The notes: generated by a model not told the origin, from the sequence alone. Counted from the first letter of the stretch, positions 1 to 42,421 are shown. The stretch: DNA of 42,421 nt from Bacteroidales bacterium (GCA_021158405.1 JAGGUP010000083.1:1-42421), one strand, 5' to 3'. Made by a program: numbers and translations.

Positions 1-2
1 AT

Positions 3-2312
3 TTTAAACTTTATACTTCTATAAATCTTTTTGGATTAATACTAGGTTTAAGTTGTTCTGCCGTAATTTTCTTGTATGTGAGCTTTGAATTTTCATTCGA
101 TAATTTTCATAAGGATAAAGCGCGTATTTTTCGTGTAAATGAGATTTCTACCAGTCCTAAAAATAGAACAATTAGTCCTTCACTCAGAATGCCTTATGGC
201 CCGGCTTTGAAAGAAGAAATTTCTGAGATTGAAGAAGTAGTAAGAATACGGAACAATTGGCATATAAACACATTAAAATTTGAGGATAAGGAGCTTGCTC
301 TCGAAAAAGCAATTTTTGCCGATCCTGATTTATTCAGCTTTTTCTCTTTTAAAATACTTTCTGGGAATCCTAAACAACTCTTGGCGGATAAGAATAGCAT
401 TGTAATTACACAAAAAATTACCAAGCGAATATTTGGAGACAAAAACCCTTTAGGTAAGCTGATAACTTATGACAATAATACCTATACAATAACAGGTGTT
501 GTGGAAGATGTGCCATTAAATTCTCATATTAAATTTGATGCGGTTTTCCCAATGGAAACATTAATTGGTACGCCCGATGTTTTTGTGGGTTGGGATGGCG
601 GAATATCTGCTACTACTTTTGTTAAGCTTTATTCTAGTGAATTAGAAATAGAAGTTGAAGAAAAACTACCCGATTTTTTATGGGAAAAAGTAAACAAGAA
701 GAATGAAGATTCGGGTTTTCTAAGCGAGTTCTATTTAGAACCTTTGGATCAGATACATTTATTCTCAGATGTGGATTGGGATAGCAATGCAAAGAATGGA
801 AAATATGTGATGATCTTGTTGTTCATTGGGAGTTTAATTCTACTGATTGCTATTATTAATTATCTCTTCATTTCCAATGGTACATTAACACTTCGCTTAA
901 AGGAGTTTAGTATTAAAAACTATTTTGGATTTGGAGAATCGAACATTGCAAAACAGATATACACAGAATCCTTACTACTGTTTGTGATTGCAGGAATTGC
1001 TTCAATTATACTGCTCTATGAGTTTAGAAATCCTATTTCTCAGTTATTTAATGCCGAATTCTTAGCCTTTCAAATAAAAAAGAATATGCTCTTTTTGGCG
1101 ATTAGCATTCTTGTTATCAGTAGCATTACAAGCTTCATTCAATTTGTTATTTACAAAAGAAAAATACTTAACAATCGGGTTATAAGTTCTTATTCATCGC
1201 CTTTCCTTAGTAAGAAGTTGGTCTATATTTCTGCACTTCAGTTTTGTGTTTCCATCGGACTTATCTCCTCAATGCTTATTGTTTATAAGCAGTTGAACTA
1301 CGCTTTACATAAAGACTTAGGGTTCACAACAGAAAATGTTATTAATGTTTCGCACGGAGCTATTGGCTCCAAACAAAAAGTGCTAATCAATGAAATAACT
1401 AAACTGTCTGGCGTTGCAAATGCTTCAGCTAGTTTTGGTATTCCCGGCTTGGAAACTACAGCTAATGGATATCAACCAGAAGGTTCAGAACAGTGGCAAA
1501 TGTTTAGTGCACTTTATGTTGATGATAATTTCTTTAATACTTTTCATTTAGAACTCCTTGAAGGAAGAAATTTTAGGGAAGGTGCGAATAGCGATACAAA
1601 AAAGTTTATCGTAAACGAAACTTTAGCCAAACAGTTGAATTGGGAGAGTGCAGTTGGAAAATCAATGCGTAGAGATGGAAACCATGAAATTATTGGTGTG
1701 GTAAAAGATTTTCATGTAGGTTTGATTTACAGTAAAATACCACCATTAATTATCTCCAAAGAATGGTCAAAAAGATTTTATGCGCTATCCATAGCATTGA
1801 AGCCAGGCGAAACCCAGGAAACCATAAAACAGATTGAAAATATTTGGAAGAACATATTACCCGATGCTCCTTTCAATTATTCATTTATGGATGCAAAATT
1901 TGAAAGCTTGTATTCCGAGATAAAACAAACCGTAACTATTTTGTTACTATTTACCGGTATCTCTATTTTAATCTCCATTTTGGGTTTGTTTGGAATAACA
2001 TTTTTATTAATGAATAGTAAAGTGAAAGAAATTGGTATTCGTAAAGTAAACGGCGCCACCGTTTTGGAAATAGTAAAAATGCTAAACTACGATTTTATAA
2101 AATGGGTTGCCATTGCGTTTGTAATTGCTGTTCCCATTGCTTGGTACGTTATGGATAGGTGGCTACAAAACTTTGCTTACAAAATCGATATTAGTTGGTG
2201 GATTTTTGCATTTGCAGGGAGTATGGCTTTTCTGATAGCGCTAATAACTGTAAGTTGGCAATCCTATATAGCCGCACGTAAAAATCCAGTAGATGCTTTG
2301 AGATATGAATAA
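3..2312 (+). CDS. MacB/FtsX-type ABC transporter permease, 5' end missing
   Basis: The reading frame is already open at base 3 and has no start codon in the window, so the N-terminus is cut by the left edge. The extra residues before the first possible start (TTG at 72) form a hydrophobic helix ending in an LYVSFEFSFDNFH-type segment, typical of the first membrane helix of large Bacteroidota MacB-like permeases. A periplasmic MacB-core-like domain follows, then a first FtsX block of helices (around bases 800-1200), a second periplasmic domain, and a C-terminal FtsX block containing GIRKVNGA and ending in NPVDALRYE, the usual family ending. The visible part is about 770 residues, so only a few dozen are missing. 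Such proteins work with a separate LolD/MacB-type ATPase in export or lipoprotein handling; no ATPase gene is visible and the substrate cannot be told. Confidence 0.9.
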   Translation, partial: FKLYTSINLFGLILGLSCSAVIFLYVSFEFSFDNFHKDKARIFRVNEISTSPKNRTISPSLRMPYGPALKEEISEIEEVVRIRNNWHINTLKFEDKELALEKAIFADPDLFSFFSFKILSGNPKQLLADKNSIVITQKITKRIFGDKNPLGKLITYDNNTYTITGVVEDVPLNSHIKFDAVFPMETLIGTPDVFVGWDGGISATTFVKLYSSELEIEVEEKLPDFLWEKVNKKNEDSGFLSEFYLEPLDQIHLFSDVDWDSNAKNGKYVMILLFIGSLILLIAIINYLFISNGTLTLRLKEFSIKNYFGFGESNIAKQIYTESLLLFVIAGIASIILLYEFRNPISQLFNAEFLAFQIKKNMLFLAISILVISSITSFIQFVIYKRKILNNRVISSYSSPFLSKKLVYISALQFCVSIGLISSMLIVYKQLNYALHKDLGFTTENVINVSHGAIGSKQKVLINEITKLSGVANASASFGIPGLETTANGYQPEGSEQWQMFSALYVDDNFFNTFHLELLEGRNFREGANSDTKKFIVNETLAKQLNWESAVGKSMRRDGNHEIIGVVKDFHVGLIYSKIPPLIISKEWSKRFYALSIALKPGETQETIKQIENIWKNILPDAPFNYSFMDAKFESLYSEIKQTVTILLLFTGISILISILGLFGITFLLMNSKVKEIGIRKVNGATVLEIVKMLNYDFIKWVAIAFVIAVPIAWYVMDRWLQNFAYKIDISWWIFAFAGSMAFLIALITVSWQSYIAARKNPVDALRYE

Positions 2313-2363
2313 TAAATAATAATTGTTTGTTTATGCGATTTAAAATTATCAAAAAAAATTAAC

Positions 2364-2390
2364 GGAGTATTGTTAATAATATCTCCTTTT
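2364..2390. terminator. Hairpin between convergent permease and acr3 genes
   Basis: GGAG-TATT (2364-2371) pairs with AATA-a-CTCC (2378-2386) with one bulged base. TTTT follows on the plus strand, and a run of T follows on the minus strand after a few bases (the A-run around 2352-2359). It lies at the convergent ends of two genes and overlaps the last codons of acr3, so it may stop transcription both ways. The stem is short and AT-rich, so confidence is moderate. Confidence 0.45.
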
Positions 2391-3443
2391 AAACCAAAAA
2401 GCCACATTTACTAAGGCTATCATTACCGGAACTTCTACTAAAGGTCCAACTACTGCGGCAAATGCTTCACCTGAATTCATTCCGAAAATAGCAATAGCAA
2501 CAGCAATGGCCAGTTCAAAATTATTACTGGCAGCTGTAAAAGATAAGGTTACCGATTTTTCATAGTTCGCGCCCATTTTTTTGCTCATAAAAAATGACAG
2601 CAAAAACATCATTACAAAGTAAATCAACAATGGAATGGCTATTAAAACCACGTCTAATGGGATTTTGATAATGTATTCTCCCTTTAATGAAAACATTACA
2701 ATAATCGTAAAAAGTAAGGCAATGAGTGTTAAAGGACTGATTTTAGGAATAAATTTAGTATGATACCATTGCTTGCTTTTGACTCGTATTAAAATAAATC
2801 GGGTTAAGAAACCTGCAATAAAAGGGATTCCCAAATAGATAAATACACTTTTTGCAATTTCACCAATTGTTATATTTTCAACTGCATTATTGGTTGGAAC
2901 ACCAAACCATCCGGGTAAAATAGCAATAAAGAAATAAGCATAAACCGAAAAGAATAAGACCTGAAAGATGGAATTGAAAGCAACCAGACCGGCGGCATAT
3001 TGTGTATCGCCTTTTGCAAGATCGTTCCACACAATGACCATTGCAATGCAACGTGCTAAACCAATCATGATGATTCCATACATATAGGGAAGATTCGCGT
3101 TGTTTTCCCCCGGAAATAATTTAAAGAAAATAATGGCCAAAGCAAACATCAAAATAGGGCCGATTATCCAATTTTGAATTAAAGATATGGTGAGGATTTT
3201 ATAATCTTTAAATACATCACCCAATTCTTCGTATTTGACTTTTGCCATAGGTGGATACATCATTAAAATTAAACCAATAGCAATAGGCAAATTTGTTGTG
3301 CTTTCAGGCGAAGGTTTTAATGAATCCCAAAATTCGGCAATGGCAGGAAATAAGTATCCAGAGAGGACTCCAATGGCCATAGCGAGAAAAATCCACAATG
3401 TTAAATAACGGTCTAAAAATTTAAGTCGTTTTTTTGATGGCAT
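2373..3443 (-). CDS. acr3: Arsenite efflux permease, ACR3 family
   Basis: A 356-residue inner-membrane protein with about ten hydrophobic helices, the usual ACR3 size. ACR3 proteins expel arsenite (sometimes antimonite) using the proton gradient. The helix-4 signature [16 protein letters not shown] is present, with Cys132 at the position known to be essential in characterised ACR3 proteins. The late helix with [15 protein letters not shown] carries the conserved glutamate. It is the last gene of a tight minus-strand unit (arsR-arsC-arsM-acr3), 24 bases after arsM, so it is expected to be expressed with the reductase and methyltransferase under ArsR control. The family is clear; substrate range beyond As(III) is inferred from the family. 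Confidence 0.95.
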
Positions 3444-3467
3444 AACAATTTGTTTAAATGGTTAATA

Positions 3468-4271
3468 TTACTGTTTTATTCCTGTCACAGTAATGCTAAA
3501 AATTCCTGTTTTATTTTTTTTAAATATTCTTAAATCATCCATACTAATATAGTTGAGCATAACAGTATTTGGGATTTCAACTTCCTTTTCCTTTTTTACA
3601 TCGATCTCTTTAAACTTATTTTCCTTAATAATTTGGAGGTAGTCGTTTTTTTGGATAGCCCCTGATACACAACCAGCATACATTTCAGCATCTTCTTTAA
3701 TCTTATCAGGAAGATTCCCTGAAATAACAATATCCGAAACACAAAAACGCCCATCGGGTTTCAGTACCCGATAGATTTCACTAAAAGCCTTTTGCTTATC
3801 TGGAACCAAATTTAAAACACAATTCGAAATAACAATATCAAATGAATTGTCAGCTAAAGGCATTTCTTCAATATCACCTTGAATAAAATCTACATTTAAG
3901 AAACCCAATTTTTGATTGTTTTTATTCGCTTTTTCAATCATCGCATCTGTAAAATCAATTCCTATAACTTTGCCTGATTCTCCAACGATTGATCGTGCAA
4001 CAAAACAATCATTTCCTGCACCCGAACCTAAATCTAAAACAGAATGCCCCTTCTTAATATGGGCAAATTCAGTTGGTATTCCACAGCCCAAGCCAAGATC
4101 AGCATCTTTATGATAGCCTTGTAAATTTGAATAGTCATCACTAAATATGGTATAATCAACCGTATCGCAACAGCCAGTACTTCCGCAACAAGATGTTTCG
4201 TTTTGTTCTTTTGGCTGATTAGCTATTTCAGTATATTTTTTTTTAACGATTGCTTTTAAGTCTTTACTCAT
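3468..4271 (-). CDS. arsM: Arsenite S-adenosylmethionine methyltransferase
   Basis: A 267-residue class I methyltransferase that methylates As(III) using SAM. SAM motif I (VLDLGSGAGND) is at residues 78-88, with GIDFTDAM following. The four cysteines needed in characterised ArsM enzymes can be placed: Cys35 in the N-terminal CC-rich segment, Cys63 (LGLGCGIP), Cys151 (ISNCVLNL) and Cys201 (AGCVSGA). Their spacings of 28 (35 to 63) and 50 (151 to 201) agree with the family. An extra CC pair (28-29) precedes them. The ATG overlaps the arsC stop by four bases, suggesting translational coupling. Methylation yields volatile or more toxic trivalent methyl species, which makes the ArsP-like permease at 9364-10407 a sensible partner. 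Confidence 0.93.
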   Translation of the reverse strand: MSKDLKAIVKKKYTEIANQPKEQNETSCCGSTGCCDTVDYTIFSDDYSNLQGYHKDADLGLGCGIPTEFAHIKKGHSVLDLGSGAGNDCFVARSIVGESGKVIGIDFTDAMIEKANKNNQKLGFLNVDFIQGDIEEMPLADNSFDIVISNCVLNLVPDKQKAFSEIYRVLKPDGRFCVSDIVISGNLPDKIKEDAEMYAGCVSGAIQKNDYLQIIKENKFKEIDVKKEKEVEIPNTVMLNYISMDDLRIFKKNKTGIFSITVTGIKQ

Positions 4272-4708
4272 AGTTTTGTTTTTATGTCATTGATATAAAA
4301 CTTATAAAAGGCATCTTTAATTGCATTGCGTGTTTTACGGAATTCATTCCAAATAAATTCTTCTGTTCCTTTTGCATCCGAAGGGTCGTCGAAGCCAATA
4401 TGCAATCGATGTTTTACCTTACCTAAAAAGGCAGGACAAACTTCGTTGGCACCACCACAAACCGTAATTACATAATCCCAAGATTTGTCAAGATATATAT
4501 CAATAGAATCGGAAGTGTGATGACTGATATCGATTCCAATATCTTTCATTACGGCAACAGCTTTTATATTTAATTTGCCCGAAGCTTCTGTTCCAGCCGA
4601 GCGAACAAATAGATTTTTATCAAATGATTCCAAGAAACCATGAGCCATTTGGCTACGACAGCTGTTTCCCGTACACAATACAAGTATCTTTATCTTATTT
4701 GCATTCAT
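4268..4708 (-). CDS. arsC: Thioredoxin-coupled arsenate reductase, LMW-PTP fold
   Basis: A 146-residue protein reducing arsenate to arsenite in the cytoplasm. The phosphatase-type P-loop CTGNSCRS begins at Cys12 with Arg18, which binds the oxyanion. Cys84 and Cys91 (VITVCGGANEVCPAF) are spaced like Cys82/Cys89 of the staphylococcal pI258 enzyme, so the three-cysteine relay that ends at thioredoxin is complete. The DDPSD loop (107-111) provides the general acid. This places it with the thioredoxin-linked class, not the glutaredoxin-linked E. coli type. It overlaps arsR upstream by 14 bases and arsM downstream by four, so the three genes are certainly co-transcribed. Confidence 0.94.
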   Translation of the reverse strand: MNANKIKILVLCTGNSCRSQMAHGFLESFDKNLFVRSAGTEASGKLNIKAVAVMKDIGIDISHHTSDSIDIYLDKSWDYVITVCGGANEVCPAFLGKVKHRLHIGFDDPSDAKGTEEFIWNEFRKTRNAIKDAFYKFYINDIKTKL

Positions 4709-5027
4709 AGCATTCTATATGTAATTGATTAAAAAATTCTTGAATCAAAGTCTGAAACTGAATGACTTTTTGAGGATTTAAACAATAATAGGTTTTAACG
4801 CCTTCCGTATGCCAATCGAGAAGTCCAATCGTTTTTAATTCTTTTAAGTGCTGATTTACTGTGGTTCTACTCAAAGGAAGCTCATCCGAAATATCTCCAG
4901 TGATACATCGCTTGCTAGCTACTAAGTATTGCAATATCTTTAATCGTGCAGGGTGAGCTAAAACTTTAAAAATAAGGGCTTTGTTGGTTAACTCTGAGTC
5001 GAATAATTCTGTTTTTGATTGTGCCAT
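4695..5027 (-). CDS. arsR: ArsR/SmtB-family repressor of unit A
   Basis: A 110-residue winged-helix repressor that should release DNA on binding As(III). The helix-turn-helix is at about 41-68 (ISDELPLSRTTVNQHLKELKTIGLL), followed by the wing ending in YYCLNP. Cysteines that may bind arsenite are Cys41 at the start of the DNA-binding region, Cys82 after the wing, and a C-terminal CYEC pair (106, 109). The classical ELCVCDL motif of E. coli ArsR is absent, so the sensing site must be built differently. It is first in the unit and is preceded by two copies of an 18-base palindrome covering its predicted promoter, pointing to autorepression. Confidence 0.93.
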   Translation of the reverse strand: MAQSKTELFDSELTNKALIFKVLAHPARLKILQYLVASKRCITGDISDELPLSRTTVNQHLKELKTIGLLDWHTEGVKTYYCLNPQKVIQFQTLIQEFFNQLHIECYECK

Positions 5028-5039
5028 TTCAATTTTATT

Positions 5040-5057
5040 TGACGCAAATATACGTCA
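5040..5057. promoter_or_regulatory. ArsR operator 1 enclosing the -7 box of unit A
   Basis: TGACGCAAATATACGTCA is an interrupted palindrome (arms TGACG/CGTCA plus an inner A/T match), 12 bases before the arsR ATG. Its centre, read on the minus strand, is TATATTTG (5045-5052), a perfect match to the Bacteroidota TAnnTTTG -7 box. A repressor sitting here would cover the promoter. No TTG -33 element is seen at the expected distance upstream. Confidence 0.7.
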
Positions 5058-5068
5058 TATATTTGTAT

Positions 5069-5086
5069 TAACGTAATAATACGTCA
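5069..5086. promoter_or_regulatory. ArsR operator 2 of unit A
   Basis: TAACGTAATAATACGTCA repeats the pattern of the 5040-5057 site (shared form TRACGYA-N4-TRCGTYA). The centres of the two sites are 29 bases apart, close to three helical turns, so two repressor dimers could bind the same face of the DNA. Confidence 0.6.
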
Positions 5087-5102
5087 CTAAATTAAAAAAT
5101 AT

Positions 5103-5126
5103 AAAAAAACCGAGTTCGAAAACCCG
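5103..5126 (-). terminator. Rho-independent terminator of the fmdE unit
   Basis: On the minus strand CGGGTT-TTCG-AACTCG forms a six-pair stem (one G-T pair) with a four-base TTCG loop, followed by G and seven T. It lies about 30 bases past the stop of the gene at 5157 and before the arsR promoter, separating unit C from unit A. Confidence 0.75.
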
Positions 5127-5156
5127 ATTCTATCTATTGTATATATTACCGAAAGC

Positions 5157-5759
5157 TTATTTGGCAGCACAATCCATACAAACTTTTTTATCGCCTTTAA
5201 TACGACCATATTCCATAACAGTCATTTCGCCACATTCTTCGCAAACAAAACCATCAAAACTGTCTTTTTTAGGTTCGAGTTTGTAATCAAAAATTGGAGA
5301 AATATTAAGAAGCATCTCAGCTGGAGCATTCATAACATTGTTAACTAATGGGTCAACAACTTCAGCGGGAACTATACTTGCTGGTTTACCAATCATTCTG
5401 TAGTCAGTAAAAAATATTGTTTTTTTGTTATTGAGCATGGCTTCGGCTTTGGGTGTAACACGTACAGCTTTGCCAGTAGCTCGATCAACTACAGTTACAG
5501 CCCATTTTCCTTTGTATGTTTTTTTTATATTTCCTTTCCCAAAGGTTGTCCCCATGATAACCTGTAAGCCATCTGCATAACATGTAGCACAATGGTCGTC
5601 GCCTAAGTCAACAAATGCTAATAATTGACCGTCTTTTGCACGTTCAACGCCTAAAGCGTTCATTGCAGCTGCACCTACTCGCAAGCCCATTGGCATTGCT
5701 GGGCATTTATGTCCGTGAAATTTTTGCCCGAATTCGAGCCATTCGTTTGGATTTATCAT
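5157..5759 (-). CDS. FmdE-family protein with C-terminal zinc ribbon (copy 1)
   Basis: A 200-residue soluble protein of the family named after subunit E of formylmethanofuran dehydrogenase. The FmdE core opens with FHGHKCP (Cys19) and continues with DDHCATCYADG and GTTFGKGN. A C-terminal zinc ribbon is formed by CEEC (173/176) and CMDC (194/197). Compared with copy 2 (8497-9141) it has an additional cysteine, giving C57-x2-C60 where copy 2 has only the second. No formylmethanofuran dehydrogenase or methanogenesis gene is nearby, so the name is historical. Last gene of a five-gene unit and followed by a good terminator. Role unknown; metal binding or insertion is a fair inference from the Cys/His content and neighbours. 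Confidence 0.88.
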   Translation of the reverse strand: MINPNEWLEFGQKFHGHKCPAMPMGLRVGAAAMNALGVERAKDGQLLAFVDLGDDHCATCYADGLQVIMGTTFGKGNIKKTYKGKWAVTVVDRATGKAVRVTPKAEAMLNNKKTIFFTDYRMIGKPASIVPAEVVDPLVNNVMNAPAEMLLNISPIFDYKLEPKKDSFDGFVCEECGEMTVMEYGRIKGDKKVCMDCAAK

Positions 5760-5777
5760 AATTCTATAATTAAAAAT

Positions 5778-6674
5778 TTAATGAATAATTTGTTTATTGT
5801 CATCAACCGAAAATTCCGGTTGAATGGTTATATGCCCAATTTTATGATTGGCAAGAACCTCTTTTATTTTTGTTAATATCGTTTCAAATTCACTTATTTT
5901 AATGTCTTTTTTCAGATCAACATGTGCTTCAAACATAATATTGTGTTCATTTATTTGCCAGATATGTACGTGATGAATATTTTCGATTTCTGATATTAAT
6001 TCCACCTCAGAAACAATTTTAGGAAGCTCAATTTCTGTAGGAGTAAACTGCATGATAATACGAAGAGCAGCTTTAAAAATCCCCCAACTGGTATAAAGCA
6101 AATAAATAGCAATGGCAATAGAAAAAACGGCATCTACCCAATACCATTGCAAATATTTCATAGTCAATCCACCGACCAAAACTGCAATAGAAGTGAGCAT
6201 ATCGCTAAACAAATGCAGGTAGGCCGATTTCATATTCATATTATCGTGAGTGTCGTTACGAATAAATAGAACACTCAAACCATTTACGGCAATACTTGCA
6301 ATGGCTAACCAGATGACCCAATCGGCAGCAACTGTAATGGGATGAAAAAGGCGCTGGATTCCTTCGTAAAGAATAAAAAATGCCAGCACCATCAAGGTTG
6401 CTGAATTTATAAAGGCGGCAATAATTTCTGAGCGTTTAAAACCATAAGTTTGATTATCCGTTGCCTTTCTCTTTGTTAGTTTATTGGCAATGTAACTCAC
6501 CACGAGTGAAATTACATCGCTAAAGTTATGAGTGGCATCGCTAATAAGCGCCATACTCCCGGAGATTATTCCACCAATAAGTTCAGCTAGTGTAATTCCA
6601 ATATTAAGACCAATTGACCAACCTAAATTCTTACCACTTACTTCGTGGTGATGATGTTCTGTTTTGTTTCCCAT
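5778..6674 (-). CDS. Cation diffusion facilitator, zinc type (CzcD/ZitB-like)
   Basis: A 298-residue inner-membrane antiporter with six helices and a C-terminal cytoplasmic domain. The transport site is visible as His49-x3-Asp53 in helix 2 (SDATHNFSD) and His154-x3-Asp158 in helix 5 (HLFSD), the HD/HD set usual for Zn2+ (also Cd2+) exporters rather than Mn2+ ones. A HHHH stretch at 7-10 may bind metal at the N-terminus. The C-terminal domain (about 212-290) with HVHIWQ is the usual dimerising metal-sensing fold. It sits five bases after the porin gene and 18 before FmdE copy 1, so it belongs to unit C. Zinc-type specificity is inferred from motifs. Confidence 0.93.
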   Translation of the reverse strand: MGNKTEHHHHEVSGKNLGWSIGLNIGITLAELIGGIISGSMALISDATHNFSDVISLVVSYIANKLTKRKATDNQTYGFKRSEIIAAFINSATLMVLAFFILYEGIQRLFHPITVAADWVIWLAIASIAVNGLSVLFIRNDTHDNMNMKSAYLHLFSDMLTSIAVLVGGLTMKYLQWYWVDAVFSIAIAIYLLYTSWGIFKAALRIIMQFTPTEIELPKIVSEVELISEIENIHHVHIWQINEHNIMFEAHVDLKKDIKISEFETILTKIKEVLANHKIGHITIQPEFSVDDNKQIIH

Positions 6675-6679
6675 AATTC

Positions 6680-7675
6680 TTAGTTAAAAAAGATTTGAAC
6701 CTGTATGGATGCAAAATAATTCTGCAACTGACCGTTGTTTATTTGAAATCCGTTATCGACCATAATTTTTAGTTTATCTTTATTAAAAAGACAATTGTAT
6801 GCTAGATGAATTTCGGGTGCATCCGTTGTGGTTCCCATAATATCGTTGTATTTATTGAATGATGAAACCAGCTGGTTTTTACCTAGGTTTAAAGTGGCCA
6901 AAATGTAGTATCCGTCTGCAATGTTGCCATCTAAATTGGCGCGGAGGTATTCCGATTGTATTTCGAAGTTTTTAAGTTGAAGTTTTGCAAACAAATTATA
7001 ACGGAAATCGTTTCCCGAAAACAGCTCGCTGTCGGGAATTATTTTAAGCAATTGCAAATTGTCGGCTTTACGATACATTAGTGAATACCCAACTACCAAA
7101 TGATGATTGAAAGCGTACAGCTTGGTTTTATGCGTTAGCATTATTCCCGAATAATCGAGTCGGTATTCCTTTATTCCGTTTCCGTTAAAAACACCAAACC
7201 ACGATTCAATGATTTTGGTTTTGTTCTGCCACTTTATCTCTACACCAATATCGCGAACGCCCAAAGTTCCGTTTGGTATTAAAGCATTGATTACATCAGC
7301 CCGCTCAGTGAGAGGAATAATAGCATCAGATTGAAAACGCTGTAAGCTGTAATGAGGAATAAACTGCCCAAAGTTCAATCTGAATTGTTTCAAACGATAA
7401 AAACCTACGACATCTTGTAGTACAAATTTCTCGTTCTGAAAACTACTTAGTGTTGTTTGCACCTTAAAACCCCAGTTTTTATTAAATTCAGGAAAGGATT
7501 GTACCCAGAGTTTCATTCTTCGTATGGCAAAAGAATTTATATCATTAAAATTGCTTGTAAATCGTAATTGCGTATAACCATTCCATGCCACTTTGGGTGA
7601 ATCAGTGTGTTGAGCAAAAGATTGCACTGTTCCAATCAGCAAAAACAACAGCAGAATATGTTTGGGATTTCTCAT
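6680..7675 (-). CDS. Outer-membrane beta-barrel porin, OprO/P-like
   Basis: A 331-residue protein with a clear signal peptide (first 22 residues, ending QSFAQ) and alternating strand patterns up to a C-terminal aromatic ending (VQIFFN). The order of features, including NWGFKVQTTLSS, FRLNFGQFIPHYSLQRFQS and IPNGTLGVRDIGVEI, resembles phosphate-selective porin O/P and short-chain porins of Bacteroidota. It should form a channel in the outer membrane. It lies three bases after the TauE/SafE exporter gene and five before the CDF gene, so inner- and outer-membrane transport are encoded together. That would fit passage of an anion or metal across both membranes, but the substrate is not shown. Confidence 0.8.
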   Translation of the reverse strand: MRNPKHILLLFLLIGTVQSFAQHTDSPKVAWNGYTQLRFTSNFNDINSFAIRRMKLWVQSFPEFNKNWGFKVQTTLSSFQNEKFVLQDVVGFYRLKQFRLNFGQFIPHYSLQRFQSDAIIPLTERADVINALIPNGTLGVRDIGVEIKWQNKTKIIESWFGVFNGNGIKEYRLDYSGIMLTHKTKLYAFNHHLVVGYSLMYRKADNLQLLKIIPDSELFSGNDFRYNLFAKLQLKNFEIQSEYLRANLDGNIADGYYILATLNLGKNQLVSSFNKYNDIMGTTTDAPEIHLAYNCLFNKDKLKIMVDNGFQINNGQLQNYFASIQVQIFFN

Positions 7676-7678
7676 GAT

Positions 7679-8479
7679 TTAAGCAATAACACCATAAACC
7701 ATTTTAGCGGCAATCAGCAGCAATACAATGGCATAAACCACTTTGACTTGTTTCGATTTTGCCTTTTGAGTCATATAGCGGCCTCCCAATTGAGACCCAA
7801 TAATAACAGCCAAGACAACAATGGCAGTAAGCCACCAATTCATATGCCCTTGCGACATATGTCCCAAATATCCGGAAAAGGAAGAAAAGGTGACTACAAA
7901 AGCAGTTGTTGCGGCGGCCTCTTTTGTTTTATAACCCATCATCATAAGAATAGGAGCAATAATAAATCCGCCACCTAAACCTAACATACCACCGATAAAT
8001 CCAGCAGAAGAACCAACAAAAAAACCAATCAGGCTACGCTTTTTAAGCGACATCATTTGTTCGGGTTCTGCTTGTTTGGAAGCCCAAAGTATTCGTAGAG
8101 CGGCGGCAACAACCATTATTGCAAAGAGTATTTTTAATGTTTGTACCGGGACTCTGTCGCTGGTCATGGCTCCCAATGGCGAAGCAATTAAAGCTGTTAC
8201 AGCCATTACTGCGCCTCCTTTCCAGTCAACGAGTTTTTTACGGGCGAAAGGAATAAGTACTAGTAAGGTGTTTAATCCGTTTAATAATAAGCCTAAAGGT
8301 ATGGCTACGGCTACCATATCGAAGCCTGCCCAGTTTAAAACGGGAACATATACCATTCCGCCTCCTAAGCCCAGCATAGCAAAAATGAAGGAGGCTATGG
8401 CGATGATAAAAAAGACAATTGTGTAAAGCATAATTAATTTTTTTACAGAAGGTGGATGCCAACTTTTATTTGTTGACAT
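7679..8479 (-). CDS. TauE/SafE (TSUP) family anion exporter
   Basis: A 266-residue inner-membrane protein with about eight helices and the repeated glycine motif of the family (FAMLGLGGGMVYVP near the N-terminus and GGMLGLGGGFIIAP in the second half). TSUP proteins move sulfite, sulfoacetate, thiosulfate or similar small anions; specificity cannot be read from sequence. The first 16 residues (MSTNKSWHPPSVKKLI) are polar and could be an over-extension, since a second ATG at 8431 begins just before the first helix. It follows FmdE copy 2 by 17 bases, so a link between an FmdE protein and a sulfur-type anion exporter is suggested. Confidence 0.92.
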   Translation of the reverse strand: MSTNKSWHPPSVKKLIMLYTIVFFIIAIASFIFAMLGLGGGMVYVPVLNWAGFDMVAVAIPLGLLLNGLNTLLVLIPFARKKLVDWKGGAVMAVTALIASPLGAMTSDRVPVQTLKILFAIMVVAAALRILWASKQAEPEQMMSLKKRSLIGFFVGSSAGFIGGMLGLGGGFIIAPILMMMGYKTKEAAATTAFVVTFSSFSGYLGHMSQGHMNWWLTAIVVLAVIIGSQLGGRYMTQKAKSKQVKVVYAIVLLLIAAKMVYGVIA

Positions 8480-8496
8480 CCATCTTTCACAAAGTC

Positions 8497-9141
8497 TTAT
8501 TTATTTTCTGTTATTGGGTGATAAAATACATGTTCCGTTGGTTCCTGATTAGAGCAAGGAATACAAACTTTTTTACCCTCTTTTACTCTTAAGTAGCGTT
8601 CAAAGGTATATTCGTCGCATACTTCACATTTGGCTTTAGCAAAAGAGCCTTTCACTGGGGTGTAGTTAAAGTTCGGAAGCATCTCTATCGTGAAAAGTTC
8701 ATCAATTGATGCTGTCAACACTATATCAATTATATCTTGACTAACTTCGGTAGGAATATCAGAAGGCTCAACGCCTTTTTTACGGTATTTAAAAAAATCG
8801 TGAGGTGCTAGTTTTTCTTGAAATTCATTCTTTAAAAAGAACCGAACACCACCTTTTCCAGGATACCAAAATGTTGCTGCAACTTTTCCATAATTTAATT
8901 TTTCGATTAGTCCTTTACCAAAAGTTGCTCCTGTCGAAGACATTATTCCATCTTGCATACAGCCTTGCGGATGACCTACACCCATTTCTGATAAGACATG
9001 TAATTCATGGTCTTTACATCGTTCAATACCTAATTTTTCCATTGCCACGACGCCCATACGGTATCCAATAGGCATAAAAGGACATTGATGTCCATGAAAT
9101 TCATACGTCCAGTCCGGTACTTGAAATTTTTGTGTTTTCAT
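8497..9141 (-). CDS. FmdE-family protein with C-terminal zinc ribbon (copy 2)
   Basis: A 214-residue paralogue of the protein at 5157-5759. The N-terminal core begins YEFHGHQCP (Cys20) and includes GVGHPQGCMQDG (Cys61) and GATFGKGL. The zinc ribbon CEVC/CIPC uses Cys172, 175, 193 and 196, after which there is a tail of about 18 residues absent in copy 1. It is the first gene of unit C, so the unit starts and ends with an FmdE gene. The two copies differ clearly in sequence, so they look like separate functions rather than a recent duplication. Role unknown. Confidence 0.87.
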   Translation of the reverse strand: MKTQKFQVPDWTYEFHGHQCPFMPIGYRMGVVAMEKLGIERCKDHELHVLSEMGVGHPQGCMQDGIMSSTGATFGKGLIEKLNYGKVAATFWYPGKGGVRFFLKNEFQEKLAPHDFFKYRKKGVEPSDIPTEVSQDIIDIVLTASIDELFTIEMLPNFNYTPVKGSFAKAKCEVCDEYTFERYLRVKEGKKVCIPCSNQEPTEHVFYHPITENK

Positions 9142-9213
9142 AATTTATAATTTTAATTATTATTAAATCAAAGCAAGGCTATTTAGGCCTTAAACGTTAT
9201 CTTCATTCTATTT

Positions 9214-9221
9214 CAAATTTA
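9214..9221 (-). promoter_or_regulatory. Possible -7 box upstream of unit C
   Basis: TAAATTTG on the minus strand matches TAnnTTTG, 72 bases before the ATG of FmdE copy 2. No -33 TTG is seen at the expected distance. The resulting leader would contain a weak AAGGC/GCCTT hairpin (9175-9191). Confidence 0.35.
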
Positions 9222-9223
9222 GT

Positions 9224-9316
9224 TCATTCTGTTTTTCTCATTTTTACCATCTCGCCATTAAACTCACAGGCCTTTCCGCCATTCCAAACTTTAGCACTTA
9301 TTTTATATTCAAGCAT
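9224..9316 (-). CDS. Possible 30-residue protein or gene remnant
   Basis: An ATG-started frame of 30 codons ending in TGA, 47 bases after the ArsP-like permease gene. The product has an ordinary protein-like composition (MLEYKISAKVWNGGKACEFN at the start, then a lysine-rich end) with one cysteine. I do not recognise it. It could be a small member of unit B, the remaining start of a longer decayed gene, or chance. The rest of this 222-base gap (9142-9363) shows only the weak hairpin and the possible -7 box. Confidence 0.3.
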   Translation of the reverse strand: MLEYKISAKVWNGGKACEFNGEMVKMRKTE

Positions 9317-9363
9317 AGATTATTTTATTAGGTCGAATAAATTCTTTTTGTTGTTGAATATCA

Positions 9364-10407
9364 TTACATTACATAATTAAACACAAAGCCAACGATTACA
9401 ATCCCAATGGCAACAATGCCAACAAAAATGCTAATCAGTTGCCATTTGAGTACTTTTTTTAAGATGATGATTTCGGGAAGAGAGAGTGCAATAACCGACA
9501 TCATAAAAGCCAAAGCAGTACCAAGCGAAACGCCTTTTTCAATCAATACGCTGACGATTGGAATTATTCCTGCCGCATTAGAATACATTGGGATTCCTAT
9601 AAGTATTGCTAGGGGAACTCCATACCAATTTTCTTTACCTAAAAGAGCCGATAAAAAATCTTCGGGAACATATCCATGAGCTCCAGCACCAACGGCAATA
9701 CCAATTACAATGTAGATCCAGATTTTTCCAACAATCTCGGTAACGGCTTCGTAACCCGACTGAATTCGTTCGTAGAACGATGGTTTCTCTTCAATTTCGT
9801 CTTGATGATCCGCTTTTATCTGATAAACCCATTCGGCAACATATTTTTCCAAACCAAATTTCCCGATAATCCATCCCGATAAAATGGCAATTGTAAGTCC
9901 TGTGCCTACATAAATTAGCGCTACATTCCATCCAAAAAGTCCGACCAATAGCACTAAAGCTACTTCGTTAATCATTGGAGCTGCAATGAGAAAGGAAAAT
10001 GTGACTCCCAAAGGAACTCCGGATTCAACAAATCCTAAAAATAAAGGGATGGCTGAGCAAGAACAGAATGGGGTGATGATGCCGAGTAGGGAGGCTAAAA
10101 TATTTCCAGTAAAGAGCGATTTTCCTTCCAGAATTTTGCGAGTTTTCTTGGGAGTGAAAAAGGTTCGTAAAATTCCCACACCAAAAATGATGAGTATGAG
10201 CAATAGCATAACCTTGGGAACTTCAAAGATGAAAAAACGCAGTGTTTCAGTAAGATGTGTTCCTGCAACCAATCCAAATAGATCGTCAATGATAAAATTA
10301 GCCAATACTTGAAGATTCCAATAAGTGAGGATCCATAAAGGCAGAAGCAGTGCTGGAACAAACCAGCCATTCATATTTCTGTTTAATGTTAGTATTTTTT
10401 CTTTCAT
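9364..10407 (-). CDS. ArsP/YraQ-type permease (DUF318)
   Basis: A 347-residue inner-membrane protein with about eight to ten helices and the family motif TPFCSCSAIPLF (Cys115, Cys117), followed by SFLIAAPMINEVAL. A second motif, GIPMYSNAAGIIP, is in the C-terminal half. Members of this permease family include ArsP, which exports trivalent methylated or aromatic arsenicals. The frame stays open to an ATG at 10488, but that would overlap the previous gene by 38 bases and add a polar stretch. The ATG at 10407 has an A-rich leader and begins at the conserved region, so it is preferred. As the last clear gene of unit B it probably exports organoarsenicals, including those made by ArsM, but this is inference. 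Confidence 0.88.
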   Translation of the reverse strand: MKEKILTLNRNMNGWFVPALLLPLWILTYWNLQVLANFIIDDLFGLVAGTHLTETLRFFIFEVPKVMLLLILIIFGVGILRTFFTPKKTRKILEGKSLFTGNILASLLGIITPFCSCSAIPLFLGFVESGVPLGVTFSFLIAAPMINEVALVLLVGLFGWNVALIYVGTGLTIAILSGWIIGKFGLEKYVAEWVYQIKADHQDEIEEKPSFYERIQSGYEAVTEIVGKIWIYIVIGIAVGAGAHGYVPEDFLSALLGKENWYGVPLAILIGIPMYSNAAGIIPIVSVLIEKGVSLGTALAFMMSVIALSLPEIIILKKVLKWQLISIFVGIVAIGIVIVGFVFNYVM

Positions 10408-10450
10408 TTTTTCTTTTCGTAAAGAGCCGAACAATAGTTTTAAATTTTTT

Positions 10451-11149
10451 TTAGAAGAAAACGGTGATGATATAATAAATACCAACAATTATAAATAGTA
10501 TCGCAATTACTCTTCTAAACCAAAGTTCAAAAGTCTTGAGTTTATTATATACATTTCCTAGCGATCCAATACTATAGGCGATTAACCAGGCAAAAATTAT
10601 AACGGGGATTCCGGTAGCCAAGGCGAAAAATAGGGGTAAATACAAACCACTTGCACTACTAATGGTGATAGGTATTAACATACCGAAATAAAGCACACCA
10701 CTATAAGGGCAAAAGGCAAGCGCAAATACAATACCCAATAGAAGAATGCCCCAAAATCCGGTATTCGATTTATGCTCCATTTTTTCGGTTAGCGAAGCAA
10801 TGCCCGGGATTTTTAGTGTTAATATTCCGAGCATAAATAAACCTATGATTATTAGTAAGGGACCTAATATCTTTTCGCCCCAGACTTGAAAAAATCCAGC
10901 AATTTTAAATTGGCTTGCTCCAAAAAAGAAAATCAGACCCAAACCTGTATAGGTAATAGCCCTTCCCAGGGTATATACCAAACCATTGATAAATACTTTG
11001 CGCTGATTTTTCAGGTCTTTGCTAATGTACCCAATGGCAGTGATATTTGTGGCTAAAGGGCAGGGGCTAATGGCCGTCATAAGTCCCAAAATAAAGGCAG
11101 TTAGAATAGAAAACTGTGAATTCTCCAAAAATTGTTGTAATAATTCCAT
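10451..11149 (-). CDS. CcdA-like membrane protein, ArsG-type efflux candidate
   Basis: A 232-residue membrane protein of the CcdA/DsbD transmembrane superfamily with six or seven helices. The conserved Cys-Pro pairs SPCP (Cys30) and FCPYSG (Cys147) that carry electrons in CcdA are both present. In arsEFG-type operons, ArsG is a protein of this kind involved in resistance to aromatic arsenicals. The gene starts two bases after the stop of the ArsF-like lipoprotein gene, which carries a CxxC pair, so electron transfer between the two is plausible. Whether it mainly moves electrons or arsenicals cannot be decided here; the ArsG name is inferred from gene order. Confidence 0.8.
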   Translation of the reverse strand: MELLQQFLENSQFSILTAFILGLMTAISPCPLATNITAIGYISKDLKNQRKVFINGLVYTLGRAITYTGLGLIFFFGASQFKIAGFFQVWGEKILGPLLIIIGLFMLGILTLKIPGIASLTEKMEHKSNTGFWGILLLGIVFALAFCPYSGVLYFGMLIPITISSASGLYLPLFFALATGIPVIIFAWLIAYSIGSLGNVYNKLKTFELWFRRVIAILFIIVGIYYIITVFF

Positions 11150-11150
11150 T

Positions 11151-11585
11151 TTACATCAAAGAATCAATATTCGATTTTAATAAACTTTTCAATTGATCAG
11201 GATTTGTTATGGCATTTAAAAAGGCTTCGTTGGTTAAATCCACTTTTTTATCTCCCTTAATAATTAAAAGCGTTTGAAAACTAATATTGTATTTTTCAAC
11301 AAGAGCTTTATTGCTTTCTTCTTCTACATCTAAAGATTCAAAAACTACTTTATCACCATAATATTCCTTAATCGCACTACGTGTAACATTTTCAACGGCA
11401 ACACAAGTTTCGCAGCGTCGACTTGCATGAAAATAATATACTTTTAGATCATTATTTTCTATAGTATTTTCAGTCAAGATCTTCTTATTCGAATCATCTT
11501 TGGCAGGACCATTACAGCTAGTGATATTTAAGCTTAAAGTGGCTAATAGGATCAAAAAGCTAAATTTATAAACTAATTTTTTCAT
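11151..11585 (-). CDS. Thioredoxin-fold lipoprotein, ArsF-like
   Basis: A 144-residue protein with a lipoprotein signal (lipobox ITSC, acylated Cys24), followed by a short linker and a thioredoxin-like domain starting KVYYFHASRRCETC. The CETC pair (Cys58, Cys61) should be redox-active, and the later segment SFQTLLIIKG lies where thioredoxins carry the cis-proline loop, though the proline itself is missing. It should be anchored in the periplasm or outer membrane. Placement between the ArsE-like and ArsG-like genes matches the arsEFG order. A nitroreductase-type role on aromatic arsenicals has been proposed for that family; here it is inferred. Confidence 0.78.
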   Translation of the reverse strand: MKKLVYKFSFLILLATLSLNITSCNGPAKDDSNKKILTENTIENNDLKVYYFHASRRCETCVAVENVTRSAIKEYYGDKVVFESLDVEEESNKALVEKYNISFQTLLIIKGDKKVDLTNEAFLNAITNPDQLKSLLKSNIDSLM

Positions 11586-11600
11586 ATTTTTCAGGGAGGT

Positions 11601-11864
11601 TTATTTGTTAATTATTTGAACCAATTCATCAATAGAAGGCACTCTGCCTTTAAGGACAATTTTTCCATCAACCACTAAGGCGGGAGTGGTCATAACTCCA
11701 TATTTCATGATTTCCACAATGTCTTCTACTTTAGTTAGCGTGGCGTCCGCACCGCTTTGTTCAATGGCTTGTTGAGTAGCTTTTTCTAATGCTTTGCATT
11801 TGGAGCATCCTGTACCTAAAATTTTTATTTCCATATTCGCCGGTTTTATATTCTGAAAGTCCAT
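11601..11864 (-). CDS. Small redox-active disulfide protein, ArsE-like
   Basis: An 87-residue thioredoxin-fold protein, or 77 residues if it begins at the second ATG (11834), the length usual for the MTH895/TM0996 family of small redox disulfide proteins. The active CxxC is GTGCSKC (Cys20, Cys23 from the first ATG), and MTTPALVVDGK supplies the cis-proline loop. The first ATG has a more A-rich leader, so both starts are possible. No signal peptide, so it is cytoplasmic. As the first gene after arsR2 it corresponds to ArsE by position. Confidence 0.82.
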   Translation of the reverse strand: MDFQNIKPANMEIKILGTGCSKCKALEKATQQAIEQSGADATLTKVEDIVEIMKYGVMTTPALVVDGKIVLKGRVPSIDELVQIINK

Positions 11865-11938
11865 TTTTATACTTTTTAATTATTTGTATTTATGTAATTC
11901 GTCCATCGCAAAACAACGAACAATAGAGGTAAATTTTT

Positions 11939-12241
11939 TTAAATATTGAAAAAGCCCGCCAAAAGTTCTTTAGCCTCATCCCAGGCTTCTTTATTTAGGC
12001 AGTACTTGATTTTTGGTAATTCAATTTCCCCCTGAATGAGTCCAGCGTCTTTAAGTTCCTTTAAATGTTGCGAGAGAGTAGATTTTGCAATTGGTAAATC
12101 CATTGTTAAATCGCCGCTATAGCAGCAAGATTGTTTAGAAAGAAGTTCCAAAACGTAGATGCGAATTGGATGACTTAAGGCTTTCGCGTATCGTGCTAAT
12201 TTCTTTTGTTTGCTGGAAGGAATTTCAATTTCATTCATCAT
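11939..12241 (-). CDS. ArsR/SmtB-family repressor of unit B
   Basis: A 100-residue winged-helix repressor. The recognition segment is IAKSTLSQHLKELKDAGLI (51-69). Possible metalloid ligands are the Cys39-Cys40 pair and Cys81 in the wing sequence KIKYCLN, which align with Cys41 and Cys82 of the ArsR at 4695-5027; it lacks that protein's C-terminal CYEC. The shared cysteines suggest a common sensing site in both repressors. It is the first gene of unit B, with 74 bases before the ArsE-like gene, and its start codon touches a palindrome that is probably its own operator. The ligand (As(III) or methylarsenite) is not determined. Confidence 0.9.
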   Translation of the reverse strand: MMNEIEIPSSKQKKLARYAKALSHPIRIYVLELLSKQSCCYSGDLTMDLPIAKSTLSQHLKELKDAGLIQGEIELPKIKYCLNKEAWDEAKELLAGFFNI

Positions 12242-12260
12242 GTTCGTGTTTTACCGAACA
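12241..12260. promoter_or_regulatory. Candidate operator of the unit B repressor
   Basis: TGTTCGTGTTTTACCGAACA has perfect six-base arms TGTTCG/CGAACA around eight bases. It shares its first base with the arsR2 ATG. On the minus strand the box TATCTTTG (12259-12266), a TAnnTTTG match, overlaps its far end by two bases, so the transcription start would fall inside the palindrome. The sequence is unlike the operators at 5040-5086, so the two repressors probably do not cross-regulate. Confidence 0.65.
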
Positions 12261-12346
12261 AAGATATAATTTTTTTTTAATTAAGATCATAAAATAGAAA
12301 AATAAAATAGGAAATGATATAGAATAGGGTCTTTTTACTCGATTAT

Positions 12347-12700
12347 TCAGAGATTTTCTAATTCCTGTTTCAATTTATTTGGAAGTGATGCAACTATTAA
12401 AGCGTAGCTGTGATCAATCAATTCTGTAATAAGCTTTCCTGAAATAGAATCATCTATGTAAATGGTATTCCATAATTTTCTATTCAAATGATATCCGGGA
12501 ATTATTGCGGGATATTTTTCGCGAAGTTCAATAGCGCGTTCAGGATCGCATTTCAAACTAATAGCTAAATCACCATCCAAACTTAGAATAGCAAACATTT
12601 TGTTTTTAACTTTAAAAACTAAAGATGTTTCATCGAATGGAAAACTTTCAGTTACGGCTTGTTTGTTCAAACAATAAATACGAAGATCTTCAATATTCAC
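12347..12700 (-). CDS. MmcQ/YjbR-family protein
   Basis: A 117-residue cytoplasmic protein of the YjbR/MmcQ double-wing fold. Recognised from the pattern ESFPFDETSLVFKVKNKMFAI near the N-terminus, LSLKCDP-type central segment (here ISLKCDPERAIELRE) and HLNRKLWNTIYID before the C-terminal helices. The fold resembles DNA-binding CyaY-like domains, but no function is established. It is transcribed away from bcp and has no obvious operon partner; the gap on its far side leads to arsR2. Confidence 0.88.
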   Translation of the reverse strand: MNIEDLRIYCLNKQAVTESFPFDETSLVFKVKNKMFAILSLDGDLAISLKCDPERAIELREKYPAIIPGYHLNRKLWNTIYIDDSISGKLITELIDHSYALIVASLPNKLKQELENL

Positions 12701-12727
12701 AGTTCAAAAATACAAAAAAATGAAATG

Positions 12728-12822
12728 AAAAGAGTTTTCTTTTTTTGAAGACAGAACTAAAAGAAGAAGAATAAAGAATTGTTAATACTATTTTATAAGG
12801 CATGAGAAAAGAAAACTCTTTT
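12728..12822. repeat. Perfect 16-base inverted repeat in the bcp upstream region
   Basis: AAAAGAGTTTTCTTTT (12728-12743) and its exact reverse complement AAAAGAAAACTCTTTT (12807-12822) flank a 63-base AT-rich spacer in the divergent gap between yjbR and bcp. The second arm ends just before the putative bcp -7 box. They could be two half-sites of a regulator, a cruciform or an RNA stem. Confidence 0.7.
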
Positions 12823-12826
12823 TATG

Positions 12827-12834
12827 TACTTTTG
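12827..12834 (+). promoter_or_regulatory. Putative -7 box of bcp-recA
   Basis: TACTTTTG matches TAnnTTTG, 35 bases before the bcp ATG, the usual distance for a short leader. No -33 TTG is seen. Confidence 0.45.
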
Positions 12835-12869
12835 TTTCTTAATAAAGATAAATCACCTCACTATTTATT

Positions 12870-13343
12870 ATGGATACACTTAAGGTTGACAGTCAGGCTC
12901 CTGATTTTAAAGGTCTTGATCAAGACGAAAAAGAAGTTAATCTAAGCTATTTTAAAGGTAAAAAGCTAGTATTGTATTTTTACCCCAAAGCTAGTACTCC
13001 CGGATGCACTGCCGAATCTTGTGATTTCCGAGACAATTATCAGCGCTTGTTAGGAAAAGGTTTTGCAGTAGTTGGCGTAAGCGCAGATAGTATTAAAAGG
13101 CAAAAGAATTTTGCAGAAAAAAATACATTACCATTTCCTTTAATTGCAGATGAGCAGTTGGAAATTATCAAAGCTTATGGTTGTTGGGGACCTAAGAAAT
13201 TATATGGAAGAGAGTATGAGGGAATTTACCGCAAAACCTTCCTGATTGATGAAAACGGAAAGATTGAATTAATTATAGACAAAGTAAAAACAAAAGCATC
13301 CACGGAACAATTATTGGAAGCTTTAGAATTGAAAAACAAATAA
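12870..13343 (+). CDS. bcp: Thioredoxin-dependent thiol peroxidase, BCP/PrxQ type
   Basis: A 157-residue peroxiredoxin reducing hydrogen peroxide and organic peroxides with electrons from thioredoxin. The peroxidatic cysteine is Cys46 in FYPKASTPGCTAE, and the resolving Cys51 is five residues on, as in atypical two-Cys PrxQ enzymes. Length and the GISADS-like (here GVSADS) and PFPLIADE segments are normal. Three bases separate it from recA, so the two form one transcription unit, linking peroxide defence with DNA repair. Confidence 0.96.
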   Translation: MDTLKVDSQAPDFKGLDQDEKEVNLSYFKGKKLVLYFYPKASTPGCTAESCDFRDNYQRLLGKGFAVVGVSADSIKRQKNFAEKNTLPFPLIADEQLEIIKAYGCWGPKKLYGREYEGIYRKTFLIDENGKIELIIDKVKTKASTEQLLEALELKNK

Positions 13344-13346
13344 ATT

Positions 13347-14360
13347 ATGGCAAAATCAGACAATGAACAAGACATAAATAAGGAAAAGCTGAAAGCACTT
13401 CAGTTAACTTTAGATAAAATTGAAAAATCGTACGGAAAAGGTGCGGTTATGAAATTAGGAGATTCAGTTGTTGAGCCCATTGCTGCTATTTCTACCGGTT
13501 CTTTAGGTTTGGATACAGCCTTGGGAATTGGTGGTCTACCTCGTGGGCGTGTGGTTGAAATCTATGGTCCGGAATCATCAGGAAAAACAACGCTAGCTAT
13601 TCATGCTATAGCAGAAGCACAAAAAGCTGGAGGTATTGCCGCATTTATTGATGCCGAGCATGCTTTCGATCGGTTTTATGCTGAAAAATTAGGTGTTGAT
13701 ATTGAGAATCTATTGGTTTCTCAACCCGATAATGGTGAGCAAGCTTTAGAAATTACCGAAAATTTAATCCGTTCCGGTGCTATTGATATTATCGTAATTG
13801 ATTCTGTTGCGGCTTTAACGCCTCGTGCCGAAATTGAAGGTGAGATGGGTGATTCCAAAATGGGATTGCAGGCTCGTTTAATGTCACAAGCTTTGCGTAA
13901 ACTAACGGGAACTATCAATAAAACAGGAGCTACTTGTATTTTTATCAATCAGTTGCGTGAGAAAATAGGAATTATGTTTGGCAACCCTGAAACCACTACA
14001 GGTGGTAATGCGTTAAAGTTTTATGCTAGTGTTCGATTGGATATTCGGAAAATAGCAGTTATCAAGGATAAAGACCATGTAATTGGAACTCGCGTTCGCG
14101 TAAAAGTGGTTAAAAACAAAATTGCTCCGCCTTTCCGTCAAACCGAATTTGAAATTATGTTTGGTCAGGGGATTTCTAAGACTGGTGAAATTGTTGATAT
14201 GGGTGTTGAATACGAAATCATTAAAAAGGCAGGAAGCTGGTTTAGCTATGGCGATACTAAGCTTGGTCAGGGTAGAGATGCAGTAAAAGAGCTGTTGGTC
14301 GATAATCCTGAATTGGCCGAAGAGCTAGAAACGAAAATCAAGGAAGCTATAAAAGCATAA
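13347..14360 (+). CDS. recA: Recombinase RecA
   Basis: A 337-residue RecA of normal length. Walker A GPESSGKT is at residues 74-81, Walker B is in [12 protein letters not shown], the loop 1 region is in [12 protein letters not shown], and the DNA-binding loop 2 region is [16 protein letters not shown]. It forms ATP-dependent filaments on single-stranded DNA for homologous recombination and SOS signalling. The acidic C-terminal tail is shorter than in E. coli. No LexA-like palindrome is evident before bcp. A strong terminator follows 23 bases after the stop. Confidence 0.99.
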
Positions 14361-14383
14361 GCCTATATTCATAAATCAAATTG

Positions 14384-14410
14384 AGGCCGATATTCGTATC
14401 GGCCTTTTTT
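14384..14410 (+). terminator. Strong terminator of bcp-recA
   Basis: AGGCCGATA-TTCG-TATCGGCCT is a perfect nine-pair stem with a TTCG loop, running into six T (14405-14410). It has no T-run on the minus strand, so it acts one way. Confidence 0.93.
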
Positions 14411-14494
14411 CGGATCAATCTCCAACAGATATAGAACAGAGTTAATAGTATAGATTTTATCTGAAATATTTACAAGAATTTTAGCAGGAAAATA

Positions 14495-14836
14495 TTAGGA
14501 GTATTCTTTCTGAAGTTCAGCTAAATCGACAACAAGTTTATCTGTTGAAACTTGTAATTTATTAAAGAGATCAAGAAGTCCTGAGCCATCACCGGCACGC
14601 CCTTTTTCTTCAATAGTGCGAGCTAGATCTTCAGATTCTTTATCAAAGAAATTAGCCGTAACACCTTTTAAACTATGAGCAGTTTTATATATCTGATCAA
14701 AATCGCCAGCCTTTATCACTTGTTCCAGTTTAATCATTCTATCAGGATATTCGGTAATATAGATGGTGATAATATCACTTACAACTTCTTTGTCGAATAT
14801 CTCGTAATTCGAAGCGAAAACAGCCTTGTCAATCAT
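14495..14836 (-). CDS. Stand-alone histidine phosphotransfer (Hpt) protein
   Basis: A 113-residue all-helical protein that carries phosphate between hybrid histidine kinases and response regulators. The phospho-accepting His54 is in KTAHSLKGVTANF, the standard HSLKG motif, followed by the second helical hairpin (SEDLARTIEEKGRAG). No kinase or regulator gene adjoins it; the nearest receiver protein in the window is at 33355-33753. Single-gene unit between recA (convergent) and the feo genes. Confidence 0.93.
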   Translation of the reverse strand: MIDKAVFASNYEIFDKEVVSDIITIYITEYPDRMIKLEQVIKAGDFDQIYKTAHSLKGVTANFFDKESEDLARTIEEKGRAGDGSGLLDLFNKLQVSTDKLVVDLAELQKEYS

Positions 14837-14940
14837 AGTCCTGAGGTTTTATGCGGTAAAGATAATGAAAAATATAATAGTCGTGTCTTCTGTGAAACAA
14901 AATTATTTTAAAAATTTTTGATGGTTTAATCTGAATATAA

Positions 14941-15147
14941 TCAGGCGGTTTTTTTTGATTTGTGATTTTTGTGATCATACTGAATTGAATTCATATCGAA
15001 TCTTAAAGAGCAGCTTGAGCACGATCCACTTGCGCAACTGGAACAACCTTTATTATTAGTCGCCGGCTTGAAAAATTCTATGCTCTTGTGAATAATATGA
15101 AGAGCTGTAATTAGCAATATCAGATAAACAATAATTTCTTGTACCAT
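14941..15147 (-). CDS. FeoB-associated Cys-rich membrane protein
   Basis: A 68-residue protein with one N-terminal helix (3-20) and a CxxC-x4-CxxC cluster (Cys35, 38, 43, 46) followed by a His/Lys-rich tail. Small Cys-rich proteins of this type regularly follow feoB in Bacteroidota and take the position of FeoC. The frame stays open upstream to 15237, but that part overlaps feoB; the ATG at 15147, two bases past the feoB stop, gives the known family form. The cluster may bind iron or sense redox state. Confidence 0.88.
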   Translation of the reverse strand: MVQEIIVYLILLITALHIIHKSIEFFKPATNNKGCSSCASGSCSSCSLRFDMNSIQYDHKNHKSKKTA

Positions 15148-15149
15148 AA

Positions 15150-17723
15150 TTAAAGGATTAAACTTCCGATTTGAAAAACAAGGAAAGACAATACCCAAGC
15201 AAGACCAGTAGAATAAACCACTAAGAATCCAGCCCATTTCCAGCTTCCCGATTCTCTTTTAACAACAGCTACAACAGCAATACATGGAAAATATATCAAG
15301 ACAAAGATTAAAAAGGAAATAGCGACCAAAGGTGTAAAAATTGGTTCGCCTTTCTTTTTTCCGTCTTCGTATTTTGCATTTCGAAGGCGTTCAGTTAAGA
15401 CTTCAGGTTCTTCTTCTGAATCTGCTTGATAAAGCACACCGATAGTACTTACTACAATTTCTTTAGCTGCAGCTCCGGCAACAAGCGCAACACCCATTTT
15501 CCAATCGAATCCTAAAGGAGCAATGGCAGGTTCGATAAATTTCCCAAGTTTTCCAATATAACTACCTCCTTGTCGCTCACTTTCCTTTGCTAGTTCTAGG
15601 TTATGAATTTTTAATTGGAAATCATGTTCAAGTGTTTTTTGTTCTATTTTCTGTAGGCCAGGAGTTAGGATGAGTGCATTATCATATTGCATTTGTACCT
15701 GTTGAATTTGTTCATCATAGTTCTGGCTATAGGAAATGTTTTGAGGAAAATAACCTGCAGCCCAAATAATAATGGAGGCAATAAGAATTATTCCGCCCAT
15801 CTTTTGAAGGTATTGTTTTCCTTTAAACCACATATGTTTTGTGGTGTTTCGTATAGTGGGAATTCGATAAGGAGGAAGCTCCATTACAAAAGGAGATTCG
15901 GCTGATTTAAAAATGGTTTTTTTGAAGATTATGGCCACTAAGATTGCCACTAAAATTCCAAAGGCATAAATACTAAACAAAACAGTACCTGCCATAGTTG
16001 GGAAGAAAGCCCCTACAATTAAAATGTAAACTGGAAGTCTGGCAGAACAAGACATAAAAGGATTTATGAGCATGGTAAGCAAACGGTCGTTTCTGTTTTC
16101 GATGGTTCTAGTAGCCATAATTGCAGGAACGTTGCATCCAAAACCCATAAGCATCGGAATAAAGGATCGGCCGTGGAGACCGATTTTATGCATCAACTTA
16201 TCCATAATAAATGCAACGCGAGCCATATATCCTGTATCTTCCATTAAACTGATGAAAAAGAAAAGAATGAGGATATTGGGTAGAAATACAATAACACCTC
16301 CTACGCCGCCAATAATGCCATCGATTAACAAATCTTTAAGCATGCCGTCAGTCATATTCGTCCTTAGGATTTCACTCAAAAAAGTAACGCCACTATCAAT
16401 CCAGTTCATTGGATATTCACCCAGACGAAAAGTGGTATAAAACATCAGCCACATAAAACCTAAAAAAACAGGAAAAGCAAAAATTTTATTAGTTAATATA
16501 GTGTCTATCATATGGACATTTTCCCATTTTCCGGTAGGTCCTGGTTTTAATGTTTCTTTGAGCGCTCCGGCAATGAAAGCGTATTTTGAATCCGCAATAA
16601 GAGATTCCGGATCTTCTTTAAATGTTTTTCGCAGTATTTGCTGTGCTTTTTTGGTGACATGTTTTATTCGATCTCCATTGGGGCACTTGGTAATTCGCTC
16701 TTTTGTAACATCATCGTTTTCAAGTAATTTGATGGATAAAAAGCGAGAAGAAATTAAATCGGTAAGATTGTAATTCTCTTTTTGTTTAATTTCTGTTTGT
16801 ATTAGTTTGATTGCATCTTCGATATACAAGCCGTAATTGATATGAATATGTCTTACTGTTTTATCTCGATCTTCAAAAACATCGATAATTGTGTCGAATA
16901 ATTCTTTTAACCCTAGGCCTCTTTTTCCGTTGGTGGGAACCATGGGTATCCCAATCATTTTACCAAGCGAAACATAGTCAAATTGATCTCCCCGTTTTGT
17001 TAGCTCATCCCACATATTTAAGGCCATTACTACCTTAATATCCATGTCGATAAGCTGAGTAGTTAAAAACAGGTTGCGCTCTAAACTAGAACTGTCTACT
17101 ACATTAAGCACAACATCAGGAGCTTGCTCAAAAACATAATTCCGCACATACAACTCTTCTGGTGTATAATGTGTTATTGAATAAGTGCCGGGTAAATCGA
17201 TTAAGTTAAATTGATATCCATTTTGATAGAAACGGGCTTCCTTTGCTGCAACAGTGACACCGGTATAATTTCCTACATGTTCTTTAGAATTGGATGCAAA
17301 ATTGAATAAACTTGTTTTACCACTGTTTGGATTCCCAACCAAGGCCACATTTATTATTTTATCTTTTCGAATGTGATTATGTTTATCCTCTCTGTGCATG
17401 CGTCCGTATCTGTGCGCATGATGCATATGACCGTGCTTATAAATTTCACCTTCCATTGTGCCATGATATCCATTTTGTTTTATACGACCAGGTTCATTTT
17501 CGTAAATGACTTCAATCATTTTTGCTTCCTGAGCGCGTAAGGAAATATCATAGCCCATGATTTTATACTCAATGGGATCTTGGAGAGGAGCTTTCTTGAT
17601 AACGCGTACTTTTTTACCGACAACAAATCCCATTTCGATAATGCGTTTACGGAACGCACCACGACCCTTTACTTTTACTATAATTCCTGTTTCGCCTTGT
17701 GTAAGGTCAAAAAGTGATTTCAT
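15150..17723 (-). CDS. feoB: Ferrous iron transporter, FeoA-FeoB fusion
   Basis: An 857-residue inner-membrane Fe(II) importer. Residues 1-74 are a FeoA (SH3-like) domain fused to the N-terminus. A His-rich linker (about 83-120, eleven His) joins it to the G domain: G1 GNPNSGKTS (130-138), G2 in NYTGVTV, G3 DLPGT (176-180), G4 NMWD (236-239). Two Gate/Nucleoside-recognition blocks of helices follow, with a charged periplasmic insert (about 650-740). Fusion of FeoA to FeoB is common in Bacteroidota. The ATG abuts an 18-base palindrome and a -7 box, suggesting iron-dependent repression. It forms a unit with the Cys-rich protein. Confidence 0.97.
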   Translation of the reverse strand: MKSLFDLTQGETGIIVKVKGRGAFRKRIIEMGFVVGKKVRVIKKAPLQDPIEYKIMGYDISLRAQEAKMIEVIYENEPGRIKQNGYHGTMEGEIYKHGHMHHAHRYGRMHREDKHNHIRKDKIINVALVGNPNSGKTSLFNFASNSKEHVGNYTGVTVAAKEARFYQNGYQFNLIDLPGTYSITHYTPEELYVRNYVFEQAPDVVLNVVDSSSLERNLFLTTQLIDMDIKVVMALNMWDELTKRGDQFDYVSLGKMIGIPMVPTNGKRGLGLKELFDTIIDVFEDRDKTVRHIHINYGLYIEDAIKLIQTEIKQKENYNLTDLISSRFLSIKLLENDDVTKERITKCPNGDRIKHVTKKAQQILRKTFKEDPESLIADSKYAFIAGALKETLKPGPTGKWENVHMIDTILTNKIFAFPVFLGFMWLMFYTTFRLGEYPMNWIDSGVTFLSEILRTNMTDGMLKDLLIDGIIGGVGGVIVFLPNILILFFFISLMEDTGYMARVAFIMDKLMHKIGLHGRSFIPMLMGFGCNVPAIMATRTIENRNDRLLTMLINPFMSCSARLPVYILIVGAFFPTMAGTVLFSIYAFGILVAILVAIIFKKTIFKSAESPFVMELPPYRIPTIRNTTKHMWFKGKQYLQKMGGIILIASIIIWAAGYFPQNISYSQNYDEQIQQVQMQYDNALILTPGLQKIEQKTLEHDFQLKIHNLELAKESERQGGSYIGKLGKFIEPAIAPLGFDWKMGVALVAGAAAKEIVVSTIGVLYQADSEEEPEVLTERLRNAKYEDGKKKGEPIFTPLVAISFLIFVLIYFPCIAVVAVVKRESGSWKWAGFLVVYSTGLAWVLSFLVFQIGSLIL

Positions 17724-17749
17724 CGATAAAATTATTTATCGCAAACTTA
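17724..17749 (-). promoter_or_regulatory. feoB promoter with abutting palindrome
   Basis: The -7 box TAAGTTTG (17742-17749, minus strand) is followed at once by the perfect palindrome CGATAAA-TAAT-TTTATCG (17724-17741), which ends at the feoB ATG. The palindrome would cover the transcription start and the ribosome-binding region. A metalloregulator operator is likely by position; the protein is unknown. Confidence 0.6.
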
Positions 17750-17826
17750 CGGAAAAGGCTTGATATTATGAATATTGAATTGAAAATACCCACTTATTGG
17801 TATAGTATAATTTGGATTAAGTGCGA

Positions 17827-18342
17827 TTAGCGCTGTGTATTAAATTTAATCAGATGAATTGCTTTTAAAGCACTTAGTAATCGATTTCCCCAATGTGTTT
17901 CGAAATGCATTTTGCATTCGTGAATGGCATTTTCTCGCGCAGTTTGCGTGTTTTTTGTATAGAGAATTACAAAGTCTTTTAAATCCTGATAAGTATCCGT
18001 GAGATTTTCTGCAATACTGGCTTTTGAGGCTTCGTTATCGTCTTTTTGTTCCAACACCCAATATTCGTCCAGAAGTTTTAATTTATTCCTAAGGTCATTA
18101 AAAATTATTTCCCAAGTTTCCGCGGTTACAAATCGCTCTAAATAAGAATCGTCAGAAACTTCAATTTCAGGCAATAAAGAACCTTTCAAATAAAGTAATG
18201 GAATGATTTTCTGAAAATAATTCAGAACATCTTCTTGCGCATATGATTCTACTTTCTCTATGAATAAGCAAAATTCATGCGCTACTGTAATCATTTCTAA
18301 AACATTTTTCGACTGTGTCAAATTTCCTTCTGAGCTATTCAT
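17827..18342 (-). CDS. DUF5063-family protein
   Basis: A 171-residue, probably cytoplasmic, mainly helical acidic protein. Recognised as DUF5063 from the N-terminal VLEMITVAHEFCLFIE segment, the LLYLKGSLLPE segment and the C-terminal HWGNRLLSALKAIH motif. This small family is typical of Bacteroidota and has no known function. It stands alone, with rplS and its terminator upstream and feoB downstream. Confidence 0.85.
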   Translation of the reverse strand: MNSSEGNLTQSKNVLEMITVAHEFCLFIEKVESYAQEDVLNYFQKIIPLLYLKGSLLPEIEVSDDSYLERFVTAETWEIIFNDLRNKLKLLDEYWVLEQKDDNEASKASIAENLTDTYQDLKDFVILYTKNTQTARENAIHECKMHFETHWGNRLLSALKAIHLIKFNTQR

Positions 18343-18380
18343 CGTATTGCATATTTATTATTTTCTCGAAAAACTAAAGT

Positions 18381-18410
18381 AAAAAAAAACTCCGAATCAT
18401 CGAAGTTTTT
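18381..18410 (-). terminator. Terminator of rplS
   Basis: On the minus strand AACTTCGA-TGAT-TCGGAGTT forms an eight-pair stem (one G-T), running into nine T. It begins about 25 bases after the rplS stop. Confidence 0.87.
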
Positions 18411-18432
18411 AATTTGTTTTTGGGAGAGAAGA

Positions 18433-18786
18433 TTAAAATCTCTTTTCTTTAATACGTGCTTTTTTACCTTTCAATGCTCGTAAATAGAAGATTCTAGCTC
18501 TACGAACTACTCCGCGACGATCTAAAATAATATCATCAATATTGGGAGAGAAGACAGGAAAAATTCTTTCAACACCAATGTTGTTGGAAATTTTACGTAC
18601 CGTGAAAGTTTCTGTAGTAGAACTTCCTGAACGTTGAAGAACAACGCCTTGGAAATTTTGGATACGCTCTTTGCTACCTTCTTTGATCTTGTATTTTACA
18701 GTAACAGTGTCACCGGCTTTAAAAGCGGGATATTTTTTCGTTTCTATTGAATCTTCAACGAATTGGAGAAGTGCTGGCTTACTCAT
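18433..18786 (-). CDS. rplS: Large-subunit ribosomal protein bL19
   Basis: A 117-residue bL19, normal length, sitting at the 30S-50S interface. The [43 protein letters not shown] and [16 protein letters not shown] segments are the family signatures. It is separated from trmD by 194 bases and has its own promoter, unlike the rpsP-rimM-trmD-rplS operon of enterobacteria. Confidence 0.98.
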
Positions 18787-18819
18787 TATATTCTGTTTTA
18801 TCTATTTCTAAAAAGAGTG

Positions 18820-18851
18820 CAAATATACAGGTAATAATTTGTTATCTGCAA
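18820..18851 (-). promoter_or_regulatory. Promoter of rplS
   Basis: TATATTTG (18820-18827, minus strand) matches the -7 box, with TTG (18849-18851) 21 bases upstream as the -33 element. This is one of two places in the window where both elements are found at this spacing. The leader is about 25-30 bases. Confidence 0.7.
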
Positions 18852-18980
18852 GGAATTTACCAAATTAATTTCTTGCATTTTTACTTTGCTTTCCGTTAAT
18901 TGTTTTATGATTTGTTATTTATCAGATAGTCAATCTTTTGAAAGGAGTTTGAGCGTTTTTGTATAAATCAAAAAGCTAAA

Positions 18981-19667
18981 TCAAAGTTCATCATTTTTAA
19001 GCAAATCGGGTCTTCTGTTTTGCGTTCTTTCGAGTGCCTTTTGATACTTCCATTCCACAATCGCTTTTTCGTTTCCCGACAAGAGGATTTCAGGAACTTT
19101 AAATCCTTTGAAATCAAACGGGCGAGTATAAACCGGTGGTGAAAGTAAACCGTCTTGAAATGAATCGGAGAGGGCAGAGGTTTCATCACCCAAAACACCC
19201 GGAATTAGTCGAATTAAAGCATCCGTAACAATCATGGCGGCTAATTCCCCGCCAGATAGAACATAGTCGCCTATACTCATTTCGTGTGTGATATAATTTT
19301 CGCGTATACGCTCATCGATTCCTTTATAATGACCACAAAGCAAGAGGATGTTGTCAAAGGATGAAAAATGATTGGCTATATTTTGATTGAATACTTTTCC
19401 GTCCGGCGTCATAAAGACAATGGCATCGTAGTTTGTTTTGCTTTTCAAATCTTCAATGGCAGAAACTATAGGCTCGGCCATCATCACCATTCCTGCACCA
19501 CCAGCATAAGGATAATCATCAACTTTTTTGTGTTTATTTTTTGAATAAATCCGAATGTCGTGAACATGGATTTCTGCCAAACCCTTTTCTTGGGCACGCT
19601 TAATAATGGAGTGACTAAAAGGCCCTTTAAACATTTCGGGGAATATGCTCAATATATCGATGCGCAT
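18981..19667 (-). CDS. trmD: tRNA (guanine37-N1)-methyltransferase
   Basis: A 228-residue SPOUT-class enzyme that methylates G37 in tRNAs to prevent frameshifting. The trefoil-knot SAM site is seen in LLLCGHYKGIDERI and SIGDYVLSGGELAAM; DDYPYAGGAGMVM is the N-terminal signature and SFQDGLLSPPVYTRP the C-terminal catalytic segment (Asp in DSFQDG region). Nine bases separate it from tal, so it is the last gene of DUF4268-tal-trmD. The 194 bases after it hold only the rplS promoter. Confidence 0.98.
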   Translation of the reverse strand: MRIDILSIFPEMFKGPFSHSIIKRAQEKGLAEIHVHDIRIYSKNKHKKVDDYPYAGGAGMVMMAEPIVSAIEDLKSKTNYDAIVFMTPDGKVFNQNIANHFSSFDNILLLCGHYKGIDERIRENYITHEMSIGDYVLSGGELAAMIVTDALIRLIPGVLGDETSALSDSFQDGLLSPPVYTRPFDFKGFKVPEILLSGNEKAIVEWKYQKALERTQNRRPDLLKNDEL

Positions 19668-19676
19668 AGTATTGCT

Positions 19677-20633
19677 TTAGAATTTAGTTGCAATAAATTT
19701 TTCTAACTTCACTAAATCGGCACTAAACTTACGAATTCCTTCGGCGAGTTTTTCTGTGGCCATTGCATTTTCGTTGAATAACCAACGGAATGATTTTTCG
19801 TCCAATTCAACTTTCTCAATGTCTTTTTCTTTTGCAGTGCTAGTCTTTAGCTTTTGCTTAATCTCGATGTTAGACGATTCCAATTCGGCGAGTAATTTCG
19901 GTGAAATTGTTAACAAATCACAGCCTGCTAATTCAATAATTTCTTCTTTGTTACGGAAGCTGGCGCCCATAATTTCGGTTTTATAATCGAATTTTTTATA
20001 ATAATTAAAAATCTCTGTCACCGATAAAACGCCAGGATCTTCCTTGGCTTCGATATGATCAACTCCTCGGTCTTTCTTATGCCAATCCAGTATTCGGCCA
20101 ACAAAAGGCGAAATAAGCTGAACTCCTGCTTCCGCACATGCAATGGCTTGTATATCACTAAAAAGCAAAGTAAGATTGGTATGAATGCCCTCGTTTTCCA
20201 AAATTTCAGCAGCACGAATACCTTCCCAGGTTGCGGCAACTTTAATTAAGATACGATTGCGGCTAATGCCCGATGATTCATAGAGTCGAATTAGAAAACG
20301 CGCTTTTTCGATCGTTGCTTTTGTGTCGAACGATAAGCGAGCATCCACTTCGGTAGATACACGTCCGGGCACCACCTTTAAGATTTCTAATCCAAAATTT
20401 ACAGCCAATCGATCCATACAATAGCTCAGTTGCTCTGTTTTATCCTTAGAACGAGCTTGTGCATACGCAATGGCATCGCCTATTAAATAATCGTATTTTG
20501 GATCTTGAGCAACAGCATAAATTAAGGAAGGATTTGTAGTGGAATCTAAGGGCAAAAATTGCTTAATAGATTCAAAATCGCCGGTATCGGCAACGACTTT
20601 TGTGTGTTTTTTTAATTGTTCCAGACTATTCAT
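19677..20633 (-). CDS. tal: Transaldolase, TalB type
   Basis: A 318-residue enzyme of the non-oxidative pentose phosphate pathway exchanging a three-carbon ketol unit between sedoheptulose 7-phosphate and glyceraldehyde 3-phosphate. Lys131 in [12 protein letters not shown] forms the Schiff base; STTNPSL and NLTLLFS are family signatures. Full-length classic type, not the short fructose-6-phosphate aldolase type. Eleven bases follow the stop of the DUF4268 gene. Confidence 0.98.
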
Positions 20634-20644
20634 GAAAGGTGTTT

Positions 20645-21127
20645 TTATTCGTTATTAAATATTTCTTCTTCATTCATTTTGATAATATCTTTGTATTCTA
20701 AAAACCAGTCTTCTAACCTATTCATTTGATTAAAAAAGAATTCAAAAATTAGCTTCCAATCGCTTTCTTTAAACAAGCTTAATCCCGGCTTTTCAATATA
20801 AATTCGGAAGACTTCTTTTCCACTTTCAGTGAGAAAATGGTCGTTCCAAATAAGTTGATGATTAAATTCTTCATCAAGCAGCGCTTTTAAACTCTGCATT
20901 TTATCGTAATATTTTAATTGTCTTTGAAGGCCTTTTGAGGCAATATCAAAACCAACTTGAATCGCATTGTTATTGGTGTCAAACTTTAAGCTAAAACCTT
21001 TAATTCCTGTATTATGAAGCATCCAACTAGAGCGTTTTCCTATTCTTCGTCTTCTTTTTTTACTGTATGTGTCAAAGTCGGCCCAAAATCTTTTACGAAT
21101 AATTTGCGCTTCTTCTTTGGAATACAT
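20645..21127 (-). CDS. DUF4268-family protein
   Basis: A 160-residue, probably cytoplasmic protein with the DUF4268 start ([18 protein letters not shown]) and the central GFDIASKGL and [12 protein letters not shown] segments. The fold in other members is related to restriction-endonuclease-linked proteins, but this short stand-alone form is common in Bacteroidota and has no assigned role. First gene of the unit with tal and trmD. Confidence 0.85.
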
Positions 21128-21141
21128 AGTTAGTTTTTTTG

Positions 21142-21149
21142 CAAAAATA
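21142..21149 (-). promoter_or_regulatory. Putative -7 box of DUF4268-tal-trmD
   Basis: TATTTTTG (minus strand) matches TAnnTTTG, 14 bases before the ATG. No -33 TTG seen. The same box, followed by the same CAAAAAA, precedes uvrB at 35867-35874. Confidence 0.45.
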
Positions 21150-21186
21150 AGAATCTTGAAGGAAATGAGTGTTAATAAAAATAGAA

Positions 21187-21213
21187 AGTCCGAAATGATT
21201 AAGATTTCGGACT
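21187..21213 (-). terminator. Terminator of the DUF5916 gene
   Basis: AGTCCGAAAT (21187-21196) and ATTTCGGACT (21204-21213) form a perfect ten-pair stem with a seven-base loop, followed on the minus strand by TTTCTATTTTTATT. It begins 34 bases after the stop at 21248. Confidence 0.85.
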
Positions 21214-21247
21214 CCTTGGTTTGATTAAAGTTTGTTTTTGAGGCGTA

Positions 21248-23860
21248 TTATATTGGTAATCGGCAGGATAATTTCATTAAGAAAACATTGTGTGGAAATA
21301 TGGAGGATATATCCTCTAAATCTGTATTAATATCAAATGCATATATTTCAGGATAATCGGTTTTGTTTTGAGACCAAACCAAATATAAAATTGATCCCGG
21401 ACTGTATTCCCAACGGGCAACTAAATTGGATTGGAACTGTAAAAATTTGAAGTCTGGATTCCCCAGATAACCATCTATTTGCCCATCTTTGTTTAGGTCT
21501 ATACCAAAATTTTCATTGGGTTGAAAAATCTTAAATCGATCGGTATATGATGCAGCAATAGGGTTTGTAACGTATTTAAAATTACTATACTGTCCAGAGG
21601 AAATATAAGGCTGTCCGTAAAATTGTATACTAAAATCTGGTGTGAGGCTATAATCAATACGCAATTTTGTTACAAACGTTTTTTGGTCAATTTCGGCTAA
21701 GAAATATTTATCCTGATCTTCGATAATTAATACATCGATATATTGTAATTGATTGTTATTGAAATTTAAAGAAGTGCTTAGGTTAATGCGTATATTATCC
21801 ATTGGCTGATATGTTAAACCCAAAGAATAATTTTTCTTCAGCTTGGAATTTTCTCTGCCCGATATATAGTATATATTAGCATTTAAACTCAAATTATTTC
21901 TTCGGTCCGTGCTGATATGGGCATGAACAAATAAACTTTTAGGGCTTAAAAATAATGGACCTCCTCTTAATAACGTTTTTTCCAAACTATTTGTACTATA
22001 ACTACTTCCAAACGAAAAATTCCAAAAATTAGTAAATTGCCCACGAACACTAATGTTTCCACTCATAGCCAAATATTTTCCACTATAATCGAAGGAGCTT
22101 GCTTGCGATCCTTCAATACTAAATCTTCGGAAAATACTAAAAGGTTTTGGAAACTTGTATTCGCCCCATAACATTTGGGTCATGTCATCAGCATAACGTA
22201 AATATCCAATATCGTTCAATTCAAATCCGGGCGATTGCCAACTAAACCAAGCCATATAACTCCATCCGCCATTAGAAGATTTCCCAATATAGGCACTGCC
22301 TGCCTGACCATTTAATTTTGTTAAGTTTGGGTCGTAATTTAAGTGAACTGCATCAGGACGTTGAAAATAACGAGAGGAAGCCATTTGAAGTTCAGAAACA
22401 GCCTCCGTACTTCCTTGAACGGAGCTTCCCATTAGATTTATGGAAATATTGTATTTTCTGTTATTCCAAGCATGGTCAAAATTTACACCGCCAGAATAAG
22501 CTGCTGTAGGTAGAATATCTAAATAAGCATCATCAATTTTTCGGTTGGTAGCTGTAAACATACCACCAACTTTAGTGTTCCCTTCGTTAAATTCTTGTTC
22601 TACTCGACTAACAAAATAATTAGTTAAAGGTTCGACTGCATATTCTTCAATACGACCATTCTCATCAGCAATACGAGCATGCTCCACATTTGTAACACTC
22701 TCTAATATACCGATTGAAAGTCCGTTTTTGGTTTTCCCGGTTATTTTTGCGGCTCCCAGAATGGATGTATTCGTAGGGGAATCAATAAAATAATAATCAT
22801 CCGGAGTATAAGAAGGTCTTTTTCCAATTCGTCGAGAATAAAAGAGGTTGTCGGTAGCGTTATTTCCATCACTTAGTCGTAAAGGGAAGCTATAGGTATT
22901 ACGCCCCTCAATAAAAAAAGTACGTTTTTCTCGTAAGTAGGTTTCAAAGGCGGTAAGATTGACTTCGGACGGGTCTGCTTCGACCTGTCCAAAGTCGGGG
23001 TTAATGGTGAGGTCTAAGGTGAGGTTATTGGTCAGGCCGATTTTGGCATCCATACCCATTCGGCCATTTTTTTGTTTGCCATTCGTAAAAGGATTTCCTT
23101 CTTCAGGTTCAAATGATTCGTAAGAACCAAGTAAATAAGGTGTTATGTCGAATTGTTTTTTTGGTTTAATATCTTTTAATCCGTGTAATTCTCCCCATCG
23201 ACTTACATAGCCGGCTTGTTCGTTGGGAATATGTTGCCAAAGGCTTCGTTCTTCTTTTCTGTAAATAAATCGTTTTACTTGCAATCCCCAAACCTGATTA
23301 CTTTCTTTGCTGAAACGTAATTGGCTAAAGGGGATTTTGATTTCTGCTACCCAGCCTTCAGTGTCAATGCTAGTTTTTAGATACCAAATTGGATCCCATG
23401 TGCGATCATGCCCAACTCCATCATTGGTATATAATTCATCGCTTTTTACTCCGGCAACAGAAGCTGTAAAAGAATAACCTGTATTGAAATCGTGATAACT
23501 ATCAAAAGCTACTTCTACCCAATCGCCTTGAAATCCATCGCGGCGCGACATACGTTTAACGATATCGCCCGGAGCACTGTCGTAGGAACGAACAGCAACG
23601 TATAAAAAATTATTGTCGTACAAAATTTTAAAGGCTGTTTGTTGAGAAGCCTTTCCCCCATTGAAGGGTTGGTATTGTGTAAAATTATTTTCCCAGCTTA
23701 CTTGATTCCAAGCGGTATCATCCAACAGGCCATCAATTTTTGGTGATTCACCTACAATACGGCTTGTGCTGTATTTTCTTTTTTCTTGAGAAAATAAATT
23801 TCCAGTAAGAATAAGTATACCGAGTAGAAGGAGTGAAAATGGTTTTATAAATTTATTCAT
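21248..23860 (-). CDS. DUF5916 outer-membrane protein with CBM9-like domain
   Basis: An 870-residue protein with a signal peptide (about 1-25). A beta-sandwich domain resembling carbohydrate-binding module family 9 follows (about 38-205: DGLLDDTAW, NFLYVAVRSYDS, DWVEVAFDSYHD). A long C-terminal region of amphipathic strands belongs to DUF5916 (TLDLTINPDFGQVEADPSEVNLTAFE, KRTFFIEGRN) and probably forms an outer-membrane barrel. Such proteins are common in Bacteroidota; a role in glycan or peptide handling is often assumed but not shown. Its own terminator makes it a single-gene unit. Confidence 0.88.
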   Translation of the reverse strand: MNKFIKPFSLLLLGILILTGNLFSQEKRKYSTSRIVGESPKIDGLLDDTAWNQVSWENNFTQYQPFNGGKASQQTAFKILYDNNFLYVAVRSYDSAPGDIVKRMSRRDGFQGDWVEVAFDSYHDFNTGYSFTASVAGVKSDELYTNDGVGHDRTWDPIWYLKTSIDTEGWVAEIKIPFSQLRFSKESNQVWGLQVKRFIYRKEERSLWQHIPNEQAGYVSRWGELHGLKDIKPKKQFDITPYLLGSYESFEPEEGNPFTNGKQKNGRMGMDAKIGLTNNLTLDLTINPDFGQVEADPSEVNLTAFETYLREKRTFFIEGRNTYSFPLRLSDGNNATDNLFYSRRIGKRPSYTPDDYYFIDSPTNTSILGAAKITGKTKNGLSIGILESVTNVEHARIADENGRIEEYAVEPLTNYFVSRVEQEFNEGNTKVGGMFTATNRKIDDAYLDILPTAAYSGGVNFDHAWNNRKYNISINLMGSSVQGSTEAVSELQMASSRYFQRPDAVHLNYDPNLTKLNGQAGSAYIGKSSNGGWSYMAWFSWQSPGFELNDIGYLRYADDMTQMLWGEYKFPKPFSIFRRFSIEGSQASSFDYSGKYLAMSGNISVRGQFTNFWNFSFGSSYSTNSLEKTLLRGGPLFLSPKSLFVHAHISTDRRNNLSLNANIYYISGRENSKLKKNYSLGLTYQPMDNIRINLSTSLNFNNNQLQYIDVLIIEDQDKYFLAEIDQKTFVTKLRIDYSLTPDFSIQFYGQPYISSGQYSNFKYVTNPIAASYTDRFKIFQPNENFGIDLNKDGQIDGYLGNPDFKFLQFQSNLVARWEYSPGSILYLVWSQNKTDYPEIYAFDINTDLEDISSIFPHNVFLMKLSCRLPI

Positions 23861-23992
23861 TGGCTCACGTGAATCAATATTTATGCCACCATTTATGAAA
23901 GATTGAAAACGATTGTGTTAGGGTAAAGCGGTGTTTTATTTAATGGGATTTTACTGTACGAAAAAAGAAAGAAAATGTACGCTGGCGAACAG

Positions 23993-25498
23993 TTATTTTT
24001 TCAATAAGCCACTGAAAAGGTCAAATGGGTCTTCTCCTTTTTCTCTTTTCTTACGAATAATTTTATCGAAATAAGTAGATAAAAACAAAAATCCCATTCC
24101 GTAATATACATTTATTGAAGTTGGAAACTGACCCATAACCGCATTGCCATAATTGGCTAGCAATATTCCCATAATTCCACTTAGAATAGCCATCATTCTG
24201 ATTTTAAGTTCATGGTCTGTTATTCTAAACATTATCACAAAACCGCTTTTAATTACAATGTAAAAGAGAATGAAAAAATGCAATAAAAGACCAATAGCCC
24301 CATTTTCAGCCCAAATTAAAACATACCAACTATCTGTGGCTATATTTGCCAGAAATCCATTGGGAACATATTTTTGAGCTCTAACTCCGGCATGGCCAAT
24401 ACCGCCACCTATTGGTCGTGAAGCCAGATAAGCTTTCAAGGTTCGTTGATTTTCTAATCTTACCTGAAAACTAGCATTTTGTTCCGGGTGAAAGGCCGTT
24501 CGGAAACGTGCCACCTGATAGTTTGATTGTAAGATTGTTGTAAAAGCAAAAAAGACATATAGCGCAATTCCGCCAACTAGTCCTACCGATATCAGGCGAA
24601 CATTCTTAGTTAAAATTAAGTAGCTGAAAAAGCCGAGTGCGGGAATTGCAATTGCTCCTCGTGTACCAGAAATTAACATCCCGTACAATCCTAGTACGGC
24701 AACCGTTCCAAAGAAAAGTTTCTTTTTGAAGGATTTGGTTTCATAAGCTATAATCCCTCCCATAACAAGTGCATGTCCTTGGGAAGCACCAAATTGACCT
24801 GCATCACTTAGAAAAGAGAATACACGCAATTTACCAAAAAGCAAATGAGTTTCATAAGCACCAGCATCCATCCATTTTTGTTCAGCAAAATCTAAGCCAA
24901 TCAGAAGCTGAACAGCTCCTTTAAGTGTGACCAATATGGTCATAGAACCCCAAATATAGAAAAATATTTCAAGGTCTTTGGGGTTTCGCATCAAGAGCAA
25001 AATAAGTGGAATTCCCAGAAAGAAATAAAGGGCAATACCTCTCATCGTAGCAAACCAAGCCTCGAAACTAACGGCTTCAGGATTAAATATTTCCATAAAT
25101 ACCCAAGCCATCCAGATTGCAGCAAGCAGACTAATATCTTTCAACATTGGTTTCCAATCGACTCCCTCATAAAAATATTTGAAAATTAATGCAATGAGAG
25201 CTAAAATAAACAAACCATCTGCAGCTAAACCATAAGGAACAACAGGGCCTGTATAGCGTGGCAATCCATTTATAAAATAACCTGCCAATTGGATTGCAAA
25301 AAGGGCAATTTTGGGAATAAGAAAGACCCGATTAACAAAGATAATTATTAGAGGAAGCACTATAAGAATTGCAATAAGTGGTATTCCAACTATTGCCATT
25401 AATTTACCCATAAGAAGTGATGCCAAAATAATTAAGAGAATTGCAATGGGATGTTGCAATTTAAGTGCTCCTGTATTTTGTTCGAATGGATTTTTCAT
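23993..25498 (-). CDS. O-antigen ligase / Wzy-type polymerase
   Basis: A 501-residue inner-membrane protein with about a dozen helices. A large periplasmic loop in the second half contains the Wzy_C pattern, with RFRTAFHPEQNASFQVRLEN and RPIGGGIGHAG; LISGTRGAIAIP precedes it. Proteins of this superfamily either polymerise undecaprenyl-linked repeat units or ligate glycans to an acceptor. In a cluster with Wzx, a Wzz/Wzc-like protein and an initiating transferase, polymerase is the likelier role. Last gene of the locus; no convincing terminator follows. Confidence 0.87.
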   Translation of the reverse strand: MKNPFEQNTGALKLQHPIAILLIILASLLMGKLMAIVGIPLIAILIVLPLIIIFVNRVFLIPKIALFAIQLAGYFINGLPRYTGPVVPYGLAADGLFILALIALIFKYFYEGVDWKPMLKDISLLAAIWMAWVFMEIFNPEAVSFEAWFATMRGIALYFFLGIPLILLLMRNPKDLEIFFYIWGSMTILVTLKGAVQLLIGLDFAEQKWMDAGAYETHLLFGKLRVFSFLSDAGQFGASQGHALVMGGIIAYETKSFKKKLFFGTVAVLGLYGMLISGTRGAIAIPALGFFSYLILTKNVRLISVGLVGGIALYVFFAFTTILQSNYQVARFRTAFHPEQNASFQVRLENQRTLKAYLASRPIGGGIGHAGVRAQKYVPNGFLANIATDSWYVLIWAENGAIGLLLHFFILFYIVIKSGFVIMFRITDHELKIRMMAILSGIMGILLANYGNAVMGQFPTSINVYYGMGFLFLSTYFDKIIRKKREKGEDPFDLFSGLLKK

Positions 25499-25505
25499 AT
25501 TGATT

Positions 25506-25703
25506 TTAGTAGACTTTATTTTTTTTAAGCCTGATTTTATTTCTTTTTATAGTGTTAATTTTAGGATATTCCTTTTCTTCTTCTGGCTCATCCTTTTCTA
25601 GTTTTTGCTTTTCTCTAGCATTCCGTGTATCATCTATTTTTACAGATATAAATACAGCAATAATAGCTAAGAATAAGGCGACAAAAATAGGCCAGGTTAT
25701 CAT
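25506..25703 (-). CDS. Small single-helix membrane protein of the polysaccharide locus
   Basis: A 65-residue protein with one N-terminal membrane helix (4-21) and a highly charged cytoplasmic tail (KLEKDEPEEEKE, then Arg/Lys-rich). It lies three bases after the beta-helix gene and seven before the Wzy gene, and its frame fits exactly between them, which argues that it is real. I do not recognise a family. It may be an accessory subunit of the polymerase or co-polymerase. Confidence 0.65.
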   Translation of the reverse strand: MITWPIFVALFLAIIAVFISVKIDDTRNAREKQKLEKDEPEEEKEYPKINTIKRNKIRLKKNKVY

Positions 25704-25706
25704 AGT

Positions 25707-27407
25707 TTAGATTTTTTGAATCTTTTGAGTTATATGATCTGAATTGTTATATAAAATTAAAATATATTCTCCTTTTGACAGATCTTGAATAGAGAGATGC
25801 TTTTTATTATCACCTTTGAAAAAAGAAATATCATTTAAAAAAAAAACTTCTTTCCCTTCCATGTTGATAAGTTTAATATTTAAGGTTTGAGCTTTCTGCA
25901 GATGCAGGTTCAATTGTAATAAATCAACTATAGGATTAGGGTATATTTCCAATTGATTATCATCGTTTGAAATAGATGATATAGGAGTGATTTGCAATTC
26001 GTAAGCTCCAATATCGAAATGATCGTCAAAAGGACGACTGTTGTTATCGAGATCGAATGTAATGCCGGCATTGCTCAAATCATATCCCCAATTAACGGCA
26101 GGAGATTGACTAGTAAGATGATAATCTTGGAGTAGTGTGTCTGAAAAAAATTGTTCAACTGAAGAGCGTTCTAAAATATTATTTATAGAATAGAAATTAT
26201 TAGCATCCAGATAATTATGAATATAGGCATCACTTGGCTGGAAGCTGGTAGAACCTAAATCCTCGTAATATTCGAAAGCGCCGGGATTGATAATAAGATT
26301 ATTAATAAAACGGTTTGTTTTGGCGTGTGAATCCATAATACGTATACCATCACTTTTGGGATTGATTATCGTATTATTATAAAAGTAAAAGGAGGATTCC
26401 GAGTACAGGTTATAGCTAAATTTTGATAATATTCCGAATTGTTGTTTTGTTTCTTGATCGTAAAAATCGTAATCCCGTCCGGCATTTACTATTAAATTAT
26501 TGTAGAATTTCTGATTACCGGTTCCCTGATTGAAAATTCCGGTTCCTTTTCCATCAATAATTTTATTATTATACACATTACAGCTACTCCCTGTATTAAT
26601 AATGATACCAGACATTTGATAAGTTTCTTCGGATTGAGAATCTTTATAAATCTGATTGTCGTGGATAGCACAATTGTATAGAGCGCTTCCAACCTGAATT
26701 CCATCCCATCCGGTATATTCTACACGATTATTATAGATTTCTACTCCATCAATAATATGAGGCAATAGAATAGTATCGCAATCGCTGATATAATACCCAA
26801 GGAAAAAGGAGCTGCCAATATACATGCCTTCCATGCCTATGTTATGAATGTAATTATCGTGTATTTTAATATTATACATTGTAAAACTATCACGTACAGC
26901 GGTATAGGTACAGTCGGGATCTGTTTTAGCAATAATACCAGAAATTTTTGTATTGCTTATTTCCAAATGATCAATTTCAAAGTTGGTTGATTTACTTTCC
27001 AATCCTAAGCCATAACCATTTGTAACTTCCCTTACAAAGATTCCGTAAGGCGTATTTGGATCTCCATTTCCGCTGAGTACAATGTTCTTACATCCGACAA
27101 ATTTTAATCCATAAGTTAAATCAGAGTCGATAATTGCTTTTCCTCCAGAGTTAATTATTACGATTGGGGATTCGTTAGTTCCAATTATGTTTTTCAAATA
27201 AAGGGGTCCACGTTGGCCAGCCATTAGACAAAGTGTATCTCCTGGTTGAAAAGTCAGCTTGTCAACTGTGGCGATTTCTGAACCAATTTCATAATCACAA
27301 TGAATCTGGCTTTGGGCTTTTGAAATAAAGATACCCGGAAGAAAAAATAAGATCAAGAGTGAATGCTTTGCTTTTATCAGCTTCCCTCTATTTAAAAATC
27401 TTTGCAT
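25707..27407 (-). CDS. Secreted right-handed beta-helix protein with T9SS sorting domain
   Basis: A 566-residue protein with a signal peptide (about 1-32). Residues about 75-440 are repeated short strands with Asn-rich turns (NIVLSGNG, NVYNNKIIDGKGTGIFNQG, FYNNTIINPKSDGIRI), the pattern of a right-handed parallel beta-helix as in polysaccharide lyases and epimerases. The last 80 residues (LEIYPNPIVDLLQLNL to the C-terminus) are a type IX secretion sorting domain, so it is carried to the cell surface or outside. Three bases after the flippase gene. Lyase or epimerase activity on the polymer made here is a reasonable guess; catalytic residues could not be assigned. Confidence 0.85.
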   Translation of the reverse strand: MQRFLNRGKLIKAKHSLLILFFLPGIFISKAQSQIHCDYEIGSEIATVDKLTFQPGDTLCLMAGQRGPLYLKNIIGTNESPIVIINSGGKAIIDSDLTYGLKFVGCKNIVLSGNGDPNTPYGIFVREVTNGYGLGLESKSTNFEIDHLEISNTKISGIIAKTDPDCTYTAVRDSFTMYNIKIHDNYIHNIGMEGMYIGSSFFLGYYISDCDTILLPHIIDGVEIYNNRVEYTGWDGIQVGSALYNCAIHDNQIYKDSQSEETYQMSGIIINTGSSCNVYNNKIIDGKGTGIFNQGTGNQKFYNNLIVNAGRDYDFYDQETKQQFGILSKFSYNLYSESSFYFYNNTIINPKSDGIRIMDSHAKTNRFINNLIINPGAFEYYEDLGSTSFQPSDAYIHNYLDANNFYSINNILERSSVEQFFSDTLLQDYHLTSQSPAVNWGYDLSNAGITFDLDNNSRPFDDHFDIGAYELQITPISSISNDDNQLEIYPNPIVDLLQLNLHLQKAQTLNIKLINMEGKEVFFLNDISFFKGDNKKHLSIQDLSKGEYILILYNNSDHITQKIQKI

Positions 27408-27409
27408 AG

Positions 27410-28759
27410 CTACCCCACAAATTCTTTTATTTTATTTGAATAAACCTTCCATCCTTCTATCCAAATGAGGCGTGGATTTAATTGTATTTCTTTCGTTAAA
27501 TATCTGTAACCAATTAAGGCTCCCAATAAGGTAAAAATAACGGTAACTACAGCAACCGCCAGTATTGATTTGAAAACGAAAACGGCAATTAAATCGCCAA
27601 TTATATTGGCTAGAACCATATAAATAATTTTAAAGAAATTCTTTTTAGGTTTATTGATACTGTCGAGTCCAACGCCGGTTAAACGGTCTATTGGCAACAA
27701 GATGCCATAGAGTGCAAAAACCTTAAAGATATTGGATGTGCTGGCGCCTGTAATCGGATCGATTCCAATGTATTGTTCGCCTCCAAGAATCAAGACAAAG
27801 AAATCGGAGAAGATAAAACCAAAAACGGCTATAGGAATAAACAAGATCGTAATTGATCCAGCATAGCTGTAAAAATAATAGCGTACCATTTTTAGATTGT
27901 TTTCGATACTGGCTTTCGACATTTTTGGGAAAGCAGTTGCTACAAAACTACGCAGAGGAATCTGTAACATTTCTGTTAATCTCATTGGAATGCTGTAGAG
28001 TGCAACAGCAGCAGTTCCCAGTGGACTTAATGCAATAATAAAAGTATCTGCACTACGCAGCAGATTGGTGCCTATAAGCGTTAAAGTAGTGTATTTTCCA
28101 AAATTTAATATCGTTCGGCTGGTTGATTTGTCTGCTTTTGGAAGATAACGCAAACCGTCCCATCCTGCTAAAATTGTAATAAATGAAATGAAAGCTGAAA
28201 TCCCCAAATGAAACCAGATAACATAGATCAAGTCCATTTTTAACCAGAATAAATTGATTGCTAATCCAGCAAAAAATAAGCCGGAATTTAAAGCTTTAAC
28301 AATGAATATCTGTCCGAAATATTGCTTGGCTTGCTGTATTGTAAGTGCATTATTGAAGGGTAAGTTAAGAAAAGCCAAAATAGGATACCATTTAAAGAAA
28401 AGGTAAAATCCTGATTGTTTTACTTGATCAGGAAATAAGAATAAAATTAGCCACAAAAGTACAGCAATTATTACACTGGCAACAAGTCCGATTTGCCAAT
28501 TGGATCCAATGAGTCTCTTTTGTTCATCTTTATCGGCCCCGCTTAAAAAACGAATTAAACCCGTGCGCGTAATGCCAAAGCGGAACATTTCGATAAAAGT
28601 TGCACCCGTCAGGTACAGTATCCATTCACCAAAAGTTTCTTTATCGTAACTGCGTGTAAGTATAATAAAATTTAAAACCCCAAATCCGGCAGTAAGCATA
28701 TTTCCTGCTAAGGATTGGACGTTTTTTTCTTTGGCAATATGAATGATACGTTTGATCAT
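27410..28759 (-). CDS. Wzx-type polysaccharide flippase
   Basis: A 449-residue inner-membrane protein with 12-14 helices, of the MOP/polysaccharide transporter superfamily (N-terminal AGNMLTAGFGVLNFIILTRSY, later RSADTFIIALSPLGTAAVALYSIP). It moves undecaprenyl-linked repeat units to the periplasmic face. The ATG overlaps the stop of the co-polymerase gene by four bases. Confidence 0.9.
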   Translation of the reverse strand: MIKRIIHIAKEKNVQSLAGNMLTAGFGVLNFIILTRSYDKETFGEWILYLTGATFIEMFRFGITRTGLIRFLSGADKDEQKRLIGSNWQIGLVASVIIAVLLWLILFLFPDQVKQSGFYLFFKWYPILAFLNLPFNNALTIQQAKQYFGQIFIVKALNSGLFFAGLAINLFWLKMDLIYVIWFHLGISAFISFITILAGWDGLRYLPKADKSTSRTILNFGKYTTLTLIGTNLLRSADTFIIALSPLGTAAVALYSIPMRLTEMLQIPLRSFVATAFPKMSKASIENNLKMVRYYFYSYAGSITILFIPIAVFGFIFSDFFVLILGGEQYIGIDPITGASTSNIFKVFALYGILLPIDRLTGVGLDSINKPKKNFFKIIYMVLANIIGDLIAVFVFKSILAVAVVTVIFTLLGALIGYRYLTKEIQLNPRLIWIEGWKVYSNKIKEFVG

Positions 28760-31317
28760 TTACTTAAAGTATGTTTTTCGAAAAATTGTAGTTGAACTAT
28801 TTTCTTTAAAACTCGTCTAATTTTACTTCGTTTTTTAGGTAATTCTCCCAGAAGTGCTTCAATCGATTCAATTTGTCCTCCATTGAGAAGAATAAGTGGT
28901 TCGAACTTCAAGAATTGCTTAATACTGGTCAGGCTGTTTTCGTCTGCTTTTGTCCAAGAGCGATTGGCTCGAACAACCATTATACCAAAATCTGCATCTT
29001 TTACTAAGTTTGGAGGGAAGACATGCTGTGTAACAGACGGAATTTCAATTAATATAAAATCATAATTTGAAGTATTATGCTCTATTCCCAAGATTTCCTG
29101 AATGTTCTTTTTATTTAAACTATTGGGTTCTAGAGAATAGGTGATTGGTTTCTCTTTTGATGTGAATGTATATTTTGGACTATAATCTGAAATTAAATAA
29201 TTTGCCGATAATGTGGAATAGCCAAACTCCTGTAGTTTTCTGCTTAAAGCATCTTGTATTATCGACTTTCCTTCGGTCATTTGTGTACTAAAAATTAAAA
29301 TATGAATAGGTTTTTTCTTATGTAACCCTTCCGTTTCTAACAAAGATTGCATTTTCTGTATCGCTTGTTCTATCAAACGATTCGTAAGAAAATCGTAATT
29401 TATTCCATTCGTTTTTTTCGTCAACTTTGGGTAGGCAGAAAGTAAATCTAAACCACAAAGTTTTTCTACGCGTGCAGGCGTTTTTATCGTATTATCGAAA
29501 TATTCTAAAACTAGAATAACAAAAAGAACAATCATAAGGCCGGCAATACCTGCTGCAGCAACAAAGATTTTCCTTTTTGTTGATTCGACTTCGAGAGGAA
29601 AATAAGGAGAGTCAACCGTTTTTATGTTGGATTTTAGTTCGAGGTTTTGCTGTTTTAACTTGGCTAGATTAAGGCTGTTTAAAACGGAAAGATATTGTTG
29701 TTCATAGATATTTATCTCTCTTTCTATGCGAGATAATTTAGCTCCAAGTGTGGCGAATTGTTCATAAGTACGTTGGAACTCAGTTCGCCTTTCACTTAAA
29801 GCGGCAATTTTTGCTTTGGTTTCTTCGTATAGAATTAAATTATTTAACCACTGACTTAACATTATGTTTGTGTTAACCCCTTGCGTAGAAAATTGCAACC
29901 CAAAAACGCTATCAATGTTTTGGTTGATTTTATTTCTTAAATTGTTTTGTTCTATTTTTAATGCTTCAATTGCTTTAATCGTTTTTGGATCGGGCGAATC
30001 ATTTAGCTCATTTACGGCAATTTTATAAGTGAGGTCTGAAATTTGATTTCGATAGCCCAGCATATCCGTATTTAATTTGGCGATTCCTTTTTGATTGGCA
30101 AGTTCCTTGTCCAATTTTTTCATCACCGAATCAGCCCCTGTAAATATCATTAACTCTTCGTAATAACGATTTTCTAGAATTTGCTTTTGTTGAGAAATAT
30201 GGTTTGTTTGCTCATAGTAATTAATAATGTTATTATCCTGATTAAATTTTAACAGTCTATTTTCTGCAGCCTGAAGATTTATGCTGGTCTCAGCCACTCT
30301 TGCTTCAAAATAAGCAACCACATTATCACTTTGATTTTCCTTTAGTTTTCTATAGGTTTTCTTAAACGCCTCGATACTAAAATTCAATGTTTGTTTACAA
30401 ATTCCCGGGTCAGAAGTTTTATAAGAAATTTCGACTAGATCACTTCCTTGCACACGCCTTGCTTTTATCTCGTCTATCGCATTCATGCTGTAGTACTTAT
30501 GATCGTAATTCAGTAGTCCATACAACCAGTTTGTGTCGTTATCTGCATAGTACTTTTTGAATTTATTTAAAGTTTGAGCAAAACTAATGCTATCAATATC
30601 GGCTTTTAAATAATAATTCGGATTGGGGATGTAGAGCGGAATCGTATCGAATACTAGTTCTTCGTTTTTAAAAACAAGCATTTCTTCCTCCGAATATACG
30701 AGTGTTGCTCCAGGATTTAAATTTGTGCTCGTGAGCATGTTCCTATTCATAAGTTCACTTGCTGAAACACCAAGCTTTGAAGAAATTGAAAATAATGACT
30801 CGTCTGATTTAACTATATAAGTTTTATTTTTTTTAAAAAGTTGTTTGTTTTTTAAGCCGATAGTGTCGTTTAAAATGAGGGGTATCTGTGAATGTTGATA
30901 GCTATTATTGGCTGTTTCTGGTACAACAACCATGTCTCTAATATATTGTGGAACGAGTTCTTGTAATTCATTATATGATTCACGTGAAATGTATTGAGGA
31001 TTCCATGTTTTAAGACTTAGGCCTTGAATAAACAAACTCAAAGTTACGTCCTCTTGTGTTTTACGAGCTTTAAAAAGATTAATAATGTTATCGAACTCCA
31101 TTTTGGAACCTGTATAATCTACTCGTGAATTTGCTTGTGATTCCAGTGTTAAACCAGTACCTAATCCAGTATAAATTGTAGCTGTTGAAACGTAATATTT
31201 TGTCTGAAATTGTGTGCCATAATATACAAGACCAGCTAAAATAATAGGAACAATAATCAGCAGTAGAAGATTTTTGCGAATAAGCCTTATAAATTGAATA
31301 ATATCCATTATTCCCAA
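28756..31317 (-). CDS. Wzz/Wzc-like co-polymerase with internal LysM domain
   Basis: An 853-residue inner-membrane protein. N-terminal helix (17-32), a Wzz-like region, then a LysM domain (about 166-208: YIVKSDESLFSISSKLGVSA, ending NLNPGATLVY) set in the periplasmic part. Next come a long coiled-coil region (about 330-565), a second helix (585-604) and a cytoplasmic P-loop-like domain (670-800). The Walker A equivalent reads STQMTEGKS, the Walker A' aspartates are not recognisable (LSANYLISDYS), Walker B is FILIEIPS, and there is no C-terminal tyrosine cluster. It therefore looks like a BY-kinase relative that has lost autophosphorylation. It should control chain length and export; the LysM could hold it to peptidoglycan. 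Its start overlaps the TolC-like gene by ten bases. Confidence 0.9.
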   Translation of the reverse strand: MGIMDIIQFIRLIRKNLLLLIIVPIILAGLVYYGTQFQTKYYVSTATIYTGLGTGLTLESQANSRVDYTGSKMEFDNIINLFKARKTQEDVTLSLFIQGLSLKTWNPQYISRESYNELQELVPQYIRDMVVVPETANNSYQHSQIPLILNDTIGLKNKQLFKKNKTYIVKSDESLFSISSKLGVSASELMNRNMLTSTNLNPGATLVYSEEEMLVFKNEELVFDTIPLYIPNPNYYLKADIDSISFAQTLNKFKKYYADNDTNWLYGLLNYDHKYYSMNAIDEIKARRVQGSDLVEISYKTSDPGICKQTLNFSIEAFKKTYRKLKENQSDNVVAYFEARVAETSINLQAAENRLLKFNQDNNIINYYEQTNHISQQKQILENRYYEELMIFTGADSVMKKLDKELANQKGIAKLNTDMLGYRNQISDLTYKIAVNELNDSPDPKTIKAIEALKIEQNNLRNKINQNIDSVFGLQFSTQGVNTNIMLSQWLNNLILYEETKAKIAALSERRTEFQRTYEQFATLGAKLSRIEREINIYEQQYLSVLNSLNLAKLKQQNLELKSNIKTVDSPYFPLEVESTKRKIFVAAAGIAGLMIVLFVILVLEYFDNTIKTPARVEKLCGLDLLSAYPKLTKKTNGINYDFLTNRLIEQAIQKMQSLLETEGLHKKKPIHILIFSTQMTEGKSIIQDALSRKLQEFGYSTLSANYLISDYSPKYTFTSKEKPITYSLEPNSLNKKNIQEILGIEHNTSNYDFILIEIPSVTQHVFPPNLVKDADFGIMVVRANRSWTKADENSLTSIKQFLKFEPLILLNGGQIESIEALLGELPKKRSKIRRVLKKIVQLQFFEKHTLSK

Positions 31318-32105
31318 TTATTTAGTTCATTAAATTTTATGCCTGTTAATTCTTGTAGCATAACATACGCTTTAGTAAATCCCGTTTGGCTATCAACATA
31401 ACGGTATCTTGCTCTATTTAAATTATCACGTATGCGTGATAAATCGCTGAGGGATATTTTTCCATTTTGAAATTCTTTGTCAGCCATTTCAGCAGTGAGT
31501 TCAGAAAATTCTATATTGTCAATATCAAGTTTCAACATATTTTGTTGAATCAATAATTCGTTGAATAAATTGATCACATTGGCTCTGATGGCTTGCTTAT
31601 CTTCAAGCATTTTTTCTATGTTTCTTTCGATACGCATTTTATTGAGCTTGATTTTATTTCCTCTATCCCAGATGTCCAATATTGGAATTCGCATACCTAT
31701 CCCCACTATATATCTTCCTTGATCAGTTGTTCCTAGCGTTCCTACTTCGTTTCCGTATTGGTCTTGCACATAAACCAAACTGGTCCAAGTGCCTTCTTTT
31801 CCTTCTCCCGTAAAGAAAATATCATTTGTCCATTCGCGTTTAACCGATTTTAATTCGTATTCTGTAATTTTAATTTCTGTATCCCAATACTTTAATCGGT
31901 GCGAATTAGCAAGTGCTGAATCTATTAGTACCTCCAAAGGAGGTATTTTTTTAGTGATGTCGTCTGTTATTGGGTTGAATACACTTTGGTTTGACACTTT
32001 TATTTCCTGAGAAATTAGTTTTACAGGCAATAGAAGGAGTAATAGCAAAATGAAAGAAAGCGCTTTGCTGAAAGTGATAAATAGTTTCTTGGTCGATTTT
32101 GGCAT
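31308..32105 (-). CDS. Short TolC-family outer-membrane protein
   Basis: A 265-residue protein with a signal sequence (about 1-33), then TolC-like helices: PPLEVLIDSALANSHRLKYWD, IVGIGMRIPILDIWDRGNKIKL, and ISLSDLSRIRDNLNRARYRYVDSQTGF. Usual TolC-family proteins have about 430-490 residues and two repeats; this one carries about one repeat, and its reading frame ends normally with no sign of a broken second half. It lies between the initiating transferase and the co-polymerase, where many loci have a Wza-type OPX export protein, none of which is visible. It may form the outer-membrane exit as a larger oligomer. Confidence 0.82.
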   Translation of the reverse strand: MPKSTKKLFITFSKALSFILLLLLLLPVKLISQEIKVSNQSVFNPITDDITKKIPPLEVLIDSALANSHRLKYWDTEIKITEYELKSVKREWTNDIFFTGEGKEGTWTSLVYVQDQYGNEVGTLGTTDQGRYIVGIGMRIPILDIWDRGNKIKLNKMRIERNIEKMLEDKQAIRANVINLFNELLIQQNMLKLDIDNIEFSELTAEMADKEFQNGKISLSDLSRIRDNLNRARYRYVDSQTGFTKAYVMLQELTGIKFNELNNWE

Positions 32106-32145
32106 AAATTATAATTTCAACAAATTTAGACAAATAAAATTCAAA

Positions 32146-33333
32146 TTAAACGCTACCTTTCTGGATGATTATTTTAAAAGTGCGTAAAATAAGAACGATA
32201 TCTCCCCAGAAGGAATTGATTTTAGCGTATTTATTATCCAGATCAAAACGTTCCTCTTCCGACATTTCCCCATCTTTTCCCCTAAGTTCAACTTGCCATA
32301 AACCTGTTAAACCGGCAGCAGCTTTAAATCGACGAGACCAACGAGATTTAGTAATCGCATTTGCTTCACCAACGGGTAAAGGTCTGTTTCCAACGATCGA
32401 CATATCTCCTTTTAGTATGTTAAAAAGTTGTGGTAGTTCATCAATGCTTTTATTTCGGATAAACTTTCCAACTTTAGTAATCCGAGGATCATTTTCAATC
32501 TTAAGAAAAGCGGCTATTGCATTTTTCTTTTTAAAGTAAAAATACTCACAAATCTTCGTTTTATCGTCTTGTTCAAGAATTGCAGAACAATAGGTGCCTT
32601 CGGGAAGATTTTTGCAACGTGGACATTCATCACCTATAACTTCTCTTTGATATTGATTTAAATGTTTAACTTCTTTTAAGCGTTTATCGGCATCCGGGTA
32701 CATGGATCGAAATTTATAGAAATCAAATTCATGAAAATTAGCACCCACTCTTTTTGAAGAATAAAATACTTTCCCTTTAGACTCGATGCGAATAGCTAGT
32801 GCGGTAAGAATAAAAACAGGCGATAAGACCAGAATAGCAAAACTAGTCATTACAATATCGAAGCTGCGTTTTAAAAGAGGCGTTTTATAAGGTTGATTTT
32901 TAAAATCCTCGAAAGTTTTTTTTAGATCGCTTTGTGTATAATGCGTCTTGTATTTTTTAATAAATCGTATCCTTGTTTTAAGTTTTTCAATATCTAAAGG
33001 GAGGGCATAATAATCGTCCACATTATGATAACGTGCCAATTCTCGAGAGGCAAATTCAAAGCGCTGCGCAATTACAATAAAAGGAATCCTATTTAAGAGA
33101 TTCCGAAGTTTCATATGACTGTATAATGCAAAAGCATTCATCCCTTTAACATTGAGAGCACACAATACCGCATCCAGTTTGTCGTATTCGTCAATATGAT
33201 CATTAATCCAATGAACGGCTTCTAAGCCATTATCTTTACTGATAAATCCAATATTTTCAGCATTGCTTAACTGGTCAAGAGTTTCTTGGTTTTTCCCGAT
33301 GTATAATATTTTTACAATCTCCGTATCATTCAT
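32146..33333 (-). CDS. Initiating sugar transferase with degenerate receiver domain
   Basis: A 395-residue protein. Residues 1-125 have the layout of a response-regulator receiver, but the acidic pair is Gly-Lys (13-14), the phospho-accepting Asp is Ala59 (DAVLCALNV), the Ser/Thr is Ala89 and the conserved Lys is Leu (YYALPLD). After a linker, one membrane helix (about 156-180) precedes a WbaP/WcaJ-type phosphoglycosyl transferase domain: KRSFDIV, FYKFRSM (206-211), KSIDELPQLFNILKGDMSIVG, GLTGLWQV. This transfers the first sugar phosphate to undecaprenyl phosphate. An insert holds four cysteines (CPRC 237-240, Cys249, Cys262) that may bind zinc. It follows a gene for an intact receiver. Confidence 0.92.
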   Translation of the reverse strand: MNDTEIVKILYIGKNQETLDQLSNAENIGFISKDNGLEAVHWINDHIDEYDKLDAVLCALNVKGMNAFALYSHMKLRNLLNRIPFIVIAQRFEFASRELARYHNVDDYYALPLDIEKLKTRIRFIKKYKTHYTQSDLKKTFEDFKNQPYKTPLLKRSFDIVMTSFAILVLSPVFILTALAIRIESKGKVFYSSKRVGANFHEFDFYKFRSMYPDADKRLKEVKHLNQYQREVIGDECPRCKNLPEGTYCSAILEQDDKTKICEYFYFKKKNAIAAFLKIENDPRITKVGKFIRNKSIDELPQLFNILKGDMSIVGNRPLPVGEANAITKSRWSRRFKAAAGLTGLWQVELRGKDGEMSEEERFDLDNKYAKINSFWGDIVLILRTFKIIIQKGSV

Positions 33334-33354
33334 AATTGCTAGTTTTGGAGATGA

Positions 33355-33753
33355 TTAAAATCCTTTACGCATAGTATATATATCGATAGACTTCAATCTT
33401 CTTTTAACCCGGGAAAGTAATTCTTTTGGATTAAAAGGTTTGATAATATAGTCGTCAGCTCCTGTTTCAAAGCATTTAATTCGATCTTCGCTGCTCTCTT
33501 TTCCTGAAAGCATCAGTAAAGGAATATCATCGAAAAAGCCACTTGCACGTATTTGCTTAATAAATTCAAAGCCATTCATAACGGGCATCTCAATATCGCA
33601 AATAATTAAATCAGGTATAGCGCCTGTTTGCATAGATGCAAGTGCTAATTCGCCATTAATAAAAGTACTGATTTCAAATTCTTTTTTGAAAGTGTTTTCT
33701 ATGATAAAGCGGATACTTTGTTCGTCATCTATTGCAAAAATCATTTTTTTCAT
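33355..33753 (-). CDS. Single-domain response regulator
   Basis: A 132-residue receiver with all key residues: acidic pair Asp9-Asp10, phospho-accepting Asp53 (LIICDIEMP), Ser83 and Lys106 (YIIKPF). No output domain. The frame extends upstream to 33822, but the ATG at 33753 is right after an unusually strong ribosome-binding site (GGGGAGGAG, 5-6 bases before it), rare in Bacteroidota, and matches the family start. It precedes the transferase with the dead receiver, so it may act by interacting with that protein or another member of the locus. Its kinase is not in the window. Confidence 0.93.
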   Translation of the reverse strand: MKKMIFAIDDEQSIRFIIENTFKKEFEISTFINGELALASMQTGAIPDLIICDIEMPVMNGFEFIKQIRASGFFDDIPLLMLSGKESSEDRIKCFETGADDYIIKPFNPKELLSRVKRRLKSIDIYTMRKGF

Positions 33754-33843
33754 AATTCTCCTCCCCTCAATCCACAAATATATATTAATTAACGAAGTAT
33801 CACAAATGAATTTGTTAAACAAATTAACAGGATAATGTGAAGA

Positions 33844-35847
33844 TTACTTTAATTGTTCGAGTTGTTTTTGATGAAGTTGTAATTCGTCACGCAGCCTTGC
33901 AGCCTGAATAAAATCAAGCTCTTTCACGGCTGATTCCATATCTTTTCTGATCTTTCGAATGGCTTTTTCCAGCTTGGGTTTGGCTAGATAAGCAAGTGCA
34001 GGATCGGCGGCCATTGTACTGGCGTCGGGTTCAATATAAGCCATTTTTTCTATGCTTCCATCTAAAGCACTCCCCATGGGTTTAATTATGGCACTTGGGG
34101 TAATATGATGCTTTTCGTTGTAGAGCAGTTGAATTTCGCGTTTCCTTGTGGTTTCATCAATGGTTTTTTGCATCGATGCAGTTACTTTATCGGCATACAT
34201 AATAACCAAAGAGTTGAGGTTACGCGCGGCTCTACCGGCTGTTTGAGTTAAGGATCGCTCAGAACGTAGAAATCCTTCTTTGTCAGCATCTAAAATTGCA
34301 ACTAAAGAAACTTCCGGTAAATCCAAACCTTCTCGCAAAAGATTAACTCCAACAAGAACATCCACAATTCCTTGTCGTAAATTTTGCATAATCTCAACAC
34401 GATCAAGTGTATCTACATCGGAATGAATATAAGCCGTTTTAATTTTTAGATTGAGAAGATATTTACTCAGCTCTTCGGCCATTCGTTTGGTGAGTGTAGT
34501 GACTAAAACTCGCTCTTTTAAGGCGATTCTTTTTTGAACTTCATCAAGCAAATCATCAATTTGATTTTGGCTTGGACGTATTTCTATCGGAGGATCTAAA
34601 AGGCCTGTTGGTCGAATAAGTTGTTCAACAACAACGCCTTCGCTTCTTTGAAGTTCGTAGTCTGCAGGAGTGGCACTTACATAAATAGTTTGAGTACTTA
34701 TGGCTTCGAATTCTTCAAATTTCAAAGGCCGATTGTCTAAGGCCGAAGGCAAACGAAATCCATATTCTACCAGATTTTGTTTGCGCGATCGATCGCCTCC
34801 ATACATGGCTCTAACCTGAGGAATAGTCACATGCGATTCATCAATTATGGTTAGGTAATCTTCCGGAAAATAATCAAGCAGGCAAAAGGGTCTGCTTCCC
34901 GCTTTTCTCCCATCAAAATAACGCGAATAATTTTCGATGCCTGAGCAATAACCCAGTTCTTTGAGCATCTCAATATCGTAGGTAACCCGATCTTCCAATC
35001 GTTTTGCAGACAAGGGATCTTGCGCTTCTTTAAAATAATCGACTTGCTTAAATAAATCGTCTTGTATCTCTATAATCGCTGATTTCATTTTGTCTTTCGT
35101 GGTGACAAAAATATTGGCAGGATAAATAGTAATCTGATCCATTTGGTTTATGGTCTTGCCATTTTCAGGATCCATCTGCTCCAACGATTCGATTTCATTT
35201 CCCCAGAATCCTATTCTAAAAGCAGTATCGGCGTAAGCTGGATAAACATCTAAAGTATCGCCTTTTACACGGAAAGTTCCTCTGGAAAATTGAGCTTCAG
35301 TTCGCGAATACAAACTATCAACCAAGCGCAGAAGTAATTTATTTCGTTCAATTTTATCTCCTGTCTTTAGTAAAATAACATTTTCCGTAAAATCTTCAGG
35401 ATTTCCAATGCCATAGATGCAAGAAACCGATGAGACAACAATAACATCTCTACGTCCCGAAAGAAGTGCAGAAGAAGCACTCAAACGAAGCTTTTCAATT
35501 TCATCGTTTATGCTCAAATCCTTTTCAATGTATGTGTTAGAGCTTGGAAGATAAGCCTCTGGTTGATAGTAATCGTAATAGGAAACAAAATATTCTACCG
35601 CATTATCAGGAAAAAACTGCGTAAATTCACTATAAAGTTGAGCTGCAAGAGTTTTGTTATGCGAAAGCACCAAAACTGGTTGGTTGAGTTGTTGAATAAC
35701 ATTTGCAATGGTAAATGTCTTGCCAGATCCTGTAACTCCTAATAAAACTTGTGACTCATCACCACGTTGAAGCCCTTCAATCAATTGCTGAATAGCCTGA
35801 GGTTGGTCACCCGTTGGTTTATAAGTAGAAGTTAGTTTGAAATCCAT
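33844..35847 (-). CDS. uvrB: Excinuclease ABC subunit B
   Basis: A 667-residue UvrB, full length. Walker A GVTGSGKT (37-44), the beta-hairpin YYDYYQPEAYLP that grips damaged DNA, the DESHV motif, helicase motifs through QTAGRAARN, and a C-terminal UVR domain (about 628-665) that contacts UvrC. It verifies damage in nucleotide excision repair. The -7 box TATTTTTG lies 20 bases before its ATG. The polysaccharide locus begins 91 bases after its stop. Confidence 0.99.
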   Translation of the reverse strand: MDFKLTSTYKPTGDQPQAIQQLIEGLQRGDESQVLLGVTGSGKTFTIANVIQQLNQPVLVLSHNKTLAAQLYSEFTQFFPDNAVEYFVSYYDYYQPEAYLPSSNTYIEKDLSINDEIEKLRLSASSALLSGRRDVIVVSSVSCIYGIGNPEDFTENVILLKTGDKIERNKLLLRLVDSLYSRTEAQFSRGTFRVKGDTLDVYPAYADTAFRIGFWGNEIESLEQMDPENGKTINQMDQITIYPANIFVTTKDKMKSAIIEIQDDLFKQVDYFKEAQDPLSAKRLEDRVTYDIEMLKELGYCSGIENYSRYFDGRKAGSRPFCLLDYFPEDYLTIIDESHVTIPQVRAMYGGDRSRKQNLVEYGFRLPSALDNRPLKFEEFEAISTQTIYVSATPADYELQRSEGVVVEQLIRPTGLLDPPIEIRPSQNQIDDLLDEVQKRIALKERVLVTTLTKRMAEELSKYLLNLKIKTAYIHSDVDTLDRVEIMQNLRQGIVDVLVGVNLLREGLDLPEVSLVAILDADKEGFLRSERSLTQTAGRAARNLNSLVIMYADKVTASMQKTIDETTRKREIQLLYNEKHHITPSAIIKPMGSALDGSIEKMAYIEPDASTMAADPALAYLAKPKLEKAIRKIRKDMESAVKELDFIQAARLRDELQLHQKQLEQLK

Positions 35848-35866
35848 TATTCAGAATGCTTTTTTG

Positions 35867-35874
35867 CAAAAATA
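35867..35874 (-). promoter_or_regulatory. Putative -7 box of uvrB
   Basis: TATTTTTG on the minus strand, matching TAnnTTTG. No -33 TTG at the expected place. Confidence 0.45.
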
Positions 35875-35896
35875 AGAAAGAAATCGGGAGGAATCC

Positions 35897-37006
35897 TTAC
35901 TTCTCTTTAGGTAAACTAAGTGTACCTATTACAGGGTAATGATCCGACAAATTAATTTTTCCTATTTCAAATTGATGAATTTGAAAAAGCGTGTCGCTTA
36001 GGATATAATCTATGCGTAAGGCGGGCAATTTTCCATTATAGGTATTGCCATATCCTTTCCCTTTTTCAATGAAAGTATCTTTAAGTCCTTTAGCTAGCTT
36101 TTGATAGGAATAAGTTGCTGGTGTATCATTAAAATCGCCACAAATCAGAATAGGATAGGAAGTGTTTTTTATAACTTCCCTAATGTGATCCACTTGAATG
36201 TTTCGGATTTTTGAATATCGCGCAAGTTTATCGACAAGAGACAAAACTTGGTCACCCCTTTCTTCATTTTGTGTTTCATCGGATAAATTAAAAATTTCAT
36301 ACTCGTTTTTACCAAAGTGATTGGATTCTAAATGGATATTAAACAAGCGAATGGTATCATGATTGTAAACAATATCCGCAATTAAAGCATAACTTTTATC
36401 CATATAGCGTAACTCTCGCTGACTGATAATTGGATATTTGGAATATAACAACATTAAATCGACAAATTTAAATTTGCTTTTAGGTACATACCGGGTTTTA
36501 GCATAATAGGGCATACCAAGCCGATCTTGAAATTCTTCGACTGTATTTATTCCTTTAGAAGGATAGGTTTGGAACTCTTGCAAGCAAATAATCTGTGCGT
36601 TTTGATCTTCAAGATAATTTAGAATAGAAGAACGGATATTTATATCGGCGTATTTAATGTTGTTGTTGGAAAGGTTTTTCACATTGAATGATACTATCTT
36701 TATTCCTTGTTCAACAGTTTTAATTTCAGGATCTTTAAGCCGGAAATGTTTATTTAAAGTACTCAGTCCAATGAGAATGGCCAATAAGGAATAAAGAAAG
36801 TTTTTATTAGTTAGGAGCACCCATAAAATGATGAAAACAATATTTATTAATAACAAAAAGGGATATGTTAAACCTAAAATGGAAAAAGGCCAGAAGATTT
36901 GTGGTGGGATATAAGGCGATAAATAAGTCAAGAGTAGCAGAGAAACAAAAAGCTGGTTAATCCACAGGAAAAGACGGAAACGATATTTGTGTTTTGTTTT
37001 TGCCAT
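35897..37006 (-). CDS. Membrane-anchored endonuclease/exonuclease/phosphatase-family protein
   Basis: A 369-residue protein with three N-terminal helices (about 12-88) and an EEP hydrolase domain. Visible catalytic motifs are VSFNVKNLS, ICLQEFQ (Glu), NIHLESNH, ICGDFNDTP (Asp/Asn), RIDYIL and LSDHYPV (Asp-His). The domain should face the periplasm. EEP proteins cut phosphodiesters in DNA, lipids or inositol phosphates; the substrate is not known. A TAGATTTG box (37011-37018) lies only four bases before the ATG, which would give an almost leaderless mRNA if used. Confidence 0.9.
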   Translation of the reverse strand: MAKTKHKYRFRLFLWINQLFVSLLLLTYLSPYIPPQIFWPFSILGLTYPFLLLINIVFIILWVLLTNKNFLYSLLAILIGLSTLNKHFRLKDPEIKTVEQGIKIVSFNVKNLSNNNIKYADINIRSSILNYLEDQNAQIICLQEFQTYPSKGINTVEEFQDRLGMPYYAKTRYVPKSKFKFVDLMLLYSKYPIISQRELRYMDKSYALIADIVYNHDTIRLFNIHLESNHFGKNEYEIFNLSDETQNEERGDQVLSLVDKLARYSKIRNIQVDHIREVIKNTSYPILICGDFNDTPATYSYQKLAKGLKDTFIEKGKGYGNTYNGKLPALRIDYILSDTLFQIHQFEIGKINLSDHYPVIGTLSLPKEK

Positions 37007-37041
37007 TACACAAATCTAATAAAAATGTCGGAATAAGGCAT

Positions 37042-37079
37042 AAAAAAAGAGGAGTTGGCGACCATGCACGCCAGCTCCT
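37042..37079 (-). terminator. Strong terminator before the EEP gene
   Basis: On the minus strand AGGAGCTGGCG and CGCCAACTCCT pair over eleven positions (one mismatch) around an eight-base loop and lead through C into seven T. It ends either the rhomboid unit or a short transcript starting at about 37176. Confidence 0.9.
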
Positions 37080-37176
37080 ATAAACGCTATCTATTTATTC
37101 TAAACCTATGAGAAAGTTCAACACTAAATTGGTTTTTTAAATTCTTTTAATTGTCGAAAGCCTGTTCTCGATTTTC
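37042..37176 (-). ncRNA. Candidate small RNA, about 135 nt
   Basis: Within the longest gene-free stretch (37007-37292) a two-element promoter reads on the minus strand: TTG (37211-37213), 21 bases, then TATCTTTG (37182-37189), the same arrangement as the rplS promoter. Transcription from about 37176 would end at the strong terminator at 37042. No frame with a start codon longer than a few residues is seen in it. I do not recognise the family; 6S RNA is conceivable by size, but I see no long rod-like pairing. Confidence 0.45.
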
Positions 37177-37181
37177 TTTTA

Positions 37182-37213
37182 CAAAGATAGGTTCGGTAGT
37201 AATCCTCCACCAA
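37182..37213 (-). promoter_or_regulatory. Promoter of the candidate small RNA
   Basis: -7 TATCTTTG (37182-37189) and -33 TTG (37211-37213) with a 21-base spacer, minus strand. Confidence 0.5.
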
Positions 37214-37292
37214 GTTTAATTAATTAAAAAAGGATGAAAAAGAATGAAAATCTGTCCATAATATGGAAAGTGTTCAAAATAGGAGAGGTCGT

Positions 37293-38243
37293 TTATTTTT
37301 TATTGCTAGCATCAAAAAGCTGTGCTTTTTCTTTTGCAGAAAGACTTTCATAACCCGACTTCTTAATTTTTTCTAAAATTTCGTCAATGGAAGCTTGTTC
37401 CTCAGCTTTTTTGCGTAAATAATCAGCATCATCTGTTGGTTTTGGATTATTATACACATTTTTGAATCTTTGCTTGGGTTTCTTGAACCAATTAAAAACT
37501 GAAGGGAAATTTAATTTATCAAAGAAAGAGCCAATATTCCTCCCTTTTTTCAAATAATAAACAAATAAAAAGCCATAAAGTACTCCTCCTAAATGGCCTA
37601 TATGTCCACCTGCATTTCCATTTTGTATATTTAAAACATCCAATACAATTATGATTAGAGCGATATATTTTAACGGAACTCTTCCAAATAAAAACAATTG
37701 TAGTTTAAGGTTTGGAGCTTGTGTAGCACTCGCTGCAAAAATGGCCAGAACGGATGCCGATGATCCTAATAAGATTGCATTTCCAACATTTAAATTAAAA
37801 GCAGGGAAAAGATTGAAGGAAAGGATATATAAAAGAGCTCCACTTAAACCGCCTAGAAAATAAGTGGTGACAAGCATTTTTGAACTTAAATAATTAATGA
37901 AAATTTGCCCTCCAATATACAAAACCATCATATTAAAAAGTAAATGGAGTAGTCCTTCCTGAACGAACATATACGTTATTAAAGTCCAAGGTTTGATAAG
38001 CAAAGCACTCAAGTCTGCAGGCAGCGAAAGCCAATAAACCAAGCGTGAAACACCATTTGTCTGAACAAAGGATTGATCCAACGAAAATAGAAAAAGAATT
38101 AAATTTACCAGATTGATGAATAAAAAGATCAAAATATTCACCAAGATAAGGTTGGATAAAGCAGACTTTTGCATAAAAAAACGCTTGATATCAGCCCAAT
38201 ATTCTTTGGGCTGTTTCTGGTAAGGGTTTGATGCACTGTACAT
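37293..38243 (-). CDS. Rhomboid-family intramembrane serine protease (second of pair)
   Basis: A 316-residue protein with six or seven helices. Catalytic Ser162 is in LLGSSASVLAIF (the usual GASG is GSSA here) and catalytic His217 is in GHIGHLGGVLYG; HLLFNMMVLY provides the oxyanion-side motif. The C-terminal 85 residues form a charged cytoplasmic tail ending in a short helical segment (DEILEKIKKSGYESLSAKEKAQLFD). The frame is open to 38270, but the ATG at 38243 overlaps the upstream stop (TAATG) and has an AGGGAGG ribosome-binding site, so it is preferred. Co-transcribed with the other rhomboid gene. Confidence 0.92.
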   Translation of the reverse strand: MYSASNPYQKQPKEYWADIKRFFMQKSALSNLILVNILIFLFINLVNLILFLFSLDQSFVQTNGVSRLVYWLSLPADLSALLIKPWTLITYMFVQEGLLHLLFNMMVLYIGGQIFINYLSSKMLVTTYFLGGLSGALLYILSFNLFPAFNLNVGNAILLGSSASVLAIFAASATQAPNLKLQLFLFGRVPLKYIALIIIVLDVLNIQNGNAGGHIGHLGGVLYGFLFVYYLKKGRNIGSFFDKLNFPSVFNWFKKPKQRFKNVYNNPKPTDDADYLRKKAEEQASIDEILEKIKKSGYESLSAKEKAQLFDASNKK

Positions 38244-39094
38244 TAGTATAACCTCCCTTTCTTTTTCCAATAAGTAATCAGTAAAAAGCCGAAAACCATT
38301 CCTCCCAGATGTGCAAAATGAGCCACATTATCGTTTGGGTTGTTTGATATTCCAGAATACAGTTCAAAAGCTCCGTAAAGAATTACAAACCACTTGGCCT
38401 TAATTGGAATAGCAAAATAAAGATAGATTACAGAATTAGGGAACATCATTCCAAAAGCAAGCAAAATGCCAAAAACGGCTCCACTAGCTCCAACTACAGT
38501 ATGTGCATTTAAAAAGTCGATGCGATATTGCTCCATAAAACGAATGCTTTCCTGGAGTGCTTGTGTTGGATTGTTGGCTATTAGCCTATTGTACTCATTA
38601 GCAAAAGCATTGAAATTATTTTGTATATCGTAACTTCCGATTTGGAAGAATTCAGAATTCCTAAACTCTACAAATGAAGGTATACTTGGATTGTTCAAGA
38701 AGAAATCGATAGCTTGAAGTGTAGGTGCCAGTTGAAAATGTATCCAAAAAGTATATACTATTCCAGCGCCTAAACCTGTAACTAGGTAATATATGAGAAA
38801 TTTTTTGCTACCCCAAACATTTTCAAGTGCATTTCCAAACATCCAAAGTGCAAACATATTGAACAGAATATGTGAATAATTCTGGGTGCTATGCATAAAC
38901 ATATAAGTCACATATTGAAAGGGCTTGAAGTCCTCTGCACCAATATAATGGAGACCTAATAAATTGTTTAGGTCGTATTTAAAAGCGGCGCCAACACCTA
39001 TGGCGGCTAAAAAGAAAAGGCCATTAATAATAAGCAAATTCTTAACTACAGGTGGCAAAATGCCAAATTTATTGGGTCTGAATTGTTGATTCAT
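38243..39094 (-). CDS. Rhomboid-family intramembrane serine protease (first of pair)
   Basis: A 283-residue rhomboid with intact catalytic motifs GASGAVFG (Ser) and VAHFAHLGG (His), plus HILFNMFALWMFG. Unusually, a loop of about 80 polar residues (from about 120 to 200, with repeated Asn and Phe) is inserted between the third and fourth helices. It is coupled to the next rhomboid gene through TAATG. Such enzymes cut single-helix membrane proteins; substrates are not known. Confidence 0.93.
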   Translation of the reverse strand: MNQQFRPNKFGILPPVVKNLLIINGLFFLAAIGVGAAFKYDLNNLLGLHYIGAEDFKPFQYVTYMFMHSTQNYSHILFNMFALWMFGNALENVWGSKKFLIYYLVTGLGAGIVYTFWIHFQLAPTLQAIDFFLNNPSIPSFVEFRNSEFFQIGSYDIQNNFNAFANEYNRLIANNPTQALQESIRFMEQYRIDFLNAHTVVGASGAVFGILLAFGMMFPNSVIYLYFAIPIKAKWFVILYGAFELYSGISNNPNDNVAHFAHLGGMVFGFLLITYWKKKGRLY

Positions 39095-39126
39095 TCAATT
39101 TAAATTTTAATAATCACTTGTGAAGC

Positions 39127-39145
39127 AAAATGCTTGCCACAAGCA
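39127..39145 (-). terminator. Possible terminator of mutL
   Basis: TGCTTG and CAAGCA pair (six pairs, three-base loop) and are followed on the minus strand by TTTT. Short, so only moderate support; it lies 12 bases after the mutL stop. Confidence 0.5.
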
Positions 39146-39156
39146 CAAATATTTTT

Positions 39157-40971
39157 TTAGTGAAACTTTTCGTCAAGTTCTTGTGTTCCTATAATCTTAA
39201 TAATAGTTTGCCCTCCAGGCGATTTGTCAGGGATTTGACATGAAAAAAGTTCATTTATCAATTGTGTCATTTCTTCTGTTTTCAAACGTTGCCCTGTCTT
39301 AATGGCAAGTTGCCGAGCCATACTTTTTGCAAAGTTTATTTTACGATCCTGATCAAAATCTTTAAGCATTTTATGGTTTTCAATGATTTGTTCAAGGATA
39401 TTTTGAATTTGACTTTCTTTTACTTCGGGAGGTGTTCCATTGGCCACGTAATTTTGTTGATTGAAAGGCTCTATATCGAAACCAATTTCTTTTAAATCGG
39501 GGAGCAATTGTTTAATAATTTCACTATCGCTTACTGTAAAGTGAAGTTGAATGGGGAAGAGTAATTGTTGGGAGGTGCTTTTTCCTAATCGGAATTGCTC
39601 AAGGTAGTTCTCAAACAAAATGCGTTCGTGAGCAAGTTGTTGATTTATAACCATCAAACCTGATTTTACGGAAGTAATAATGTATTTTAAACCACTTTGT
39701 ACAACATTTTGTTTGTTTTCTTCAGCTTCTACTTGAGGTGAGTTTTCAAAAGGGACAGGAGTCTCACTTTCTAGAGAATTTTCTAATTGTGGAGCATATA
39801 TTTTCTCCCAATGAGGTAAATTGATGTCTTTTTCTTTTTGATAAGAAGACATTGGTTTTGAGCTGTTTTCAAAAGGGTTATAATTCGGATTGATTTTAAT
39901 TTGAGGCGGATGAATGGGTCGATCGGCAGGAAAATCGAAATTCAAACTAGGTTCCGTTTCAAAATCTAGAGCAGGTGTTAAATTGTTTTCTGCTAAAGCT
40001 TTTTTTATCGACGACCCTAAAACAGCATATATCAATCGTTTATCGATAAAGTTAACTTCTACTTTTGTAGGGTGAATATTGACATCGATAGATTTTGGAT
40101 CCACATCAATAAAGATAAAATAGCTAGGAACAGCATTTTCCGGAATTAATTCCTGAAACGTATTAGCGACTGCATGATGAAAATAAGGATGTTTTATAAA
40201 GCGGTTGTTAGCAAAGAAAAACTGCTCTCCACGTGTTTTTTTTGCAAATTCAGGTTTGCCAATATACCCGGAAATAGTTACGTGAGCCGATTCCTGTTTT
40301 AATGGAACTAATCGCTCTTTATAATTGGCTCCGAAAACACTTATAATGCGTTGTTTTAGATTTGATGTCTTTAGCTGGAACAAGATTTGTCCATTATTGT
40401 AAAAAGTATAGGCAACATCTGGACTTGTAAGTGCAACTCGTTGAAATTCATCAATAATATGCCTGAGTTCGGCCGTATTTGATTTTAAAAAATTACGACG
40501 AGCCGGTACATTATAGAATAAGTTTTTAACTAAAATGGAAGTGCCGGTTTGATGCTGACAAGAATTTTGAGAAACAACTTCGGAGCCTTCAATTAAAATG
40601 CTTGTTCCTAATTCACTGTCAGGCTGTTTTGTTTTTAATTCTACATGAGCTATAGCAGCAATCGAAGCCATTGCTTCTCCACGAAAACCCATAGTATGAA
40701 GGGAAAACAGATCGTCGGCAGTTTTTATTTTTGATGTAGCGTGCTTTTCAAAACAAAGACGTGCATCTGTTTCTGACATGCCAAAACCATTATCAACAAC
40801 CTGAACTAGCGTTTTTCCGGCTTCTTTAATAATCAGGCTAATTTCAGTTGCACCGGCATCCAGCGCATTTTCGAGTAATTCTTTTACAACAGAGGCAGGT
40901 CGCTGAATTACTTCACCGGCAGCTATCTGATTCGCAACTGAGTCGGGTAATAGTTGAATGATATCCGCCAT
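39157..40971 (-). CDS. mutL: DNA mismatch repair protein MutL
   Basis: A 604-residue MutL. The N-terminal GHKL ATPase has ELLENALDAGATEI (motif I), DNGFGM (motif II) and GFRGEAMASIAAI (motif III). A variable linker (about 330-425) precedes the C-terminal dimerisation domain. In MutL proteins that nick DNA this carries DQHA(x2)E(x4)E; here the matching segment is NQQLAHERILFE (443-454), keeping both Glu but losing the Asp, His and Ala. It couples MutS mismatch recognition to strand removal. The ATG overlaps the preceding stop (TAATG). Confidence 0.97.
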   Translation of the reverse strand: MADIIQLLPDSVANQIAAGEVIQRPASVVKELLENALDAGATEISLIIKEAGKTLVQVVDNGFGMSETDARLCFEKHATSKIKTADDLFSLHTMGFRGEAMASIAAIAHVELKTKQPDSELGTSILIEGSEVVSQNSCQHQTGTSILVKNLFYNVPARRNFLKSNTAELRHIIDEFQRVALTSPDVAYTFYNNGQILFQLKTSNLKQRIISVFGANYKERLVPLKQESAHVTISGYIGKPEFAKKTRGEQFFFANNRFIKHPYFHHAVANTFQELIPENAVPSYFIFIDVDPKSIDVNIHPTKVEVNFIDKRLIYAVLGSSIKKALAENNLTPALDFETEPSLNFDFPADRPIHPPQIKINPNYNPFENSSKPMSSYQKEKDINLPHWEKIYAPQLENSLESETPVPFENSPQVEAEENKQNVVQSGLKYIITSVKSGLMVINQQLAHERILFENYLEQFRLGKSTSQQLLFPIQLHFTVSDSEIIKQLLPDLKEIGFDIEPFNQQNYVANGTPPEVKESQIQNILEQIIENHKMLKDFDQDRKINFAKSMARQLAIKTGQRLKTEEMTQLINELFSCQIPDKSPGGQTIIKIIGTQELDEKFH

Positions 40972-41231
40972 TATTTCAAAATAAAATAAAGTATAATAAT
41001 TAGAGCGAAAAGGTAAAAATAAAGAGCGTATTTTTTCGATTTTGATCTTATTCGATCATCACGTCTCCATTTCATTTGAATTTCTTTTCGAATATCTATA
41101 CGATCAGGATTTTTTATTTTGTCTTCTATTTCTGCTTTTCGTTTTGCTTCTGCTTCTTTCTTCTCATCATAAAAACGAGTTTTAAAGGAGAATTGCTTGG
41201 GTTTCTGTACTTTATTAAATGTTACCTTCAT
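40971..41231 (-). CDS. Small tail-anchored membrane protein
   Basis: An 86-residue, very basic and charged protein (KKEAEAKRKAEIEDKI, KEIQMKWRRDDRIRSKSKK) with one C-terminal membrane helix (about 68-85). It ends on the mutL start (TAATG overlap), so it is translated with mutL. Similar small proteins precede mutL in other Bacteroidota, as far as I recall; no function is known. Confidence 0.75.
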   Translation of the reverse strand: MKVTFNKVQKPKQFSFKTRFYDEKKEAEAKRKAEIEDKIKNPDRIDIRKEIQMKWRRDDRIRSKSKKYALYFYLFALIIILYFILK

Positions 41232-41431
41232 TTTAGAATCAAATATTTAAAAACGTATTCAATTAAGTTTGACTGAATTTCCTGCTGCAAATTTATTGAA
41301 TATTTTCGAGCTTCCTCTATCAGTCTTCTAAAATCGTAAAACACATCTAAATTAAACGCAATGAACGCTCCCGAAGGGATACCTATGGCAAAAGCATTAA
41401 ATGGCAGCCGTATAAAAAAAGACCCACACAA
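41228..41431 (-). CDS. Doubtful 67-residue reading frame before the mutL unit
   Basis: The frame overlaps the next gene by four bases, as real operon members do, and encodes a hydrophobic first half and a helical second half (DFRRLIEEARKYSINLQQEI). However it has no ATG: the furthest start is a TTG lying inside the terminator of the upstream gene. A GTG about halfway would give under 40 residues. It may be a remnant or non-coding. A TAAATTTG box (41288-41295, minus strand) inside it could be the promoter of the mutL unit. Confidence 0.25.
   Translation of the reverse strand: MCGSFFIRLPFNAFAIGIPSGAFIAFNLDVFYDFRRLIEEARKYSINLQQEIQSNLIEYVFKYLILK
41288..41295 (-). promoter_or_regulatory. Possible -7 box of the mutL unit
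   Basis: TAAATTTG on the minus strand, 56 bases before the ATG of the small membrane protein; no -33 TTG seen. Confidence 0.35.
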
Positions 41432-41447
41432 AAAAGCATGAGTCTTT
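41414..41447 (-). terminator. Terminator of the T9SS protein gene
   Basis: On the minus strand AAAGACTCA pairs with TGGGTCTTT (one mismatch) around a loop of about twelve bases and continues into a T-run (seven T in all). It begins 45 bases after the stop at 41492. Confidence 0.7.
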
Positions 41448-41491
41448 AAAGAATTTAAGTGGTGTTTGCTTTTTCTAAATCATAGCGATAC

Positions 41492-42421
41492 TTATTTTGA
41501 CAATATCATTGGAATAGCAGAACCTTGGCCATCAATTGTTAAACGATAGTAATATATGCCAGCCTTAAGCCCAGTAGCATCGAAAATATATTGATGTTTT
41601 CCTGAATTTAACTTTTCATTAAATGGTTCTGCAATCTTCTGTCCTATGCTATTGTATATTGTTAAATTAATATGTTTTGGATCATCCAATTGGAAAGAGA
41701 TAGTTGTTTGATCCGTAAATGGATTTGGATAATTCTGAGCAAGAGAATATTCTTTTTCAAACTCTTGTTCTATAAGTCCCGTAGTTCCTGAAACTAGACT
41801 TACATTATCTATTCCAACCCAATCTCCATTATTTCCAACATATTGCCATCCAAGCATTACATTTGCATTATTTGCGTAACTACTTAAATCGAGGGTGATT
41901 AATCTCCACACCCATTCTTGACCATCATTATTAGCTTCCCAAATTTTTGTCCAATTTGTTCCACCATCAGTAGAAATATTCAATTTAAGAGTTGCAGATG
42001 ACAACCAATACGGATCAAATCCCGCATAAAATTCTAAACTGTATAATCCATCTGACAAAGAAAATGCGGGTGACTTAAGCCACTCATCCTGATCTTCATC
42101 CACCCAAGGGCAAAGCGCAGAATAAACATTTGTGGCATCAATATCGCTAAATGATTCAGTAAGATTATCCTGTATCCAGGTATTAGCAGTATTTGTTATT
42201 GTTTGCGTCCATCCTGTTGGAGGGAATACTGTTCCGTCAAAGTTTTCTTCTAGAACAGCTTCAATTTTTTCTAATCGGAATGCGACAGTTTCTGTTTCGG
42301 TATTTTCCAAATCTACAATAATAGATTTTGAATGATAACCAGCAGCATTTACTTTAACAAAAACCAGTCCTGAAACAATGTTATCAAGTGTAAACTCTCC
42401 GGCTGCATTCGTCGATACAGA
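41492..42421 (-). CDS. Secreted T9SS protein, N-terminal part outside the window
   Basis: The frame is open to the right edge, giving 309 visible residues and no start. The first 37 visible residues (STNAAGEFTLDNIVSG, VKVNAAGYHSKSI) look like the end of a carboxypeptidase-regulatory-like beta domain. Then comes a choice-of-anchor-J-like domain (about 55-215: FPPTGWTQTI, SPAFSLSDGLYSLEFYAGFD, GIDNVSLV), followed by a type IX secretion sorting domain (LAQNYPNPFTDQTTISFQL to the end). The protein is therefore exported and sorted to the surface. The missing N-terminal part probably holds the functional (possibly peptidase) domain; this is a guess. Confidence 0.9.
   Translation of the reverse strand, partial: SVSTNAAGEFTLDNIVSGLVFVKVNAAGYHSKSIIVDLENTETETVAFRLEKIEAVLEENFDGTVFPPTGWTQTITNTANTWIQDNLTESFSDIDATNVYSALCPWVDEDQDEWLKSPAFSLSDGLYSLEFYAGFDPYWLSSATLKLNISTDGGTNWTKIWEANNDGQEWVWRLITLDLSSYANNANVMLGWQYVGNNGDWVGIDNVSLVSGTTGLIEQEFEKEYSLAQNYPNPFTDQTTISFQLDDPKHINLTIYNSIGQKIAEPFNEKLNSGKHQYIFDATGLKAGIYYYRLTIDGQGSAIPMILSK

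Follow-up and report, generated by a model that had tools for sequence, protein, structure and literature searches.

The FmdE family takes its name from formylmethanofuran dehydrogenase, a name that misleads annotation in bacteria making no methane. The locus described here raises the question of what two such proteins do in an operon of a Bacteroidales bacterium that also codes for a porin and two membrane transporters and lies among arsenic resistance genes. The window, i.e., the whole stretch of DNA that was analysed, comprises 42,421 nucleotides and belongs to a draft genome of 2.9 Mb, where the operon is found on contig C11. As early as 2010, gene context had led to the suggestion of a metal role for the FmdE family at large: most genes of the family were noted to adjoin genes for metal-ion transporters, and a possible part in metal transport was proposed (Axelrod, 2010; PMC2954224). 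A survey of the transporters of ars operons makes no reference to TauE/TSUP, FmdE, or CDF proteins in its main text (PMC4435449). A literature search limited to open-licence papers, and hence weak as evidence, yielded no paper linking FmdE to arsenic beyond one passing match, and no description of an FmdE–TSUP set. The results presented below indicate that this set is probably an arm of metalloid resistance. The FmdE–TSUP pair, present in ars operons and also on plasmids of Enterobacteriaceae and of a haloarchaeon, provides a direct, testable lead to the function of two families that are little understood, and to a part of metalloid resistance that has gone unrecognised.

Organization of the operon and its surroundings

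An earlier note, made from the sequence alone, had described a five-gene FmdE–TSUP–porin–CDF–FmdE operon. Translation of the window confirmed five minus-strand open reading frames (ORFs; Table 1) in the order fmdE1, TSUP, porin, CDF, and fmdE2, separated by gaps of 17, 3, 5, and 18 bases, and the set recurs in many genomes. The family assignments of the note have been borne out as well. Both FmdE products match PF02663 (91.7 and 98.3 bits, E 5e-26 and 5e-28; curated cut-off 22.9), the TSUP product matches TauE/TSUP PF01925 (160.6 bits against a cut-off of 32.6; E 6e-47), the porin product Porin_O_P PF07396 (E 2e-11), and the CDF product both Cation_efflux PF01545 (E 1e-51) and the NCBIfam model TIGR01297 (251 bits). 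The HxxxD motifs of the CDF translation read HNFSD and HLFSD, a zinc-type pattern, and the TSUP translation is devoid of any cysteine. FmdE1 and FmdE2 share 38% identity and are the only PF02663 proteins of the draft genome. As the note had stated, nothing of formylmethanofuran metabolism is near: no fmd/fwd catalytic genes were found among the window ORFs or among the annotated neighbours of the plasmid matches, and a link of the unit to methanogenesis was dropped. The single terminator assigned to the operon is present as a hairpin past fmdE2, but it is only suggestive because hairpins of such kind are frequent by chance in the region (13 sites vs. 6.6 expected in shuffles).

Table 1. Features of the arsR2–acr3 region, listed in the direction of the minus strand.
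Feature	Coordinates	Strand	Remarks
arsR2, ArsR/SmtB-family regulator	11939-12241	-	Pfam, NCBIfam
arsE-type small thioredoxin	11601-11864	-	TIGR00412, passes cut-off
Thioredoxin-like protein of the arsG/arsE cluster	11151-11585	-	Lipoprotein-like start; no Pfam match
arsG-family (CcdA/DsbD-like) transporter	10451-11149	-	NF040495, over cut-off
arsP-type permease	9364-10488	-	PF03773
Candidate osmC remnant	9224-9316	-	30-codon ORF in the 222-base arsP–fmdE1 gap
fmdE1	8497-9141	-	214 aa; PF02663 core and C4 zinc finger; FHGHQC ... HPQGCMQDG
TSUP (TauE/SafE-type) membrane transporter	7679-8479	-	266 aa
Outer-membrane porin, Porin_O_P (OprP-like) family	6680-7675	-	331 aa
CDF cation exporter	5778-6674	-	298 aa; HxxxD motif in both TM2 and TM5, read as zinc-type
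fmdE2	5157-5759	-	200 aa; PF02663 core and C4 zinc finger; FHGHKCPAMP, DDHCATCYADG (CxxC)
Terminator-like hairpin past fmdE2	5131-5106	-	11 pairs
Candidate ArsR1 operator upstream of arsR1	5040-5086	.	Two ACGT-type dyads, 29 bases apart
arsR1, ArsR/SmtB-family regulator	4695-5027	-	NCBIfam
arsC, LMW-phosphatase-type arsenate reductase	4268-4708	-	
arsM-type methyltransferase	3468-4271	-	
acr3 arsenite exporter	2373-3443	-	G000:C11:2400-3425, 445 bits, over TIGR00832 cut-off

The placement of the unit between two arsenic operons has been confirmed, head to tail. The upstream operon is arsR2–arsE–trx–arsG–arsP and the downstream one arsR1–arsC–arsM–acr3, and since the 14 genes that begin with arsR2 and end with acr3 share one orientation, the stretch constitutes a one-direction metalloid island. 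With respect to the canonical ars operons (arsR, arsC, acr3, and arsM, or the arsP/arsG/arsE clusters), the FmdE unit adjoins arsR, is co-oriented, and in some genomes is interleaved with them. No inverted repeat common to the arsR1 operator region and the start of fmdE1 or arsR2 was found. The small ORF between arsP and fmdE1 begins MLEYKISAKVWNGGKA, and over 16 residues from its start it is similar to the N-terminus of OsmC, a likeness that is suggestive only, given its E value of 5e-4 in a small database; the ORF is possibly a degraded osmC gene. The OsmC proteins that it resembles are encoded next to CDF in two loci (L053 and L106) whose ars clusters also contain arsP, arsE, trx, and arsG. 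Together with the OsmC gene of Sulfuricella (see below), this is in keeping with an ancestral locus where the FmdE unit followed the arsenic operon without a break. Elsewhere in the window (15150-17723), a FeoA–FeoB fusion gene is followed by a small Cys-containing ORF (14941-15237).

Conservation of the FmdE2–TSUP pair

A scan for FmdE2 with one genome per species gave 80 loci, of which 76 could be scored for neighbours. They belong mainly to Bacteroidota, with others in Ignavibacteriales, Kapabacteria, Chlorobiota, Calditrichota, Cloacimonadota, Spirochaetes, a Gammaproteobacterium, and further taxa; some of these labels may be wrong because many of the genomes are metagenome bins. Within five genes of FmdE2, TSUP was present in 62 of the 76 loci, the porin in 40, CDF in 24, a 196-residue TetR protein of one family in 30, and any of ACR3, ArsC, ArsM, or ArsG also in 30, counts in which individual neighbours can be missed, since genes were assigned with a simple longest-ORF script and BLASTP. 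Where the sequence extends for 3.5 kb or more on both sides of FmdE2 (39 loci), TSUP belongs to the tight co-directional run of FmdE2 in 32, and ars genes are present on the locus in 23. In the source genome, five TSUP genes score above the cut-off, so that the chance of finding one within 8 kb of a given gene is about 3%. The genes described in the earlier note do occur together elsewhere, and all five families are present in two loci (L043 and L028, with CDF after FmdE2 rather than before). Two cultured relatives, Prolixibacter denitrificans and P. bellariivorans (L033 and L036), have a similar layout. The conserved core is the FmdE2–TSUP pair; the porin, CDF, and FmdE1 are optional, and the five-gene set is one variant.

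Some loci show additional genes. In four of them (L026, L029, L111, and L112), three ORFs of about 430, 350, and 1030 residues, sizes that would suit an RND efflux system, lie beside the FmdE unit. In L068, L072, and L090, the ArsP permease appears to be split into two half-size genes adjoining FmdE2, and the first of these loci also codes (10-663) for an FmdE-like protein with a signal-peptide-like start and a weak PF02663 match, adjoining the split ArsP permease and FmdE2. Such weak matches exist in other genomes of the genus of the window as well.

Linkage to arsenic resistance genes

The interleaving with ars genes takes several forms. Examples are the runs arsC–acr3–TSUP–porin–fmdE2 (L063; gaps -17, 4, 3, and 22), arsR–arsC–acr3–TSUP–porin–..–fmdE2 (L051), arsR–porin–arsC–acr3–TSUP–fmdE2–CDF (L065), and arsR–TSUP–fmdE2–arsC–acr3 (L081), in all of which TSUP and FmdE2 are part of one co-directional run that includes arsC and acr3 and whose gaps are mostly short. 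In another member of the genus of the window (L107), TSUP–porin–CDF–fmdE2 is found directly behind arsR–arsC–acr3–arsR. This recurrent placement was quantified in 29 genomes picked mainly for their long flanks, which contain 24 ACR3 copies over the cut-off. Fourteen of these lie within 10 kb of FmdE vs. 0.15 expected under random placement, an excess of about ninetyfold, and 17 lie within 20 kb vs. 0.31 expected, although an exact P value for this closeness is optimistic because the choice of genomes was made with their neighbourhoods already in view. Co-occurrence at the genome level was dropped as evidence: many Bacteroidota have ACR3 in any case (248 of 394 sampled genomes vs. 23 of the 29 FmdE2 genomes), so that only its physical closeness to FmdE counts.

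The linkage is not exclusive. About 40% of the FmdE2 loci have no ars gene within reach, and a TetR–(FmdE1)–TSUP–porin–FmdE2 unit without a nearby ars gene recurs in several genomes. Since many of the former loci have a TetR gene of their own, the unit is not strictly tied to arsenic, and the TetR-bearing copies suggest that it also has a life of its own. In a phylogeny obtained by a quick tree method, the FmdE2 clade (82 rows, support 100) and the FmdE1 clade (20 rows, support 93) both contain ars-linked copies scattered through them, and the ars linkage requires at least 34 changes on the tree, a number inflated by missing flanks. The detoxification or homeostasis system for a metal or a sulfur or metalloid anion proposed in the earlier note is thus supported in part, in that its genes recur together in the company of metal and metalloid efflux genes, most often for arsenic. 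In summary, the link to ars genes is well supported; the substrate and the mechanism discussed below are inferred.

Fold and metal site of the FmdE proteins

The AlphaFold model of FmdE2 (mean pLDDT 94) has the FmdE fold, matching the solved structure 2GVI (Z 22.5, rmsd 1.9, 194 residues) and then 2GLZ and 3D00. Beyond the FmdE family the structure comparison gave no clear match; the next row, a domain of phosphoglycerate dehydrogenase (Z 5.5), may reflect only a common arrangement. The core of the fold has been described as circularly permuted thioredoxin-like, and the zinc ligands of 2GVI are His16, His18, Cys20, and Cys61, with an unexplained ligand at 1.8 Å from the sulfur of Cys61 (PMC2954224). 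In the alignment, His15, His17, Cys19, and Cys60 of FmdE2 fall on these ligands, and all four are invariant in 47 sequences (one of them an FmdE1 row), i.e., a His-His-Cys site with a distal Cys. The idea of the earlier note that FmdE proteins bind or deliver a metal is consistent with this solved relative, whose four metal ligands are all kept.

FmdE2 shares with the three solved proteins the fold, the metal ligands, and the C-terminal zinc finger (PMC2954224), and its clade differs from them in an extra conserved cysteine. This is Cys57, which falls on a Met of 2GVI, is kept in at least 90% of the rows when the same 47 sequences are aligned, and forms a CxxC with Cys60 at the start of the modelled helix 59-69, the second Cys being the one aligned with a metal ligand. 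Another difference is the setting of the window FmdE genes, which have TSUP, porin, and CDF genes instead of formylmethanofuran dehydrogenase genes as neighbours. The FmdE2-clade motifs listed are all HCA(T/H)CxxDG, while most FmdE1 proteins have HPQGCMQDG, and a divergent extra copy (L028_4), outside the FmdE2 clade, has HGAQC. A third cysteine near the metal would suit either the binding of As(III) by three thiols or a redox pair. The CxxC as a mark of arsenic-linked FmdE proteins was ruled out by those of plasmid ars islands, which lack it.

Possible functions of the module

The best explanation of these data, for which we see about an even chance, is that the operon is an accessory arsenic/thiol-metalloid module of the ars island, built on the FmdE2–TSUP core and working by capture and export. 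From the gene set, its conservation, its ars-operon placement, the fold, and the conserved ligand residues, all of them observed, we infer what FmdE2 binds, how the substrate flows, in which direction it is transported, and what CDF and the porin contribute, as follows. FmdE2, cytoplasmic and, like its solved relatives, perhaps dimeric, would capture either As(III) itself or its adduct with a thiol or sulfur by the cysteines of its His2Cys2 zinc site and CxxC, possibly with an exchange of zinc for arsenic. TSUP and then the porin would be the way out for what is captured, or for a sulfur oxyanion freed from it; CDF would export zinc displaced by, or accompanying, the arsenic; and FmdE1 would be a second, related binder. 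Points against this reading are the cysteine-free TSUP of the window, the lack of the CxxC in the FmdE proteins of plasmid ars islands, and the loci that have no ars genes within reach or have a TetR gene nearby. The narrower proposal that FmdE2 is a new binder of As(III) or thioarsenic, with a zinc site and a CxxC, handing its cargo to TSUP, is tentative and, as it stands, rather unlikely. ArsD is an arsenite metallochaperone with ArsA as its partner; FmdE2 would resemble it in the proposed role only, the cytoplasmic cysteine-based capture of As(III), and its would-be partner is TSUP. If true, the proposal would mean the first defined function of the large FmdE family outside methanogenesis, the first metalloid role for TSUP, and one more route of efflux in addition to those by ACR3 and ArsP.

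The main rival, which we regard as unlikely, is that the unit handles sulfite, thiosulfate, or sulfide-derived compounds arising from reactions among arsenic, thiols, and sulfide, e.g., in thioarsenate turnover; TSUP would export a sulfur oxyanion with the porin as its outlet, FmdE2 would be the thiol/zinc enzyme making it, and arsenic itself would not be carried. It owes this rank to the characterised members of TSUP, whose known substrates are sulfur compounds and not arsenic, which counts against the arsenic reading, and to the rhodanese, YeeE-type sulfur transporter, OsmC, and small thioredoxin genes found among the neighbours in several loci. In addition, the density bonded in 2GVI to the equivalent of Cys60 hints at a covalent intermediate. 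However, no sulfur-oxidation or sulfonate genes were found to recur beside the unit, and TSUP–FmdE2 is tied to arsC/acr3 operons. The known TauE/SafE exporters, which share PF01925 with the window TSUP, serve sulfonate and sulfite metabolism, whereas the latter is paired with FmdE in ars operons.

Zinc or divalent-metal homeostasis, with FmdE as a zinc buffer or chaperone, CDF as the main exporter, and the ars genes only co-inherited in metal-polluted habitats, would account for the zinc held by the metal site of the solved relatives, the HD-HD zinc-type motif of CDF, the metal-ion transporter genes that adjoin most FmdE-family genes (PMC2954224), and the FmdE–TSUP–CDF–ZIP order of Halorubrum plasmid p163, near which no arsenic efflux or reductase gene is annotated. 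It is nevertheless improbable because CDF is not core, as only 24 of the 76 loci have it close to FmdE2, TSUP is an anion-type transporter, and loose co-resistance would not explain why the unit is so tightly interleaved with arsC and acr3. Finally, a stand-alone detoxification set that responds to a small organic electrophile, or to some other compound sensed by TetR, and was recruited into some ars islands would agree with the TetR-bearing units devoid of close ars genes and with the many changes of ars linkage on the FmdE tree, but is very improbable, as no TetR gene adjoins the unit in the window and arsR directly precedes several of the copies.

Plasmid and distant copies

Relatives of FmdE with about 24-41% identity were found on 30 plasmids. 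In Citrobacter amalonaticus Y19, genes for an arsP-like permease, thioredoxin, and rhodanese precede FmdE, CDF, and TSUP, which are followed by ACR3, ArsC, ArsA, ArsD, ArsC, and a regulator. Another example is Sulfuricella pSCD, with ArsC, an RND pump, thioredoxin, CcdA, OsmC, TSUP, and FmdE and, further on, CDF; here the OsmC gene stands immediately before TSUP–FmdE. Together with the Halorubrum set, these proteobacterial copies imply that the FmdE–TSUP partnership is wider than the Bacteroidota unit. Phages gave no match, and E. coli genomes none to the enterobacterial plasmid copy. Large plasmids of Citrobacter, Klebsiella, and Enterobacter, many of them from clinical isolates, carry an FmdE relative, and in the enterobacterial copy examined (L099 6789-11368) FmdE is followed by TSUP among insertion sequences, with genes for Dps, an ArsR-family regulator, and an FAD-dependent oxidoreductase as neighbours.
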